A DNA stretch of 64,000 nt from Streptococcus ruminantium. Lineage in GTDB: Bacteria > Bacillota > Bacilli > Lactobacillales > Streptococcaceae. This document shows positions 1 to 64,000 of this stretch, in pieces. Under the pieces are notes generated by a model. The model had not been told where the DNA came from. It ran no database searches and saw only the letters and a list, made by a program, of their open reading frames with translations. Made by a program: the position numbers and the translations under genes. The DNA is taken from assembly GCF_003609975.1 (NCBI RefSeq), contig NZ_AP018400.1, positions 756,501 through 820,500 of the forward strand, written 5' to 3'. Numbering within the stretch: position 1 is the stretch's first letter; each line of letters opens with the position of its first letter.

Positions 1-599
1 TAGATATTCCCCATCTGAGCCTCTACAGCCTGATTTTGGAGAACCACACGGTCTTTATGAACCGTCAGCGCCGCGGCAACCTCCATCTCCCCAATGAAGA
101 TGTGGAGTCAGACATGTTTGACTATATCCTCAAAGAGCTGGAGAAAAATGGCTTTGAGCACTACGAGATTTCCAACTTCACCAAGCCCGGCTTTGAAAGC
201 CGCCATAACCTTATGTATTGGGATAACTCCGAATACTACGGACTGGGTGCAGGAGCTTCAGGCTACATAGACGGTATGCGCTACCGCAATCGTGGTCCCA
301 TCCAGCACTACCTCAGATCCATCCGTGAAAAAAGACATTCTCGCCTGCATGAGGAATTTCTCAGCAAGACCGAGCAGATGGAAGAAGAGATGTTTTTAGG
401 GTTACGGAAAAAAGCTGGCGTATCAATTGAGCGCTTCGAGGAAAAGTTCGGTGTGTCCTTTGAAGCTCGCTACGGTCGAGTCGTCAGAGACTTAAAAAAT
501 GAAGGACTCTTACAAGAAGAAGACCGCTTTATCCGAATGACGAAAAAAGGTCTCTTTCTAGGTGATACCGTTGCCGAGCGTTTCATCTTGGATGAATAG
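1..599 (+). CDS. hemW: HemW-like radical SAM protein, 3' part only
   Basis: The reading frame is open from the left edge (frame of base 3, starting IPHLSLYSLILENHT) to the TAG at 597-599, so only the C-terminal ~198 residues of a protein of about 375 are here. The segment NLMYWDNSEYYGLGAGASGY followed by a wHTH-like HemN C-terminal domain is typical of HemW, the heme chaperone long annotated as oxygen-independent coproporphyrinogen III oxidase. The radical SAM cysteines lie outside the window. No internal start is real; the first in-frame ATG at 36 is mid-domain. The thioesterase gene follows after 119 bases. Confidence 0.88.
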   Translation, partial: DIPHLSLYSLILENHTVFMNRQRRGNLHLPNEDVESDMFDYILKELEKNGFEHYEISNFTKPGFESRHNLMYWDNSEYYGLGAGASGYIDGMRYRNRGPIQHYLRSIREKRHSRLHEEFLSKTEQMEEEMFLGLRKKAGVSIERFEEKFGVSFEARYGRVVRDLKNEGLLQEEDRFIRMTKKGLFLGDTVAERFILDE

Positions 600-718
600 G
601 ATGGTCACCGGTGCCTGATGGGATGTTTAGGCGCAAGACCGGTAGCTACCGTAGATATTTCTATCGAGCGAATCGCAGCGGATAAAATGGTTTAAAATAG
701 TAGAAAGGTTGGAGTGAT

Positions 719-1459
719 ATGGGATTAACCTACCAAGAAGAATGGACCGTCCCTTTTGACATGTGTGATGTCAAGCAGGAGGTCAAGTTGCCTGCCCTCA
801 TTTCCCACTGTCTGGCAGTCTCTGCTCGGCAGTCCGAGGAGCTGGGGCGCAGTGATCTATTTGTTTATCAAGAATACAGGCTCATCTGGGTGGTGACAGA
901 TTACGAATTGACGATTGAGCGCCTTCCCAAGTACAGTGAAACAGTCCTCATTCGGACAGAAGCTGTAGCCTACAACAAGTTTTTCTGCCAACGGACATTT
1001 GTCATCTATGATACGGAGGGCAATCGTCTATTGGATATTCTGTGTTATTTTGTTTTGATTGATTTTGACAGTCGCAAGCTTTCCCCTGTACCAGAAGAGC
1101 TGATTGCTCCGTATCAGTCTGAGCAAGTCAAGAAATTACCTAGAGTTCCCAAGTACCAAGATCTGGAAGAGCCGATTGTTCAGTCGTTTCCTGTCCGCTA
1201 TTTTGATCTGGATATGAATGGCCATGTCAACAACGGTAAGTACCTGGAATGGATGTATGAGGCTCTGGGCTATGATTTTCTGCTCTGCCATTGCCCTCAA
1301 AAAATCCAACTGAGGTATATCAAGGAAGTGGCACCGAAAAGTCAGGTTAGCTCGCTCCTTTCCCAAGTACACCTAACCAGTCAGCACGAGATTGTGGTCG
1401 ACGGTCAGATCCACGCCCAGGCAGTCATTGAGTGGAGGGAGAGCCATACCGCAGGATAG
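719..1459 (+). CDS. acyl-ACP thioesterase
   Basis: This 246-residue protein has two hot-dog folds in the order of the FatA/FatB-type acyl-ACP thioesterase family. It releases fatty acids from acyl carrier protein in the cytoplasm. The second half carries the family signature DMNGHVNN (D165, N167, H169, N171), which holds the catalytic Asp/Asn/His set. An A/G-rich Shine-Dalgarno (agaaaggttggag) stands just before the ATG at 719. In related streptococci hemW, this gene and the HAD phosphatase are neighbours as I recall; here about 5 kb of accessory DNA separates it from the HAD gene at 6665. Confidence 0.85.
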   Translation: MGLTYQEEWTVPFDMCDVKQEVKLPALISHCLAVSARQSEELGRSDLFVYQEYRLIWVVTDYELTIERLPKYSETVLIRTEAVAYNKFFCQRTFVIYDTEGNRLLDILCYFVLIDFDSRKLSPVPEELIAPYQSEQVKKLPRVPKYQDLEEPIVQSFPVRYFDLDMNGHVNNGKYLEWMYEALGYDFLLCHCPQKIQLRYIKEVAPKSQVSSLLSQVHLTSQHEIVVDGQIHAQAVIEWRESHTAG

Positions 1460-1463
1460 ACGG

Positions 1464-1633
1464 TTGGAATGGGCAGTACGTCTGCAAGCTCTGGCACAGA
1501 CGAGTTAGCCTGCGGGAAAGATGTTTACGACATCGAACGTTTCGAGGAAATCCGCAGTATTGCTGCTGAAATGCTGGCAGAGTCTTCAGGTCATCCCTTG
1601 TAAGTGGTCGAGAGTCTCTTTTGCGCAGATGAA
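1464..1633 (+). pseudogene. remnant of NUDIX hydrolase N-terminus
   Basis: Two frames together read LEWAVRLQALAQTS, stop, then CGKDVYDIERFEEIRSIAAE, stop, then VVESLFCADE. This matches the N-terminal helical domain (pfam12535 type) of streptococcal ADP-ribose/NUDIX hydrolases. A TAG at 1506-1508, a frameshift there and a second stop near 1600 break it, and the catalytic NUDIX box is absent. It is therefore a dead 5' fragment, probably left when the accessory segment to its right arrived. A terminator follows directly. Confidence 0.6.
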
Positions 1634-1666
1634 AAGACGATTTCCTTTTAGGAAGCCGTCTTTTTT
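1632..1666 (+). terminator. intrinsic terminator closing the hemW-thioesterase block
   Basis: An A/T-flanked stem (aaaagacg paired with cgtctttt, plus an inner cct/agg) is followed by six T residues. It marks the edge between core DNA and the AT-rich accessory insert. Confidence 0.75.
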
Positions 1667-1908
1667 GATGTTGTCGAAATACGACATATTGTGGTTAGTG
1701 TAAACAGATACATAGTTCCCATAAAAATATTAGTCCGAAATTTTGGGGAAATATCTCAATAGAATAGAGAAGATGTACATGATAAACAATGAAGAAATAT
1801 TGTGATATATCCAAATAGGCATTTTCTAAATAAAAATATAAAAAATTTACATTTTTGTTTAAGAATGATAAAATATATTGCTGCAATAAAAATAGAAAGG
1901 TAGATATT

Positions 1909-2775
1909 ATGGGAACGTTATTGGCTACTAGGATTAAGAGTAGAAGAAAAGAATTGAAATTATCTCAAAAAGAATTAGCAGAAGGAATTTGTAAGCAAGG
2001 TCAAATCAGTCGTTTGGAGAACGGAGAATACACTCCAGGTTCAGAATTATTGCATCAGTTAGCTAAAAAACTTAAAGTGAGTATGGATTATTTTTTTGAT
2101 GAACAGGTTTCAAATGAAAATTCAGAACTTACTGAGTTTAAAAAAATAGCTAAAACATTTATTGCTCAAAGGAATTATGAATCATTGAAATATATCTATG
2201 ATTTAGAGAAAGAAACGTCGCATCGCTTATCATTGTCAGATAAAATATATCTGGAGTGGATTGCATCTTTAGTTGATTTCTATTTCCACGGTAGAAAGAA
2301 GGAGGCGATAGAAAGGTTAGAAAAGTTATTACAGTCACTTGATAAATCAGATATTAACTTTTTGCAAATTTCTAATACCCTTTTTAATTTCTATTACGAT
2401 ACAGAAAACTTAGCTAAATTTGATTTAATAAGGGAAGAGTTAAATGTTCAATTACATCAATTAAATTTAAGTACAATAGAGGAATTGGAATTGTCTATAA
2501 AATTTAACTACAATCTCAGTCGTTACTATTGGTTACAAAAAAATATTGAATTGGCTATCAAACAAGTATCAGCAACTATTAAGCTGTGTCAAGAGTATCG
2601 AACCACATATTTACTAGCGGATTTATTTTTATTATTGGGGAATCTCAGTCAAAATTTTTCAGAAAAAACGACTGCTAAAGGCTACTTTGAGATTGCACAT
2701 TTTTTATATAAGCAAATCGAAGATAATAAAGAGATGGCTCTGACAGTAGAACACTATATTGCAGATAAATTTTAA
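1909..2775 (+). CDS. PlcR/Rgg-like transcriptional regulator (XRE HTH + TPR-like)
   Basis: The 288-residue product has an N-terminal XRE helix-turn-helix (residues about 5-60, with LSQKELAEGI and QISRLENGEYTPG) followed by an all-helical region with repeated aromatic/Leu patterning, as in the TPR domains of PlcR, TprA and Rgg (RRNPP family). Such proteins bind an imported peptide and switch DNA binding. I chose ATG 1909 because aaaggt lies 6-9 bases upstream; an in-frame start at 1855 has no ribosome site. The next gene encodes a small exported-type peptide, as in tprA-phrA and plcR-papR pairs. Base composition is much more AT-rich than the flanking core genes, suggesting acquisition. Confidence 0.8.
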   Translation: MGTLLATRIKSRRKELKLSQKELAEGICKQGQISRLENGEYTPGSELLHQLAKKLKVSMDYFFDEQVSNENSELTEFKKIAKTFIAQRNYESLKYIYDLEKETSHRLSLSDKIYLEWIASLVDFYFHGRKKEAIERLEKLLQSLDKSDINFLQISNTLFNFYYDTENLAKFDLIREELNVQLHQLNLSTIEELELSIKFNYNLSRYYWLQKNIELAIKQVSATIKLCQEYRTTYLLADLFLLLGNLSQNFSEKTTAKGYFEIAHFLYKQIEDNKEMALTVEHYIADKF

Positions 2776-2788
2776 GATTAGACATTGG

Positions 2789-2814
2789 AACGATGTTTAA
2801 AGGCATCGTTTTTT
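2789..2814 (+). terminator. terminator after the PlcR-like regulator
   Basis: A 7-bp stem aacgatg/catcgtt with an 8-base loop is followed by a T-run. It separates the regulator transcript from the peptide-gene promoter. Confidence 0.8.
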
Positions 2815-2827
2815 ATAATACAAAAAG

Positions 2828-2895
2828 CATATATATAAAATATATATAAAAAGATTATAAATTTTATTGACGAATAAATTCCTTGGTGCTAAAAT
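2828..2895 (+). promoter_or_regulatory. peptide-gene promoter with upstream AT palindrome
   Basis: TTGACG (2867-2872) and TAAAAT (2890-2895) are spaced by exactly 17 bases, a near-consensus sigma-A promoter. About 20 bases upstream, 2829-2848 is an almost perfect AT palindrome (atatatata, aa, tatatata), a plausible operator for the adjacent regulator. The operator assignment is an inference. Confidence 0.6.
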
Positions 2896-2925
2896 GAACC
2901 TATAGAAAAAGTAAAAGTAGTTTTT

Positions 2926-3045
2926 ATGAGGAAGGTTTCAAAGAAACTCATCGTTATGTCTTTGTTGGGAGGACTGATTTTATCTATTGGTAAAGGTGAA
3001 GACTTTTTCGACTTAGGTCTAGTGGAAGTTACAGATATAAACTAA
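2926..3045 (+). CDS. putative Phr/PapR-type signalling peptide precursor (39 aa)
   Basis: This short frame starts at ATG 2926 and encodes a basic start (MRKVSKK), a hydrophobic stretch (LIVMSLLGGLILSIG) and an acidic polar tail (KGEDFFDLGLVEVTDIN). This is the layout of RRNPP pheromone precursors, in which the C-terminal 5-10 residues are the signal. It follows the consensus promoter at 2867-2895 and lies 150 bases downstream of a PlcR-like regulator on the same strand. The Shine-Dalgarno is weak (gtaaaag). I do not recognise the mature sequence. It could alternatively be a bacteriocin-like leader, given the ABC exporter downstream. Confidence 0.55.
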   Translation: MRKVSKKLIVMSLLGGLILSIGKGEDFFDLGLVEVTDIN

Positions 3046-3095
3046 TAAACCTAGATAACGATTTTGCAAATTATCAGTATACACCTGCAGTAAAT

Positions 3096-3530
3096 TTGGG
3101 AACATCCTTTGAAAAACTCTTTGCATCCCAGCTGAAAGGAATTGTTCAAAGAGTTGTTCTCTATAATAATGGTGAATATTTTACTGATAGCAATGGAGAA
3201 TATGTAGTTCAGTATTTTGAACTAAACAGAGAATACTATTTTGTAGATTTTAGAACGGCTTCACAATACACTTTGCTTTTAATCAAACTACCTCCAATTC
3301 AAGACGAACTTATAAATTACATTCTATTTATAGGATATTTAGCACAAGAAATCTGCATCAATAATGCAGGTTTGGGACATTATAATCGACCAGTCAAGCA
3401 AGTAAATTTCACCTTTTGTAAAAATGTTTTAGGTGATAAATACAAAGATTATTTGCCGTTCTACGGTGTAATAACAGGCAAAGAAACGATATTAAGTGGA
3501 GAAAGTGAGAATATATATGATGCCGAATAA
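3096..3530 (+). pseudogene. N-terminally truncated ORF, possibly SagB/nitroreductase-like
   Basis: The frame is open from about 3000 but has no ATG; only TTG 3096 lacks an upstream stop, and there is no clear ribosome site. The protein (144 residues from TTG) ends with a stretch containing LGYLAQE-like and YNRPVKQ elements and a YGVITGKE end, which recalls the C-terminal half of SagB/ThcOx-type dehydrogenases. That match is from memory and weak. Its 3' end overlaps the start of the ABC exporter, so they were probably co-transcribed. It looks like the surviving 3' part of a peptide-modification gene. Confidence 0.35.
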
Positions 3531-5121
3531 AAATAAAATAGTTGAGATTCTTTCGAATGATAAGCTTAATTTGTCATTATCAGCTTTTTTAACCTTTATT
3601 GTCTCGGTTGGAGCAGTATATACAGTCTATGCAAGGACAGATATTTTGAATGAGGTGTTGGCTGGAACTGGTCAAGTTTGGTTCAATCTTATTTGGCTTG
3701 TTGTCTGCTTGGTTGTTGTTGAAATATTGAGAGCCATATTGAAAATTGTCAATGCCAAGTTAACTCGAAAGTGGAAATTATATCTGGGAAACAGGATTAG
3801 TAAGAACATTGAGCGGATGCCGTTTGAGAAGTTTTATCAAAAAGAAATAGGCGACCACATGGCAATCTATACCTACCAATTAGAGGTCGTATCCGTCTAC
3901 TTATTGGAGCCGATAACAGGTTTTATTAGTTCTGTAGTCCTATCGGTCATTTCTTTGGTATTCTTAGGTTTGATTAGTTGGAAGTTTGTTGTTTTTGCGT
4001 TGGTTTCAACTGTTCTACTTTTTTCCATAAGTGGAAAGTTTGGGAAAAAAATCAGCGATGGATATGCTGCATTATCCGTTCGCACAGGGGAATTTTCAGA
4101 AAAATTAAAAGAATATTTATCTGCTTATGAGATTTTAAAAAATTTAGGAGTGGTTGATCGGATATCAGAACAAATTGGAAAGAGCCAAGAAGCTAAAGAA
4201 AATCAACAGTTTCTCATAACCAAGTATCTGGCATTTGGCGGACTAACTCTACAAAGTGTTGAAAAACTATTTGAAATGTTAATTTTTGCCTTTACCATAT
4301 TTTTGATTAGTAGAGGAGAGTTGCTGATTGGTGCGATTGTTTCGGTTCCTGCTATGCTAGGGATATTTTTACAAGCCGTCGAACAGTTGGTAGATTTGTA
4401 TATGAAAATTATCGGTACAAAAGATATGCTAGATACTGTGACGGAAATCTCAGAAACGGTGGAAGAGAATTATCCAACGGTAGAGCGATATATTGAGTTT
4501 GAGAATGTTGGTTTCACTTATGGTCCGAAGCAGATTTTCAATCAGTTGAATTTTCGGTTTGATACTGGGAGGAAGTATGCTCTGGTTGGTAAAAGTGGAA
4601 GTGGAAAATCAACCTTGCTCAAGCTATTATTAGGACGTCTTAAGCCGACAGAAGGTCACATTTTGATAGATGAAGAAGTATATTCACCAGAGGTAGATGT
4701 TAACTTTTCAAATCAAATCGGCTACATCAATCAATCCCTCTTCATTTTCTCAGACTCTATTCGTTACAATATTGGTCTTGGACAATCATATACAGATGAG
4801 CAACTTTGGGAAGTACTTGAAAAAGTTAAAATGGCAGATGTGGTGGCTAAATTGCCACAAGGTTTAGATGAAGTGGTAGGTGAATTTGGGGTAGACTTAT
4901 CTGGCGGCGAGCAACAACGGCTTGCAATGGCACGGATTTTAATTCGAAAACACCCGATACTACTACTGGATGAAGCAACGTCTGCGATTGATGTGAAAAC
5001 ATCTAAGGTGATTGAGCAAGAAATATTAAGCAACCCTGACCTAACTGTCATTATGATTACACATCACTTACAAGAGGAAATTAAACCATTCTTGACAGAT
5101 ATTCTAGATCTTGATAACTAA
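3517..5121 (+). CDS. ABC exporter (fused membrane + ATPase domains)
   Basis: The protein (534 residues from ATG 3517) has an N-terminal six-helix membrane domain (residues ~15-310) and a C-terminal nucleotide-binding domain with Walker A GKSGSGKST, signature LSGGEQQRL, Walker B ILLLDEATS and an H-loop MITHH. This is a half-size type I exporter that dimerises, as used for peptides, lantibiotics or lipids. ATG 3517/3520 overlaps the end of the truncated ORF; ggag at 3498 is the only upstream Shine-Dalgarno, and GTG 3496 has none. There is no N-terminal C39 peptidase. Next to the peptide gene, it is most simply a peptide exporter (inference). Confidence 0.8.
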   Translation: MMPNKNKIVEILSNDKLNLSLSAFLTFIVSVGAVYTVYARTDILNEVLAGTGQVWFNLIWLVVCLVVVEILRAILKIVNAKLTRKWKLYLGNRISKNIERMPFEKFYQKEIGDHMAIYTYQLEVVSVYLLEPITGFISSVVLSVISLVFLGLISWKFVVFALVSTVLLFSISGKFGKKISDGYAALSVRTGEFSEKLKEYLSAYEILKNLGVVDRISEQIGKSQEAKENQQFLITKYLAFGGLTLQSVEKLFEMLIFAFTIFLISRGELLIGAIVSVPAMLGIFLQAVEQLVDLYMKIIGTKDMLDTVTEISETVEENYPTVERYIEFENVGFTYGPKQIFNQLNFRFDTGRKYALVGKSGSGKSTLLKLLLGRLKPTEGHILIDEEVYSPEVDVNFSNQIGYINQSLFIFSDSIRYNIGLGQSYTDEQLWEVLEKVKMADVVAKLPQGLDEVVGEFGVDLSGGEQQRLAMARILIRKHPILLLDEATSAIDVKTSKVIEQEILSNPDLTVIMITHHLQEEIKPFLTDILDLDN

Positions 5122-5528
5122 CGACGGTACGGGTATTTGAAAGCAAATAGTGAGATTTTTTCGATGGTAAAATTTTCTATGAGACCATCATTTTTTCCAT
5201 CATTTTTAATACAGATTGACAAATTCGCTATATATCGAATATCTTGTTTCTTCATATGTAAAACACTTCAGTTGAATCCAGTTCGAGAACTTGATTCGAT
5301 TGAGGTTTTTTTTATTTCTTCAATTTTGGAAAGGTACTGCCACAATAATGTTGCTTGAGCAGATGTAGGTTTTCTAGAACAAGGGCGCAATCTTTTCACT
5401 CTAATATTGACGGGAGAAGCCTCGAAATAACCAGTAAGTGAGGAGTAACTATGATAGGTATGCGACCCCCTCCTTATATTATATTTAGTGCGGTTAGCTA
5501 CTGCCCAAGCCCAAGTGATACACTTAAG
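5122..5528. other. non-coding, degraded accessory DNA
   Basis: I see no gene here that can be supported. Both strands hold only short frames with poor composition. The segment lies between the exporter stop and the AbiEii remnant and probably includes the decayed 3' part of that toxin gene. Confidence 0.4.
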
Positions 5529-5983
5529 CAATGATTGGAAATGTATCTTCATTAAAAACAGCTTTGTAGTCATATGTAATCGGCTGTGGAGTCACAATAT
5601 CCCCTCCGTTGCAATATCCAAATGGATAACTTGTTTAATATTCTCAAGTTGACACAAAATCGTTGCACGATAGCCGCCATAGTCATTACTTTCTTTAATA
5701 GCTGTGATAGATTGAATCGTTAAAGAAATACCTTCTCCTAAAACTGCTAAAATTTCTTTAAGTTGCTGTTTAACAGTTTCTTCTGAGGGTGTTATTTGAT
5801 GGAACAAAAAGTCAATATCAACAGTGCTACGGATCCAACTCCGATGACATTTGACAGTAGGAATCCTCCTTTGAAAATATAGTGATTTGAGTATGAACTT
5901 TGACTTAATTTTTTCAAAATCACTTCTAGAAAGTAATAGATTATTACGGAATTAAAGGGTAATCCAGTATTCTTTGCAGAGTA
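5529..5983 (-). pseudogene. AbiEii nucleotidyltransferase toxin remnant
   Basis: Read on the minus strand, three frames join into one protein: AKNTGLPFNSVIIYYFLEVI, IFKGGFLLSNVIGVGS, then after a frameshift STVDIDFLFHQITPSEETVK and later ATGDIVTPQPITYDYKAVF. This is the N-terminal nucleotidyltransferase part of AbiEii/AbiGii toxins (the GG-S...D-D-D pattern of that fold). At least two frameshifts are present and the C-terminal half is missing, so no active toxin is made. It lies directly after an AbiEi antitoxin remnant, in the normal AbiE order. Confidence 0.65.
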
Positions 5984-5989
5984 CTGTCC

Positions 5990-6124
5990 ATTTAGCTTTG
6001 GGTAATCTCTAGGAATTGTTACATCAAAACATTGAGGAATTTCATCTGTAAATTGTTGCAGATACAGTGCTGAGATATAAGAGAAGACAGCCTTGGGATA
6101 ACAGTACTGAAATATGATGGGGAA
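5990..6124 (-). pseudogene. AbiEi antitoxin remnant
   Basis: The minus strand reads YPKAVFSYISALYLQQFTDE followed by IPQCFDVTIPRDYPKL, matching the central part of AbiEi-type antitoxins (type IV toxin-antitoxin regulators), where A-[FY]-S-x-x-[ST]-A-L-Y-L is conserved. The N-terminal winged helix and the C-terminal half are both gone, and the fragment runs in frame into the toxin remnant, indicating an internal deletion. Confidence 0.55.
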
Positions 6125-6143
6125 GAAGTAGCAGTTTGTTACT

Positions 6144-6434
6144 ATGGGAATAGCTGCTGTTGCTTGGAGTAGCACGGTTGCACAAGTTGGTGAAGCGACA
6201 AAGCGACTGGATCATACTATTAGACGGAAGGCCTATCCAGCTACTAATTTGCCTGAGGCTCAACCAGCACTAGTTACGGAACAGACGGACAGTCTTATTC
6301 AGCCAAACACGCAAACTGTACCGCATGATGTGGTGATACAAGTATTAGCTAGAACCTTTATGGCAGTAAATGTTATAGACTACGGACAATGGGATTCAAA
6401 TCAATCATTTATTTTCAAAAAAGTAATGACATAA
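6144..6434 (+). other. 96-codon open frame, doubtful
   Basis: The frame starts at ATG 6144 with only weak purine-rich sequence upstream and shows no domain I recognise (MGIAAVAWSSTVAQVG..., rich in Ala, Thr, Gln). Its start lies just beside the AbiEi remnant on the other strand. It may be a chance frame in decayed DNA or the tail of a broken surface or phage protein. Confidence 0.2.
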
Positions 6435-6473
6435 AGTTATTGTAGTAACTACTTGTTAAATAATAAAAATAAC

Positions 6474-6503
6474 TTGTATATTTTAAGTTCATTGTGGTAT
6501 AAT
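6474..6503 (+). promoter_or_regulatory. extended -10 promoter of a small RNA/leader
   Basis: TATAAT at 6498-6503 is preceded by TG (extended -10), with TTGTAT at 6474-6479 as a weak -35. TTTAAG at 6482-6487 lies ten bases before the -10, the place occupied by the second half of the CiaR direct repeat in csRNA promoters. The first half-repeat is not convincing. Confidence 0.55.
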
Positions 6504-6509
6504 GAGCTT

Positions 6510-6588
6510 AGAGTTCGGTGTCTCACTGCCATTAAAGGTGGAGCATTAACATTAGGAGGGATGTTGCATCTCTCCTTTAATTTTTGAA
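6510..6588 (+). ncRNA. candidate ~80-nt small RNA or attenuator
   Basis: The RNA begins near 6510 and ends at a strong intrinsic terminator: a 10-bp stem 6554-6563/6567-6576 with loop TTG and one G-U pair, followed by a T-rich tail. The 3' arm (catctctcctttaat) is complementary to a Shine-Dalgarno plus start codon (aaaggagagatg), as seen in trans-acting streptococcal csRNAs. It can also pair with attaaagg at 6531-6538, giving an anti-terminator. Either a stand-alone csRNA-like regulator or an attenuator of the HAD gene at 6665 is possible. Confidence 0.5.
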
Positions 6589-6664
6589 AAGTTATTATCA
6601 AAATTGCTTTTTGTCCCAAAAACCTTATCATTTCTGGAACAAAAGGTGACGAAAAGGAGAAAAG

Positions 6665-7438
6665 ATGACCTATCAAGGCTATTTGATTGACTTAGATGGT
6701 ACAATCTACGAAGGAAAGAAACGGATTCCAGCCGGTGAACGGTTTATCCATCGTTTGCAAGAACACCAGATTCCCTATCTGTTTGTGACAAATAATACAA
6801 CGCGCAGACCTGAGACGATTCAGACAATGTTGGCGGAAAATTTTAATATTCAAACCCCTCTTGAAACCATTTATACAGCCAGCTTAGCAACGATTGACTA
6901 CATGAATGATCTGGGCAAGGAAAAAACGGTTTATGTTATCGGGGAAGATGGTCTCAGGTCTGCCATTTTTGAAGCTGGCTATGTAGAAGATACGGAACAC
7001 CCTGCCTATGTCGTTGTTGGACTAGATACCCAGTTGACCTATGAAAAACTCACCATTGCAACTTTAGCTATTCAAAAAGGTGCGACTTTTATCGGTACCA
7101 ATCCAGATCTCAACATTCCAACAGAACGCGGTCACCTACCAGGAGCAGGTTCTTTGATTGCTCTTTTAGAGGCGGCAACTCGTGTTCAACCTACTTTTAT
7201 TGGTAAACCGGAAGCCATTATCATGAACAAGGCGTTGGAAATCCTAGGGACTGAGCGCAGCCAGACCATCATGGTGGGAGATAACTATCTAACTGATATT
7301 CGAGCAGGCATTGATAATGGCTTTCCAACACTTTTAGTGTTGACAGGATTTACCAAATCTGAGGAGGTAGCCAGCTTGCCTATTGCTCCAACTCACATCC
7401 TCAAGAGCTTAGACGAATGGAGTTTTGATGAAAACTAG
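6665..7438 (+). CDS. HAD-IIA phosphatase (NagD-like, TIGR01457)
   Basis: The 257-residue protein carries motif [12 protein letters not shown] (D9, D11), the C2A-type cap typical of NagD-like phosphatases, and motif [14 protein letters not shown]. This family hydrolyses small phosphate esters in the cytoplasm; the substrate is not predictable. The Shine-Dalgarno aaaaggag ends 6 bases before ATG 6665. Its 3' end overlaps the next gene by 11 bases, so the two are co-translated. Confidence 0.88.
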
Positions 7439-8066
7439 GTTGCAAGTTATAGGTACGGCATTATTCATCTTATCAGCAGCCATCTTGGCAACGATTTATC
7501 TAGCTTGGCTTGTCTATCCTTTGGAAATTTCCTTTCTAGGGCTGGAAAAAATCGTCTATATGAAGGCGGCGGATATTGCCTATAATTTTAATATGTTGAT
7601 GAACTATCTAACCAACCCGTTTGTGACCGTTTTGAATTTTCCCAGTTTTTCAGCCTCAGCGGCCGGTCTCAAACATTTTGCGGACGTCAAGCATTTATTT
7701 CACTTGGTGCAGGGGATCTTTGTCATCACTTTGCCAACTTTTATCCTTTTTACAAGGAAGATCGTTCTAAAAGGACATGGAAATCTATTCAGAAATGTTT
7801 TTTTCTTACTGGCTCTAGCTCCAGTTCTTGTTGGTCTGTTGGGCTTATCTATCGGCTTTGATCATTTCTTCACCCTTTTTCACCTTGTCCTCTTTCCAGG
7901 AGATTCGACTTGGCTCTTTGATCCAGCTACGGATCCTGTCATCTACATCCTACCGCAGGAGTTTTTCTTACATTGCTTTCTTACCTTTTTCTTTCTTTAC
8001 GAACTGTTCTTTGGGATAATTCTTACGTGGATAGTCAGAAAGGGCAGAAAAGAAAGTACCTTGTAA
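7428..8066 (+). CDS. TIGR01906 family integral membrane protein
   Basis: The 212-residue protein has an N-terminal hydrophobic segment (about 7-30) and further membrane spans near 100-120, 130-160 and 180-205, the pattern of the streptococcal/lactobacillal TIGR01906 family of unknown function. ATG 7428 was chosen over TTG 7425 because it has tggag at a proper distance. It overlaps the HAD phosphatase gene, a pairing conserved in streptococci, which suggests a shared envelope or metabolite task (inference). Confidence 0.75.
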
Positions 8067-8249
8067 TTTTCAGATGTTGAGATTAGAAAGTGCCTAAGCT
8101 TTCAAAAAATAAGAAGAAACATTATCAGAGCAGGTATCAGAAAATTTTGCTTCAATCTTCTTTTAGTTAGAGCAACACATGGTTTCTTGGGTGATAAGTC
8201 AATTTTGGATTCTCTCCAAAATTTACCACATACCAGAATCAAAAAAAGA

Positions 8250-8278
8250 TTGACAAACGGTCGGAATCATAGTAAAAT
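8250..8278 (+). promoter_or_regulatory. rpsU promoter
   Basis: TTGACA (8250-8255), a 17-base spacer and TAAAAT (8273-8278) form a near-consensus promoter 35 bases before the rpsU start. Confidence 0.85.
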
Positions 8279-8312
8279 GATAGGGACTTTGAAATTGAGG
8301 GGAGTGAAAAAA

Positions 8313-8489
8313 ATGTCAAAAACAGTAGTACGCAAGAACGAATCACTTGATGATGCTCTTCGTCGTTTCAAACGTGCGGTTACTAAAGCTGGTACTCTTC
8401 AAGAAACACGTAAACGTGAGTTCTACGAAAAACCATCTGTAAAGCGCAAACGTAAATCAGAAGCAGCTCGCAAGCGTAAAAAATTCTAA
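8313..8489 (+). CDS. rpsU: ribosomal protein bS21
   Basis: The 58-residue, Lys/Arg-rich protein ([20 protein letters not shown] ... ending [13 protein letters not shown]) is small-subunit protein bS21, which helps translation initiation on the 30S platform. The true start is ATG 8313 behind gaggggag; a longer frame from 8187 crosses the promoter and is not used. It has its own promoter and terminator, hence a monocistronic unit. Confidence 0.97.
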
Positions 8490-8498
8490 TTGAATTTG

Positions 8499-8527
8499 AA
8501 ACAGCTCTGTTTGGGAGCTGTTTTTTT
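8499..8527 (+). terminator. rpsU terminator
   Basis: Stem aacagctc/gagctgtt is followed by a seven-T run, just after the rpsU stop. Confidence 0.9.
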
Positions 8528-8528
8528 G

Positions 8529-8693
8529 TTTACTTTTTACCTTGAGTGACTTATAATAGCTATGTAGAAAAAATCTTTTTTCGAGCAATGCGTTAGGAAC
8601 ATCGAAGGTAATCCTTGGTAAACATCAAAAAATAGATGAGAAAATAGCACCCAAGTTCATCAAATCAAAGTGACATTATAGTTTTGATTTTTG
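8529..8693 (+). promoter_or_regulatory. galE promoter and ~180-nt leader
   Basis: TTTACT (8529-8534), a 17-base spacer and TATAAT (8552-8557) lie immediately after the rpsU terminator. The resulting leader is long; at 8659-8693 caaatcaaa can pair with ttttgattttttg, a weak terminator-like hairpin, which may attenuate galE (inference). Confidence 0.5.
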
Positions 8694-8746
8694 AAGAGGA
8701 TGAAGTGGAGATGATTGATGTTCGAGGGTAGAGAAGGAGTTGTCAA

Positions 8747-9760
8747 ATGAGTATCTTAGTAACAGGTGGGGCAGGCTACATTGGTAGTCACACAGTTGTC
8801 GAATTGTTGAAATTGGGTAAGGAAGTCGTGATTGTTGATAATCTTTCCAACTCAAATATTGTTGTTTTGGATCGTATTGAAGAAATTACTGGCAAGCGCC
8901 CGACCTTCTATCAGCTAGATGTTGCAGATAAGGATGGTCTCCGAACAGTTTTTGAAAAAGAGGCGATTGAATCAGCCATTCATTTTGCAGGCTACAAGGC
9001 AGTCGGTGAGTCTGTTGAAAAACCGATTATGTACTACGAAAATAACATCATGTCAACCCTGTCTCTTGTAGAAGTAATGGCTGAGTTTGGTGTTAAGAAA
9101 ATAGTATTTTCTTCAAGTGCCACCGTTTATGGTCTAAACAACCCATCTCCACTGGTCGAATACATGCCAACGAGTGCTACCAATCCTTACGGATATACCA
9201 AGGTCATGCTAGAGCAGATTCTTCGTGATGTGGAAATTGCAGATAGCAAGTGGAGTGTTGCGCTCCTTCGCTACTTTAATCCAATTGGTGCTCACGAGTC
9301 AGGCTTGATCGGTGAAGATCCTGCGGGTATCCCGAATAACCTTATGCCATTTATTGCACAGGTAGCTGTAGGAAAGCGTGAGCAGCTAAATGTCTTCGGA
9401 AACGATTACGACACAGTGGATGGGACAGGCGTTCGTGACTACATCCATGTCGTTGATCTGGCTTTAGGTCACATCAAAGCCTTAGAAAAAATTTCATCCG
9501 CAACAGGTGTTCACACCTATAATCTAGGTTCGGGTCAAGGTACAAGCGTGCTAGAATTGGTACAGGCATTTGAAAAGGTAAATGGTGTCCCTGTTCCCTA
9601 TAGAATTGTAGACCGTCGCCCGGGTGATGTCGCAACCTGCTACGCAAATGCTGACAAAGCTCTCAGAGAATTGGATTGGAAGACGGAAAAAACGATTGAG
9701 GACATGTGCCGTGACACTTGGAATTGGCAATCAAAAAATCCAAGTGGCTATGAAGGATAA
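8747..9760 (+). CDS. galE: UDP-glucose 4-epimerase
   Basis: The 337-residue protein interconverts UDP-galactose and UDP-glucose (Leloir pathway and polysaccharide precursors). It has the Rossmann motif [10 protein letters not shown] at residues 6-15, the SSSATVYG segment with the catalytic Ser, the active-site YxxxK (YGYTK), and the C-terminal [16 protein letters not shown] segment of bacterial GalE. Length is normal. gagaaggag precedes ATG 8747. It is a single-gene unit with its own promoter and terminator. Confidence 0.96.
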
Positions 9761-9836
9761 GAAAAAGATGCAAGGTGTTTGCTTATACCTGAGCATGTAG
9801 ATTCTTATCAGAGCTAATAAAACGTAAACTATAAAT

Positions 9837-9879
9837 AAAACTCTTAGAAAGGCTATATCAGCCTCTCTAAGAGTTTTTG
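9837..9879 (+). terminator. galE terminator
   Basis: A long stem (actcttaga-aggct paired with agcct-tctaagagt) with a short loop is followed by TTTTTGTTTTT. Confidence 0.85.
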
Positions 9880-9946
9880 TTTTTCAATAATAAAGAAGAA
9901 AGATTGAAGAACTTGCCCCAAGCGAACCTTTTCTTCAATTTGAGAT
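9868..9946 (+). repeat. partial copy of the ~180-bp MITE-like repeat
   Basis: The stretch from gagttttt through tttcaataataaagaa and the hairpin agattgaagaa...ttcttcaat matches the last ~75 bases of the repeat at 10006-10181, with differences in the hairpin loop. It is the 3' end of a second, decayed copy placed in the same orientation. Confidence 0.6.
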
Positions 9947-10005
9947 ATAAGTATCTGCACGCATTTTTTTATTAACGATAAGAAAAACAGGTACAATGCC
10001 TGTTT

Positions 10006-10181
10006 CAGAGCGTAGACAAACCCTATCAACAATAGAATAATTTCAAATTTAGAGATTGACTACTACATAATGAAAATTCCGATAAATACTATCATACTTG
10101 CATTTCTCAGAGTTTTTATTTTTCAACAATAAAGAAAAAAGATTGAAGAATATCTCCAAAATGGACTTTTTCTTCAATCTG
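10006..10181 (+). repeat. ~180-bp MITE-like repeat, copy A
   Basis: This segment is about 90 percent identical by eye, over its whole length, to the reverse complement of 50844-51023. It encodes no protein and ends in a strong hairpin (agattgaagaa...ttcttcaatct). Hairpins built on acaggt/acctgt flank it on both sides (9987-10005 and 10182-10200) and look like two halves or copies of the mscL terminator, so insertion in or next to that terminator is likely. Confidence 0.7.
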
Positions 10182-10206
10182 AACAGGCATTATACCTGTT
10201 TCCATA

Positions 10207-10575
10207 TTATTTGTTTTTCAACAAGTCACGGATTTCTGCAAGAAGTTCTTCTTGAGTTGGACCTGCAGGAGTTTCTTCTTCAACTTTTTTAGGCATTGCT
10301 TTTTCAGCAGCCTTAACGACAAAGAACATTGCAGTACCGATAATCAAGAAGTTGATGATAGCGCTCAAGAAGCTACCGTATTTCACACCATTCCAAGCAA
10401 GATCAGCGATATTTTGAACATTCGCAGCTTCCAAGGCAGGATTTAAAATCAATGGAGTGATAATATCCTCAACAAATGATTTGATAATCGCACCGAATGC
10501 ACCACCGATTACAACAGCTACAGCAAGGTCAACAATGTTCCCACGGAACAAAAATGCTTTCAATTCTTTCAACAT
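10207..10575 (-). CDS. mscL: large-conductance mechanosensitive channel
   Basis: This 122-residue protein opens a large pore under membrane tension to release solutes in hypo-osmotic shock. It has the MscL layout: MLKELKAFLFRGNIVDLAVA at the start, TM1 with AVVIGGAFGAIIKSFVED, TM2 SAIINFLIIGTAMFFVVKA and a C-terminal charged helix LLAEIRDLLKNK. It is encoded alone on the minus strand, between galE and dnaG. Its terminator region seems rebuilt by the adjacent repeat. Confidence 0.96.
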   Translation of the reverse strand: MLKELKAFLFRGNIVDLAVAVVIGGAFGAIIKSFVEDIITPLILNPALEAANVQNIADLAWNGVKYGSFLSAIINFLIIGTAMFFVVKAAEKAMPKKVEEETPAGPTQEELLAEIRDLLKNK

Positions 10576-10659
10576 ATCCTAAATATGTCCTTTCATAAAT
10601 TATTACTCCCTCTATTATAAACATAAAAAAATATTTTACAAGTACTTTGTTTTATAAAT

Positions 10660-10688
10660 TTTACATTTTTCCTCATTTAGTATAAAAT
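10660..10688 (+). promoter_or_regulatory. dnaG-rpoD promoter
   Basis: TTTACA (10660-10665), a 17-base spacer and TAAAAT (10683-10688) lie 66 bases before the dnaG start. Confidence 0.65.
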
Positions 10689-10754
10689 AGAATATGTTAA
10701 ACTAAGGGAAGAGTGTTCATTTTTGAATGAACTCGTATGATATGAGGGGGGGAC

Positions 10755-12545
10755 ATGCTTTCAAAAGATAAGATTACTGAAATAAAGCAAGCTCTCAATA
10801 TCGTTGATGTTATTGGCGAGACTGTTACTCTGACCAAAGCTGGCCGTAACTATATCGGTCTTTGTCCTTTTCATGGAGAAAAAACACCTTCGTTTAATGT
10901 GATTGAGGATAAGCAGTTTTACCACTGTTTTGGATGTGGGAAATCTGGTGATGTCTTCAAGTTTGTAGAGGAAACCAATGGGGTTTCTTTTGTGGATGCA
11001 GCGGCTATCCTGGCCGAAAAAGCTGGTCTTCAGTTGGACATTACGCCTTCCCATCGTCAGGAAGAAAAACAGATGAGTCCTCATCAAATTCTTTACGATA
11101 TTCATCGGGATGCGGCAAAATTTTATCATGCTCTTTTGATGACAACCAAGATGGGAGAAGCAGCCAGAACTTATTTGCACCAACGAGGGCTGAACGATGA
11201 GGTTATCAAGGCTTTCCAACTAGGCTTGGCACCTGCTGAGCAAACTATTCTCTATCAAAAACTGTCACGTCAGTATGATGAGGAGAGCTTGTTGAACTCT
11301 GGTTTGTTCAATCCTGGTGAAAATAATATTATCTACGACGCTTTTCAAGCTAGAATTATTTTCCCCTTGACGGACGAATATGGTCGAATCGTAGCCTTTT
11401 CGGGTCGGATTTGGACGGAGATTGACCGAAACAATAAGCAACTGGCCAAGTACAAAAATTCACGTAGCACAGCTATTTTTAATAAGAGTTACGAATTATA
11501 TCATTTGGACAGGGCTAAAGCGGTCATAAAAAAGCAACGGGAAGTCTACCTGATGGAGGGCTTTTTGGATGTTATTGCAGCCCACCGCGCCGGTATTGAT
11601 AATGCGGTTGCCTCTATGGGGACAGCTCTTACCAGAGAGCATGTCGGACATCTAGCTAAGTTTTGCAAGAAAATTGTCCTGACATACGACGGGGACAAGG
11701 CTGGACAAGCGGCAACGCTGAAAGCATTGGATGAGTTGCAAGATTTTCAGGTGGAGATTGTTAGTCTTCCAGACAATATGGATCCAGATGAGTTTCTGCA
11801 AAAAAACTCAGAAGAGGCTTTGCAACAGGTTCTAACCAAGTCACGCATCAGTGATGTTGAATTTTTGATTCAATATTGGAAGCCTGAAAATCCTGATAAT
11901 CTGCAAATGCAAATTGAGTTTGTGGATAAAATTGCCCCTATCATTGCTAAAGTTTCATCCATCACCGCCCAAAATTCTTATATTTATAAAATAGCAGATT
12001 TGCTTTCGGATTTTGATTATGGTCAGGTGGAGCAAGCTGTTAATGCTATCCGCTTGAACCAGCGGCAGCAACGAACTCAGCAGGTGTATCACGATCAGGC
12101 TAGTCAGCCTTATCTGCCTCCCATTCAGGCGGTTACACGAGTTACTCGTCTCATTCGGACAGAGAATCACTTGCTCTCTCGAATGGTAGAACATCCCTAT
12201 ATTTTAAATGAATTTCGTTTAAGGGAAGATTTTTATTTTGCAACGCCAGAATTGCAGCTTCTGTACGATATTTTGAAAAGGCAAGGGGAAGTTACTAGCT
12301 TTGACTTGTCTCAACTGGATGATTCTGTTCAACAAGCTTGGTATCGAATGCAAGAAGAACGTTTGCCGCAAGAAGTGGCATCGAATGAGATGGAAGAATT
12401 AGAATTCCGACGAGATCGGGAACTGTTGAAAAAGGAGAATCAACAGTTAGCACGGAAAATCCGTGAGCATTCCCACGTGGGAAATGCAGATATTGCCCTC
12501 GATGAGTTACAAAAACTCCTCGATAGAAGAAGACAAATGGAGTAA
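10755..12545 (+). CDS. dnaG: DNA primase
   Basis: The 596-residue protein makes RNA primers at the replication fork. It has the CHC2 zinc finger (C37, H40, C58, C61 in [11 protein letters not shown] ... [12 protein letters not shown]), the primase core, the Toprim acidic motifs ([21 protein letters not shown]) and a C-terminal helicase-binding region. A G-rich ribosome site (gagggggg) precedes ATG 10755. rpoD starts 2 bases after its stop, the conserved macromolecular-synthesis operon of streptococci. Confidence 0.97.
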
Positions 12546-12547
12546 AT

Positions 12548-13666
12548 ATGACAAGCAAAAAAGATAAAAAAACAGAAGTAACTACTTTTGATGTGCAAGT
12601 TGCTGAATTTATCCGCAACCACAAGAAGCAAGGTGCGGCTACGGATGATGAAATCAACGACCAATTGGTCATTCCTTTCACACTTGATGCGGATGGAATT
12701 GATGATTTGCTCCAACGGATTCAGGATGCAGGGATTTCAATTGTTGATAAGGATGGAAATCCTTCTGCGCGTGCTATGCAAGTAGAAGAAGAACCAGAAT
12801 TATCTGATGAGGACTTACTCGGTAGCACCTCTGCAAAAGTAAATGACCCTGTTCGCATGTACTTGAAGGAAATCGGTGTTGTTCCACTTTTGACGAACGA
12901 AGAAGAGCAAGAGCTAGCCTTGGCTGTGGAAGCTGGAGACCCAGAAGCCAAGCAGCGTCTAGCTGAAGCCAACCTTCGTTTGGTCGTTTCGATTGCAAAG
13001 CGTTATGTGGGACGTGGGATGCAGTTTCTTGACCTCATTCAAGAAGGAAATATGGGCTTGATGAAGGCTGTTGATAAATTCGACTACTCGAAAGGTTTTA
13101 AATTCTCAACCTATGCGACTTGGTGGATCCGTCAGGCGATTACACGTGCCATTGCTGACCAAGCTCGTACGATTCGCATTCCTGTTCATATGGTTGAAAC
13201 CATCAATAAGCTTGTTCGTGAACAACGCAACCTTTTGCAAGAACTCGGTCAAGACCCCACACCTGAGCAGATCGCAGAGCGTATGGATATGACACCTGAA
13301 AAAGTGCGTGAAATCCTCAAAATTGCTCAGGAACCAGTTTCTCTTGAAACACCGATTGGTGAGGAAGATGATAGCCACTTAGGTGATTTTATCGAAGATG
13401 AAGTGATTGAAAATCCAGTTGACTATACGACTCGTGTGGTACTGCGTGAACAACTGGATGAGGTATTGGATACGCTGACTGACCGTGAGGAAAATGTATT
13501 GCGCCTGCGTTTTGGTCTGGACGATGGAAAAATGCGTACCCTAGAAGATGTCGGTAAGGTCTTTAATGTGACCCGTGAACGCATCCGTCAGATCGAAGCC
13601 AAAGCCCTCCGTAAACTACGCCACCCATCCCGTAGCAAACCCCTCCGTGACTTTATGGAGGATTAA
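12548..13666 (+). CDS. rpoD: primary sigma factor RpoD (sigma-A)
   Basis: The 372-residue protein directs RNA polymerase to housekeeping promoters. Region 1.2 ([11 protein letters not shown]), region 2 ([36 protein letters not shown]), region 3 and region 4 ([34 protein letters not shown]) are all present and normal. Length fits streptococcal RpoD, which has a short region 1.1. It is translationally linked to dnaG. Three tandem terminator-bearing repeats follow immediately. Confidence 0.98.
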
Positions 13667-13668
13667 AA

Positions 13669-13818
13669 CACCACTGATGTGGTGTTTTAACCCGAGCCAA
13701 GAAATTCGAAAGCGAGGCCACCACTGATGTGGTGTTTTAACCCGAGCCAAGAAATTCGAACGCTAGGCCACCACTGACGTGGTGTTTTAACCCGAGCCAA
13801 GAAACCCGAAAGCGAGGG
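13669..13818 (+). repeat. three tandem 50-bp repeats, each with a terminator hairpin
   Basis: Units begin at 13669, 13719 and 13769, exactly 50 bases apart and nearly identical. Each starts with the stem caccac...gtggtg followed by TTTT, then a conserved linker (aacccgagccaagaa, ttcgaaagcgagg). The first hairpin serves as the dnaG-rpoD terminator; the other two repeat it. The repeats are contiguous with no unique spacers, so this is not a CRISPR array. Confidence 0.9.
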
Positions 13819-13821
13819 TTG

Positions 13822-14034
13822 TTCAAGACCTTTTAACACTTGTATAGAATGTGGAAAGTCTCCAGATGGGCTGTATCAACTCGGCTGATGTGGTATGTCA
13901 AGGACTGCCAATAAGCAGGCATTTATATGGGAGACTCATTTGCCTAAAAATTTAAAGTGAATATTCCTAGAGGCAGTTGAATTGCATCTGGTGGTATCCA
14001 CTCACGGAATACTTGACCAAAGAAAGAGAGAAAA
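13822..14034 (+). promoter_or_regulatory. promoter and structured leader of the DUF59 gene
   Basis: TTCAAG (13822-13827), a 16-base spacer and TAGAAT (13844-13849, extended by TGTA) form a promoter. The leader that follows is about 180 nt; gtctcc at 13858 pairs with ggagac at 13930-13935, closing a long hairpin. Function unknown. Confidence 0.45.
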
Positions 14035-14358
14035 ATGGCTTATACAGAAGAACAAATGAAAGACATTCAGGAGCGTATTTTTCATGCTCTTGAAGATGTG
14101 ATTGACCCCGAGCTTGGGATTGATATTATCAATTTGGGACTCATTTATGAGATTCGCTTTATCGAAGGAAAGGCAGAAATTGATATGACCCTTACAACTA
14201 TGGGATGTCCTTTGGCTGATTTGATTACCGATCAGATTCATGATGTCCTCAAGGATGTTCCGGAAGTGACAGAAGTAGATGTGAGATTGGTTTGGTCGCC
14301 AGCTTGGACAGTGCAGAAAATGAGCCGCTATGCGCGAATTGCCCTTGGTATTAAATAG
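14035..14358 (+). CDS. DUF59/MIP18 family metal-sulfur cluster assembly factor
   Basis: The 107-residue protein is a stand-alone DUF59 (SufT/PaaD-like) domain. It has the DPELGIDIINLGLIYEI signature and the TTMGCPLADLI segment with the conserved Cys. The family helps mature Fe-S proteins in the cytoplasm. Gene order after rpoD is the usual streptococcal one. The ribosome site aaagagaga precedes ATG 14035. It has its own promoter. Confidence 0.88.
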   Translation: MAYTEEQMKDIQERIFHALEDVIDPELGIDIINLGLIYEIRFIEGKAEIDMTLTTMGCPLADLITDQIHDVLKDVPEVTEVDVRLVWSPAWTVQKMSRYARIALGIK

Positions 14359-14449
14359 GTGAGTAAACATGATTTTCGAACGAGAAAGTCATGTTTTTAA
14401 TTTTTGTTAGTATTTTTTTGAAATATGTTAATAATATTGAGTTTTTTTA

Positions 14450-14478
14450 TTGCAATATTCAGTTTTTAGTGTTAGAAT
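14450..14478 (+). promoter_or_regulatory. promoter of the 553-nt RNA
   Basis: TTGCAA (14450-14455), exactly 17 bases, then TAGAAT (14473-14478). The predicted start is near G14484/14485. Confidence 0.7.
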
Positions 14479-14483
14479 GGTTT

Positions 14484-15036
14484 GGCCTAGGAAAAGTAGT
14501 GCTACTTAAAGAACATTAAAAGCCAACTAGTTCAAATAGTCAGGAAAGTGGCTATTTGAAAGGGAAATTAAGGCGAGTGAAGTCTGTGTGTACTAAAGAA
14601 GAGAGCTTGGTTGCTTTTCGGATAGTGGACAGAAGTTCTCGTCAAAGATTGCCACTCCTTCAGATGAAGCGATAGGGAGTTTTGATTTTCGAAGAGTAAG
14701 ATACCTATTCTAGCAAATATCAGACCTATATGGGGCAGGGATACTCATCCTTTGTCAATACCAAAGCCTACGGACAGGCGGGTCGAATGCCGAAGCGTGG
14801 CCTCAGCCACATTATTGATAGGGTTAAAAGCCTACATTTTATAAGTTGATTTTAGGAGTTAGTTCCTAATTCATAGCAAAGTTAGTGTGGTGAAAGCACA
14901 CGTCATCTTGTGAAACGGTCAATAAAGTACGTATATATTTGCACTGGAGAGTAGGAAACGGTAGGCACATAAACTCAATAGAAGAATAAAAAACGTCAAT
15001 AGCGATTGTAGAGCAGGATTTTACCCTGCTCTTTTT
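14484..15036 (+). ncRNA. candidate long structured non-coding RNA (~553 nt)
   Basis: A good promoter and a perfect 7-bp terminator stem (15011-15017/15025-15031, then five T) delimit a stretch without a credible reading frame in any frame. It contains many local perfect stems: 14531-14539/14552-14560 (9 bp), 14601-14608/14633-14640, 14797-14801/14806-14810, 14852-14857/14864-14869 and 14885-14889/14897-14901. I compared it from memory with RNase P, tmRNA, 6S, T-box and group II intron cores and saw none. It ends about 190 bases before the polyamine operon. Confidence 0.6.
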
Positions 15037-15091
15037 ACTTGTTTAAAAAGGGTTGGAGTGAGAAGTTAGATTCACAGACAAACATCTTAGA

Positions 15092-15120
15092 TTCAAGCTA
15101 TAATTTTTTGCTAGTATACT
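15092..15120 (+). promoter_or_regulatory. polyamine operon promoter
   Basis: TTCAAG (15092-15097), a 17-base spacer and TATACT (15115-15120). The ~100-nt leader holds a hairpin at 15152-15180 (ccaaa/tttgg with inner agtc/gact). An alternative -10, TATAAT at 15099, lacks a -35. Confidence 0.5.
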
Positions 15121-15228
15121 AGTAGTACTGCCGGAAAAACTAACAAAGGAAATCCAAAGTAGTCTGGTGGACTAGTGTTTGGACTGCGGATACAAGTTCT
15201 TATATCAAGTAAAGGAGAATTTTTCAAT

Positions 15229-16677
15229 ATGAAAAATCAGCACCAGGCCCCTATTTATGAGGGATTGGTAAAGTTACGACGGAAGCGGATTGTTCCCTTT
15301 GATGTTCCAGGTCATAAACGTGGACGAGGAAATCCAGAACTAGTTGAACTCTTGGGTGAAAAATGCGTTGGAATAGATGTCAATTCTATGAAACCCTTAG
15401 ACAATCTGGGACATCCCGTTTCCATCATTCGAGAAGCGGAAGAGTTAGCAGCAGAAGCATTTGGCGCTAGCCATGCCTTTCTCATGGTTGGAGGAACGAC
15501 CTCGTCTGTTCAAACCATGATTTTAGCAACTTGTAAAGCAGGAGATAAGATTATCCTACCACGGAATGTTCATAAATCGGCCCTCAATGCCCTCGTTTTA
15601 TGCGGTGCTATCCCAGTCTATGTGGATATGAGTGTCCAGCCTGAGATTGGTATTGCACTTGCTTTGGAAAATGAAGCTTTTGAACGTGCTATTGCACAAC
15701 ACCCTGATGCAGTGGCAGTTCTCATAAATAATCCGACTTACTATGGTATTTGTTCGGATCTCAAGACTTTGACTCAGATGGCTCATGCGGCGGGAATGAA
15801 GGTTTTGGTAGATGAGGCTCATGGGGCACACTTGCATTTTTCTGACCAGCTCCCCTTGTCTGCCATGGATGCAGGAGCGGATATGGCAGCAGTATCTATG
15901 CACAAATCAGGTGGAAGTTTGACACAAAGCTCTCTCCTGCTAGTAGGTCCAGAAATGAATGTAGAATATGTCCGTCAGATTATCAATCTGACCCAATCTA
16001 CCTCAGCTTCTTATTTGCTTCTGTCCAGTCTAGATATTTCACGACGAAACCTAGCTCTGCGTGGTAGAGAATCTTTTGAAAAAGTAATTGAGATGTCTGA
16101 GTATGCACGCCGAGAGATCAACGCGATTGGTGGTTACTATGCCTATTCTAAAGAGCTAATTGATGGAAAAACTGTCCATGACTTTGATGTGACCAAGTTA
16201 TCTATCTATACACAGGGGATCGGTCTGACTGGTATTGAAGTTTACGATTTGCTACGTGATGAATACGATATACAAATCGAGTTTGGTGATATTGGGAATA
16301 TCTTGGCCTACATTTCTATCGGTGACCGCTTGCAGGATATTGAGCGTCTAGTGGGTGCCTTAGCTGACATCAAGAGGCTCTATTCACGTGATGGGTCAGA
16401 TTTGATTTCGGGTGAATATATCCAACCTCAACTAGTCTTATCACCACAGGAAGCTTTTTATGCTCAGCGTGAAAGTCGTCTGCTACAAGAAGCAGTGGGA
16501 CAAGTATGTGGTGAGTTTGTCATGTGCTATCCGCCAGGGATTCCTTTACTGGCACCAGGTGAGCGTGTCACACAAGAAATTGTTGATTATATTGTCTTTG
16601 CCAAGGAGCGTGGCTGTTCGCTTCAGGGAACAGAGGATCCAGATGTTAATTGTATCAATGTGATTAAGGAAGGCTAA
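15229..16677 (+). CDS. speA: Orn/Lys/Arg decarboxylase family enzyme, probably arginine decarboxylase
   Basis: The 482-residue PLP enzyme belongs to the aspartate-aminotransferase-fold decarboxylases (PFDVPGHKRG, LMVGGTTSSVQ, VLVDEAHGAHLHF, and SMHKSGG with the PLP lysine K226). It is often annotated as lysine decarboxylase, but the operon also encodes agmatine deiminase and N-carbamoylputrescine amidase, so arginine to agmatine is the sensible reaction (inference from context). ATG 15229 with aaaggag upstream is preferred to an in-frame start at 15175. First gene of the polyamine operon. Confidence 0.88.
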   Translation: MKNQHQAPIYEGLVKLRRKRIVPFDVPGHKRGRGNPELVELLGEKCVGIDVNSMKPLDNLGHPVSIIREAEELAAEAFGASHAFLMVGGTTSSVQTMILATCKAGDKIILPRNVHKSALNALVLCGAIPVYVDMSVQPEIGIALALENEAFERAIAQHPDAVAVLINNPTYYGICSDLKTLTQMAHAAGMKVLVDEAHGAHLHFSDQLPLSAMDAGADMAAVSMHKSGGSLTQSSLLLVGPEMNVEYVRQIINLTQSTSASYLLLSSLDISRRNLALRGRESFEKVIEMSEYARREINAIGGYYAYSKELIDGKTVHDFDVTKLSIYTQGIGLTGIEVYDLLRDEYDIQIEFGDIGNILAYISIGDRLQDIERLVGALADIKRLYSRDGSDLISGEYIQPQLVLSPQEAFYAQRESRLLQEAVGQVCGEFVMCYPPGIPLLAPGERVTQEIVDYIVFAKERGCSLQGTEDPDVNCINVIKEG

Positions 16678-16929
16678 ACAGCCTAACTTTCAAACGATAG
16701 CTTTTGTGGTCAGGGGGCACTGATACTAGAGGAGAAGTGAATCGCCTCAGGTATTCCATTTATCTCTCAACTGCCTAAGAAGCTATCAGCACAAAAGATT
16801 AGTAAGAAAGGAATTAAACAGGGGACTTGCTGCCTCGTCAAGTTAGAATTTTTCTTAGAAGTAAACTGTTTTATAAGATTTTCTATTTTGTACGATCCTT
16901 TTCGGCAAATCGTCCCCTTATATCTTGAT
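16678..16929 (+). promoter_or_regulatory. structured spacer/leader between speA and speE
   Basis: This 252-base gap is unusual in an otherwise overlapping operon. Bases 16696-16708 (gatagcttttgtg) can pair either with aagctatc (16780-16787) or with cacaaaag (16790-16797); the two pairings share the bases ctt and exclude each other. Between them, gatac..gagg pairs with cctc..gtat. It looks like an RNA switch or processing site controlling speE expression. Confidence 0.4.
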
Positions 16930-17787
16930 ATGGAAATGTGGTTTTCAGAAGTCCAGACTCCAGATGTGAAATTATCTATTAGAACCAGCCAGCAACTCTA
17001 TGCAGGTAGAAGTGAGTTTCAGGATATTGCAGTATTGGATTCACCGGCTTTCGGTAAAATTTTGACCCTTAATGGTCGTGTTCTTTTTTCAGATGTGGAT
17101 GATTTTGTATATAACGAAATGGCTGTCCATGTGCCTATGGCTGTCCATCCCAATCCTAAAAAAATCTTGATTTTGGGTGGGGGTGATGGTGGTGTCGCCC
17201 AAGTACTAAGCATGTATCCTGAAATTGAACAGATTGATGTTGTAGAACCCGATGAGCTTCTGGTTGAAGTGTGTCGGGAATATTTTCCTGATTATGCTTC
17301 AGGTTTAGAGGATGAGCGAGTAGAGGTCTACTTGCAAGATGGATTGCGTTTTTTACGTAACTGTGAGAATGAATATGATATTATCATCAATGACGCAACC
17401 GATCCTTTTGGACATACAGAGGGCTTATTCACTAAGGAATTTTATGGTAATGCCTTTCGTGCTTTGAAAGAAGATGGCATAATGGTCTATCAACATGGTT
17501 CGCCTTTTTATGATGAGGATGAGTCGGCCTTTCGTTCCATGCACCGTAAGGCTACTCAATCTTTCCCTATCAGTCGGGTTTATCAGGCCCATATTCCTAC
17601 TTCGGCAGCAGGTTACTGGCTATTTGGCTTTGCTTCAAAGAAATACCATCCTATTGAAGATTTTGATAAGGACAAATGGAAAGCACGTCAACTTTTTACA
17701 GAGTACTATACAGCAAATCTGCACGTGGGAGCTTTTCTTTTGCCCCGCTATGTTGAAGCTATTTTAGAAGAAGAGGAGAAAAAATAA
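16930..17787 (+). CDS. speE: spermidine synthase
   Basis: The 285-residue aminopropyltransferase has the dcSAM-binding motif ILGGGDGGVAQ and the catalytic-Asp segment NDATDPFGHTEGLFTKEFYG. It moves an aminopropyl group from decarboxylated SAM to putrescine in the cytoplasm. The start is uncertain: ATG 16930 (MEMWFSEVQTPD) fits the family length; TTG 16888 would add 14 residues; neither has a strong Shine-Dalgarno, which fits control by the structured leader. No SAM decarboxylase is in this window. The stop overlaps the next start by one base. Confidence 0.92.
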   Translation: MEMWFSEVQTPDVKLSIRTSQQLYAGRSEFQDIAVLDSPAFGKILTLNGRVLFSDVDDFVYNEMAVHVPMAVHPNPKKILILGGGDGGVAQVLSMYPEIEQIDVVEPDELLVEVCREYFPDYASGLEDERVEVYLQDGLRFLRNCENEYDIIINDATDPFGHTEGLFTKEFYGNAFRALKEDGIMVYQHGSPFYDEDESAFRSMHRKATQSFPISRVYQAHIPTSAAGYWLFGFASKKYHPIEDFDKDKWKARQLFTEYYTANLHVGAFLLPRYVEAILEEEEKK

Positions 17788-19046
17788 TGAGTCGTTTGTT
17801 AGTGATTGGATGTGGTGGTGTTGCTCAAGTAGCCATCAGTAAGATTTGTCAAGCTTCAGATACTTTCAAGGAAGTTATGATTGCCAGTCGCACCAAGTCC
17901 AAGTGTGACGATGTAAAGGCTAGTCTTGAAGGAAAAACAGCCACAAAAATTGAAACTGCTCAAGTTGATGCGGATAAGGTGGAAGAAGTTATCGCCTTGA
18001 TAGAAAGCTATCAGCCCAAGGCGGTGTTGAATGTGGCTTTGCCCTATCAGGATCTGGCTATTATGGATGCTTGTTTAGCGACAGGAGTCGACTATATCGA
18101 TACGGCCAATTACGAATGTGAAGATACAGAAGATCCTGAGTGGCGAGCTATTTATGAAAAACGTTGTGAAGAAGAGGGATTCACAGCCTATTTTGACTAT
18201 TCTTGGCAGTGGGCTTATAAGGAGCGTTTTGAAAAAGCAGGGCTGACAGCACTTTTAGGAAGTGGCTTTGATCCGGGTGTGACAAGTGTATTTTCTGCTT
18301 ACGCTCTCAAGCACTACTTTGATGAGATTCATTATATCGACATTTTGGATTGTAATGGTGGAGACCATGGTTATCCTTTTGCAACAAACTTCAATCCAGA
18401 AATCAATCTACGTGAGGTTTCTGCACCAGGGTCCTACTGGGAAAACGGTAAATGGGTAGAAGTAGAAGCTATGTCTATTAAGCGTGAGTACGACTTCCCT
18501 GAAGTAGGGCAAAAGGACATGTACCTCCTTCATCACGAAGAAATCGAGTCTCTTGCTAAAAATATTCCAGGTGTGAAACGCATTCGTTTCTTTATGACCT
18601 TTGGGCAATCTTACCTGACTCACATGAAATGTCTGGAAAATGTTGGTCTTCTCCGCACGGATCCAATCCATTTTAACGGTCAGGAAGTCGTACCGATCCA
18701 ATTCCTCAAAGCTCTTCTACCGGATCCAGCTAGTCTTGGTCCACGAACCGTTGGAAAAACCAATATTGGTTGTATCTTCACAGGGATTAAAGATGGTGTT
18801 GAGAAGACCATCTACATTTACAATGTCTGCGACCACCAAGAATGCTACAAGGAAGTTGGTTCACAGGCTATTTCCTATACGACAGGTGTGCCAGCTATGA
18901 TTGGCACCAAGCTCGTTATGGATGGTACATGGAAGCAGCCAGGTGTTTACAATTTGGAAGAATTGGATCCAGATCCGTTCATGGCTCTACTCAATCAATA
19001 CGGTCTACCATGGCAGGTAGTCGAAAATCCAGTGTTGGTGGATTAA
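17787..19046 (+). CDS. carboxynorspermidine/carboxyspermidine dehydrogenase (saccharopine dehydrogenase fold)
   Basis: The 419-residue protein has an N-terminal NAD(P)-binding Rossmann motif (LVIGCGGVAQVAISKI) and the saccharopine-dehydrogenase-like C-domain. It condenses putrescine with aspartate semialdehyde and reduces the product to carboxyspermidine. It is often labelled LYS9 by homology. TAATG overlap with speE and direct abutment with nspC place it firmly in the spermidine pathway rather than lysine metabolism. Confidence 0.9.
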   Translation: MSRLLVIGCGGVAQVAISKICQASDTFKEVMIASRTKSKCDDVKASLEGKTATKIETAQVDADKVEEVIALIESYQPKAVLNVALPYQDLAIMDACLATGVDYIDTANYECEDTEDPEWRAIYEKRCEEEGFTAYFDYSWQWAYKERFEKAGLTALLGSGFDPGVTSVFSAYALKHYFDEIHYIDILDCNGGDHGYPFATNFNPEINLREVSAPGSYWENGKWVEVEAMSIKREYDFPEVGQKDMYLLHHEEIESLAKNIPGVKRIRFFMTFGQSYLTHMKCLENVGLLRTDPIHFNGQEVVPIQFLKALLPDPASLGPRTVGKTNIGCIFTGIKDGVEKTIYIYNVCDHQECYKEVGSQAISYTTGVPAMIGTKLVMDGTWKQPGVYNLEELDPDPFMALLNQYGLPWQVVENPVLVD

Positions 19047-20174
19047 ATGAGAATAGAAGAAATCCCAACGCCAGCCTACATCATTGATGAAGTTAAACTA
19101 GAAAAAAATCTTCAAATCCTCAAGTCTGTCCAAGATCAAACCGGCTGTAAGGTTCTTTTGGCTCAAAAGGCTTTTTCCATGTATGCCACCTATCCATTGA
19201 TTAGCCAATACTTAGCTGGAACGACCGCCTCAGGACTCTATGAAGCAAAATTAGGTCGAGAAGAGTTTGGCGGCGAAGTTCATGTCTTCGCCCCAGCTTT
19301 TAAGGATACAGATTTGGAAGAAATATTAGAGATTGCGGACCATATTGTTTTTAATTCGGAACGCCAGTTGCGAAAGCATGTTGAAAAATGCAGAGAAGTT
19401 GGTGTTAGTATCGGTCTACGTATCAATCCAGAATGTTCTACTCAGGGAGAGCATGCCCTATATGACCCCTGTGCAGCAGGTTCTCGTTTTGGTGTCCGAA
19501 TAGACCAGTTTTCAGAAGACTTGTTGGACCTAGTGGATGGCTTGCATTTCCATACTCTGTGTGAACAAAATGCCGACGACTTGAAAATAACTCTGGATGC
19601 TGTTGAGGAAAGATTTGGGTCTTATCTCCACCGTATCAAGTGGCTCAATATGGGGGGCGGTCATCACATAACAAGAGAGGATTATGATCTGAGGTTACTT
19701 GTTTCCTCTATCCAGCATATACAAGAAACCTATGGAGTAGAAGTTTATATCGAACCGGGTGAGGCTATTGCCCTCAATGCAGGCTATCTTGCGACCGAAG
19801 TTCTTGATATTGTAGAAAATGGTATTGAAACCCTGATCTTGGATACTTCAGCCACCTGTCATATGCCAGATGTCTTAGAAATGCCTTATCGCCCACCTTT
19901 GCGATCTGGTTTTGAGGCAGGTGAGAAAGACTATACCTATCGCCTATCTTCCAATACATGTTTGACTGGTGATATTATTGGTGATTATTCCTTTGAGCAA
20001 CCTATTCAGATTGGTGATAAGCTCTACTTTGAAGACATGGCTATCTATTCTTTTGTCAAAAACAACACCTTTAACGGCATCGGATTGCCAAGTCTGGTTT
20101 TGATGGATAATCAAGGTGAGTGTCGCATCGTCAAGACTTTCGGTTATGAGGATTTTAAGGGGAGGCTATCGTGA
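19047..20174 (+). CDS. nspC: carboxynorspermidine/carboxyspermidine decarboxylase
   Basis: The 375-residue fold-III PLP enzyme decarboxylates carboxyspermidine to spermidine. Features are the PLP lysine in [11 protein letters not shown], the NMGGGHHI glycine loop, [13 protein letters not shown] and the catalytic Cys segment [18 protein letters not shown]. It abuts the dehydrogenase gene (taaATG) and its stop overlaps the aguA start. Length is normal for NspC. Confidence 0.93.
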
Positions 20175-21274
20175 TGAAAAGTCCAAAAGAGGCTGGATAT
20201 CGCATGCCTGCTGAATACGAGCCCCATCATGGTACCCTCATGATCTGGCCGACTAGACCAGGCTCATGGCCTTTTGATGGTCAAGGAGCCAAGAAGGCCT
20301 TTGCACAGGTTATTTTTACGATTGCTGAAAGTGAGCAGGTCTATCTCTTAGTGGATAAGGCGCATTTGGCAGAAGCTCAGATGATACTAGGAGACTCTGT
20401 GGTCTATCTAGATATTCCTACTAACGATGCTTGGGCGCGTGATACCGGTCCTACCATTTTGCTTAATGAAAATAGCAGAGCTTTGTCTGTCAACTGGGCC
20501 TTCAATGCTTGGGGCGGTGACTACGATGGTCTCTACCAGAATTATGAAGCCGATGATCAAGTAGCCAGCCGATTCAGCCACATTATCGGCTTACCTATTT
20601 ATGATTGTCACCCCTTTGTCTTAGAAGGTGGTGCTATCCATAGTGATGGTGAGGGAACAATTCTGGTGACCGAATCCTGTTTACTCAGTCCAGGGCGCAA
20701 TCCTCATCTGATAAAAGAGGAGATTGAGCAAGTTTTACTAGATAGTCTGGGAGCTGAAAAAATTATTTGGTTGCCCTACGGGATCTACAATGATGAAACC
20801 AATGAGCATGTAGACAATGTAGCTGCCTTTGTCGGTCCAGCGGAGCTTGTTCTAGCTTGGACAGATGACGAAACGGATCCTCAATTTTTTATGTCAAAAG
20901 CCGATTTGGACTATCTGGCAACTCAAGTGGATGCCAAAGGAAGAAAGTTCACAGTCCACAAACTCCCAATTCCAAAGAATCCTATTTTGGTGACAGAAGA
21001 GGATCTGCCGGGTTATGCCTATGAAGTAGGGGAGGAAGAGAGGGCTGTCGGTGAACGCTTAGCGGCTTCTTATGTTAATTTTTATATTAGTAATGGAGCA
21101 GTCTTAGTGCCTCAATTTGGGGATATTCATGATGTGATGGCTGTCGAGATTTTAGCCTCTCTTTTTCCCACTAGGAAAATTGTTGGAATACCAGCCCGTG
21201 ACATCCTTTTGGGAGGAGGCAATATCCATTGTATTACCCAGCAAATTCCAGCATTTAGAAAGGAAAATCTATGA
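20174..21274 (+). CDS. aguA: agmatine deiminase
   Basis: The 366-residue pentein-fold enzyme hydrolyses agmatine to N-carbamoylputrescine. Conserved pieces are [51 protein letters not shown] and [14 protein letters not shown], which carries the catalytic Cys. ATG 20174 is chosen over GTG 20171 because of its spacing to aaggggagg. It overlaps nspC and, by 4 bases, aguB. Confidence 0.95.
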
Positions 21275-22146
21275 GACAGGTTACAGTAGCAGCTATCCAG
21301 ATGCAGTGCAGTCAAGAACTGGTTGAAAATCTAGTGACCGCAGAACGCTTGGTTCGACAAGCAAGTCAGCAAGGTGCGCAAATTATCCTTTTACCAGAAC
21401 TCTTTGAACGTCCTTATTTTTGTCAGGAGCGCCAGTACGACTATTATGGCTATGCCAAGTCGGTAGAAGAAAATGATGCCATTCAACACTTTATTCCCAT
21501 TGCAAGAGAGTTGCAAGTAGTTTTACCTATTTCTTTCTATGAAAAAGATGGCAATAGTCTCTACAATTCTATTGCAGTGATTGATGCTGATGGCTCTGTA
21601 TTGGGCGTTTACCGTAAGACCCACATTCCTGATGACCATTATTACCAAGAGAAATTTTACTTCACACCGGGCGATACAGGCTTTAAGGTATGGGAGACTC
21701 GCTATGCTAAGATTGGTATTGGTATTTGTTGGGACCAGTGGTTTCCAGAAACAGCCCGTTGTTTAGCCCTTAATGGAGCAGAATTACTCTTTTATCCGAC
21801 AGCTATCGGGTCTGAGCCAATTCTGGAAACAGATAGTCAAGGGCATTGGCAGCGGACCATGCAGGGACATGCAGCAGCAAATATTCTTCCGGTTATTGCC
21901 GCCAACCGTATCGGTTTGGAAGAAGTAGGTCCTTCTGTGGAAAATGGTGGTCAGTCATCTAGCCTGAATTTTTATGGGTCTTCCTTTATGACTGATGAAA
22001 CAGGTGGCTTACTAATCAAGGCCAGTCGCGATGAAGAAGAGATCTTGCTTGCTAGTTATGATTTAGACAAAGGTGCACGCGAGCGCTTGGATTGGGGACT
22101 TTTCAGAGATCGCAGACCGTATATGTATAAGCGCATTGTAGAATAA
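21271..22146 (+). CDS. aguB: N-carbamoylputrescine amidase
   Basis: The 291-residue nitrilase-superfamily enzyme converts N-carbamoylputrescine to putrescine, CO2 and ammonia. The Glu-Lys-Cys triad is visible: [21 protein letters not shown] and [15 protein letters not shown]. It is the last gene of the operon and feeds putrescine to SpeE and to the carboxyspermidine branch. A MITE-like inverted repeat begins 6 bases after its stop and may act as terminator. Confidence 0.95.
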
Positions 22147-22152
22147 TAAAAG

Positions 22153-22307
22153 AGCTTGGGACAAAAAGATTTTCAATTTTGAAAATCTCAATTATCAAGT
22201 CCTTTAGATCTATAATTGAACAAAAAAAGCGAACAAACCAAGATTCTGATTGTCAGAAAACTGGTTTTGTTCTCTTTTTATATATGAAATTGGACTATTG
22301 TCCCAAC
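22153..22307. repeat. ~155-bp MITE-like inverted-repeat element
   Basis: Terminal inverted repeats gcttgggacaa at 22151-22161 and ttgtcccaacc at 22299-22309 bound a non-coding segment with inner stems, including gaacaaaacc-type arms (gaacaaacca near 22230, tggttttgttc near 22262). It follows the aguB stop and probably works as the operon terminator. I recognise the TTGGGACAA end as common in streptococcal intergenic repeats, but cannot name the element. Confidence 0.55.
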
Positions 22308-22425
22308 CTCTTTTCTCCTTTTTCGTCACTAACTGTAGAAAAATGGATTGGGACTCTACACAAATTCTACACTTTTTTTCAGAGTAACATAAAAACCTAG
22401 TCCAATGTTGGAACTAGGGTACATT

Positions 22426-23019
22426 TTATCCTAATAACTGTCGTAGCCATTGACTTCCATAAATCCAGAAGAAACTGTAAGCCACAACGGAGAAGGGACG
22501 ACAAAGTAAGGTGATAGTGATAAACTTGCGATAACTCATACTGGTCAAGCCGGTAATCATCACCACAATGTCCGCAGGAGAAATAGGGGAAAGCATGCAG
22601 AAAATGAAGAAAATTTCATAGCTACGCTTATTATCAATCTTACTTTCATACTTGTGGAAAGTTTCTTCGGACATGAATAGTAGGCAGAATTTTTTCCCAT
22701 AGCGACGTGCCAACCAGAAGAGGATGATACTTCCTATAGAGATACCAATGTAGTTGAGGAAAAATCCCAACCAAAAATGAAATACCAAGAAGCCAACAAC
22801 AGTTGTAACACCACCAGGAATAATCGGGAAAACAACCTGGATGATTTGAATTGCCAAGAAGGAGAGAATCCCCAAAGTTCCTTGACTTTTTATCAGATCG
22901 CTCAAAACATTTTGGTCATTTAAAATACCAATCTTATAGAGCCAAAATAGAAAACCAATGGTTCCAATAAGGGTGAGAACACTTAAAATTTGAATCGTTT
23001 TTTGCCAAAATTTATACAT
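22426..23019 (-). CDS. TVP38/TMEM64 (VTT/DedA-like) membrane protein
   Basis: The 197-residue protein has about five hydrophobic segments and the VTT-domain hallmarks: a Pro/Gly-rich re-entrant loop FPIIPGGVTTVVGFLVF, then GFFLNYIGISIGSIILFWLARRYGKK and SPISPADIVVMITGL. Bacterial relatives act in lipid scramblase-like or envelope functions; the exact role is unknown. It is encoded alone on the minus strand between the polyamine operon and the IS-flanked sugar locus. Confidence 0.85.
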   Translation of the reverse strand: MYKFWQKTIQILSVLTLIGTIGFLFWLYKIGILNDQNVLSDLIKSQGTLGILSFLAIQIIQVVFPIIPGGVTTVVGFLVFHFWLGFFLNYIGISIGSIILFWLARRYGKKFCLLFMSEETFHKYESKIDNKRSYEIFFIFCMLSPISPADIVVMITGLTSMSYRKFITITLLCRPFSVVAYSFFWIYGSQWLRQLLG

Positions 23020-23152
23020 AATTTTATTTTACCATATTTCAACGTTTTTTTACATCTTAATTCCATAAAAATGAAGCTAGTTATTAGCCAACAGTTCTGA
23101 AAAAATTTGAGGTATTCATTTGGAGAAAACTTTTGACAAAAGAGACTAGAAT

Positions 23153-23347
23153 TTGAAAAAATCAAAGGAAGCTGGCAAATCATACCAAAGCATTGGGTAG
23201 TATAGCGGACTTTCTCTTGGTTGAACCACTCTTGAAGATTAATCAAGGATGTTGAAAAATCAGTACTATTATCATAGTTCCGCTTTAGAAGAACTACCTC
23301 ACACTAGTCGTATTTTAAGGATTTTATGATGTTGTGAATATAGGTTC
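23153..23347 (+). repeat. IS5-type transposase 3' fragment, copy 1
   Basis: From tttgaaaaaatcaaagg to gtgaatataggttct this is nearly identical to 31916-32117. It encodes decayed pieces of an IS5-group transposase C-terminus (SWQIIPK, RTFSWLNHS-type). Only the last ~195 bases of the element remain. It is in direct orientation with the copy beyond gtfA. Confidence 0.75.
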
Positions 23348-23497
23348 TAAGTGTCCCTCTATGATTTCAATACCCTTGTATTAACGTAGGTGGCGGAAGA
23401 TTACTCCTGTATTGATTATAGATGATTTTTCGTCTATACTTAGGGTGAAGACAATGTGGTATTTACACATCCATTTTGTATGAGACTTTTGAGCCAT
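23348..23497 (-). pseudogene. IS200/IS605 TnpA N-terminal remnant
   Basis: On the minus strand, from ATG at 23497, the sequence reads MAQKSHTKWMCKYHIVFT, then frameshifted pieces of EKSSIINTG and YKGIEIIEGHL. This is the start of the HUH transposase TnpA of IS200/IS605 elements (the conserved KYHIVF strand). It has frameshifts and is cut off at 23347 by the IS5-type fragment. Confidence 0.75.
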
Positions 23498-23627
23498 TTT
23501 TGCTATACAATGGGATTGAACAAACTTACTTGTAACGCGTTTTGAGCTTTTTGGGACAACTGCCGATGCGCACCCGCATAACGGGTTGTTTATTTGTTTC
23601 GCACTTACGGAGCGAAAATACTATAAC

Positions 23628-23665
23628 AAAAATAGTTTGAGATAAAAAGTCTCAAACTATTTTTA
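23628..23665 (-). terminator. msmR terminator
   Basis: A 15-bp stem (aaaaatagtttgaga/tctcaaactattttt) with a short loop and a T-run on the minus strand lies just past the msmR stop. Its symmetry also allows action on the other strand. Confidence 0.85.
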
Positions 23666-23714
23666 TAGCTCGAAATAGCCAAAATATACTAGGATGTTTA
23701 AAATGACAGCAATC

Positions 23715-24560
23715 TCATTTGGAAACGGACAAAAGTGGTGTTTTGCGGCATTGACTTGGTGACATGTGATAAAAATCTCTGAAGACTTTGGAGAAATAAA
23801 GAGGATCCATAAAACCAACAGAATAGGCAATAACCTTGATGGGTTCCTCTGTTCCTTCAAGTAATTGTTTAGCTCGTCTCATTCGAACCTGCAATAGGTA
23901 TTCTTTAGGACTAACATGGTGGAATTTTTTAAAGAGAGTCGTCAGGTAAGAGCGGTTGACATTTAAATCTTCTGCGATGGTCGAGATGGACAAACCATCA
24001 ATATTATAATGCATCTCAATCATATGACGACATTCTTGACAAATTTTTTCAGCCTGACTAAGTTGACTGACCTCTAGATTTGGTGAAGCTCTACTAAGTT
24101 CAAAGAGTAATTTATAGGCTTGGCTGAAAAGCTCCAGCTGATTTCTAGTTGTTCTTTCCCTAGATTCTGCCTTGGCAATCAATTTTATGATTTGTTGAGC
24201 AACTTTTGAAGTTGACTTTTTCAGACTGTTGCGGAGATAGGCATCAATGCCGATACTGGACAACTCAATATAATCTTGGGATTTGTTCCCTCCCATTCCG
24301 ATCCAATAATAAGACCAGGGGTTCCTTTTATCTGCTTGATAAAATGTCACTTCATTTGGTTTTAGGAGAAATAAATCTCCAGCAGACAGGTGAATTTCTT
24401 GATTGTTGTAGTAAAATGTCCCCTTTCCTTTGGTGATGTAGTGGAGAACGTAGTTGTCTCGGATAGCTGGTCCAAATGAGTAGGAAGGAGCGCAATCCTC
24501 ATAGCCGTAGAAGTCGATGGATAAGTCACTGGTATCTGTATTTAATTCAGAAAACAACAT
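23715..24560 (-). CDS. msmR: AraC-family activator of the msm/raf operon
   Basis: The 281-residue protein has an N-terminal cupin sugar-sensing domain (SFGPAIRDNYVLHYITKGKG, HLSAGDLFLLKPNEVTFYQ) and a C-terminal AraC DNA-binding domain with two helix-turn-helix motifs (ISTIAEDLNVNRSYLTTLFK, IKVIAYSVGFMDPLYFSKVF). The start MLFSELN at 24560 has an ideal aggagg upstream; a longer frame to 24614 is not needed. It is divergent from aga, as MsmR/RafR is in other streptococci, and should activate the operon on alpha-galactosides. Confidence 0.9.
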   Translation of the reverse strand: MLFSELNTDTSDLSIDFYGYEDCAPSYSFGPAIRDNYVLHYITKGKGTFYYNNQEIHLSAGDLFLLKPNEVTFYQADKRNPWSYYWIGMGGNKSQDYIELSSIGIDAYLRNSLKKSTSKVAQQIIKLIAKAESRERTTRNQLELFSQAYKLLFELSRASPNLEVSQLSQAEKICQECRHMIEMHYNIDGLSISTIAEDLNVNRSYLTTLFKKFHHVSPKEYLLQVRMRRAKQLLEGTEEPIKVIAYSVGFMDPLYFSKVFRDFYHMSPSQCRKTPLLSVSK

Positions 24561-24626
24561 GTCAAACTCCTCCTGAGAAATATTCACTAACATTTTACCA
24601 TATTTTAGTAACAAAATTCCATTTTA

Positions 24627-24639
24627 TGAAGCGCTTTCA
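24627..24639. promoter_or_regulatory. CcpA cre site in the msmR-aga divergent region
   Basis: tgaagcgctttca is a near-perfect palindrome matching the catabolite-responsive element consensus. It lies just upstream of the aga -10 (TAAAAT, 24645-24650), so CcpA would repress the operon on glucose. Confidence 0.8.
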
Positions 24640-24678
24640 TCTGGTAAAATGAATTCATCGTTAAGGAAGGGAGTTGCC

Positions 24679-26844
24679 ATGATCAATTATCAAGAAAGTA
24701 CATCGCTGTTTCATTTGCAGTCTGTTGACTTCTCTTATGTTCTTCAGGTTTTAGAAAATGGACTCTTGGTTCATCGTTACTTTGGAAAAAAAGTAAATCA
24801 TTTTAGTAGAGACAATAAAATAACATACCTGGATCGAGCTTTCTCACCCAATCCAATTAGTAAGGATCGGACTTTTTCACTAGATACCTTGCCACTTGAG
24901 TATTCTAGCAATGGTTTAGGAGATTTTCGAACATCTGCCATTGAATTGCGAAACGAAAAGGGAACAAGTCTGGATTTACGCTACAAGGATCATCGGATTT
25001 TTGTAGGGAAAAAAGACCTAGTTGGTTTGCCAGCAAGTTTCGGTGGAGATGAAGAGGTGGAAACCTTAGAGATTGACCTCTACGATGAATTGATAGATGT
25101 GACAGTAACACTAACCTATAGTCTCTTTTCAAGAGCCAACTACTTAACAAGGTCTGCCTTGATTCAGACGGGGAGAGAAGCAACTCACATTGAAAAAGCT
25201 TTGTCTATGACACTGGATTTACCACATAAGGATTTCACCATTCATACGCTTACTGGTCGCTATGGCTATGAAAAAGAATGGACTAGAACTCCTTTGACAC
25301 AAGGCAAATATTCTGTGGGGAGCATCCGTGGAGCTTCTAGTCATTCGAGAACCCCTTTTATTGCTTTGGCTGATCCAGATGCAAGTGAGGATGCAGGTGA
25401 GATTTACACGGCACAATTGGTTTATTCAGGCAATTTTATAGCCTTTGCAGAAACAACCGCTCTTCACACTACGAGACTAGGAATTGGTCTCAATGATGAA
25501 AAATTCAATTGGAAGTTAGAAGCCTATAGCTCCTTCCAAGCGCCAGAAGCCTTACTTTCCTATACTTCAAAGGGGTTTACGGGCTTGACAAAGGATAGTC
25601 AAAATTTTATTCGTCATCACTTAGTTAGAGGGAATTGGGCTCATAAAGAACGACCGATTCTCATTAACAACTGGGAAGCAACATATTTTGATTTTACTGA
25701 AGAAAAGATTGTCGACTTGGCAAAATCAGCTAAAGAAACTGGGATTGAACTCTTTGTCTTGGATGATGGTTGGTTTGGAAAACGCAATTCAGATACCTGT
25801 TCATTAGGTGATTGGGTGGAAAACCGCCAAAAATTACCATCTGGTTTAAATGGTCTAGCAAAAAAAATTACTGATTTAGGCATGAAATTTGGACTCTGGT
25901 TTGAGCCAGAAATGGTTTCTGAAGATAGTGATTTATATCGGGCACATCCAGACTGGACTATTCAGACCACTGGGAGAAGTCACACCTATAGTCGAGAACA
26001 ATTGGTTTTGGACTTATCAAAAGATGAAGTTTGTGATTACCTAATTGAATCTGTCTCAAGTGTTCTTCAGTCTGCTAACATTTCTTATGTCAAGTGGGAT
26101 ATGAACCGCAATATAACCAACATTCCTGAACTTCAGGCTAATCATGAGAAACATGAATTTTACCATCGCTATATATTGGGGCTTTACAGAGTTTTGGAAA
26201 CACTCCATCAGCGTTTTCCAGAAATTCTTTTTGAGTCCTGCTCAGGTGGTGGTGGTCGAAATGATCTTGGTTTACTCTATTATATGCCACAAGCTTGGGC
26301 TAGTGACAATACGGATGCCATCGGACGTCTCTCTATTCAGGACGGGACAGGATTAATTTTCCCATCTATTGCAGTTGGTTCTCATGTTTCCGCAGTGCCC
26401 AATCATCAAACAGGTCGCATTACTTCGCTTGCAACTAGGGGAAATGTAGCTATGCTTGGAAATCTAGGTTATGAATTGGATCTGCATGCTTTGACTAAAG
26501 ACGATCTTCAAGAAATTGAACAAGAAGTCAAAAACTACAAATCAATTCGCCATACCGTTCAATTCGGTGATTATTATCGACTCAAGAAAACCAACAATAC
26601 TCATGCCTACAATTATGTCAATGAAGACAAGAGCCAAGTTGTTTTCACCTTCATAAAAATTCTCTCTCAACCAGAAGCACCATTGCTACATGTCAAACTC
26701 AAGGGACTGGATGAGAAGGCGCTATACTATTCTAAGGAATTAGATGCCAGCTTTTACGGAGACGAACTCATGAACATAGGCTTAACCATGCCACATATTC
26801 AAAAAGATTACTTTAGTGTTCAATATATATTTCATAAACAATAG
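24679..26844 (+). CDS. aga: alpha-galactosidase (GH36)
   Basis: The 721-residue GH36 enzyme removes alpha-1,6-galactose from raffinose and melibiose in the cytoplasm. Catalytic motifs are YVKWDMNRNIT (nucleophile Asp), LFESCSGGGGRND and WASDNTDAIGR (acid/base Asp). ATG 24679 behind aaggaagggag is preferred to an in-frame ATG at 24649, which overlaps the promoter. First gene of the operon aga-msmE-msmF-msmG-gtfA. Length is normal. Confidence 0.95.
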   Translation: MINYQESTSLFHLQSVDFSYVLQVLENGLLVHRYFGKKVNHFSRDNKITYLDRAFSPNPISKDRTFSLDTLPLEYSSNGLGDFRTSAIELRNEKGTSLDLRYKDHRIFVGKKDLVGLPASFGGDEEVETLEIDLYDELIDVTVTLTYSLFSRANYLTRSALIQTGREATHIEKALSMTLDLPHKDFTIHTLTGRYGYEKEWTRTPLTQGKYSVGSIRGASSHSRTPFIALADPDASEDAGEIYTAQLVYSGNFIAFAETTALHTTRLGIGLNDEKFNWKLEAYSSFQAPEALLSYTSKGFTGLTKDSQNFIRHHLVRGNWAHKERPILINNWEATYFDFTEEKIVDLAKSAKETGIELFVLDDGWFGKRNSDTCSLGDWVENRQKLPSGLNGLAKKITDLGMKFGLWFEPEMVSEDSDLYRAHPDWTIQTTGRSHTYSREQLVLDLSKDEVCDYLIESVSSVLQSANISYVKWDMNRNITNIPELQANHEKHEFYHRYILGLYRVLETLHQRFPEILFESCSGGGGRNDLGLLYYMPQAWASDNTDAIGRLSIQDGTGLIFPSIAVGSHVSAVPNHQTGRITSLATRGNVAMLGNLGYELDLHALTKDDLQEIEQEVKNYKSIRHTVQFGDYYRLKKTNNTHAYNYVNEDKSQVVFTFIKILSQPEAPLLHVKLKGLDEKALYYSKELDASFYGDELMNIGLTMPHIQKDYFSVQYIFHKQ

Positions 26845-26853
26845 GAGGATATC

Positions 26854-28098
26854 ATGAAATTCAAATCTATTCTTAAATGTGCAACAATGGTTGCCTTTGC
26901 TAGCTTCTTAGCTGCTTGTGGTAACTCTCAATCAGGTGGTGGTTCAGTTGCCAAAGAGGTTGAGTTCTTCTCACAAAAACCTGAGATGCAAGCTACTTTG
27001 CAAGAAATCGTTGATGATTACAACAAATCTCAAGATGAAGTGAAAGTTAAATTGACAAGTGTTCCAGATCCAGGAACAGTATTGAAAACACGTATTGCTA
27101 ATGGTGAGGCGCCAGATGTCATCAATATTTACCCACAAAATGCTGATTTTAAAGGCTGGGCAGCAGATGGTCAATTTGTAGATTTAACAGATGAATCAGA
27201 AATTCTTGGTAACCTAAATGATGGTGCTGCGAAAGCCTATGCAGTCGATGACAAAATTTATAATGTACCATTGACAACAAATGTTTCTGGCATCTATTAC
27301 AATAAAACTGCCTTTGAAAAACTAGGTATTCAAGTACCAAAAAGTTTGGCAGAATTCCAAGAAAACGTTAAGAAAATTAGAGATGCAGGACAAACTCCAT
27401 TTGCAGAAGCTTTAGGTGACTCTTGGACAGTAAACGGTTATGCACAATTAGCTTGGATTCAAAGCGCTGGAAGTGCCAAAGAAGCAAATGAAGCACTTCG
27501 CTTCAGTGATAAAGGTGGCATTAAGGTCAATGATGTAACAAAAAACGTTGCTGCTTACCTGAACCTCATGGCAGGTAACGGTCAAGCCAACTCTGACGGT
27601 GCTCTTTATGCAGATACAGTTGCAGCCTTTGCAGAAGGGAAGGCCTTGATGATGCCAAATGGTTCATGGGCTTTGACAGTTATCAAACAACAAGAACCAA
27701 AATTTGAAGTTGGATTCTTCCCAATGCCAGGTTTGACAGTAGATGCACCAGCAATGACAGTCGGAGCAGCTGACTTGGCTGTATCTATCTCAGCAGATTC
27801 TAAGAATGTGGATGGTGCCAAAGCGTTTGTCAAATACCTAAGCTCAAAAGAAGCTATGCAAAAATACTATGATGTTGATGGATCACCAACTTCTGTAACA
27901 GGTGTAAAAACAGAAGGTAAATTTGAAGAGCTTGCAGATGTTGCCAAATTGGCCTTCACTGACCAACAAGCCATCTGGTTGCATTCTGAGTGGACCTCAG
28001 AAGAAACATTCTGGGATGCTAACGTTTCTTACATTAAGAACCAAGACTTGGATGCTTATACCAAAGCATTGAACACATTCTTTGATACCATGAAGTAA
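26854..28098 (+). CDS. msmE: multiple-sugar/raffinose-binding lipoprotein
   Basis: The 414-residue solute-binding protein has a lipoprotein signal peptide with lipobox LAAC (C22, FLAACGNS), so it is anchored outside the membrane. The rest is a family-1 (MalE-like) sugar-binding fold. It delivers raffinose, stachyose, melibiose and similar sugars to MsmFG. aggaggatatc precedes ATG 26854, 9 bases after aga. A hairpin follows the gene. Confidence 0.92.
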   Translation: MKFKSILKCATMVAFASFLAACGNSQSGGGSVAKEVEFFSQKPEMQATLQEIVDDYNKSQDEVKVKLTSVPDPGTVLKTRIANGEAPDVINIYPQNADFKGWAADGQFVDLTDESEILGNLNDGAAKAYAVDDKIYNVPLTTNVSGIYYNKTAFEKLGIQVPKSLAEFQENVKKIRDAGQTPFAEALGDSWTVNGYAQLAWIQSAGSAKEANEALRFSDKGGIKVNDVTKNVAAYLNLMAGNGQANSDGALYADTVAAFAEGKALMMPNGSWALTVIKQQEPKFEVGFFPMPGLTVDAPAMTVGAADLAVSISADSKNVDGAKAFVKYLSSKEAMQKYYDVDGSPTSVTGVKTEGKFEELADVAKLAFTDQQAIWLHSEWTSEETFWDANVSYIKNQDLDAYTKALNTFFDTMK

Positions 28099-28124
28099 TT
28101 GTTTGTTGTTGATTTAAGCATTGG

Positions 28125-28153
28125 AAGAGCTTGGGAGTATGGCCAAGCTCTTT
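28125..28153 (+). terminator. inter-cistronic hairpin between msmE and msmF
   Basis: aagagcttgg pairs with ccaagctctt (10 bp) around an 8-base loop, followed by only a short T stretch. It probably stops part of the transcription or protects the msmE message, giving more binding protein than permease. Confidence 0.65.
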
Positions 28154-28178
28154 ACATTAGTAAACAAGGAGACACACT

Positions 28179-29051
28179 ATGAACAAAAAAGGATTTACCA
28201 GCAAATACTGGGCGTACAGTTTTGTGGCGATTCCTGTCTTACTTCAGCTCATTTTCTTCTTTTACCCTTTAGTAAATGGATTCATTTATTCGATGACTGA
28301 CTGGACAGGCTTGACCCGAAATTTCAATTTTATCGGTCTAGATAACTACATTAAAGTATTCCATGATCAAGCTTTCTACAGAAGTTTAGGGTTCACGATT
28401 ATCTTTACCATTGCCTTGGTAATTGGAGAAATTGTGATTGGTACTTGGTTAGCAACCTTGCTCAATCGTAAGATTAAGGCTGTCGGTTTCTTTAGAACCT
28501 GGTATTTCTTCCCAGCAGTGCTGTCAACAGTAACCATCGGTTTGATTTTTAGCCAACTCTTTAACTATGGACTACCACAAATTGGGGAGTTATTGAAAAT
28601 TGACTGGCTCAGTTCCAACCTTCTTTTCCAAGAAAAATCAGTGTTCTGGTCTGTTCTATTTGTTGCACTTTGGCAAGGTCTTGCCATGCCAGTGGTCATC
28701 CTTTTGTCCGGTTTGCAATCTATCCCAGAAGAGATCAAAGAAGCAGCAGCTATTGATGGAGCAAACAAACGTCAACAATTCTTTCAAATTGAATTGCCAT
28801 TCCTGTTGCCGTCCATCAGCATGGTCTTTATCTTGGCTATGAAATCTGGTTTGACAGCTTTTGATTTGATTTATTCTTTGACCAAAGGTGGTCCAGATGG
28901 GGCAACCAAAACATTGGGATTATTGGTCTACGACAATGCCTTTACCAATAACCAGTTCGGCTATGCTAATGCCATTGCAGTAGTACTCTTTGTGATTATT
29001 ACCATCATCTCTGTGGTACAAATTACTCTATCCAAAAAATATGAAGTGTGA
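28179..29051 (+). CDS. msmF: sugar ABC transporter permease
   Basis: The 290-residue protein is a MalF-type permease with six membrane spans and the EAA loop segment EIKEAAAIDGANKRQQFFQIELPF that contacts the ATPase (quoted in two parts: EIKEAAAIDGA and FFQIELPF). It forms the channel with MsmG. Its end overlaps no gene, and msmG starts 10 bases on. Ribosome site aaggaga. Confidence 0.92.
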   Translation: MNKKGFTSKYWAYSFVAIPVLLQLIFFFYPLVNGFIYSMTDWTGLTRNFNFIGLDNYIKVFHDQAFYRSLGFTIIFTIALVIGEIVIGTWLATLLNRKIKAVGFFRTWYFFPAVLSTVTIGLIFSQLFNYGLPQIGELLKIDWLSSNLLFQEKSVFWSVLFVALWQGLAMPVVILLSGLQSIPEEIKEAAAIDGANKRQQFFQIELPFLLPSISMVFILAMKSGLTAFDLIYSLTKGGPDGATKTLGLLVYDNAFTNNQFGYANAIAVVLFVIITIISVVQITLSKKYEV

Positions 29052-29061
29052 GGTCTTTAAT

Positions 29062-29892
29062 ATGAAATTCAAAAAACAGAATAATATTATTACCTACATT
29101 GTATTGGTAACAGGGATTCTGCTTATGTTGATTCCTCTTGCGGTGACCATTATCAGTGCCTTTAAAACAACAAAGGAAATCACTGGGAACTTCTTTGGTT
29201 TACCAGAAGAGTGGACACTGGTCAACTTTGAGCGATTGTTCAATGATGGTATTACCCATTATTTCTTGAACTCTGCTTTTCTTACCGTTGTGAGTGTGGG
29301 CTTAATTATTATCGTTATTCCTATGGCAGCTTTTGCCATTGCCCGTCATATGGATCGTAGAAAAATCTTTGCCATCATGTACACGCTCTTGATTATTGGG
29401 ATGTTTGTGCCATTCCAAGTTATCATGCTGCCAATGGCTAAATTAATGAACAACTTGAAAATGACAAATCTTGTTGGTTTGACAATTCTCTATCTGACCT
29501 ATGCTATTCCTCAGACACTATTTCTCTATGTCGGTTATATCAAAACCATCGTACCGACTGAGATGGATGAAGCAGCATCTATCGATGGGGCTGGTCGCTT
29601 TACTATGTACCGCAAGATTATTTTCCCACTAATGAAGCCTATGCATGCGACGGTTTTAATTATCAATGCTCTTTGGGTATGGAATGACTTCCTCTTGCCC
29701 CTATTGGTTCTCAATCGGGATTCCAGCACTTGGACTTTGCCACTTTTCCAATACAACTATCAAGGCATGTATTTCAGCGATTATGGACCATCATTTGCTT
29801 CCTATGTGGTAGGTATCGTACCAATCTTGATTGTTTATCTAATTTTCCAAAAGAATATCATCTCTGGTATGACAAGTGGTTCTGTAAAATAA
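29062..29892 (+). CDS. msmG: sugar ABC transporter permease
   Basis: The 276-residue MalG-type permease has six spans and the EAA loop DEAASIDGAGRFTMYRKIIF. I chose ATG 29062 (MKFKKQNN) rather than the upstream in-frame ATG at 29041 inside msmF. No ATPase gene follows; in streptococci MsmEFG commonly uses the shared ATPase MsmK encoded elsewhere, so its absence here is expected. Confidence 0.92.
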   Translation: MKFKKQNNIITYIVLVTGILLMLIPLAVTIISAFKTTKEITGNFFGLPEEWTLVNFERLFNDGITHYFLNSAFLTVVSVGLIIIVIPMAAFAIARHMDRRKIFAIMYTLLIIGMFVPFQVIMLPMAKLMNNLKMTNLVGLTILYLTYAIPQTLFLYVGYIKTIVPTEMDEAASIDGAGRFTMYRKIIFPLMKPMHATVLIINALWVWNDFLLPLLVLNRDSSTWTLPLFQYNYQGMYFSDYGPSFASYVVGIVPILIVYLIFQKNIISGMTSGSVK

Positions 29893-30004
29893 GTGTTGAT
29901 TGTGATGGTAAACTAAAGTTATTCGTCAGTATAGAAAAGTCTGTTGGTATACGAAAAATAAATCTATTTGCTACCAATCATAAAATGAAGAAATGGAGTG
30001 TCCT

Positions 30005-31450
30005 ATGACTATTACAAATAAAATCATGTTGATTACCTACTCAGACAGTTTGGGTAAAAATTTGAAAGAACTAGATGAAAATCTAACCAAGTATTTCGGA
30101 GATGCCATTGGTGGTGTGCATTTGCTACCATTCTTTCCATCAACTGGGGATCGGGGTTTTGCGCCGGTTGATTACGAGGAAGTAGATAGCGCCTTTGGAA
30201 ACTGGGATGATGTCAAACGTTTGGGGGACAAGTATTACCTCATGTTTGATTTTATGATCAACCACATATCTCGTCAATCCAAATACTACAAAGATTTCCA
30301 AGAAAAGAAAGATGATTCTGAGTATGCTGACCTTTTCTTGCGTTGGGAAAAATTCTGGCCAGAAAACCGTCCAACTCAAGAAGATGTTGATTTGATTTAC
30401 AAGCGTAAAGATAGAGCGCCTATGCAGGAAATTGTCTTTGCGGATGGTACAAAAGAACATCTCTGGAACACTTTTGGTGAGGAACAAATTGACCTTGATG
30501 TGACCAAAGAAGTGACGATGGACTTCATCAAGAATACTATCAAAAACTTGGCAGAAAATGGCTGTGACCTCATTCGTCTAGATGCCTTTGCCTATGCTAT
30601 TAAGAAATTGGACACCAATGACTTCTTTGTAGAACCTGAAATCTGGGATTTGCTCGATAAGATCCGTGACATGGCTGCAGAAGCAGGAGCAGAGCTCTTG
30701 CCAGAAATCCATGAGCATTACACCATTCAGTTCAAGATTGCAGACCATGATTATTATGTCTATGACTTTGCCCTCCCAATGGTGACCTTACACGCGCTCT
30801 ATTCGGGGAAGACCAATCAACTGGCTAAGTGGTTGAAGATGAGCCCAATGAAGCAGTTTACAACCCTTGATACCCACGATGGTATTGGTGTCGTTGATGT
30901 TAAGGACATCTTGACAGATGAAGAGATTGACTTTGCTTCTAACGAACTTTACAAGGTCGGTGCCAATGTCAAGCGGAAATACTCATCAGCTGAGTACAAT
31001 AATTTGGACATATACCAAATTAACTCAACCTATTATTCTGCCCTCGGTGATGACGATAAGAAATACTTCCTTGCTCGTCTGATTCAGGCCTTTGCACCGG
31101 GTATTCCACAAGTTTACTACGTTGGTTTTTTGGCTGGTAAAAACGATCTAGATCTCCTTGAAAGTACCAAGGAGGGGCGCAACATCAACCGTCACTACTA
31201 CACAAGTGAAGAAATTGCACAAGAAGTGCAACGTCCCGTCGTTAAAGCATTGCTCAAACTCTTTACTTATCGCAACAAATCGGCAGCCTTTGATTTGAAC
31301 GGTAGCATTGATGTGGCGACTCCAGATGAAAATAGCATTGTCATCACTCGATGCAATGCGGACAAATCAATCGTGTCTGAAGCGGCTATTAACCTGAAGG
31401 ATTTGACATATAGTGTCAATGAGAATGGACAAGCTGTAACATTTGAATAG
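30005..31450 (+). CDS. gtfA: sucrose phosphorylase
   Basis: The 481-residue GH13_18 enzyme splits sucrose with phosphate into glucose-1-phosphate and fructose. Motifs are [12 protein letters not shown] (nucleophile Asp), LPEIHEHY (acid/base Glu) and [13 protein letters not shown] (transition-state Asp). The length equals S. mutans GtfA when started at ATG 30005 behind tggag. It uses the sucrose released by Aga from raffinose. The usual following genes (msmK, dexB) are missing; a terminator and IS debris follow. Confidence 0.94.
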
Positions 31451-31463
31451 TTTATTCTCCCTA

Positions 31464-31488
31464 AGATCCCCAAATCTGGGGATTTTTC
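31464..31488 (+). terminator. msm operon terminator
   Basis: Stem atcccc/ggggat with a 6-base loop, then TTTTTCTT. Confidence 0.85.
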
Positions 31489-31541
31489 TTAGAACCCGTA
31501 TCCACAAAAAATATTAAACTAAAACTATGACATGAAAAACA

Positions 31542-32117
31542 TATGATACTGATTTAAGCACTCAGGAATGGGCTAAGCTTGAATCCTACTTTTCCAAATG
31601 CGGCACTTATAAATGGTCTGAACGAGAACTTGTTAATGTAACTTTGTACATCACTAAAAGAGGTTATCAATGGTGTATGCTCTCTCATGACCTAACGGTA
31701 TGAAGTTTCTTTCGTCGTGCTATGTAGGATACCATTTTGACAGAGCTTGTTAAAAAAAGTGAGCAAAAGCTGGTAGAGCAGTCTCGCCAATCCATGCCAT
31801 CATTGATTCTCAAAGTGTGAAACAACGGTTTATGTAGCTAATCTTCATGGCACAAAATCAGGGATTTTAGTAGCTCGTCAAGTGATGGCAAAGGAGTTCT
31901 AGTGTCCAGTAGATATTTTTGAAAAAATCAAAGGAAGCTGGCAAATCATACCAAAGCGTTGGGGAGTAAGTATAGCGGACTTTCTCTTGGTTGAACCACT
32001 CTTGAAGATTAATCAAGGATGTTGAAAAATCAGTACCAACATAGGTCGCTTTGGTAAAACTACCTCACATTAGTCGTATTTTAATGATTTTATGATGTTG
32101 TGAATATAGGTTCTTAG
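31542..32117 (+). pseudogene. IS5-type transposase pseudogene, copy 2
   Basis: Joined frames read LSTQEWAKLESYFSKCG, TLYITKRGYQWCMLSHDL, SMPSLI and IDSQSVK, and RTFSWLNHS, in the order of IS5/IS427-group transposases (helix region, WRMLP-like segment, first catalytic-Asp segment IDSQSVK). Many stops and frameshifts are present. Its last 200 bases equal the fragment at 23153-23347. Confidence 0.75.
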
Positions 32118-32282
32118 GCTGTACTTCTTTCGTATAAAATTTGCGCTAGATCTACAATCATTTTATCTTATGACATAAAATAGGAAAATACGATCTATTA
32201 GGCTGAAAGACGTATATTTACTTGTAATCTCCATTTTTATATGTTAAAATTCAGTTCTATTTATATAAAAAGGAGAAGAAAT

Positions 32283-32522
32283 ATGAAGCATTTTATGAAA
32301 CATTTAAAAAGTCGTGTAAAAAAGCATATGTTTTGGGTTGGTTTTACATCTTTGATGCTTATGTTGATTGATAATATTTTAGTTAATTATTTTCACATCG
32401 AGATTACTCGCACTATAAATCAACTCGAACAAACGATTTGTATCATTCTTAGTATTCTTGTCTTTTTAGGTGTCTTAAATAATAAGCCGGACATAGAGGC
32501 GGAGAAAGTTATTAAAAAGTAG
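32283..32522 (+). CDS. small membrane protein, phi-LC3-like holin
   Basis: The 79-residue protein has a basic N-terminus (MKHFMKHLKSRVKKHMFW) and two hydrophobic segments (VGFTSLMLMLIDNILV and TICIILSILVFLGVL) ending in a charged tail. This resembles phage phi-LC3-type holins. The start at 32283 has a perfect aaaggagaag upstream. It stands alone without an endolysin. Its position beside ssrA, a common phage attachment gene, suggests a prophage relic (inference). Confidence 0.55.
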   Translation: MKHFMKHLKSRVKKHMFWVGFTSLMLMLIDNILVNYFHIEITRTINQLEQTICIILSILVFLGVLNNKPDIEAEKVIKK

Positions 32523-32668
32523 GATGTTTGTCTTACAGGGGATGTACAATTTACACAAACAAATTGAGTGGGTGTCAGAGTCTCTAAATTTACGGAACTT
32601 GTTTACAATCCCTAGCAGTGTCACAAGTTTTCTAAGAATCGTCAATCCAAACTATTTTAAAAATAATT

Positions 32669-32697
32669 TTGCTATTTATAAAAAAATTTGTTATAAT
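32669..32697 (+). promoter_or_regulatory. ssrA promoter
   Basis: TTGCTA (32669-32674), 17 bases, TATAAT (32692-32697); the start would be about 20 bases before the mature tmRNA 5' end. Confidence 0.8.
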
Positions 32698-32717
32698 ACT
32701 TTTTGTATCAAGCTTTC

Positions 32718-33063
32718 GGGGTTGTTACGGATTCGACAGGCATTATGAGGCTTGTTCTGCAACTCATCGGCAGATGTAAAATTGCCAGTTAAATATAACT
32801 GCAAAAAATACAAACACTTACGCATTAGCAGCTTAAAAACCTGCCTGCGTGACTAACCGCAAATTGCTTGTGTTTGTTGGTTAGTCTTAAGACTAACAAG
32901 CTACGTTGGGATTTAGTCAGGAAGTTCCAAAAGAGATTTACTGACTCGCTTGGTCTAGGTTTGAGTTATGTATCGAGTCCAGGTTAAAATAAGACATAAC
33001 CTATGGTTGTAGACGAATAAGTTGGCAGGTGTTTGGACGTGGGTTCGACTCCCACCAGCTCCA
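32718..33063 (+). ncRNA. ssrA: tmRNA
   Basis: The 5' end ggggttgttacggattcgac and the 3' end gggttcgactcccaccagct plus CCA form the tRNA-like domain of tmRNA. The resume codon and tag frame at 32801-32836 read AKNTNTYALAA then TAA, the standard streptococcal-type proteolysis tag. It rescues stalled ribosomes. A tRNA-Ser follows after 5 bases. Confidence 0.97.
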
Positions 33064-33068
33064 TGTAT

Positions 33069-33156
33069 GGAAGATTACTCAAGAGGCTCAAGAGGCCGTG
33101 TTGGAAACGCGGTAGGCGTGTAACAGCGTGCGTGGGTTCGAATCCCATGTCTTCCG
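33069..33156 (+). tRNA. tRNA-Ser(GGA)
   Basis: Acceptor arms ggaagat/gtcttcc with one G-U, a long variable arm typical of tRNA-Ser, T-arm gggttcgaatccc and anticodon GGA (ttGGAaa). The CCA is not encoded. It shares a terminator with ssrA. Confidence 0.93.
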
Positions 33157-33168
33157 TGTACATAGAGG

Positions 33169-33197
33169 AGAACGATTGAACAATCGTTCTTTTTTTG
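33169..33197 (+). terminator. ssrA/tRNA-Ser terminator
   Basis: Perfect stem agaacgatt/aatcgttct with loop gaac, then a long T-run. Confidence 0.92.
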
Positions 33198-33531
33198 TTT
33201 ATTGTGGCTAGGTGACAAAAATGGATACCCCAGAATTGAATCAATAGTTCAGTTTCATTCCTTCAAAGTAAGAGATCAAAATGCAGTGGTTAATGAGCTA
33301 TTGCAGTTTTTTTAAGGAAAGATACGAGTGTTAGCAATAAAGTAACCCGTTTTTATGAAAAATTTGTCTTAGAATAAGCCCTGACTTCTGATAATCTAAC
33401 ATGCAGAAAAAATAGTTAATTTCGTATATTTTTTAATAATGAAGCAAAATCGTTCCTTTTTACGTGGAAAAATCTTGTTTTTCTTTTGAATTGTGGTATG
33501 ATAGTTAACAATATACCAAAAGGAGGTCACT
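33198..33531 (+). promoter_or_regulatory. intergenic region with add promoter
   Basis: No gene is seen in these 334 bases. Near the 3' end TATGAT (33497-33502, extended by TGG) with TTGTTT (33475-33480) gives a promoter for add. aaaggagg lies at 33519-33526. Confidence 0.5.
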
Positions 33532-34545
33532 TTGACAGTGTTGAACGTAAATGAACTAGCCAAAACCGAGCTACATTGCCACCTAGATGGTTCTTTGTCT
33601 TTAGAAGTTATACGCCAATTGGCTCAGATGGCCGAGATTGAGATCCCCAATCGCGATGACGAATTGCGACAATTGGTCAGCGTTCCGGGAAAGGTGGATA
33701 GTCTACTTACTTATTTGAAAACTTTTGATTTTATTCGACCACTTTTGCAGACAGCAGAAGCCTTAGAACTTGCAGCTTATGATGTTGTGCGACAGGCTGC
33801 CAAGGACAAGGTGGTATATATCGAAATTCGTTTTGCACCTGAATTATCTACAGATCAAGGGTTGACAATTTTAGAAAGTGTCGAAGCTGTTTTAACAGGT
33901 CTAGAGAAAGCGACTAAGGATTTTGGTGTTCTTGCAAAACTGTTAGTTTGTGGCTTAAAACAAACCGACCCTAGTCGGACGAGAGATATTTTTTCTGCTA
34001 TCGCAGATCTGGCGCCACGAGGACTTGTTGGCTTTGATTTTGCAGGAAACGAAGCAGATTATCCGACAGAAAAGCTTCAAGAACTGATTCGATTTACCCA
34101 ATCTCTCGGTTATCCAATGACGTTTCATGCTGGTGAATGTGGCTGTGTGACAAATGTTGTTCAGTCATTGACCTTAGGTATTAAGCGGATTGGTCACGGT
34201 ACAGCTCTTAGCAATCAACCAGAAGCCATCCAAGAGTTTGTCAATAGCGGAGCAACGCTTGAGATGTGCCTGACCTCCAATCTTCAGACCGGAGCCGCAT
34301 CCTCTCTCGCAGATTTCCCTTATCGTCAATTATTACAAGCTGGGGCCAAGATTACTATCAATACGGATAATCGTACAGTTTCTGATACCAATCTAAATAA
34401 AGAATACCGATTGTTTGTAGAGCACTTTGGGACAAATAAGGAAGAATTTTATCGCTTTAATCAATATGCTGTTCAAGCCAGCTTTGCCAGTCATAGGGAG
34501 AAGGAGTGCTTACTTGAACAACTAGCTCAGCACTACAGCCTATGA
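33532..34545 (+). CDS. add: adenosine deaminase
   Basis: The 337-residue TIM-barrel metalloenzyme deaminates adenosine to inosine. Metal and active-site motifs are [11 protein letters not shown] (two His), TFHAGECG (His, catalytic Glu), RIGHGTAL and NTDNRTVS (Asp). TTG 33532 is the start best placed behind the strong aaaggagg; GTG 33538 and TTG 33541 are alternatives, and there is no ATG near. Length is normal. Monocistronic. Confidence 0.93.
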
Positions 34546-34628
34546 TGGTTTGCTATTGTTATTTCCTTTCATATTTTTAGCAAAATTAAAAAACTTCTGT
34601 ACCAGTTCATTGATACAGATGTTTTTGT

Positions 34629-35411
34629 TTATTGTAGATTCAATTTCTTGGTCATAATGAAATAGGTTCCAAAGTAGTAGGCAAAAGAAAGGATAATATT
34701 TATCAAAGACAAGATTGGACTTGGGTAGAGAGAGAAAGCTAGTCCAGAAAGTGCTTCTGAGCTGTTCAAGTGAAGAAAGGCACTCAATACTCCGACAACA
34801 ATTCCAATTCCGACATACGTCAAGACAGCAAAGAGAAAACGATGATCCTTGAAAAGTTGACCGACAGATATAGAAAAGTAAATCAAGAGGATATTGGCAA
34901 TAATTTCAATCAAACCATAGATAAATCGACTGAACAACGTTGTCCAGTTCAGATTCTGGATGATTATTTGTAGTTGGGAAAGAGCATTCTTATCACTTGG
35001 CATCAGAATCAGTGTAATAACGATTCCGATAGAAAAGATAGCTGTAATAATTGCTAAGATGTACCAGACAAGAGATACCAAGAGCTTACTTAGAATAATT
35101 TGATGGCTGTCAACGGGTAGGGTCATGGTGAGGTAACCTTGGCGACCATAGACATTTTTTCTAAAACGATTGATTACTAGGAAGAATGTTGAGAGAAAGA
35201 GTGCTGCAATCAAAATACCAAAGGTCATAAAGGATGTTCCAAGAAGGACCATCTCACCTACATTGGGTTCAGTATTTCCAATCGGTGTTCGAAGAGCCAG
35301 AGCTTGGAGCCAAAAACCCAACACTACTGATAGTACTAAAGAGGCAATGTAGATTCCCAGATACCATTTTCCGACGGACTGGAATTCATGTTTCAATAAT
35401 TTTCTAAACAT
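34629..35411 (-). CDS. ABC-2 type membrane subunit
   Basis: The 260-residue protein has six hydrophobic segments spread over its length and no other domain, fitting the membrane partner of the ATPase encoded directly upstream. ATG 35411 (MFRKLLKHEF) is chosen because aaggag is correctly placed; an ATG 6 bases earlier overlaps it. It is the last gene of a GntR-ATPase-permease unit, like YtrA-type stress operons that respond to envelope-active compounds. Confidence 0.82.
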   Translation of the reverse strand: MFRKLLKHEFQSVGKWYLGIYIASLVLSVVLGFWLQALALRTPIGNTEPNVGEMVLLGTSFMTFGILIAALFLSTFFLVINRFRKNVYGRQGYLTMTLPVDSHQIILSKLLVSLVWYILAIITAIFSIGIVITLILMPSDKNALSQLQIIIQNLNWTTLFSRFIYGLIEIIANILLIYFSISVGQLFKDHRFLFAVLTYVGIGIVVGVLSAFLHLNSSEALSGLAFSLYPSPILSLINIILSFAYYFGTYFIMTKKLNLQ

Positions 35412-35430
35412 AGTCATCTCCTTATATTAA

Positions 35431-36138
35431 CTAAGCCTTAAAATCTTGGCGGAAAAGTTCATCGATTGACTCGCCGCTCTCGATTCGTAAATCATCCACA
35501 TTTCCATGACGAATGATGCTCCCGTAGTGAAGAAAAATCACTTCATCTAAAATTTGTTCAACATCTGAAATCAAGTGTGTAGAAATAATAACAGAAGCAG
35601 TTGGAGAATAGTTATTGACAATGGTCTTTAGGATATAGTCGCGAGCGGCAGGATCGACACCTCCGATTGGCTCATCTAGAATATAGAGTTGGGCTTGACG
35701 ACTCATCACTAAAATCAACTGTACTTTTTCTTTATTTCCTTTAGACAGATGTTTCATGCGACTGTTTAAATCAATGCCTAGATCCTGCAAGAGGTGAAGA
35801 GCACGTTCTTTATCAAAATCAGCGTAGAAATCTTCAAAAAATGCGATAGCATCTAGAACCTTCATATGTTCATCAAGGTAGGTTGTATCTGGGAGGTAAG
35901 ATACGATAGCCTTTGTTTCTGGTGAAGGAGTACGACCGTTAATAAGTACTTGGCCATATTCAGGTTGTAAGAGACCGTTTAGCAATTTGATCATGGTTGT
36001 TTTACCAGATCCATTTGGGCCCAAGAGTCCAATGATTTTTCCAGCGGTCAGTTTCAAGTTAACATTATTGAGGGCAACAGCTCCACCATAAGATTTTGAG
36101 ACTTGTTGTAGCTCAACTAAAGTGTACGGATTATTCAT
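35431..36138 (-). CDS. ABC transporter ATP-binding protein
   Basis: The 235-residue ATPase shows Walker A GPNGSGKTT, signature LSKGNKEKVQ, Walker B LYILDEPIGGVD and the switch His ISTHLISD. It overlaps the GntR gene by 8 bases and precedes the membrane gene by 19 bases, so the three form one operon. The substrate is not predictable. Confidence 0.9.
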   Translation of the reverse strand: MNNPYTLVELQQVSKSYGGAVALNNVNLKLTAGKIIGLLGPNGSGKTTMIKLLNGLLQPEYGQVLINGRTPSPETKAIVSYLPDTTYLDEHMKVLDAIAFFEDFYADFDKERALHLLQDLGIDLNSRMKHLSKGNKEKVQLILVMSRQAQLYILDEPIGGVDPAARDYILKTIVNNYSPTASVIISTHLISDVEQILDEVIFLHYGSIIRHGNVDDLRIESGESIDELFRQDFKA

Positions 36139-36505
36139 AAGTAACTCCTTTCAAGTAGTCATCCAATTGATGCGGTAGCTCATCTTGTTTGAAGCCCAAG
36201 TCCAACATATTGGTAACAAAGTTTTCTAGTTCTTTCTGGGCTAGATGCAAACGAGTCTGTGCAATCAATTCTTGATTGTCTGTCACGAATCGCCCTGTCG
36301 TACGGACGGAATAAACAAATCCTTCCGTTTCTAAATCAGACAAGGCTCGCTGAACGGTATTAGGGTTGACCCCAGCGATTTCAGCTAAATCGCGAACGGT
36401 CGGTAGCTTATCTCCTGATTTTAATTGATTAGTGATAATCTGGAGTTTGATAGTATTGCTAATCTGAATGTAAATGGGGATATTGTTGTCAAATTTCCAA
36501 GCCAT
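36131..36505 (-). CDS. GntR-family regulator (YtrA-like)
   Basis: The 124-residue protein has a full GntR winged helix (IYIQISNTIKLQII, SGDKLPTVRDLAE, VNPNTVQRALSDLETEGFVY) and only a short C-terminal helical part, as in the YtrA subfamily, which usually represses its own ABC operon. It is the first gene of the unit and overlaps the ATPase gene. Confidence 0.88.
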   Translation of the reverse strand: MAWKFDNNIPIYIQISNTIKLQIITNQLKSGDKLPTVRDLAEIAGVNPNTVQRALSDLETEGFVYSVRTTGRFVTDNQELIAQTRLHLAQKELENFVTNMLDLGFKQDELPHQLDDYLKGVTYE

Positions 36506-36661
36506 AATCGTGTCCTTTCTAAGGATTTATTTTCGTATTTATGTCTTATATAAATAATACAACAATCTATATAAATTTTCAAGTAAAATGTTTTAAATGT
36601 CTGAAAAATATTTTTACATGATAATTTGGTATAATGGAAGAAAGACAAGAAGGAGAAAACC

Positions 36662-39600
36662 ATGCTAGCACAATTAGATACCAAAACCGTCTATACTTTT
36701 ATGGATAGCATGGTAACAATAGAAGAGTACGTTAGCAGGGCTAAAGAGCTAGGGTATCAAGCCTTGGGAATTATGGATAAGAATAGCCTTTACGCAGCTT
36801 ATCATTTCATGGTAGCTTGCCAAAGGGAAAACGTCCAGCCGCTCATCGGATGCGAACTGAATTGGAAGTTGGCAGACTATGAGCAGGAGATCACGACTCA
36901 ACTGGTGGCTTTGACGACTGAGGGGTATCGCAATTTACTTAAAATTTCAACTGCAAAAATGACTGGTCAGGATGATTTTGAAGCAATTCGTCAGTATTTA
37001 GTCGATATAGCAGTAATCGTTCCCTATTTTTCTGATGTTGCACAGTTGGATTTAGGTCTGGATTATTATATTGGGGTTACTGCTGATCTCCCTATCCAAG
37101 AGTTTGCCAAGCCGATCCTTCCTCTGCATACGGTACGTTTTTTTGAAGAGGGGCAATTGGAAAGCTTACAGGTTCTTCATGCCATTCGAGATAATGTTCC
37201 CCTCAATCAAGTGGGAGATATTGATAGCAGGCAAGTCTTACTGTCTGCTGATAGTTTAACCAATCTATTTATCGCTCGTTTTCCTCAGGCTGTCAGCAAT
37301 TTGGAAAAGTTAGTTCAGGGAATTTCTTACCATCTTGATACAGGTTTGAAACTGCCACGTTTTAATAGAGAGCGACTTGCAGCAGAAGAATTGCGGGAAA
37401 AAGCTTATCAAGGCTTACAGAATAAGCAATTAAACCATTCTATCTACCAAGAGCGCTTGGAGAGAGAGCTGTCTGTTATCCATGAAATGGGGTTTGACGA
37501 CTATTTTTTGATTGTTTGGGATTTGCTTCGTTTTGGGCGCAGTCAGGGCTACTATATGGGAATGGGGCGTGGTTCTGCGGTGGGAAGTCTGGTGGCCTAC
37601 GTTTTGAATATTACAGGTATTGATCCTGTAAAACACAACTTGCTGTTTGAGCGCTTTCTCAATGTGGAACGTTATTCTATGCCGGATATTGATATTGATA
37701 TTCCGGATATTCATCGTTCTGACTTTATCCGCTATGTGCGTGATCGATATGGTTCGACCCATGCTGCGCAAATAGTGACTTATTCTACCTTTGGTGCCAA
37801 GCAAGCTATCCGTGATGTTTTTAAGCGCTTTGGAACACCTGAGTACGAATTGACTAATATTACAAAGAAAATTTCTTTTAGGGATACTCTTGATTCAGCT
37901 TATCAACGCAATGCCTCCTTCCGCCAGATAATCAATAGTAAGATAGAGTATAAAAAAGCCTTTGCTATCGCCCAGCAAATTGAAGGGCAACCTCGCCAGA
38001 CCTCCATCCATGCGGCAGGTGTGGTGATGAGTGATGAGGACTTAACAGATACGATTCCCTTAAAAATCGGAGATGACATGTTGGTGACTCAATACGATGC
38101 TCATGCTGTTGAGGCAAATGGTCTTCTCAAAATGGATTTTTTGGGTCTGCGCAATCTCACCTTTGTTCAAAAAATGGCTGAGGGAGTGCGTGAACAGTAC
38201 CAGAAAAAGATTGACATTGCTGCCATTAACTTGGAGGACCAGAAAACCTTGGAACTCTTTGCAGCAGGACAAACCAAGGGAATTTTTCAATTTGAGCAAC
38301 CTGGTGCTGTTCATCTGCTAAGAAGGGTGAAGCCTGAGCGGTTTGAAGAAGTTGTGGCCACAACTAGTTTAAATAGACCGGGGGCAAGTGATTATTCGGA
38401 TAACTTTGTTAAGCGCAAACATGGGCAAGAAACGATCGATTTGCTGGATCCGTCGATAGCAACTATTTTGGAGCCGACCTATGGTATTATGTTGTATCAG
38501 GAACAAGTTATGCAAATTGCTCAGACTTATGCAGGTTTTACACTGGGAAAAGCTGATTTGCTCCGCAGAGCCATGTCCAAGAAAAATGCCAAGGAAATGC
38601 AAGCAATGGAGGCTGATTTTCTTGCAGGTGCTTTGAGCATGGGACACAAGGAAGGCAAGGCTAGAGAAATCTTTGCCATGATGGCTAAATTTGCAGGTTA
38701 TGGTTTTAACCGTAGCCATGCCTACGCTTACTCGGCACTCGCCTTTCAAATGGCTTATTTCAAGACTCACTATCCAGATGTATTCTTTACAGTTATGCTC
38801 AATCACTCTAGCGGCAATTACATTGAAGATGCTTTGCAGTTTAATTTTAAAGTGGAAAAACTGACAATCAATCATGTTCCCTACTATGATAAGGTGGAAC
38901 AAGATAAGATTTATCTAGGATTGAAAACACTGAAAGGCTTTCCAAAAGACTTTGCTTTATGGATTTTAGAACATCGCCCTTATAAGTCAGTTGAAGATTT
39001 CATTTTGCGTCTGCCTGATAACTATAAAAAGAAGGAACTCATAATCCCGCTTATTCAGATTGGCCTATTTGATGAATTTGAGAACAATCGTAGAAAAATT
39101 CTGGAGAACTTAGACAATCTACTCGTTTTTGTAGAAGCTATAGGTTCCTTTTTTGCAGAAGATACTTATAGTTGGATAGAAGCAGAGGACTATAGTGACA
39201 GTGAGAAATTTATGATGGAGCAGGAATTGATGGGAGTTGGTATCAGTCCCCATCCTTTAGTCGCTATCTATCAGAATGCTCAGCGATCTTTTGTAGATTT
39301 GGCTGACTTAGTAGCAGGAAATCGAGCGACAATATTGGTACAAATGCAAAGCATTCGTTTAATTCGGACCAAAAAGACTGGGGAACAAATGGCTTTTCTC
39401 CAAGTGACAGATACGAAGAGAAAACTAGATGTCACTTTGTTTCCAGAGGCTTATCGTCAATATGGACCGGTGTTAGAAGAAGGAGTAACTGCTTACATTA
39501 CTGGTAGGATTCAAGAACGTGATGGTCGGTTGCAGATGGTTCTGGAAAAGGTAGAACCCATCAGTTTGGAAAAATTCTGGATTCTGTTAGAGAACAAAGA

Positions 39601-39772
39601 GCATGATTATGCTGTTGCTCGTATTCTGGAAAAATACAAAGGTTCTATTCCCGTTGTTTTACATTATCAAGATAGTAACCAGACAATTCAAGCAGAACGC
39701 TATATGGTTATGAAAACGCCTCAATTAGAAGCCGACTTGGCTGAATTTGCCATGAAAACGATTTTTCGATAA
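36662..39772 (+). CDS. dnaE: DNA polymerase III subunit alpha (DnaE)
   Basis: The 1036-residue replicative polymerase has an N-terminal PHP domain, the polymerase core with GMGRGSAVGSLVAY and the catalytic acid segment MPDIDIDIPD, thumb and fingers, a tandem HhH and a C-terminal OB fold (ATILVQMQSIRLIRTKKTGE). In Firmicutes it extends primers before PolC takes over. aaggagaaaacc precedes ATG 36662. It is followed at short distance by pfkA, as in other streptococci. Confidence 0.96.
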   Translation: MLAQLDTKTVYTFMDSMVTIEEYVSRAKELGYQALGIMDKNSLYAAYHFMVACQRENVQPLIGCELNWKLADYEQEITTQLVALTTEGYRNLLKISTAKMTGQDDFEAIRQYLVDIAVIVPYFSDVAQLDLGLDYYIGVTADLPIQEFAKPILPLHTVRFFEEGQLESLQVLHAIRDNVPLNQVGDIDSRQVLLSADSLTNLFIARFPQAVSNLEKLVQGISYHLDTGLKLPRFNRERLAAEELREKAYQGLQNKQLNHSIYQERLERELSVIHEMGFDDYFLIVWDLLRFGRSQGYYMGMGRGSAVGSLVAYVLNITGIDPVKHNLLFERFLNVERYSMPDIDIDIPDIHRSDFIRYVRDRYGSTHAAQIVTYSTFGAKQAIRDVFKRFGTPEYELTNITKKISFRDTLDSAYQRNASFRQIINSKIEYKKAFAIAQQIEGQPRQTSIHAAGVVMSDEDLTDTIPLKIGDDMLVTQYDAHAVEANGLLKMDFLGLRNLTFVQKMAEGVREQYQKKIDIAAINLEDQKTLELFAAGQTKGIFQFEQPGAVHLLRRVKPERFEEVVATTSLNRPGASDYSDNFVKRKHGQETIDLLDPSIATILEPTYGIMLYQEQVMQIAQTYAGFTLGKADLLRRAMSKKNAKEMQAMEADFLAGALSMGHKEGKAREIFAMMAKFAGYGFNRSHAYAYSALAFQMAYFKTHYPDVFFTVMLNHSSGNYIEDALQFNFKVEKLTINHVPYYDKVEQDKIYLGLKTLKGFPKDFALWILEHRPYKSVEDFILRLPDNYKKKELIIPLIQIGLFDEFENNRRKILENLDNLLVFVEAIGSFFAEDTYSWIEAEDYSDSEKFMMEQELMGVGISPHPLVAIYQNAQRSFVDLADLVAGNRATILVQMQSIRLIRTKKTGEQMAFLQVTDTKRKLDVTLFPEAYRQYGPVLEEGVTAYITGRIQERDGRLQMVLEKVEPISLEKFWILLENKEHDYAVARILEKYKGSIPVVLHYQDSNQTIQAERYMVMKTPQLEADLAEFAMKTIFR

Positions 39773-39853
39773 AAATATAGTAAAAAGTCAAGCAAGTTTA
39801 GTTTAAGTATGTTATAATAGGACAGTTAAAATGAAAAGTAAAAGGAGCATTAA

Positions 39854-40867
<1,014 letters not shown>

Positions 40868-40934
40868 GTAGCGTAGTTTTAAAGTGTTAATGAAGGGTCA
40901 TAAGACCATTAAAATAAAAGGAGTTTTGTTAGAG

Positions 40935-42440
40935 ATGAACAAACGTGTTAAAATTGTTGCAACCCTTGGTCCAGCGGTAGAAATCCGTGGCGGTAAAAAA
41001 TTCGGTGACGATGGTTACTGGGGCGAAAAATTGGATGTTGAAGCATCAGCACAGAAAATTGCTGCTCTGATTACAGAAGGTGCAAACGTCTTCCGTTTCA
41101 ACTTCTCACATGGTGACCACAAAGAGCAAGGTGACCGTATGGCAACTGTTCGTCGTGCGGAAGAAATTGCTGGTAAGAAGGTTGGCTTCTTGTTGGATAC
41201 AAAAGGTCCAGAAATCCGTACAGAATTGTTTGAAGGTGATGCTAAAGAGTACGCTTACACAACCGGTGATAAATTACGTGTTACTACAAAACAAGGTGTG
41301 AAATCTACAAAAGAAGTTATTGCTTTGAACGTAGCTGGTGGCTTGGATATTTTTGACGATGTTGAAGTCGGTAAACAAATCCTCGTTGACGACGGTAAGC
41401 TCGGTTTGACTGTTGTTGAAAAAGACGCTGTAAACCGTGAGTTTATTGTTCTAGTTGAAAACGATGGTGTTATCGCAAAACAAAAAGGTGTAAATATTCC
41501 TTACACTAAAATTCCTTTCCCAGCTCTTGCAGATCGTGACAACGCAGATATTCGTTTCGGTCTTGAGCAAGGCTTGAACTTCATCGCCATCTCATTTGTT
41601 CGTACCGCAAGAGACGTAGAAGTAGTTCGCAATATCTGTAAAGAAACTGGCAATGACCATGTTCAATTGTTTGCAAAAATCGAGAACCAACAAGGTATTG
41701 ATAACATTGATGAAATCATCGAAGCAGCAGACGGTATCATGATTGCTCGTGGAGACATGGGGATTGAAGTACCATTTGAAATGGTTCCAGTTTACCAAAA
41801 AATGATTATCACTAAAGTGAATGCGGCTGGTAAGGCAGTTATTACAGCAACAAACATGTTGGAAACAATGACTGAAAAACCACGTGCGACTCGCTCAGAA
41901 GTTTCAGACGTGTTTAATGCTGTTATTGATGGTACAGATGCAACTATGCTTTCTGGCGAATCTGCAAACGGTAAATACCCAGTTGAAGCAGTTCGCACAA
42001 TGGCGACAATCAGCAAGAATGCACAAACTCTTCTTGAAGAATACGGTCGTTTGTCATCTGATGCCTTCATTCGTAACAATAAAACAGACGTTGTTGCATC
42101 AGCAGTTAAAGATGCTACTCATTCAATGAACATCAAATTGGTTATTGCTGCGACTGAAACTGGATATTCTGCTCGTGCAATTTCTAAATATCGTCCAAAT
42201 GCTGATATTTTGGCAGTAACATTTGACGAGAAAGTTCAAAAATCATTGATGTTGAACTGGGGTGTCATCCCAGTTGTCACTGAGCGTCCAAGTTCAACAG
42301 ACGACATGTTCGACTTGGCAGAGCGCGTTGCGAAAGAGCAAGGCCTTGTTGAGTCAGGTGATGATATTGTTATCGTTGCGGGTGTTCCTGTAGGTGTTGC
42401 TGGTTCAACAAATACAATGCGTGTTCGTACTGTAAAATAA
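40935..42440 (+). CDS. pyk: pyruvate kinase
   Basis: The 501-residue enzyme makes pyruvate and ATP from phosphoenolpyruvate. Visible motifs are KIVATLGPAVE, FRFNFSHGDH, LDTKGPEIRTE, the catalytic-Lys segment AKIENQQGIDN, IARGDMGIEVP and ATNMLETMTEKPRATRSEVS. ATG 40935 is preferred to an in-frame ATG at 40884. It is co-transcribed with pfkA. Its terminator has been split by an ISL3 element. Confidence 0.97.
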   Translation: MNKRVKIVATLGPAVEIRGGKKFGDDGYWGEKLDVEASAQKIAALITEGANVFRFNFSHGDHKEQGDRMATVRRAEEIAGKKVGFLLDTKGPEIRTELFEGDAKEYAYTTGDKLRVTTKQGVKSTKEVIALNVAGGLDIFDDVEVGKQILVDDGKLGLTVVEKDAVNREFIVLVENDGVIAKQKGVNIPYTKIPFPALADRDNADIRFGLEQGLNFIAISFVRTARDVEVVRNICKETGNDHVQLFAKIENQQGIDNIDEIIEAADGIMIARGDMGIEVPFEMVPVYQKMIITKVNAAGKAVITATNMLETMTEKPRATRSEVSDVFNAVIDGTDATMLSGESANGKYPVEAVRTMATISKNAQTLLEEYGRLSSDAFIRNNKTDVVASAVKDATHSMNIKLVIAATETGYSARAISKYRPNADILAVTFDEKVQKSLMLNWGVIPVVTERPSSTDDMFDLAERVAKEQGLVESGDDIVIVAGVPVGVAGSTNTMRVRTVK

Positions 42441-42450
42441 TAATATGCTT

Positions 42451-42478
42451 AAAAAAGCCTATTGTATCAAGTTTTTCG
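42451..42478 (+). terminator. left half of the pyk terminator, interrupted by ISL3
   Basis: aaaaaagcct and tcaagt here pair with acttg and aggcttttttt at 43899-43920, with ttttcg as the loop. The IS lies between, flanked by the duplicated gtttttcg (42471-42478 and 43891-43898). Confidence 0.8.
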
Positions 42479-43890
42479 GGCTCATTGTCAACTGTAGTGG
42501 GTGACTTATAGCTAAGCGCGAGAGGAGACGAACTTCGTCTTCTCATTTTTGATGTTCAAAGCGATTAAGATACGTTTCTTGAAATTGTCAAAGTTCTTGT
42601 AACCAAAGGCATTGCGCTTGATGTCTTTGATGAGTTTGTTAGTGGCCTCAAGTTTAGCGTTAGAGTAAGGCAATTCAATGGCGTTAGTGATGTAGTTTTT
42701 ATAGCGAATAAATGTGCTCAAAGCGGTTTTAAAGGTGCGATTGAGATGAGGTAAAGCGTCTTGAATTAAGCCCCAAAACTGCTCAGTATTCTTCTCTTGC
42801 AGGTGGAAAAGGAGTAACTGGTACAGGTCATAGTAATCTTTAAGCTCAGGGACTAGTTTGAACATCTTATTGAGACATTCTCTAGGAGTTAATGTTTCTC
42901 TAAAGGTTCGAGCATAGAACGCCTTAAGAGACAGTTTCCGACTATCTTTTTGGATAAGTTTCCAGTAGTACTTAAGAGCTCTGTATTCAAGAGATTTATC
43001 GTCAAATTGCTTCATGATTTCAATACGTGTTTGCTTGAGAGCTCTATTGATGTGCTGGACAATGTGGAAACGATCGAGAACAGTTTTAGCTTGAGGAAAT
43101 AGAACCTTGATGAGAGGAATATAACTTCCAGACATATCGACAGTGACGACTTTAACTTTTTTTCTAGCTTCTTTCGAGTACTTGAAGAAATGATTTCGGA
43201 TGGTTGTTTGACGTCTGTCATCAAGGATGGTAATGATTTTCTTGGTGTTAAAATCCTGAGCAATGAAGGCCAGTTTTCCCTTCTGGTAGGAGAACTCATC
43301 CCAGGAAAGCACTTCTGGCAAAGTAGTGTACTCCTCTTGGAAATGAAATTGCTTGAACTTGCGATAGACAGTAGAGGTAGAGATAGCGAGCTTAGCAGCG
43401 ATATGGGTAAGAGCCTCTCTGTTGAGCAATAGGTGAGCGATTTTCTGTCTCACTATTTCAGAAATTTGGCAATTTTTCTGAACGAGAGATGTTTCAGAAA
43501 CAGTTACTTTTCGACAGGACTTGCACTGAAATCGTCTCTTTTTCAAACGAATGAGGCTAGGGAAACCAGCAATCTCAATAAAAGGGATTTTAGAAGGTTT
43601 CTGGAAGTCGTATTTGATTTGTTTTCCTTTACAGTGTTTACATTTGGGAGGGTGATAATCAAGTGTAGCGGTGACTTCGATATGGGTATCGTGTTGAATG
43701 GCTTTATTTAAGATGATATTTTTGTCTTTAATTCCGATGAGTAATGTGGTATTATTGATGTGTTCCATAAGATACTTTCTAATGAGTTGTTTAAGCGCTT
43801 TTCATTATAAGTCTTGTGGGACTTTTTTGATACTCAAAAAGCCCTATAATCTCCACAGTGGGGTTTACCCACTACAGAAATTATAGAGCC
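42479..43890 (-). mobile_element. ISL3-family insertion sequence, 1412 bp
   Basis: Imperfect inverted repeats of about 24 bp (ggctc...ctgtagtgggt at 42479 and its complement ending at 43890) bound a single full-length transposase gene. An exact 8-bp target duplication, gtttttcg, flanks it, as expected for ISL3. The element is intact and potentially mobile. Confidence 0.9.
42512..43768 (-). CDS. ISL3-family transposase
   Basis: The 418-residue protein has the ISL3 layout: N-terminal zinc ribbon (CKHCKGK, CKSC), an HTH (LTHIAAKLAISTSTVYRKFK) and the DDE catalytic domain (WDEFSYQKGKLAFI, VVTVDMSGSYIPLIKVLFP, ending with SNAKLEATNKLIKDIKR). The frame is complete with no stops. It is transcribed against pyk. 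A promoter-like TATAATC (43851-43857 region, within the right inverted end) is not clearly oriented for it. Confidence 0.92.
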   Translation of the reverse strand: MEHINNTTLLIGIKDKNIILNKAIQHDTHIEVTATLDYHPPKCKHCKGKQIKYDFQKPSKIPFIEIAGFPSLIRLKKRRFQCKSCRKVTVSETSLVQKNCQISEIVRQKIAHLLLNREALTHIAAKLAISTSTVYRKFKQFHFQEEYTTLPEVLSWDEFSYQKGKLAFIAQDFNTKKIITILDDRRQTTIRNHFFKYSKEARKKVKVVTVDMSGSYIPLIKVLFPQAKTVLDRFHIVQHINRALKQTRIEIMKQFDDKSLEYRALKYYWKLIQKDSRKLSLKAFYARTFRETLTPRECLNKMFKLVPELKDYYDLYQLLLFHLQEKNTEQFWGLIQDALPHLNRTFKTALSTFIRYKNYITNAIELPYSNAKLEATNKLIKDIKRNAFGYKNFDNFKKRILIALNIKNEKTKFVSSRA

Positions 43891-44137
43891 GTTTTTCGAC
43901 TTGTACAGCAGGCTTTTTTTCTGTGTTTTATCATGTTAAGGTGCAAACTTATATATTGATCATGTAGCGACTTTATCTTTATTCTTATTCATGATAGGAT
44001 TAGTAACTTTCTGGTTATTTTATTCATCAACTCACATATGTTTGTTTTTATGGTAGACTTTTTCTGCGAGCTAGTTTAACAACTCTATGATAATGTATTT
44101 GATTTGATGTTTTAATCAAATAAAGAGTCGAGAAATA

Positions 44138-45253
44138 TTATTTCTCGACCCTTTGAATATAATAATCTGGTGAATAAGCGGTACGGTCAAAATTTGTATT
44201 TTGACCTAAAATTTCAGTAGCGATTTGCCAACCGATAAATGGGCCATTTGTTAGACCAGTTGATCCCAGACCGCTAGCGACCCAGACGTTTTGCATGTCT
44301 GCGATCGTTCCATAGAATGGAGCATAGTTCGAGGTGTAGGCACGAGTACCGATACGAGTTCGTGCAACAGGGAAATTAGCTAGTTCAGGCATAAACTCTG
44401 CCGCCTTTTCATGCATGGCCTGAATTTTTTTGCTATCAAGAGATAAATCGTAGCCCATATCATCCTCGTGTGTAGCCCCGATGATAAACTTTCCATCTTC
44501 AAAAGGTAGGAAATCAATCTCTCCATACGGCATGCACACTGGCCAGTGGTCACTCTCAAAGTCAGTATCTAATTCCAGTAGCTGACCTTTTTGCGGTCGG
44601 ACATCAACCTGATAACCAAGTGGCTCCAAAATATGCGGTAGCCATGCGCCTGTTGCTAGAATAATAGAATCTGCTGTCAGTATTTGGTCACCTACTTTGA
44701 CTGTGTGAGCATCGAGTAATGTTGCCTCTCCTTTCAAGCAGCTTCCTCCATTTTTCAGAAACTGCTCCTGTAGAATATCTATCAAGCGTCCGCCATCAAT
44801 TCGACCGCCCCCTTCTAAATGAACGCCGAAATAGTCGGGCTTGAGCGGGGGAAGATAGGTTGTGATTTCTGGACCTACAAGTGGTGTAATCTTGCCAATT
44901 GTTGGAGCATCAAGGCGGCGTTCCTCAGCAATTTTTTGGATCTTATCTAGCAATTCTGGCTTACTTTTAAGACCAATTGTTCCAGTCTGTTTAAAAGGGA
45001 TGTCACTAGCGCCAGACTTTTCCAAATCATCTACCAATTGACGATAGAAGACCGCTCCGTCTGAGGTCAGCTTATACCAGTCCTTGTTTTTCTTCTGGGC
45101 CATCCAAGGGCAGATGATACCAGCAGCAGCACGAGTTGCTGTTCCGATACCGGAATCGATGAGGGTAAGGTTGACATTTACTTCTTGGGAGAGATAGAAG
45201 GCTGCGGTTGAACCAACGATTCCTCCACCTATAATGATTACTTGTTTCTTCAT
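44138..45253 (-). CDS. FAD-dependent oxidoreductase (DAO/glycine oxidase-like)
   Basis: The 371-residue protein has the FAD motif IIIGGGIVGSTAAFYL and the DAO fold, ending with VWVASGLGSTGLTNGPFIGW. It probably oxidises amino acids or amines; the substrate is unknown. ATG 45253 is chosen over the in-frame ATG at 45262, which lies inside the -10 box. With the -10 at 45261-45266 the transcript would begin at or next to the ATG. A minus-strand terminator (44125-44155, stem gagtcgagaaat) overlaps its stop. Confidence 0.85.
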   Translation of the reverse strand: MKKQVIIIGGGIVGSTAAFYLSQEVNVNLTLIDSGIGTATRAAAGIICPWMAQKKNKDWYKLTSDGAVFYRQLVDDLEKSGASDIPFKQTGTIGLKSKPELLDKIQKIAEERRLDAPTIGKITPLVGPEITTYLPPLKPDYFGVHLEGGGRIDGGRLIDILQEQFLKNGGSCLKGEATLLDAHTVKVGDQILTADSIILATGAWLPHILEPLGYQVDVRPQKGQLLELDTDFESDHWPVCMPYGEIDFLPFEDGKFIIGATHEDDMGYDLSLDSKKIQAMHEKAAEFMPELANFPVARTRIGTRAYTSNYAPFYGTIADMQNVWVASGLGSTGLTNGPFIGWQIATEILGQNTNFDRTAYSPDYYIQRVEK

Positions 45254-45260
45254 AATGTTC

Positions 45261-45266
45261 ATTATA
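45261..45266 (-). promoter_or_regulatory. -10 of a possibly leaderless promoter
   Basis: On the minus strand TATAAT, extended by TGA just upstream, is followed after seven bases by the ATG of the oxidoreductase. No Shine-Dalgarno is visible. Confidence 0.5.
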
Positions 45267-45340
45267 TCACAAATTTATCAGTTTATTTATTTTTTTCAAG
45301 ATGTTACAATAGAAAATAATAAAAATAGAAAGGGGTTTGC

Positions 45341-45967
45341 GTGTCAGATAATATGTATCCAGAGGTCCTAACGGTTGGAAGTGGGACCATTAAGGTAGCA
45401 GCAGTAGGTGATAGCTTGACCTACGGATATGGATTGGAAAATCGGGAAAGGGATGCCTATCCCTGTGTTTTGGCAGATAGGTTGGGAGCTCACTATCAAG
45501 TTTCAAATTATGGTTTGAGTGGTCGTTCTCTTCAATCAACGGCAGATTATCCTTACTTTTTAGAAAAAAATGCTCAGTTGTTGCTTGATAATGACGCAGA
45601 TATTATTATCGTAATGATTGGTAGTAATGACAGTCGCGCTCCTTATTGGAATAGGGAGAGGTTTCAGAGAGAATATCGAGAAATGGCAGAGCGTTACATG
45701 AAGTTGCCTAGTCAACCAGATGTGTATTTGGTTGTTCCTCCATTCGTACCTACCAGTCGTTTTGGGCTTAATAATCGAATTATTGAAGATGAGCTACAGG
45801 TGATGATTCCTGAAATTGGGAAAGAGTTAGGCTTGTCGGTTATCAATCTTTATCCACTAACTAAAAATCACTTAGACTACTATAGCGATGGGTTGCATTT
45901 GAACCCGCTAGGAAATCAGGTTATTGCTGAGGAAATTTACCGCCATCTCATGAACGAAGCGTTTTGA
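45341..45967 (+). CDS. SGNH/GDSL-family hydrolase
   Basis: The 208-residue protein has the four SGNH blocks: block I AVGDSLTYGYG (Ser25), block II LSGRSLQ (Gly), block III MIGSNDSR (Asn) and block V SDGLHLNPLGN (Asp, His). It lacks a signal peptide, so it should act on intracellular esters (acyl or acetyl). GTG 45341 is well spaced from agaaagggg; ATG 45353 is the alternative. It is followed by the signal-peptidase-like gene 33 bases on. Confidence 0.85.
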   Translation: MSDNMYPEVLTVGSGTIKVAAVGDSLTYGYGLENRERDAYPCVLADRLGAHYQVSNYGLSGRSLQSTADYPYFLEKNAQLLLDNDADIIIVMIGSNDSRAPYWNRERFQREYREMAERYMKLPSQPDVYLVVPPFVPTSRFGLNNRIIEDELQVMIPEIGKELGLSVINLYPLTKNHLDYYSDGLHLNPLGNQVIAEEIYRHLMNEAF

Positions 45968-46000
45968 AATATGGTATAATAGAGTTGAAATGGAGAGATT

Positions 46001-46543
46001 ATGGTAAAAAGAGATTTAATAAAACAAGTTAGCTTATTCATTTTATTGATTCTTGGCATCATTGGGTTGAGGCTTTGGCTGTTTGAACCTGTTACGATTA
46101 CAGCGGAGATGGCAAATAACTATTTGAAGAAAAATGACTTCATCGTGACAGCCCGCAATGTTCGTCTACATCATGGGGATTTTATCCTGTACAAACATGA
46201 GGGAAAAGAGTATGTCAGTCGTGTGATTGCGATTGAAAATGAGAGTGTTACCTACATGGATGACGTTCTTTATCGCAACAATATGATCATCCCAGAAAAT
46301 TATCTGAAGACTCCTCATTCTCAGGAAAGTTATACAGAAGACTTTACCCTGGGAACCTTGACGGGAGGGAAGTATGATGTGATTCCAAAGGGACAGTATT
46401 TGGTTCTCAATGATGTTCGGACGAATCGGAAGGATAGTCGAAGTTTTGGTTTAATTGCTGGAAAAGACATTATTGGACGACTAACTTTTCGAGTTAGCCC
46501 TTTATCCGAATTTGGTTTTATTAAGACAGGACTGGTCCGGTAG
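46001..46543 (+). CDS. type I signal peptidase-like protein without catalytic Ser/Lys
   Basis: The 180-residue protein has one N-terminal membrane span (residues 10-28) and an S26-type fold: the RVIAIENE strand, VPKGQY-like IPKGQYLVLNDVRTN and the late box DSRSFGLIAGKDIIGR. However, at box B the usual SGxSMxPT is TITAEMANNYL (no Ser), and the catalytic Lys of box D (VKRV) is Ser73 in YVSRV. It should therefore lack peptidase activity, as reported for pilus-assembly SipA proteins. No pilus genes are nearby. The promoter TATAAT at 45974 and gagag site fit ATG 46001. Confidence 0.75.
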   Translation: MVKRDLIKQVSLFILLILGIIGLRLWLFEPVTITAEMANNYLKKNDFIVTARNVRLHHGDFILYKHEGKEYVSRVIAIENESVTYMDDVLYRNNMIIPENYLKTPHSQESYTEDFTLGTLTGGKYDVIPKGQYLVLNDVRTNRKDSRSFGLIAGKDIIGRLTFRVSPLSEFGFIKTGLVR

Positions 46544-46556
46544 GACCAGTTTTTTC
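46531..46556 (+). terminator. terminator overlapping the end of the signal-peptidase-like gene
   Basis: Perfect stem actggtcc/ggaccagt with loop ggta, followed by six T. The stem includes the stop codon. Confidence 0.9.
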
Positions 46557-46596
46557 AGTAATATTCTTAGAAACTTTTGCTTCATTTTTTAATAGT

Positions 46597-46691
46597 TGAC
46601 TAGACCAATTTAGATATTGACAAAGATAGAATCTTTTTATATACTGATTTTATCAGTCTTTTTTTGATATAAATCTGACTAGACCAATTTA
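46597..46691 (+). promoter_or_regulatory. glmS promoter between two NagR/GntR-like operators
   Basis: TTGACA (46617-46622), 17 bases and TATACT (46640-46645) form the promoter. The 16-base motif tgactagaccaattta occurs exactly twice, at 46597-46612 just before the -35 and at 46676-46691 after the start. It resembles the TGGTCTAGACCA-type sites bound by GntR/HutC-family NagR, which controls glmS and nag genes in streptococci. Regulation by GlcNAc is an inference. Confidence 0.7.
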
Positions 46692-46733
46692 TGAAAAAAT
46701 GAAAGTCAATGCCCAGCATTGAAGGTGATATGT

Positions 46734-48545
46734 ATGTGTGGAATCGTTGGTGTTGTAGGAAATACAAATGCAACTGATATTTTGCTTCAAGGACTTGAAA
46801 AGCTAGAATACCGTGGTTATGACTCAGCAGGTATTTTTGTGACAGGAGGTGAACAGTCTCATTTGGTAAAGGCTGTTGGGCGTATTGCTGAACTATCAGC
46901 GAAAGTAGGAGATAAGACCGAAGGTAAAACCGGAATCGGTCACACTCGTTGGGCAACGCATGGTAAACCGACTGAAAACAACGCTCATCCACATACTTCT
47001 CAAACTGTTAGTCACGTTCTTGTTCATAATGGTGTGATTGAGAACTATGCAGAAATCAAGGAGGAGTACCTGACAGGTCACGACTTGAAAGGGCAAACCG
47101 ATACAGAAATTGCTGTGCATTTAATTGGTCATTTTGCTGAGGAAGGGCTATCTACCTTGGATGCTTTCAAGAAAGCTCTTCATATCATTCAAGGCTCTTA
47201 TGCATTCGCTCTGATTGATGTAACAGATGCTGATACAATCTATGTGGCTAAGAACAAGTCACCGCTTTTGATTGGTCTAGGTAGTGGTTACAACATGGTC
47301 TGTTCAGATGCTATGGCTATGATTCGTGAAACCAGTGAGTATATGGAAATCCATGATAAAGAACTGGTTATTGTGAAAAAAGATAGTGTTGAAGTGATGG
47401 ACTATGAGGGAAATAGTATCGAACGTGGTAGCTACACTGCGGAACTGGATTTATCTGATATTGGTAAGGGAACTTATCCTTACTACATGCTAAAGGAAAT
47501 TGATGAGCAACCAACTGTTATGCGTAAACTTATTAGCGCTTATACCAACGAAGCTGGTCAGGTAACAGTTGATGCGGATATTATCAAAGCAGTACAAGAA
47601 GCAGATCGTATTTATATCTTAGCTGCTGGAACGTCTTATCACGCAGGATTTGCCGCAAAAGATTTCTTGGAAAAATTGACGGATACTCCAGTAGAGTTGG
47701 GAATCTCATCTGAATGGGGTCACAATATGCCGCTTCTGAGCAAGAAACCTCTCTTTGTGATGATTAGTCAATCCGGTGAAACAGCAGATAGTCGTCAGGT
47801 TTTGGTGAAAGCCAATGAAATGGGAATCCCTAGTTTGACTGTGACGAATGTTCCCGGCTCAACACTTTCACGCGAGGCAACTTATACTATGCTGCTTCAT
47901 GCAGGTCCCGAAATTGCAGTGGCTTCTACAAAAGCTTACACCGCTCAAATTGCTACTTTGGCAATCTTGGCTAAGGCTGTCGGTGATGCAAATGGCAATG
48001 CCTATGCTAAGGAATTTGATTTGGTGCATGAACTGTCTATCGTAGCTCAATCCATTGAGGCTAGTCTGTCGGAAAAAGATGTTATTGCTGAAAAGGTTGA
48101 GAAACTTTTGGCAACTACTCGCAATGCTTTTTATATCGGTCGTGGTAGCGACTACTACGTATCCATGGAAGCAAGTTTGAAGTTAAAAGAAATTTCCTAT
48201 ATCCAATGTGAAGGCTTTGCTGCCGGGGAGTTGAAGCACGGGACCATTTCGCTTATCGAGGAAGGAGTGCCAGTATTGGCTTTGATTTCAAACTATCCAC
48301 ATTTGGCTAGCCACACACGTGGAAATATTCAGGAAGTCGTGGCGCGTGGTGCCAATGTTTTGACAATTGTGGATCAAGCAGTAGCCAAAGAAGATGATGA
48401 TATTATTGTTACGACTGTTCATCCATTCTTATCATCTATTGCCATGGTTGTGCCGACGCAGTTGATTGCATACTATGCAACGCTTCAACGTGGTCTGGAT
48501 GTTGATAAGCCACGTAATCTGGCTAAGTCAGTAACGGTTGAATAA
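46734..48545 (+). CDS. glmS: glutamine-fructose-6-phosphate aminotransferase (isomerizing)
   Basis: The 603-residue enzyme makes glucosamine-6-phosphate, the entry to cell-wall amino sugars. After removal of Met the catalytic Cys is N-terminal ([10 protein letters not shown]); then come the GATase II domain ([11 protein letters not shown]) and two SIS domains ([22 protein letters not shown], ending [12 protein letters not shown]). ATG 46734 is the true start; the in-frame ATG at 46719 would bury the catalytic Cys. No glmS ribozyme is seen; control seems to be at the promoter. Confidence 0.97.
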
Positions 48546-48549
48546 GTAT

Positions 48550-48580
48550 AAGGGAGATTTGGATTTTCAAAATCTCCTTT
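48550..48580 (+). terminator. glmS terminator
   Basis: Stem aagggagattt/aaatctccttt with a short loop and a T-rich tail. Confidence 0.85.
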
Positions 48581-48636
48581 CCTTTTCTGCAAAATATAAA
48601 AAATTAGGGAATTTATTAAAAATTCTGAAAAATCCT

Positions 48637-48665
48637 TTGAAATAAAAGATATTTTTTGATATACT
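48637..48665 (+). promoter_or_regulatory. promoter of the amino-acid ABC operon
   Basis: TTGAAA (48637-48642), 17 bases, TATACT (48660-48665), 30 bases before the first gene. Confidence 0.75.
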
Positions 48666-48695
48666 AGAACCCAATCATTCTTTTAGGAGAGCTTT

Positions 48696-49337
48696 ATGGA
48701 TTATGTTTTGGAAGTTCTGCCCAGTCTATTAAATGGTGCAGTTATCTCCCTTCAGGTATTTTTTCTCGTATTGATTTTATCCTTGCCTTTGGGAGCCATT
48801 TTTGCCTTCTTGATGCAGGTTAAATTTAAGCCTTTACAGTGGTTGCTGCATATTTATGTATTGATTATGCGTGGGACACCTTTGCTTTTGCAACTGATCT
48901 TTGTTTATTATGTCTTGCCGAGCGTAGGAATTACGTTTGATCGGATGCCAGCGGTTATTATCGCTTTCACGTTTAATTACGCAGCATATTTTTCAGAAAT
49001 TTTTCGTGGCGGGATTGAAGCCATTCCTGCTGGTCAGTACGAAGCAGCCAAGGTATTGAAATTTACACCTGTTCAGACCATTCGTTATATTGTTTTGCCA
49101 CAGGTCGTTAAAATTGTTTTACCAAGCGTCTTTAATGAAGTGATGACCTTGGTTAAGGATACATCTTTGGTGTATGCTTTGGGAGTTAGTGATCTTTTGT
49201 TGGCTAGTCGCACAGCAGCTAACCGAGATGCTAGCTTGGCTCCTATGTTTATCGCAGGAGCCATCTACCTCCTGATGATTGGTGCTGTCACTCTTGTTTC
49301 TAAGCAAGTGGAAAAGAAATTTGATTACTATAGATAG
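48696..49337 (+). CDS. polar amino-acid ABC transporter permease
   Basis: The 213-residue protein belongs to the His/Glu/Gln/Arg/opine permease family: five spans and the conserved loop AIPAGQYEAAKVLKFTPVQT contacting the ATPase, then VLPQVVKIVLPSVFNE. It forms the membrane channel with the next two gene products. taggagagc precedes ATG 48696. Confidence 0.92.
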   Translation: MDYVLEVLPSLLNGAVISLQVFFLVLILSLPLGAIFAFLMQVKFKPLQWLLHIYVLIMRGTPLLLQLIFVYYVLPSVGITFDRMPAVIIAFTFNYAAYFSEIFRGGIEAIPAGQYEAAKVLKFTPVQTIRYIVLPQVVKIVLPSVFNEVMTLVKDTSLVYALGVSDLLLASRTAANRDASLAPMFIAGAIYLLMIGAVTLVSKQVEKKFDYYR

Positions 49338-49346
49338 GAGAAAGTC

Positions 49347-49979
49347 ATGTTAGAATTACGCAATCTATCAAAACGTTTTGATAATAAACAGATTTTCTCC
49401 AACTATGATTTGCTCATTCCAGAGGGGAAAATTATTGCCATTGTTGGTCAATCTGGCGGTGGGAAGACTACTCTTTTGCGGATGTTGGCAGGTTTAGAAT
49501 CAATTGATTCGGGAATCTTGATTTATAATGGTCAGGAACTGCCACTTGATGAGTTAGGAAAGCGACATTTGCTGGGCTTTGTCTTCCAGGACTTCCAGCT
49601 TTTTCCACACTTATCCGTATTGGAAAATTTGGTTCTCTCTCCAATGAAAACGCAAAATATGTCGCGCTCGGAGGCGGAAGATAAGGCCCGTAAACTCTTG
49701 GATACCCTAGGTCTAGCAAATCATGCTACTTCCTATCCATTCTCATTATCAGGTGGACAGAAGCAGCGTGTAGCCTTGGCCCGTGCTATGATGATTGATC
49801 CTGAGATTATTGGCTATGACGAACCAACCTCAGCCTTGGATCCTGAATTGAGAAAAGAAGTTGAAAAATTGATTTTGGAGAATAGGGCGACAGGTATTAC
49901 ACAAATTGTGGTAACCCACGATATGCAGTTTGCTGAGAATATCGCAGATGAAATCATCAAGATTGAACCGAAACATTGA
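49347..49979 (+). CDS. amino-acid ABC transporter ATP-binding protein
   Basis: The 210-residue ATPase has Walker A GQSGGGKTT, Q-loop FVFQDFQLFPHLSVLENL, signature LSGGQKQRVALARA, Walker B IIGYDEPTSALDP and VVTHD. Walker B has Gly-Tyr where most members have Leu-Phe, which is tolerated. It starts 9 bases after the permease gene. Confidence 0.93.
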   Translation: MLELRNLSKRFDNKQIFSNYDLLIPEGKIIAIVGQSGGGKTTLLRMLAGLESIDSGILIYNGQELPLDELGKRHLLGFVFQDFQLFPHLSVLENLVLSPMKTQNMSRSEAEDKARKLLDTLGLANHATSYPFSLSGGQKQRVALARAMMIDPEIIGYDEPTSALDPELRKEVEKLILENRATGITQIVVTHDMQFAENIADEIIKIEPKH

Positions 49980-49989
49980 GGTAAATAAG

Positions 49990-50823
49990 ATGATGAAGAA
50001 ATTTTTCCTTGGAGCTGCGGCTCTTGTGATTAGTCTGGCTCTTGTGGCCTGTGGATCAACTAATTCAGCAACTAAGGTTGATAAATGGTCGACTTATGAA
50101 TCTAAAAAGTCTATTACGATTGGTTTTGATAAGACCTTCGTACCGATGGGATTTGAACAAACAGATGGCTCTTATACAGGCTTTGATATAGAGTTAGCAA
50201 CGGAAGTATTTAAAAAATATAATATCAGTGTTAAATGGCAACCAATTGATTGGGACTTGAAAGAGACAGAATTGAACAATGGTAATATTGATTTGATTTG
50301 GAATGGTTATTCGATAACAGATGAGAGAAAAGAAAAAGTTCTCTTTACAAATCCTTATATGGATAATCAACAAGTCCTTGTAGCTAAGAAGACTTCCAAT
50401 ATTAGTCAAGTATCTGATATGAAAGATAAGATTTTAGGTGCTCAAGCAGGATCATCAGGTTATTCTGTTTTTGAATCACAACCAACCATTTTAAAGAACA
50501 TTGTGAAAAACAATGATGCCAGCCAGTATGCGACTTTTAATGAAGCACTGATTGACTTGAAAAATAATCGTATTGATGGACTCCTGATTGATCGTGTGTA
50601 TGCGAATTACTATTTGAAAGAAGAGGGGATTCTAGCAGATCACAACATTATTGATGCTGGCTTTAAAAATGAAGCTTTTGCAGTTGGCGCACGTAAATCT
50701 GATACAACTCTTGTAGATAATATCAATAAAGCATTCGCTGAACTATATAAGGAAGGCAAGTTCCAAGAAATCTCTCAAAAGTGGTTTGGAGAGGATGTGG
50801 CAACAGCCACAATAAAAAAATAA
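49990..50823 (+). CDS. amino-acid-binding lipoprotein of the ABC transporter
   Basis: The 277-residue solute-binding protein has a lipoprotein signal with lipobox LVAC (C21) and a family-3 amino-acid-binding fold (FVPMGFEQTDGSYTGFDIEL, NGYSITDERKEKVLFTNPYM, GAQAGSSGY). Start ATG 49990, 10 bases after the ATPase stop, is chosen over a longer frame overlapping that gene. The ligand is a polar amino acid or cystine; it cannot be fixed from sequence alone. Confidence 0.92.
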   Translation: MMKKFFLGAAALVISLALVACGSTNSATKVDKWSTYESKKSITIGFDKTFVPMGFEQTDGSYTGFDIELATEVFKKYNISVKWQPIDWDLKETELNNGNIDLIWNGYSITDERKEKVLFTNPYMDNQQVLVAKKTSNISQVSDMKDKILGAQAGSSGYSVFESQPTILKNIVKNNDASQYATFNEALIDLKNNRIDGLLIDRVYANYYLKEEGILADHNIIDAGFKNEAFAVGARKSDTTLVDNINKAFAELYKEGKFQEISQKWFGEDVATATIKK

Positions 50824-50843
50824 GGAAAGAGCCGTAGTGCTCT

Positions 50844-51023
50844 CAGATTGAAGAAAAAGTCCATTTTGGAGATATTCTTCAATCTTTTTTCTTTTATTTA
50901 GAAAATTAAAAACTCTGAGAAATGCAGGTATAACAGTATTTGTCGGAGTTTTCATTATATAGTAGTCAATCTTTAAATTTGAAATTATTCTAATGTTGAT
51001 AGGGGGGCTACGCTTTGAGAACT
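50844..51023 (-). repeat. ~180-bp MITE-like repeat, copy B, with 10-bp target duplication
   Basis: The reverse complement matches 10006-10181. It is flanked by the exact direct repeat gtagtgctct (50834-50843 and 51024-51033). Removing the element and one repeat restores aaagagccgtagtgctct plus a T-run, an ordinary intrinsic terminator for the amino-acid ABC operon. It therefore inserted into that terminator. Confidence 0.8.
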
Positions 51024-51116
51024 GTAGTGCTCTTTTTTTCTGTTGAAGGATAAGCGATAAGCTAGAGAGACCAGATAAGAAGTCTATCTCTAGTCCAGAA
51101 TTTTAAAACGCCCATC

Positions 51117-51160
51117 AAAAAAGACTTAGGATCAGCATTTTGACTGATTCTAAGTCTTTT
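51117..51160. terminator. terminator of mntE, near-symmetric
   Basis: aaaagacttag and atcag pair with ctgat and ctaagtctttt; runs of A on the left and T on the right allow action on both strands. Confidence 0.75.
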
Positions 51161-51186
51161 ACGGTTTTATAGAGTTTTGCTCATTT

Positions 51187-52380
51187 TCAAACTTGTTTCT
51201 TAGAAATCTGATGGAAGATGACGGTCCAATTTTCATGACGACGCCAGAGAGAGGTGTGAACATAGTTGCCAATTTCAAAGGTAACCAGTTTTGACTTTTG
51301 ACTGACAGATACCATTTGGTAGTTGGATAGGTAGAGTGTTTGAACAGGATGTTGCGCAAGCATTTTCTCTTTATTATAGTAACAACCGTTGTCATCAATT
51401 AAAAGGTACTGGTCATCAATCAGGTTTTCGTACCCCTTGGCATGTGATTGAATCTCGGTTTCAAGGCGGAAGAGTTTATCATAGAGATGTTCGTACATTT
51501 CGTCATGAGGAAGTTCAGAGGGTTCTACGTGAATATCCACATCGAAAACTCCATGTTTGAGAATCAGGAGTTGTTCCACTTGCTCGGTAATTTCATGGCT
51601 CTCGTAAACGGATAGATCAGGATTCATTTCCAAGACAATATCCAGATAGATATTGGCGCCGTAAGTTCGTCCACGCTGTGATTTGACAGAGACAACCTTA
51701 GGTAATTTTAATATGTCTTCTTCGTATTTATGAAGAAGCTCCTCATCAAAGCCATCTGACAAGGTGAAGAAGCTTTCCATAAAAATATCGTAAGCTGTTT
51801 TTAAAATGAAGAAGGTAATAATGATAGCAGTAATCTTATCAACGATTGGAAAATTTAGAGCAGCAGCAAAGATGGCAATGGAAGTTCCGATAGAGGTAAT
51901 CGTATCAGATAGGTTATCCTTAGCAGCAGCCTCCAGCGCTTTGGAATGTACTTTCTTGGCTAAGCGATGGTTGTAAAAATAGACAGCTAGCATGACTAGA
52001 GCAGAAAAGATTCCAACAATAGCCCCCATGATATCTATTTCGACAGATGTATTGGTCAACAATTTTTGTATAGTATCGTAGAGAACTTGAAAACCAACGA
52101 CAAACATAATAAAAGAAGTGATCAAACTAGCCAGATCTTCCATTTTCCAGTGGCCAAATTTATGATCAGTATCAGCAGGCTTTTGAGCTATCCTCAGACC
52201 GATAAGTACGGCAATATTGCCGATAATGTCGGAAATATTGTTGAAGGCATCAGCAGTCAAAGCAGCAGAATGGAAGAGGTTTCCTGCGGTCAGTTTCACA
52301 CCAGAGAGAAAAAAGTAGGCGAGAATAGAGAGGATAGCCCCACGCTCGGCTAACTTTAAATTATGGATTTGTTGCTTCAT
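51187..52380 (-). CDS. mntE: cation diffusion facilitator, manganese efflux (MntE-like)
   Basis: The 397-residue protein has six membrane spans with the metal site pair NxxxD (N47, D51 in DAFNNISDIIGN) and DNLSD, then the cytoplasmic ZT-dimer domain, then an extra C-terminal domain present in streptococcal MntE. The NxxxD pattern is that of Mn-selective CDF proteins. gaggaggttcgt precedes the ATG at 52380. It exports excess Mn(II) from the cell. Confidence 0.87.
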   Translation of the reverse strand: MKQQIHNLKLAERGAILSILAYFFLSGVKLTAGNLFHSAALTADAFNNISDIIGNIAVLIGLRIAQKPADTDHKFGHWKMEDLASLITSFIMFVVGFQVLYDTIQKLLTNTSVEIDIMGAIVGIFSALVMLAVYFYNHRLAKKVHSKALEAAAKDNLSDTITSIGTSIAIFAAALNFPIVDKITAIIITFFILKTAYDIFMESFFTLSDGFDEELLHKYEEDILKLPKVVSVKSQRGRTYGANIYLDIVLEMNPDLSVYESHEITEQVEQLLILKHGVFDVDIHVEPSELPHDEMYEHLYDKLFRLETEIQSHAKGYENLIDDQYLLIDDNGCYYNKEKMLAQHPVQTLYLSNYQMVSVSQKSKLVTFEIGNYVHTSLWRRHENWTVIFHQISKKQV

Positions 52381-52528
52381 ACGAACCTCCTCAATAGTCC
52401 CTATATTCTAGCAAAAAATGACTGGAAATTCAAATGGAGGAGGGAGTAGTCTAGCGAATCGTCACATATGAATCTTCACATTAAATAGTGGGATAGAGGA
52501 TTGGTTTGAAAGAGAGTGATATTTCCTT

Positions 52529-52560
52529 TAAAAATCAAAAGAGCCCAAGAGCTCTTTTGG
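52529..52560 (-). terminator. terminator of the PadR-DUF4097 operon
   Basis: On the minus strand aaaagagc/gctctttt with a short loop is followed by a T-rich run. Confidence 0.75.
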
Positions 52561-52561
52561 A

Positions 52562-53680
52562 TCAGAATATTTCAATATCACCGGTTTGACTTTGAATATG
52601 TAGTTCAGCGCTTGCCTGCGGAGCGTGATAAGCAAAACCACGCCCGTTTGGTGATAGAGTTAGATTTGTATCGCAATCACCAAAGGCAGTTTCGATATAT
52701 AGCGACGTAGTGTTCGCATTACTGTGGAAATCACGGAAAGAAATGTCGCCAGATACGTTTGTCAGGGAAGTTTTTCCAATAAATTGGCAATTTGTCAACT
52801 CCATGTCTCCACTAGCGCAATCTATGTCAAGGTTTTCCAACTGAGAAAGGGTACAGTCAATATCACCAGAGGCAAGCTCGATTTGTAATTGTTTCACCTG
52901 ACTATTGGTGAGGCTAATATCTCCACTACCAATTTGAAGATTTCCTTTATCGATTTGACAAGAAAGAAGCCCTATGTCACCTGCGCCTGCACCTATGTTC
53001 ATCTGTGAAAGGTGACAGTTTTTGCATAAAATATCTCCAGAACCAGTTTGGATTGTTCCCCCTGAAATAGCTAAATTTTCCAGATTCACATCGCCATTTC
53101 CAAGTTGGACAGTGAGTACTTTTTGCTGGTAATTTTTTGGAAGATATAATTGAAAATGATTGTCTGAGAAGATTTGCTGAGTGATATCTTGTATAAGAGT
53201 TTTTAAAGTGAAGTTAGATGAAAAAATTTCCTTTTGATTAAAAGATTGTCGAATTGTTAACAGGTCTGCTTGATTTTCTATCGTTACACCACTATCCTCA
53301 TCACAAAGTAGGTAGGCAGTTTCTTCATTTGTTGGTAATATGGATAAATCTGCTGTGTCAAACCTAATAGATAATCGCTTAAAGTCTAATAAATCTATTC
53401 GCTTCTTCTCTTTATCAAAGTCTGACTTTGCTTGCGAAAAGCTTGATTTTTTCTCCCTGCTTTGCTCTCTCTGAATGATTGTAGGAGTAGAAGCAAGTTT
53501 ACTCAATAATTCCTTGGCAACTTCTTCTGGTGTACCAAGATCCTTTAGGATAGCATCTTCATTTTCAGCTCCTGCTTCATCAAAAAGTTCGGTGAAATAT
53601 TCCATCGCTTCATCGTATTCTTTTCTTGAAAGTGGTTGTAGCTTTACTTCTAATTCTTTTAAAAATTGTGTGCGTGTCAT
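52562..53680 (-). CDS. HAAS/DUF1700 + DUF4097 adhesin-like protein (LiaG-like)
   Basis: The 372-residue protein starts with a HAAS domain (MTRTQFLKELEVKLQPL, DLGTPEEVAKELLSKL) that often links PadR-regulated envelope proteins. Residues ~190-370 form a right-handed beta-helix-like DUF4097 domain with repeats of the type SGDI/GSGDISL. It lacks a signal peptide and a clear membrane span. It overlaps the PadR gene by 4 bases, so both are co-translated and probably sense or answer envelope stress. Confidence 0.85.
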   Translation of the reverse strand: MTRTQFLKELEVKLQPLSRKEYDEAMEYFTELFDEAGAENEDAILKDLGTPEEVAKELLSKLASTPTIIQREQSREKKSSFSQAKSDFDKEKKRIDLLDFKRLSIRFDTADLSILPTNEETAYLLCDEDSGVTIENQADLLTIRQSFNQKEIFSSNFTLKTLIQDITQQIFSDNHFQLYLPKNYQQKVLTVQLGNGDVNLENLAISGGTIQTGSGDILCKNCHLSQMNIGAGAGDIGLLSCQIDKGNLQIGSGDISLTNSQVKQLQIELASGDIDCTLSQLENLDIDCASGDMELTNCQFIGKTSLTNVSGDISFRDFHSNANTTSLYIETAFGDCDTNLTLSPNGRGFAYHAPQASAELHIQSQTGDIEIF

Positions 53681-53994
53681 TTTCTAATGCTCCCTTCTAT
53701 AATACCATCAATCTGCTCCTTGTAAGCCTTCCATTCTTCTTGCAAAAAGGGAATGTGTCCACGTCCAAGTGCAGTAATAGTGTAGTATTTCCGCTTTCGC
53801 CCTTGATATTCCTGCGAATAAGTGGTGACATAACCAGCAGTTCCTAATTTTTTTAAAATGGGATAGAGTGTAGATTCCTTGATATCTGCAACAATCTTGA
53901 TGGTCTGACTAATCTCATATCCATAGGAATCCTGCTTTTCAATGATGGAGAGTATCAAAAATTCGATTAAAACTGATGATACGGGATAGTACAT
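53677..53994 (-). CDS. PadR-family transcriptional regulator
   Basis: The 105-residue protein is a minimal PadR winged helix (LIEFLILSIIEKQDSYGYEI, ESTLYPILKKLGTAGYVTTY, KRKYYTITALGRGHI). It heads the operon with the DUF4097 gene and likely represses it. Upstream, 54001-54085 contains alternating tatata-rich inverted repeats (atataaatattttatatataaat), a plausible PadR operator. Confidence 0.9.
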   Translation of the reverse strand: MYYPVSSVLIEFLILSIIEKQDSYGYEISQTIKIVADIKESTLYPILKKLGTAGYVTTYSQEYQGRKRKYYTITALGRGHIPFLQEEWKAYKEQIDGIIEGSIRK

Positions 53995-54148
53995 ATTTGC
54001 CCTCCTTTTATATAAATATTTTATATATAAATTTTATACCTATGAATTTCTTTTGTCAAGGGAAATATATAAAAAAATTATATATTGATAGAAAAACCAT
54101 TAAAAATATGAGATATGATATGATAAAACAGATTTAGGAGGCTTTGAA

Positions 54149-55046
54149 ATGGCGGAGATTTTGATTCGAGCACTTGGTTTTTTACTAGTGATTGCTCTAG
54201 GATATATGCTAAAATTACGGAAAGTGGTGCGACGGGAAGATGCAGGAATTTTTTCGGCCATTGTGATGAATGTGACCTTACCCTGTACGATTTTGGTATC
54301 AGCTTCTTCAGTCCAACTGGGAGAAGGGTTACTTATTCCCTTGCTTTTTGGATTTGCTATGAATCTCGTGATGGATGGGATTGGTTACTGGGAGGCCCGT
54401 GGAAGAGGCAGTCGAATCCAGAGTATTGGCTTTATGCAGATTTCAGGTTATAATATCGGAACCTTTACTCTTCCCTTTGTACAGGCTTTTTTTCCAGTGA
54501 GTTATCTGGTACCTGTTTTACTGTTTGACACGGGGAATGCTCTTATGGTACTAGGAGGAAATTATACTCTAGCAGTTGGTCTTGATAGTGAACGGTAGAA
54601 GATGGGAATTGCGAGTATAGTGCGAAATTTATTTGGTTCGGTTCCGTTTGCTGTCTACCTGCTGACATTTGCTTTTTCTAGTCTAAATCTGCAAATTCCC
54701 AGTCGGATTTTATCTATTACTTCTATAGCGGCCAGTGCCAATCCATTTTTAGCCATGCTTATGTTGGGTATCCTTTTTGATTTGAAGCTAGATCTGAAAA
54801 AGATAGGGCGATTGATATATTTGCTCTGTCTGAGGTTGTGCATAAATATCCTTATGGGAAGTATATTTTATTTCCTTCTCCCTATTGACAGAATGATGAA
54901 AAATCATGCTGTTGGTTTGTCTAGCGTCACCGATTTCCGTCATGTCCCCTGTTTATGCTTTAAAGCTTGGAAGTTATTCAGCAGAGCCCGCCAATCTTAA
55001 TTCCTTATCCATCTTGGTCAGTCTAGTGTTGATGATGCTGTTAATC
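54149..55046 (+). pseudogene. AEC-family transporter (auxin efflux carrier/malate permease) pseudogene
   Basis: The reading frame encodes a ten-span AEC permease (LVIALGYMLKLRKV, VMNVTLPCTILVSAS, SVPFAVYLLTFAFSS). It is broken by TAG at 54596-54598 and a frameshift near 54910, after which another frame reads SPISVMSPVYALKLGSYSAE and LVSLVLMMLLI. The last codons are separated by the IS66 element: joining 55046 to 57281 gives ...LLIFMFA and a stop. Three lesions make it non-functional. Confidence 0.85.
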
Positions 55047-55303
55047 GTAACCGCCCAATAACGAAGTATCTATAAAAATAATCCAACCTCCTTTAAACTG
55101 TTAATAGAAAACAGAAATGGAGGTTTTTTCATTATGCCAACACCTATCGTCCCCTTAAACTCACCCCCACAGTCTCGTCACTTTGAGAGAAAAAACAGAA
55201 ACGCTACTCTGCTGAAAATTCGTCCCGAAAAAGTAGAACTCACTTTCTTTCATTACTATCAACCATGAGGTATTGGAAACCATCTTGGACAAGGTACTAG
55301 CCT

Positions 55304-55654
55304 ATGACCATCCGACTCAGTGATTTAGGTCAAGTTTACTTGGTCTGTGGAAAAACAGATATGCGTCAAGGGATTGATTCCCTCGCCTACCTTGTCAAAA
55401 GTCAATTCAATCTAGATCCCTTCACAGGTCAGGTCTATCTCTTCTGCGGAGGTCGAAAAGACCGATTCAAAGCTCTTTACTGGGATGGACAAGGATTTTG
55501 GTTATTGTATAAACGTTTTGAAAATGGGAAATTGACTTGGCCAAACAATGAAGAGGAGGTTAAAGCCCTCACTTCCGAGCAGGTGGACTGGCTCATGAAA
55601 GGATTTTCGATAAGTCCTAACATAAAACCTACAAGAAGTCGTGATTTCTATTGA
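55304..55654 (+). CDS. tnpB: IS66 accessory protein TnpB
   Basis: The 116-residue protein is IS66 ORF2: VYLVCGKTDMRQGIDSLAYL, GQVYLFCGGRKDRFKALYWD, GFWLLYKRFENGKLTWP. It is needed with TnpC for transposition; its biochemical role is unsettled. It is intact. The region upstream holds the tail of a degraded tnpA. Confidence 0.9.
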   Translation: MTIRLSDLGQVYLVCGKTDMRQGIDSLAYLVKSQFNLDPFTGQVYLFCGGRKDRFKALYWDGQGFWLLYKRFENGKLTWPNNEEEVKALTSEQVDWLMKGFSISPNIKPTRSRDFY

Positions 55655-55707
55655 AATGATGGCTTTTCTTTGTGTATAATAAGATAAAAAGAAGGAGGCT
55701 CAATCGT

Positions 55708-57205
55708 ATGGATGAGTTAATGGCAATTATGAAACAACAGACCTCAACGATTGAACAACTTACCAACGAGTTGACCCTCCTTCGTGAGCAGGTTGAATAT
55801 CTGAGACAGAAACTCTACGGAAAATCATCCGAAAAGGTAGTGCATCAACCCGGTCAGCTGAGCTTGTTTGGTGAAGAAAGTCTCCCTGAAGAAGAAGCTG
55901 ACTTACCCAGTTGAGACAGAAACGATTACCAATAAACGCAAGAAAACTAAGGGAGTTCGTCAGGCTATTTTTAGTCAGTTCACTCCAGAGATAGTTCATC
56001 ACGAATTACAGGGCGAAGACTGCCTTTGTCCAGACTGTCAGGGGCCGTTGAAGGAGATTGGCACAACGGTTCAACGTCAAGAGTTGATCTTTATTCCTGC
56101 GCAATTAAAACGGGTTGACCATATCCAACATGCCTATAAGTGTCAGGCATGTAGTCAGAAGAATCTCAGCGATAAGATTGTCAAGGCTCCTTTAGCCCAT
56201 AGTTTAGGATCAGCCTCTATCATTGCTCATACGATTCATCAGAAATTTAATCTGAAAGTGCCGAATTATCGTCAGGAAGAGGATTGGAACAAGCTCGGCT
56301 TACCGATTAGTCGCAAGGAAATAGCCAACTGGCATATCAGGTCTAGCCAATATTATTTCGAGCCGATTTATGCCCTTCTACACGAGAAGTTGCTGGAGCA
56401 GCCCATTCTTCATGCGGACGAAACCTCTTACAAGGTCTTAGAATGTGATCGTCAGTTAACCTACTATTGGACCTTCTTATCTGGAAAACAGGAAGCGCAA
56501 GGGATTACCCTCTATCACCATGACAAGCGCCGAAGTGGTTTGGTTGTTCAGGAAGTTCTTGGGGATTATGAGGGTTATGTTCACTGTGACATGTGGAGTG
56601 CTTATCGCAAACTAGCCAAGGCTCAACTAGTTGGTTGCTGGGCACATGTGAGACGGAAATTCTTCGAGGCAACTCCCAAGAAGGCGGATACGACCTCTCT
56701 AGGCGCTAAGGGATTAGCTTATTGTGACCAATTGTTTAGCCTTGAAAGGGAATGGGAGGGATTATCAGCTGAGGAGCGATTGTACAACCGACAGGCAGAG
56801 TTGACTCCCTTGATGGATGAGTTCTTTGACTGGTGTCGCAAACAAGCTGTTTTGCCAGGGTCTAAATTGGGTACTGCTTTAGAATACAGCCTAAAATACG
56901 AATCCACCTTCAGAACCATTCTCTCGGACGGCAACTTAGTCCTGTCTAATAACATAGCTGAGCGAGCGATAAAGGTCTTAGTTATGGGATGTAAAAATTG
57001 GTTGTTCTCTCAGAGCTTTGAGGGCGCCAAGTCGACAGCTATCATTCTGAGTCTTTTGGAAACAGCCAAGAGACACGGCCTTGATTCAGAGAAATATATG
57101 ACTTATCTTCTAGAACACTTGCCTAATGAGGAGACACTCGTAAAAAAGGAGGTGCTAGAGGCTTATTTACCGTGGAATGAAACCATTCAACGGAACTGTA
57201 AATAG
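55708..57205 (+). pseudogene. tnpC: IS66 transposase TnpC, frameshifted
   Basis: From ATG 55708 (gaaggagg upstream) the frame reads the N-terminal coiled coil and zinc-finger linker (MDELMAIMKQQTSTIEQLTN) but ends at 55914. The catalytic part continues one frame over (VETETITNKRKK, then the DDE region LHADETSYKVL, VHCDMWSAYRKL, WAHVRRKFFEA, NNIAERAIK) to 57205. An extra C in ttacccagttg (about 55907) accounts for the shift, unless +1 frameshifting is used. Confidence 0.85.
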
Positions 57206-57294
57206 AAAAACATCCCAGAGTCAAATATAGACTTTGGGATGTTTTCTATATACTCCGTTATGGGGCGGTTACTGTTAATCTTTATGTTTGCATG

Positions 57295-57380
57295 AAAAAA
57301 GCCTTCGTATGCACTGAGCTTCAGAAGTTAGAGAAAAATCTAACATTTTGGATGCGATTTAGTACATGAAGGCTTTTCTT
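57295..57380 (+). terminator. long stem-loop after the AEC gene
   Basis: aaaaaagccttc at 57295-57306 pairs with gaaggctttt at 57368-57377, followed by T residues. It was the AEC gene terminator before IS66 insertion. Confidence 0.6.
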
Positions 57381-57501
57381 ATTGTCTGGGAAATTTACCA
57401 CTTATACTCAATCAAAATCAGCTTAGGTGGATGTAGGTGTAGATAAAACTAGAGTTTATCAAGCAAGGTCATCAAAGTCTAAGCTTTATATTTGAAGAAT
57501 A

Positions 57502-57894
57502 TCAGTCGATAAAGAAATCCTGTGGCCCTTGATAGCGACTATCACTATTAAAGGCTAGGTAGAGGTTAAAGATAGGGGTAAAAAGGACATAGAAGATGGC
57601 TTGGATAGCAGATAGACCAAAACTGCGACCGAAACAATAGGTTAGATAGATACCATAAAGCGGACCAGCTATAAGTAAGAAAAGAATAAACCATCTCTTC
57701 TCATATCCAAATGCAATACATTGTTGGATGTAGAGATTGTAAATAGGAATCAAGGCCTTCCATCCTGCATAACCTGCTTTTTTAAAGAGGATATAGTTGG
57801 AAATGGTAACGAGGATAGTCCAAATTGCTGAAAACAGCAGTGCTGTTCCCCAAATACCAATGAGAAGACCTTGTATAAAGAATTCTTCTGTCAT
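57502..57894 (-). CDS. DUF5684-type small membrane protein
   Basis: The 130-residue protein has four hydrophobic segments and the AGYAGWKALIPIYNLYI motif characteristic of DUF5684-like membrane proteins of unknown function. aaaggag precedes the ATG at 57894. It is encoded alone, downstream of the pepT terminator. Confidence 0.75.
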   Translation of the reverse strand: MTEEFFIQGLLIGIWGTALLFSAIWTILVTISNYILFKKAGYAGWKALIPIYNLYIQQCIAFGYEKRWFILFLLIAGPLYGIYLTYCFGRSFGLSAIQAIFYVLFTPIFNLYLAFNSDSRYQGPQDFFID

Positions 57895-57979
57895 AGTGAA
57901 ACTCCTTTCGTTTTTATATATCTATTATAACAGTATTAGTTCAATAATACAAGAATTAGATACAGATATTTTGGAATTT

Positions 57980-58017
57980 AAAAAAGTTAGATTTCTACCG
58001 GAAACCTAACTTTTTTG
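57980..58017 (-). terminator. pepT terminator
   Basis: aaaaaagttag and tttc pair with gaaa and ctaactttttt around a short loop; symmetric, so it may work on both strands. Confidence 0.85.
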
Positions 58018-58021
58018 ATTT

Positions 58022-59242
58022 TTATTTGTAGGATACAATACCCAAAATCACATCAACAGCCTTTTCCATGGTTTCAAGACTGACAAATTCGAAGCGACCA
58101 TGCATATTTTCTCCGCCTGCAAAGATATTTGGTGTTGGAATACCCATGAAGGAAATCTTAGAACCATCTGTACCACCGCGGACTGGTTCAATCAATGGCT
58201 TAATGCCCAAGTTTTCCATTACATCCCTAGCGATTGTAATCGGGGTCATATCTTTTTCGATGATTTTTTTCATGTTGTAGTATTGATCGTGAAGATGAAC
58301 AAGAACACGTTGTGTATCAAAGTTGGCATTCATTCTTTCTGCAATATCCAACATCAATTGTTTGCGAGCTTGGAAATCAGTCTCTTCAAAATCGCGGATA
58401 ATGTAGTTAGTAGAAGCTCTATCAACACTTCCTTCCATATTCATCAAATGGAAGAAGCCTTGGTAGCCTTCTGTCTTTTCAGGTCGGTCTGTTTCAGGAA
58501 GTGCGTTGTGGAAGTCAATAGCCATTTGGAAGGCGTTAATCATCTGGTCTTTGGCAGATCCAGGGTGAACATTGCGCCCTAGGAAATCTATCTTGGCACT
58601 GGCAGCGCTGAAAGTTTCATATTGAAGCTCACCAAGTGGCCCTCCGTCCATCGTGTAAGCAAAGTCTACATCGAAGTCCTCTACATCAAACTTATCAGCA
58701 CCAACTCCAATCTCTTCGTCTGGACCAAAGCCTACTCGAATTTCGCAATGCTTGATGTCAGGATTTTCTACTAAAAATTCAATGGCTGTCATAATTTCAG
58801 CGATACCTGATTTATCGTCAGAACCTAGCAAGGTCGTACCATCCGTAGTAATCAAGGTTTGCCCATGATAATTTGCTAATTGTGGGAAATCTTTTGGATG
58901 CAATTCGTAACCAGAGGTGCCAAGTGTGATTGGGCTTCCATCATAATGTTCGATTATCTGTGGATTGATACCCTCAGCATTGAAATCCGCTGTATCCATG
59001 TGAGCGACGAAACCAATCTTACGTGTCAAACTAGGATCATTGGCAGGTAGAGTTCCCACTGCAAAACCATTTGGCAGATAGTGAACATCCTGCAACCCAA
59101 TGCGCTTCATCTCAGGTAACAGGATATTCTGAGCAAATTCTACTTGGTTTTGAGTAGATGGAGTAGTTGTCGAATTTTCATCTGAGCGAGTATTTTCTTT
59201 TACGTAAACTAAAAATCGATCTAAAAGTGTTGGATATTTCAT
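58022..59242 (-). CDS. pepT: peptidase T (tripeptide aminopeptidase)
   Basis: The 406-residue M20B metallopeptidase cuts the N-terminal residue from tripeptides in the cytoplasm. Zinc and catalytic motifs are [11 protein letters not shown] (His, Asp), [12 protein letters not shown] (bridging Asp), [14 protein letters not shown] (Glu-Glu) and AYTMDGG, with a lid domain and the C-terminal [22 protein letters not shown]. Length is normal. It is monocistronic. Confidence 0.96.
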
Positions 59243-59330
59243 ATTTTCTCCTTCGTAAATCTTTGAATTGGTTTAATAGGGTATCAATTTGATGGGACAT
59301 GCACTAGCCATTCTGCATCTTCGTTTCTAA

Positions 59331-60152
59331 TTAGCTTCTCAATGACAAAATATGTTTTTTAATAGCTTTGGCAACACCGTTGTTGTCATTGGTATCTGTG
59401 ATATCTTGGGCGATGGCTTTAACCTCGTCATTGGCATTTCCCATAGCAATACCAAGTCCTGCGAACTCAATCATTTCAAGGTCGTTATTGGCATCCCCTA
59501 CAGCCATAATTTCTTCTGGTAAAATTCCCAGGCGGTTGGCCAATTTTTGCAGACCAGAAGCCTTGCTGGCCCCATTTGGTAAAATTTCTAAAAGATAATC
59601 CTGAGAACGAACGGTTGAGTATTTCTGGCTGAGGAGTGGATTGTATGCTGCTTCAAATTGATCAATTGCCTCCTTTTCACCGACGAACATTGCCTGAAAG
59701 AAGCGGTACTTTCCAGATTTTGCTTCTGTTAGGTCAATAGCAAACGGGGACATGCCAACGATTTGAGCATCCATACGAACAATCTTGTTAGCTTTTTCAG
59801 CCAGTACGAAATATTCTGCTTCATCAAATAGAGAAAGTTGCACGTCATCACTATTTGTAAAACTGCTGAGATGGTCAAGATCATCAGGGGTCAGTTCGTC
59901 CCAATCGATTAAACTCCAATCACGGGTAGAATGAGTTGAACAACCATTATTGACAATGATGAACTCGTTCTTGGTGTCAAAACCAAGTTGCTTGATGAAA
60001 GGCTTTACACCTATCAAGGGCCGTCCAGTACAAAGTACAACTGTGACACCTAACTCTACAGCCTTGTGGATTGCTTCAATCTGTGGTTGCATTAACTCTT
60101 TTTTCTCGTTTAACAACGTTCCGTCCATGTCAAGGGCGATGAGTTTTATCAT
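59331..60152 (-). CDS. Cof-type HAD-IIB phosphatase
   Basis: The 273-residue protein has motif I LIALDMDGTLLNEKKEL (D8, D10), motif II LCTGRPL and motif IV VGDANNDLEMIEFAGLGIAMGNA, with the IIB cap between. It belongs to the Cof/YidA group of sugar-phosphate and flavin-phosphate phosphatases. aaggagg precedes the ATG at 60152. It stands alone. Confidence 0.92.
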   Translation of the reverse strand: MIKLIALDMDGTLLNEKKELMQPQIEAIHKAVELGVTVVLCTGRPLIGVKPFIKQLGFDTKNEFIIVNNGCSTHSTRDWSLIDWDELTPDDLDHLSSFTNSDDVQLSLFDEAEYFVLAEKANKIVRMDAQIVGMSPFAIDLTEAKSGKYRFFQAMFVGEKEAIDQFEAAYNPLLSQKYSTVRSQDYLLEILPNGASKASGLQKLANRLGILPEEIMAVGDANNDLEMIEFAGLGIAMGNANDEVKAIAQDITDTNDNNGVAKAIKKHILSLRS

Positions 60153-60338
60153 AAGAACCTCCTTGTTTTAAGACTAGTATAGCACAAAATGGGGGAGGAG
60201 TGGTTGAAATACTTGAAAGACTGCTGTTATAATGGAATCCTTTCTTAGTTATGATTAAAAAATGATAAGCGGATAGATGATCATTGGTTGATTACCGATT
60301 TTTTTGGGTATAATAGAAGGAGAGATAAGGAGAGTATT

Positions 60339-61592
60339 ATGCATAATATTACATGCCCTCATTGTGGGACGGCTTTTCAGGTTAATGAAACAGAATACAG
60401 TCAGTTGTTAGCTCAGGTGCGCGGTGCGGAGTTTGATAAGGAAGTCCATGAGCGGTTGGCGCGTGAGACAGAATTATTGATTCAGAAGGCAGAAAATGAT
60501 TTGCAGACTCGACTGGGGGATAAGGATAAGGAGATCTTTGAGTTAACTGCCAAGTTGGACAAAATAGCTAGTCAGACTGAGTTTGACATCAGCTCTGCTA
60601 TTTCTCAAAAAGATCAAGAAATTCAAGAGCTAAAAGCTCAACTAGATAAGATTGGTATTGCTAAGGATTTAGAGTTACAGCGAGCGGTGGCGAAGGTTGA
60701 AAAAGAGCGGGATGCGGCTCAAGCGGCTTTGGCTGTTCAGGAGCAGAAGCAAGAGTTGGCCCTTGCGAACACCCGTCAGGAGTATGAAGTGCGTCTAAAA
60801 GCTGCGGATGAGCAGGTGGAATTTTACAAAAACTTTAAGGCTCAGCAATCAACCAAGGCGATTGGGGAAAGCTTAGAGCTTTATGCTGAGGCAGAGTTCA
60901 ATAAGGTACGCCAATTAGCCTTTCCAAATGCTTACTTTGAAAAGGATAACCAAGTGTCAGCGCGTGGTTCCAAGGGAGACTATATTTACCGTGAGCTTGA
61001 TGAAAATGGGGTGGAAATCCTTTCGATTATGTTTGAGATGAAAAATGAGGCTGATGATACCATCAAAAAGCATAAGAATGAAGACTTTTTCAAGGAATTA
61101 GATAAGGATCGCCGAGAAAAAGAGTGTGAATACGCAGTTCTAGTGACTATGTTAGAGGCAGACAACGATTACTACAATACGGGTATTGTAGACGTTAGCC
61201 ATAAATATGAAAAGATGTATGTCGTCCGTCCACAGTTCTTTATCCAATTGATTGGACTTTTGCGAAATGCTGCACTTAATAGTTTGAAATACAAACAAGA
61301 ATTGGCTTTAGTTAGGGAGCAGCATATTGATATTACTCATTTTGAAGAAGACCTAGCAACTTTCAAAACAGCCTTTGCTAAAAATTATCAGTCGGCCAGC
61401 AACAATTTCCAAAAAGCCATTGATGAAATCGACAAAGCCATCAAACGTATGGAAGCTGTTAAGGCTGCCCTTACGACCAGTGAAAACCAACTACGTCTAG
61501 CTAATAATAAACTTGATGATGTCTCCGTCAAGAAACTGACTCGCAACAATCCAACCATGAAAGCTAAATTTGAAGCATTGAAGGGAGGATGA
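60339..61592 (+). CDS. DUF2130 family protein
   Basis: The 417-residue protein starts with a CPHCGTAFQVNETEY zinc-ribbon-like motif (C6, C9), has a long coiled coil (residues ~40-180), then the DUF2130 core (KGDYIYRELDENGVEILSIM, DRREKECEYAVLVTMLEADN), which has a nuclease-like alpha/beta fold, and a second coiled coil. Function is unknown; relatives sit near DNA-related genes. ATG 60339 with aaggagag is preferred to an in-frame ATG at 60288. Confidence 0.87.
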   Translation: MHNITCPHCGTAFQVNETEYSQLLAQVRGAEFDKEVHERLARETELLIQKAENDLQTRLGDKDKEIFELTAKLDKIASQTEFDISSAISQKDQEIQELKAQLDKIGIAKDLELQRAVAKVEKERDAAQAALAVQEQKQELALANTRQEYEVRLKAADEQVEFYKNFKAQQSTKAIGESLELYAEAEFNKVRQLAFPNAYFEKDNQVSARGSKGDYIYRELDENGVEILSIMFEMKNEADDTIKKHKNEDFFKELDKDRREKECEYAVLVTMLEADNDYYNTGIVDVSHKYEKMYVVRPQFFIQLIGLLRNAALNSLKYKQELALVREQHIDITHFEEDLATFKTAFAKNYQSASNNFQKAIDEIDKAIKRMEAVKAALTTSENQLRLANNKLDDVSVKKLTRNNPTMKAKFEALKGG

Positions 61593-61630
61593 AATGGGCA
61601 CAAAATATAAGTAACGTTGAGAGTTAAGAT

Positions 61631-61744
61631 ATGGAAAAGATAAAAAAAATTATTTTAATTGATGGAGAAGATAAGACAGGACGTATTGAATCAATTCAGT
61701 TGGTTCGTCATAAAGGTAAGTCTTGTATATTGATGCAATTGTAA
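61631..61744 (+). CDS. small hypothetical ORF (37 aa)
   Basis: The frame MEKIKKIILIDGEDKTGRI ... ILMQL has a weak purine-rich site upstream and overlaps the next small frame as TAATG. I do not recognise it. The pair could be a broken longer gene at the left edge of the AT-rich island. Confidence 0.3.
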   Translation: MEKIKKIILIDGEDKTGRIESIQLVRHKGKSCILMQL

Positions 61745-61863
61745 TGAAATATCTACATTTATATCAAGATAATCCATTGGAGTTTTTTGATAATTTTCAT
61801 GAATTTAAAAAAGATGTTAAAGAATATCTTGATTTAATGATTTATGGAATTGTTATCAGGTAA
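61744..61863 (+). CDS. small hypothetical ORF (39 aa)
   Basis: The frame MKYLHLYQDNPLEFFDNFHE ... IVIR overlaps the previous stop by one base. It has no recognisable domain and no Shine-Dalgarno of its own; translation would need coupling. It may be the out-of-frame continuation of the preceding 37-residue frame. Confidence 0.25.
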   Translation: MKYLHLYQDNPLEFFDNFHEFKKDVKEYLDLMIYGIVIR

Positions 61864-61897
61864 AACGTTCAAGAATTATAGTTAGGAGGAATATTGA

Positions 61898-62932
61898 ATG
61901 AACTATAAAAATCCATACGAAAAATTGTCTGGAAAACTAAATAATCGAAAGCTGGTAAATGCCGGGTTTTCAGAAAAAACTTATGATACAGGGAGTGTTA
62001 AGCTGAACTATGTGGTTGGTCCTAAGAATGGACCAAGTTTATTATTGATTCCTGCACAAATGGGTATGTGGGAAAGTTATAAGAAAGTACTTTTGCCACT
62101 GTCAAAAATTTTTCAAGTATACGCCATAGATGTGAGAGGTCATGGAAAGTCTTCTTGGACACCGGGGTATTATTCATGGGGAATTATTGGTGAAGATATA
62201 AAAATATTTGTAGAAAATGTAATAAAACAAAAAGTTATTATTAGTGGAAATTCATCAGGTGGCATTATCGCTCTTTGGTGTGCTGCTAATATTCAGGAAT
62301 ATATTTCCGGAATTATTCTTGAGGACGCACCCATTTTTTCTGCTGAAATGCCACGATTTAAAGAACAAGATAAATTTGTATATAACGGACTAAAGCACCT
62401 TGTTAATCAAATCGGAAATATACCAGATAGAGATTTAGCAAATTATTTTAAAGATATGGAAGTACCAGCCTCTGATAAGAGAATCAAAAGAATTCCAAAT
62501 TGGTTTGTTAGTTGGTTGTCACGAAAGATAAAGAAGTTTCAAGATAAACACCCTGATAGTCCAGTCGAAATTGGATTCCCAGATAGTTTGCGTTTGCTAA
62601 TTAAATCGTTATCTATGTTTGACCCGGATTTTGCCAGAGCCTTCGTTGATGGTAGATTTTATGATGGTATTGACCATGCAGAAGCTTTTGAGAAAACAAA
62701 ATGCCCCATATTGCTTATTCAAGCCGATTGGAAGCGATACGAAAATCACGGACTTGTAGGAGCATTTGATGATGATGACGCTCAGCACGCTATTTCCTTA
62801 GCTCCGCAAATAATATATAAAAAAGTTTCCGCTAATCATGTTATTCATACTTTCAAGCCCAAAGAGTATATTAAATTATTGTCAGAATTTAGAGAAATAG
62901 TATCTGATAATTCTATATGTAATGGTGAATGA
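61898..62932 (+). CDS. alpha/beta hydrolase
   Basis: The 344-residue protein has the alpha/beta hydrolase core: oxyanion region LLLIPAQMGMWESYKKVLL, AIDVRGHGKSSW, nucleophile elbow SGNSSGGIIAL and the late His in SANHVIHTFKP; the acid is probably in LIQADW. taggagga precedes ATG 61898. The DNA is AT-rich compared with its neighbours, a sign of transfer. The substrate is unknown. Confidence 0.85.
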   Translation: MNYKNPYEKLSGKLNNRKLVNAGFSEKTYDTGSVKLNYVVGPKNGPSLLLIPAQMGMWESYKKVLLPLSKIFQVYAIDVRGHGKSSWTPGYYSWGIIGEDIKIFVENVIKQKVIISGNSSGGIIALWCAANIQEYISGIILEDAPIFSAEMPRFKEQDKFVYNGLKHLVNQIGNIPDRDLANYFKDMEVPASDKRIKRIPNWFVSWLSRKIKKFQDKHPDSPVEIGFPDSLRLLIKSLSMFDPDFARAFVDGRFYDGIDHAEAFEKTKCPILLIQADWKRYENHGLVGAFDDDDAQHAISLAPQIIYKKVSANHVIHTFKPKEYIKLLSEFREIVSDNSICNGE

Positions 62933-62935
62933 TGA

Positions 62936-63532
62936 AGATGGTATCAACAGAAACTATTTATTGTTATGACCGGGAATGAGCAATCATTAGATAAAAACAT
63001 CAGCGATTTATTGGGGTATATACAGTATAACAATTTTGAGGTGAGAGAAAGTCCGATTTATTCCATTTTTGATTATTTATATAAGCAATATGAGAAAGAG
63101 CGGAAAGAATACCTTAGTAAGCGTAAAAGACTATCTAGGTACGATTCTGAAAATTTGATGTATCATTTGATAAAAGAAATATTTACCAGTGATGAGAAAT
63201 ATAATAACTTAGATGTTATACATTCTTATAAATTGAGAAATCTTGTGAAAAATTTTGACTTACTAACAGAGTCTGAGGCAATTTATGCAAGTCATGGGAA
63301 TACTCATCTTGATTTCTTAATCACTAATAGATTAACGAAGGAGCCTGTTCTAGCTGTAGAGGTAGATGGTTATGCTTTTCATAAAGTTAACAGTACGCAA
63401 TTTAAACGCGATAGCATGAAGGATACTATTTTGGGAAAATGTGGTATTCCTTTGGTAAGATTTAAAACCAATGAGAGTCAGGAAAAACAAAGATTGATAA
63501 AAGTCTTGGACGAAGTATTAAGGAGAGAATAA
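62936..63532 (+). pseudogene. C-terminal fragment of a helicase-type protein with DUF2726
   Basis: The frame reads KLFIVMTGNEQSLDKNISDL, as at the end of superfamily 1 AAA helicases, followed by a DUF2726 restriction-endonuclease-like domain (HGNTHLDFLITN, LAVEVDGYAFHKV, QFKRDSMKDTILGKCGIPLV, RFKTNE). A stop at 62933-62935 cuts it from any helicase domain, and ATG 62966 falls mid-motif. So it is the 3' remnant of a larger nuclease-helicase gene, possibly from a defence locus. Confidence 0.7.
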
Positions 63533-63534
63533 AT

Positions 63535-63768
63535 ATGAACACAATCGACCTAAATCTGCCTGTGGCAGATATTATCAGTCAGCACCCCGAAGTTAAAGAA
63601 CTCTTAATTGACCTTGGTTTTAAGCCCCTAGCTAATCCTGCTATGCTACATACAGTTGGCAAGGTGACTAGTCTTAAGACAGGTTCTAAGATGACCAAGA
63701 TTCCACTTGAGCGTATCCAGCAGGTTCTGGAATACAATGGCTATGATGTGGTGGGAGAACAAGAATGA
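63535..63768 (+). CDS. DUF1858 domain protein
   Basis: The 77-residue protein is a single DUF1858 domain (LNLPVADIISQHPEVKELLI, LGFKPLANPAML), a small helical ScdA-N-like domain of unknown function often found with DUF438 proteins and linked to redox or nitric-oxide stress. Its stop overlaps the next gene's ATG (aATGA), so the two are translationally coupled. Confidence 0.87.
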   Translation: MNTIDLNLPVADIISQHPEVKELLIDLGFKPLANPAMLHTVGKVTSLKTGSKMTKIPLERIQQVLEYNGYDVVGEQE

Positions 63769-64000
63769 ATAACCAACGTATTGAGATTTTGAAACGTATT
63801 CTTTTGGATTTGCACAATGGAGCGAACCCAGAAGAAGTCCAAGCTCAGTTTAATCAGCATTTTACGGGGGTTTCTGCCTTAGAAATCTCCATGATGGAAC
63901 ATGAGCTCATGTCTAGTGATACAGGAATTACCTTTGAGGATGTCATGAGTCTCTGCAATATCCATGCTAACCTCTTCAAGGGAGCGATTACTGATGTAGA
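63765..64000 (+). CDS. DUF438 family protein, 5' part
   Basis: The frame starts with MNNQRIEILKRILLDLHNGA and is open to the right edge (78 residues). The DUF438 signature (VSALEISMMEHELMSSDTGI, TFEDVMSLCNIHANLF) is clear. Full proteins carry a hemerythrin-like HHE and a PAS domain beyond this point. It overlaps and is coupled to the DUF1858 gene. Confidence 0.88.
   Translation, partial: MNNQRIEILKRILLDLHNGANPEEVQAQFNQHFTGVSALEISMMEHELMSSDTGITFEDVMSLCNIHANLFKGAITDV

Follow-up and report, generated by a model that had tools for sequence, protein, structure and literature searches.

The locus at positions 1909-5121 of the DNA analysed here is, with a probability of roughly 0.88, a broken PapR/TprA-like (RRNPP) pheromone-regulator pair fronting the ruins of a RiPP cluster of the LanB + YcaO, thiopeptide/azole type, a wording in which "ruin" may be too strong for the regulator and the exporter. 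The window, i.e. the whole stretch of 64,000 nucleotides, corresponds to positions 756501-820500 of a genome that forms one contig of 2,090,539 bases; its species is represented by one genome and its named relatives are streptococci. The 39-codon peptide frame of this locus, which a sequence-only reading had taken as the sign of a possible new signalling system, consists of two halves that meet at a junction narrowed to a few bases; its Shine-Dalgarno site is degraded, the genome contains no IDPGPAN pattern, and the reading frames of the regulator and of the exporter are open. The features are the following, each with the evidence on which it was drawn.

1909..2775, + strand: PlcR/TprA-like (RRNPP) regulator, 288 aa, intact (Pfam HTH_3, PlcR profile, orthologues, omega)
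2789..2814, + strand: terminator-like hairpin of the regulator gene, AACGATG-N8-CATCGTT-TTTT (by eye)
2829..2848 (about), no strand: AT palindrome (from the sequence-only reading)
2867..2895, + strand: promoter TTGACG-17-TAAAAT with TG-extended -10 (scan and alignment)
2911..2925, + strand: degraded Shine-Dalgarno site of the peptide ORF (duplex energy)
2926..2998, + strand: 5' stub, 24 codons, of an IDPGPAN-type pheromone precursor gene (matches to relatives)
2998..3000, no strand: recombination or deletion junction (end of DNA match, start of frame-0 protein match)
2998..3045, + strand: out-of-frame tail of the 39-codon ORF, EDFFDLGLVEVTDIN plus stop (ORF list, frame-0 comparison)
3000..3530, + strand: 3' remnant of a gene that two intact clusters have between ycaO and the ABC gene (protein matches)
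3517..5121, + strand: ABC exporter, full length, Shine-Dalgarno about -6.4 kcal/mol (Pfam, comparison)

The 39-codon frame and its junction

The peptide ORF at 2926-3045 reads MRKVSKKLIVMSLLGGLILSIGKG-EDFFDLGLVEVTDIN, and its likeness to the IDPGPAN-type family stops after 24 codons: codons 1-24 match phr-type genes of relatives, while codons 25-39 do not. DNA similarity to loci L036 and L037 spans 1910 to 2998 and then ends; the matches to genomes G170, G011, G261 and G115, which like L036 and L037 represent relatives with intact pheromone genes, end at 2998 too, and that to G053 ends at 3001. The bases after this point encode RLFRLRSSGSYRYKLINL... in another frame, matching the C-terminal part of proteins of G197 and G268. 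When the frame-0 query was extended back to 2925, with the stop as X, the match to the G268 protein (locus L071) still began at 3000; the match to the G197 protein (locus L070) begins at 3006. Since the two homologies meet within a few bases, we place a junction there.

Most likely, as far as these comparisons go, the 39-codon ORF is the front of a pheromone gene of known type that runs on, out of frame, into the second half of a gene unrelated to it. The peptide ORF and the downstream frame overlap at 3000-3045; the tail that had appeared new is the truncated downstream gene read out of frame, and the proposal of a new peptide-signalling system is not supported. RRNPP pairs have an adjacent exported propeptide carrying the cognate C-terminal signal; what is found here is a 24-codon stub from which the IDPGPAN pattern is absent. 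The string LVEVTDIN was not found in the literature searched. We also considered the tail as a thiopeptide leader, DLGLVEV recalling LGLEVLE of the L071 precursor, and rejected this because the frame-0 homology (LRSSG versus LRTSG in L070 and L071) explains those bases.

The Shine-Dalgarno site of the peptide ORF reaches -1.5 kcal/mol, whereas the sites of the 12 relative loci tested, a set with some near-identical members, range from -5.9 to -9.0. The 39-codon gene of the earlier reading is thus there as an open reading frame, but it is not intact, its codons 25-39 being unmatched and its ribosome-binding site degraded. The other elements proposed upstream were compared in an alignment of 11 rows. 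The arms of the hairpin at 2789-2814 are recognisable in ten of them and broken in L041, which agrees with its description as a terminator; a simple scan for terminators did not list it. The consensus promoter was likewise borne out, being recognisable in most of the ten other rows (not in L041; L040 departs before the -10). The AT palindrome beside it fared worse: it is not conserved in the alignment, so its role as an operator was rejected, and it is possibly a chance feature. An Rfam search of window positions 1-9000 gave no match.

The regulator and IDPGPAN-type pheromones in relatives

The regulator ORF carries HTH_3 (Pfam, E 8e-15), and a profile built from 22 sequences matches PlcR (2qfc) over residues 4-271 with E 1e-21, a comparison of sequence only. 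By sequence, this N-terminal HTH followed by a PlcR-like, TPR-type C-terminal domain is the architecture of PapR/TprA-like RRNPP regulators, and the assignment made in the sequence-only reading holds. We searched 197 genomes of the genus, the window genome included, and the regulator set consists of the 24 other genomes with an orthologue of at least 60% identity: nine at 76-83% and fifteen further ones at 64-70%, among which the G089 copy has an internal stop. In six pairwise comparisons omega of the regulator was 0.07-0.12 (a seventh was saturated, and dS was about 1 or more in several), inside the range of 0.06-0.18 among the other orthologues; dN between the window and L093 is 0.108, below both the 0.140 of L036-L093 and the dN of L037 to L093.

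Within 500 nt of the regulator, 11 of the 24 genomes have an IDPGPAN peptide of 44-49 codons, exported-looking, which starts within about 350 nt after the regulator and carries IDPGPAN 2-4 residues before its end. The plan of a regulator-pheromone pair, as read earlier from the window, is the one seen in relatives with an orthologous regulator. Anywhere in the genome, the pattern occurs in 12 of the 24, the twelfth, G173, carrying it on another contig; all 12 holders in the 197-genome set fall among the regulator genomes, with none in the other 172 non-own genomes. Across 284 genus genomes it was found in 18, with zero in the control columns. The other 12 regulator genomes are without it, which makes loss or replacement of the pattern a common event, and several mitis-group loci have a different gene after the same promoter. 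Concerning the 39-codon frame, the sequence-only reading had named as its refutation a want of conservation in genomes that keep the regulator; for the tail this is what was found, as regulator genomes have either the front part of the peptide with an IDPGPAN-type end or no peptide.

The window genome itself (G000) was searched for the IDPGPAN pattern and for a related looser one, and neither was found. Beside its own regulator paralogues (L002-L005), one 24-codon ORF follows L005, and the filter used gave no clear candidate peptide.

The family is already known. According to PMC12445099, the one paper of the literature searched in which the string DPGPAN was found, PapR/TprA-like precursors of S. 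thermophilus end in IDPGPANIMVK and IDPGPAHSMVS. For the IDPGPANIMVK precursor, it reports that the supernatant of strain JIM8232 contained a detectable peptide matching the C-terminal end. The genes that follow such pairs were classified by a scan of ten proteins, four of which gave no informative family: ThiF cassettes follow in L036, L037 and L101, and a class I LanB cassette in L103 and, by weak similarity to LanB only, in L098, while L099 has the IDPGPAN peptide and a class III RamC/LanC-type synthetase on one contig and the regulator on another.

The truncated gene, the exporter and RiPP clusters

The remnant at 3000-3530 comprises about 160 matching residues, the last part of a protein of 351-363 aa, and is without a convincing start, the TTG at 3096 having no Shine-Dalgarno site. 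It matches G197 at 40% identity (E 4e-28, open frame of 374 residues) and G268 at 37% (E 4e-26, open frame of 355 residues), where the full-length homologues have 363 aa (L070) and 351 aa (L071). In both loci the homologue stands between a YcaO gene with a SagD-family domain and, directly after it, an ABC gene 39-40% identical to that of the window; upstream lies a LanB with a thiopep_ocin domain, which in L071 is below the curated cut-off of the model. Each also has a small precursor-like ORF, MEKDDLQNELKSLGLEVLEISTDTMLEEFGASRGGNGCCSVIIAT at 1656-1793 of L071 and one read by eye at about 2205 of L070, and in both loci about 6.8 kb separate the precursor from the point equivalent to the junction. 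L070 and L071 thus have the full set of precursor, dehydratase, YcaO and exporter, whereas the window cassette keeps only one gene's 3' remnant and the ABC gene. The possible modification gene, described earlier as truncated, accordingly has its homologue in RiPP clusters. At 208-411 L070 has an open frame ending LDVGKAD, like pneumococcal PhrA; the best regulator match in G197 is weak (E 2e-4).

A Pfam/NCBIfam search (E up to 0.1) of the full-length homologues gave no match, and no solved structure was found for the L070 homologue; from its position only, we would guess a SagB-like dehydrogenase. Relatives of the remnant were found in 4 of 284 genus genomes, the own one included and G165 by 29 residues only, and in 4 of 395 order genomes, again including the own one, with G514 as a newcomer by 35 residues only. 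A mobile origin was rejected, tblastn of the remnant against plasmid and phage collections having given nothing.

The exporter (533-534 aa) has ABC_membrane (E 5e-14) and ABC_tran (1.5e-31) in one chain, as ABC peptide/drug exporters do, and the earlier description of it stands. G165 keeps window positions 3441-5252 at 93% DNA identity with the same right-hand flank (by eye a HAD-like gene, and onwards), so that of the truncated gene it retains only the final 28 codons, together with the ABC gene, which there has a stop at codon 376; omega between the two ABC genes is 0.14 (dS 0.18). In G192 an ABC relative (79.5%, 531 aa) is open and stands next to what by eye is an MFS transporter-like gene. 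Taken from these substitution rates, receptor and exporter give no sign of decay or relaxed constraint, though the rates mostly predate the break.

Proposed history, alternatives and known systems

The ancestral regulator would have sensed a re-imported IDPGPAN-type C-terminal peptide, with the promoter at 2867-2895 under its control. The break, a deletion or recombination, would have fused the pheromone gene at codon 24 with the interior of the gene that separates ycaO from the ABC gene in intact clusters. Lost with it would have been the pheromone core and perhaps 6.8 kb of precursor and modification genes, a size and content estimated from the intact clusters. Being out of frame, the join would end translation 15 codons on, in a tail with no history as a signal. 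Receptor, promoter and ABC exporter would be what still stands; the strain would presumably make no signal of its own, and the exporter may still be driven from the same promoter and serve as a pump for immunity or efflux. None of the genomes searched was seen to combine the regulator with an IDPGPAN gene and a LanB/YcaO cluster, and therefore we infer the ancestral order; a fusion of two cassettes that were separate before is no less possible than a single simple deletion.

We consider it improbable that the 39 codons make up a complete gene for a new kind of pheromone precursor, one that works with the regulator and is either cargo or controller of the ABC exporter. The signal-like N-terminus, the promoter and the terminator are real, and one point against a broken locus is that FDLGLVE, 5 residues from the end, is nearer to VDLGLAD of PhrA2 than about 99.9% of other tails in a post hoc comparison: it scores 21 (BLOSUM62), which just 2 of 3053 other open tails of the window reach. 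However, genuine heptamers of the family reach 34-42 when scored against themselves, and a score of at least 21 is also reached by 14 of 12733 non-pheromone tails from 18 loci (of all 12744 tails there 25 do so, 11 being pheromone tails at 35-40 and 14 not pheromone). Codons 25-39 overlap, in the other frame, codons homologous to a different protein, and the degraded Shine-Dalgarno site also speaks against a working gene. We regard as just as improbable a pheromone born by the deletion itself, in which the join would have given the old leader the xDxGx heptamer FDLGLVE and so switched the receptor at once to a different signal channel. In its favour, the likeness has a chance of about 0.1% per tail, and the heptamer lies 5 residues from the C-terminus, close to the 2-4 of intact relatives; but the test was post hoc, the score is far below that of true members, and the string also recalls a thiopeptide leader. 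As for a programmed frameshift making one fused protein of the peptide ORF and the downstream frame, the overlap of the two frames would allow it, but the halves belong to two separate genes elsewhere and the join falls inside both, so we give this almost no credence.

A sharper form of the broken-pair reading, compatible with it, would have selection keep receptor, promoter and exporter in a strain that listens to its neighbours' IDPGPAN and switches on the exporter as protection. The regulator dN to L093, not raised relative to that of L036, the low omega of an ABC gene that is full length in the window and in G192, and the presence of carriers across the genus agree with this; we nevertheless hold it as a tentative and unlikely possibility, since rates measured between species mostly reflect evolution that preceded the break, the G165 copy has a stop codon and the protective role of the ABC protein is putative.

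In the broken-pair reading, a false new pheromone is taken off the list, the locus illustrates that what looks like a novel signalling peptide can be the product of a deletion, and its receptor would be a clear case of one left without its signal. The same receptor-pheromone pair, as the comparison further shows, stands before peptide-modification cassettes of widely differing kinds (ThiF, class I LanB, class III RamC/LanC type), among which that of the window would be the LanB/YcaO version, now in ruins; the comparison also leads to thiopeptide-like clusters in streptococci. In such thiopeptide/azole RiPP clusters (LanB with thiopep_ocin and a SagD-family YcaO), represented by L070 and L071, the gene truncated here and the ABC gene are neighbours at the cluster end, and this end only is retained in the window.

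The PlcR-PapR system of Bacillus cereus (2qfc) resembles the window regulator in the profile match over residues 4-271; its peptides we take to be unlike those of the window family. PlcR, in contrast to the window regulator, controls a virulence regulon according to PMC12445099. In S. pneumoniae, as described in PMC5436883, TprA/PhrA and TprA2/PhrA2 share with the window the plan of a regulator, an exported peptide with an active C-terminal heptamer and a lanthipeptide-type cassette, and their heptamers, LDVGKAD and VDLGLAD, have the xDxGx pattern in common with IDPGPAN. These pairs are intact, whereas the window has lost the heptamer and retains a cassette remnant of LanB/YcaO type. A close parallel is cluster Sthermo_1 of S. 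thermophilus JIM8232 in PMC12445099: a PlcR-family regulator has a neighbouring peptide gene, as in the window, and the precursor, listed in Table 2 there, starts MRKFLKKLIVISLLGGLILAIGKG, agreeing by eye with the window stub at 20 of 24 residues. That precursor, whose C-terminal peptide was detected, ends in IDPGPANIMVK, an end no longer present in the window copy.

Fragments in the window and mitis-group loci

On the minus strand of the window, fragments resembling an AbiEii-type nucleotidyltransferase were found, occupying two frames between them, with Pfam matches (E 8e-4 and 0.03) that are weak and lie under the cut-off. They are possibly a further gene remnant in this stretch.

5592-6175 (-): AbiEii-like fragments

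In loci of the mitis group (L018, L019, L021 and others) the pheromone gene is absent after the regulator, and the conserved promoter is followed by a different ORF, which, judged by eye, begins MNELEVRFELNDERDYNNAISYLEKSYKF.

Thiopeptide-like clusters

Two Streptococcus genomes carry thiopeptide-like RiPP clusters, each comprising a precursor-like ORF, a LanB with a thiopep_ocin domain, a YcaO and an ABC exporter. Upstream of the cluster in L070 there is an open frame with the C-terminal LDVGKAD, a heptamer of the pneumococcal PhrA type, and by eye a transposase gene apparently lies in between.

L070, about 2205-11077: thiopeptide-like cluster
L071, 1656-10556: thiopeptide-like cluster
L070, 208-411: open frame ending in LDVGKAD

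Cassettes behind the IDPGPAN pair

The cassettes that follow the IDPGPAN receptor-pheromone pair are highly varied (L036, L037, L093, L094, L098, L099, L101-L104): ThiF, class I LanB and class III RamC/LanC types were recognised, the rest being without a family match. Between the pheromone gene and a ThiF gene of L037 lies a tiny ORF (7231-7284), MIVEEKETRESTRRTVL, which might encode the short precursor from which a product resembling microcin C is made.
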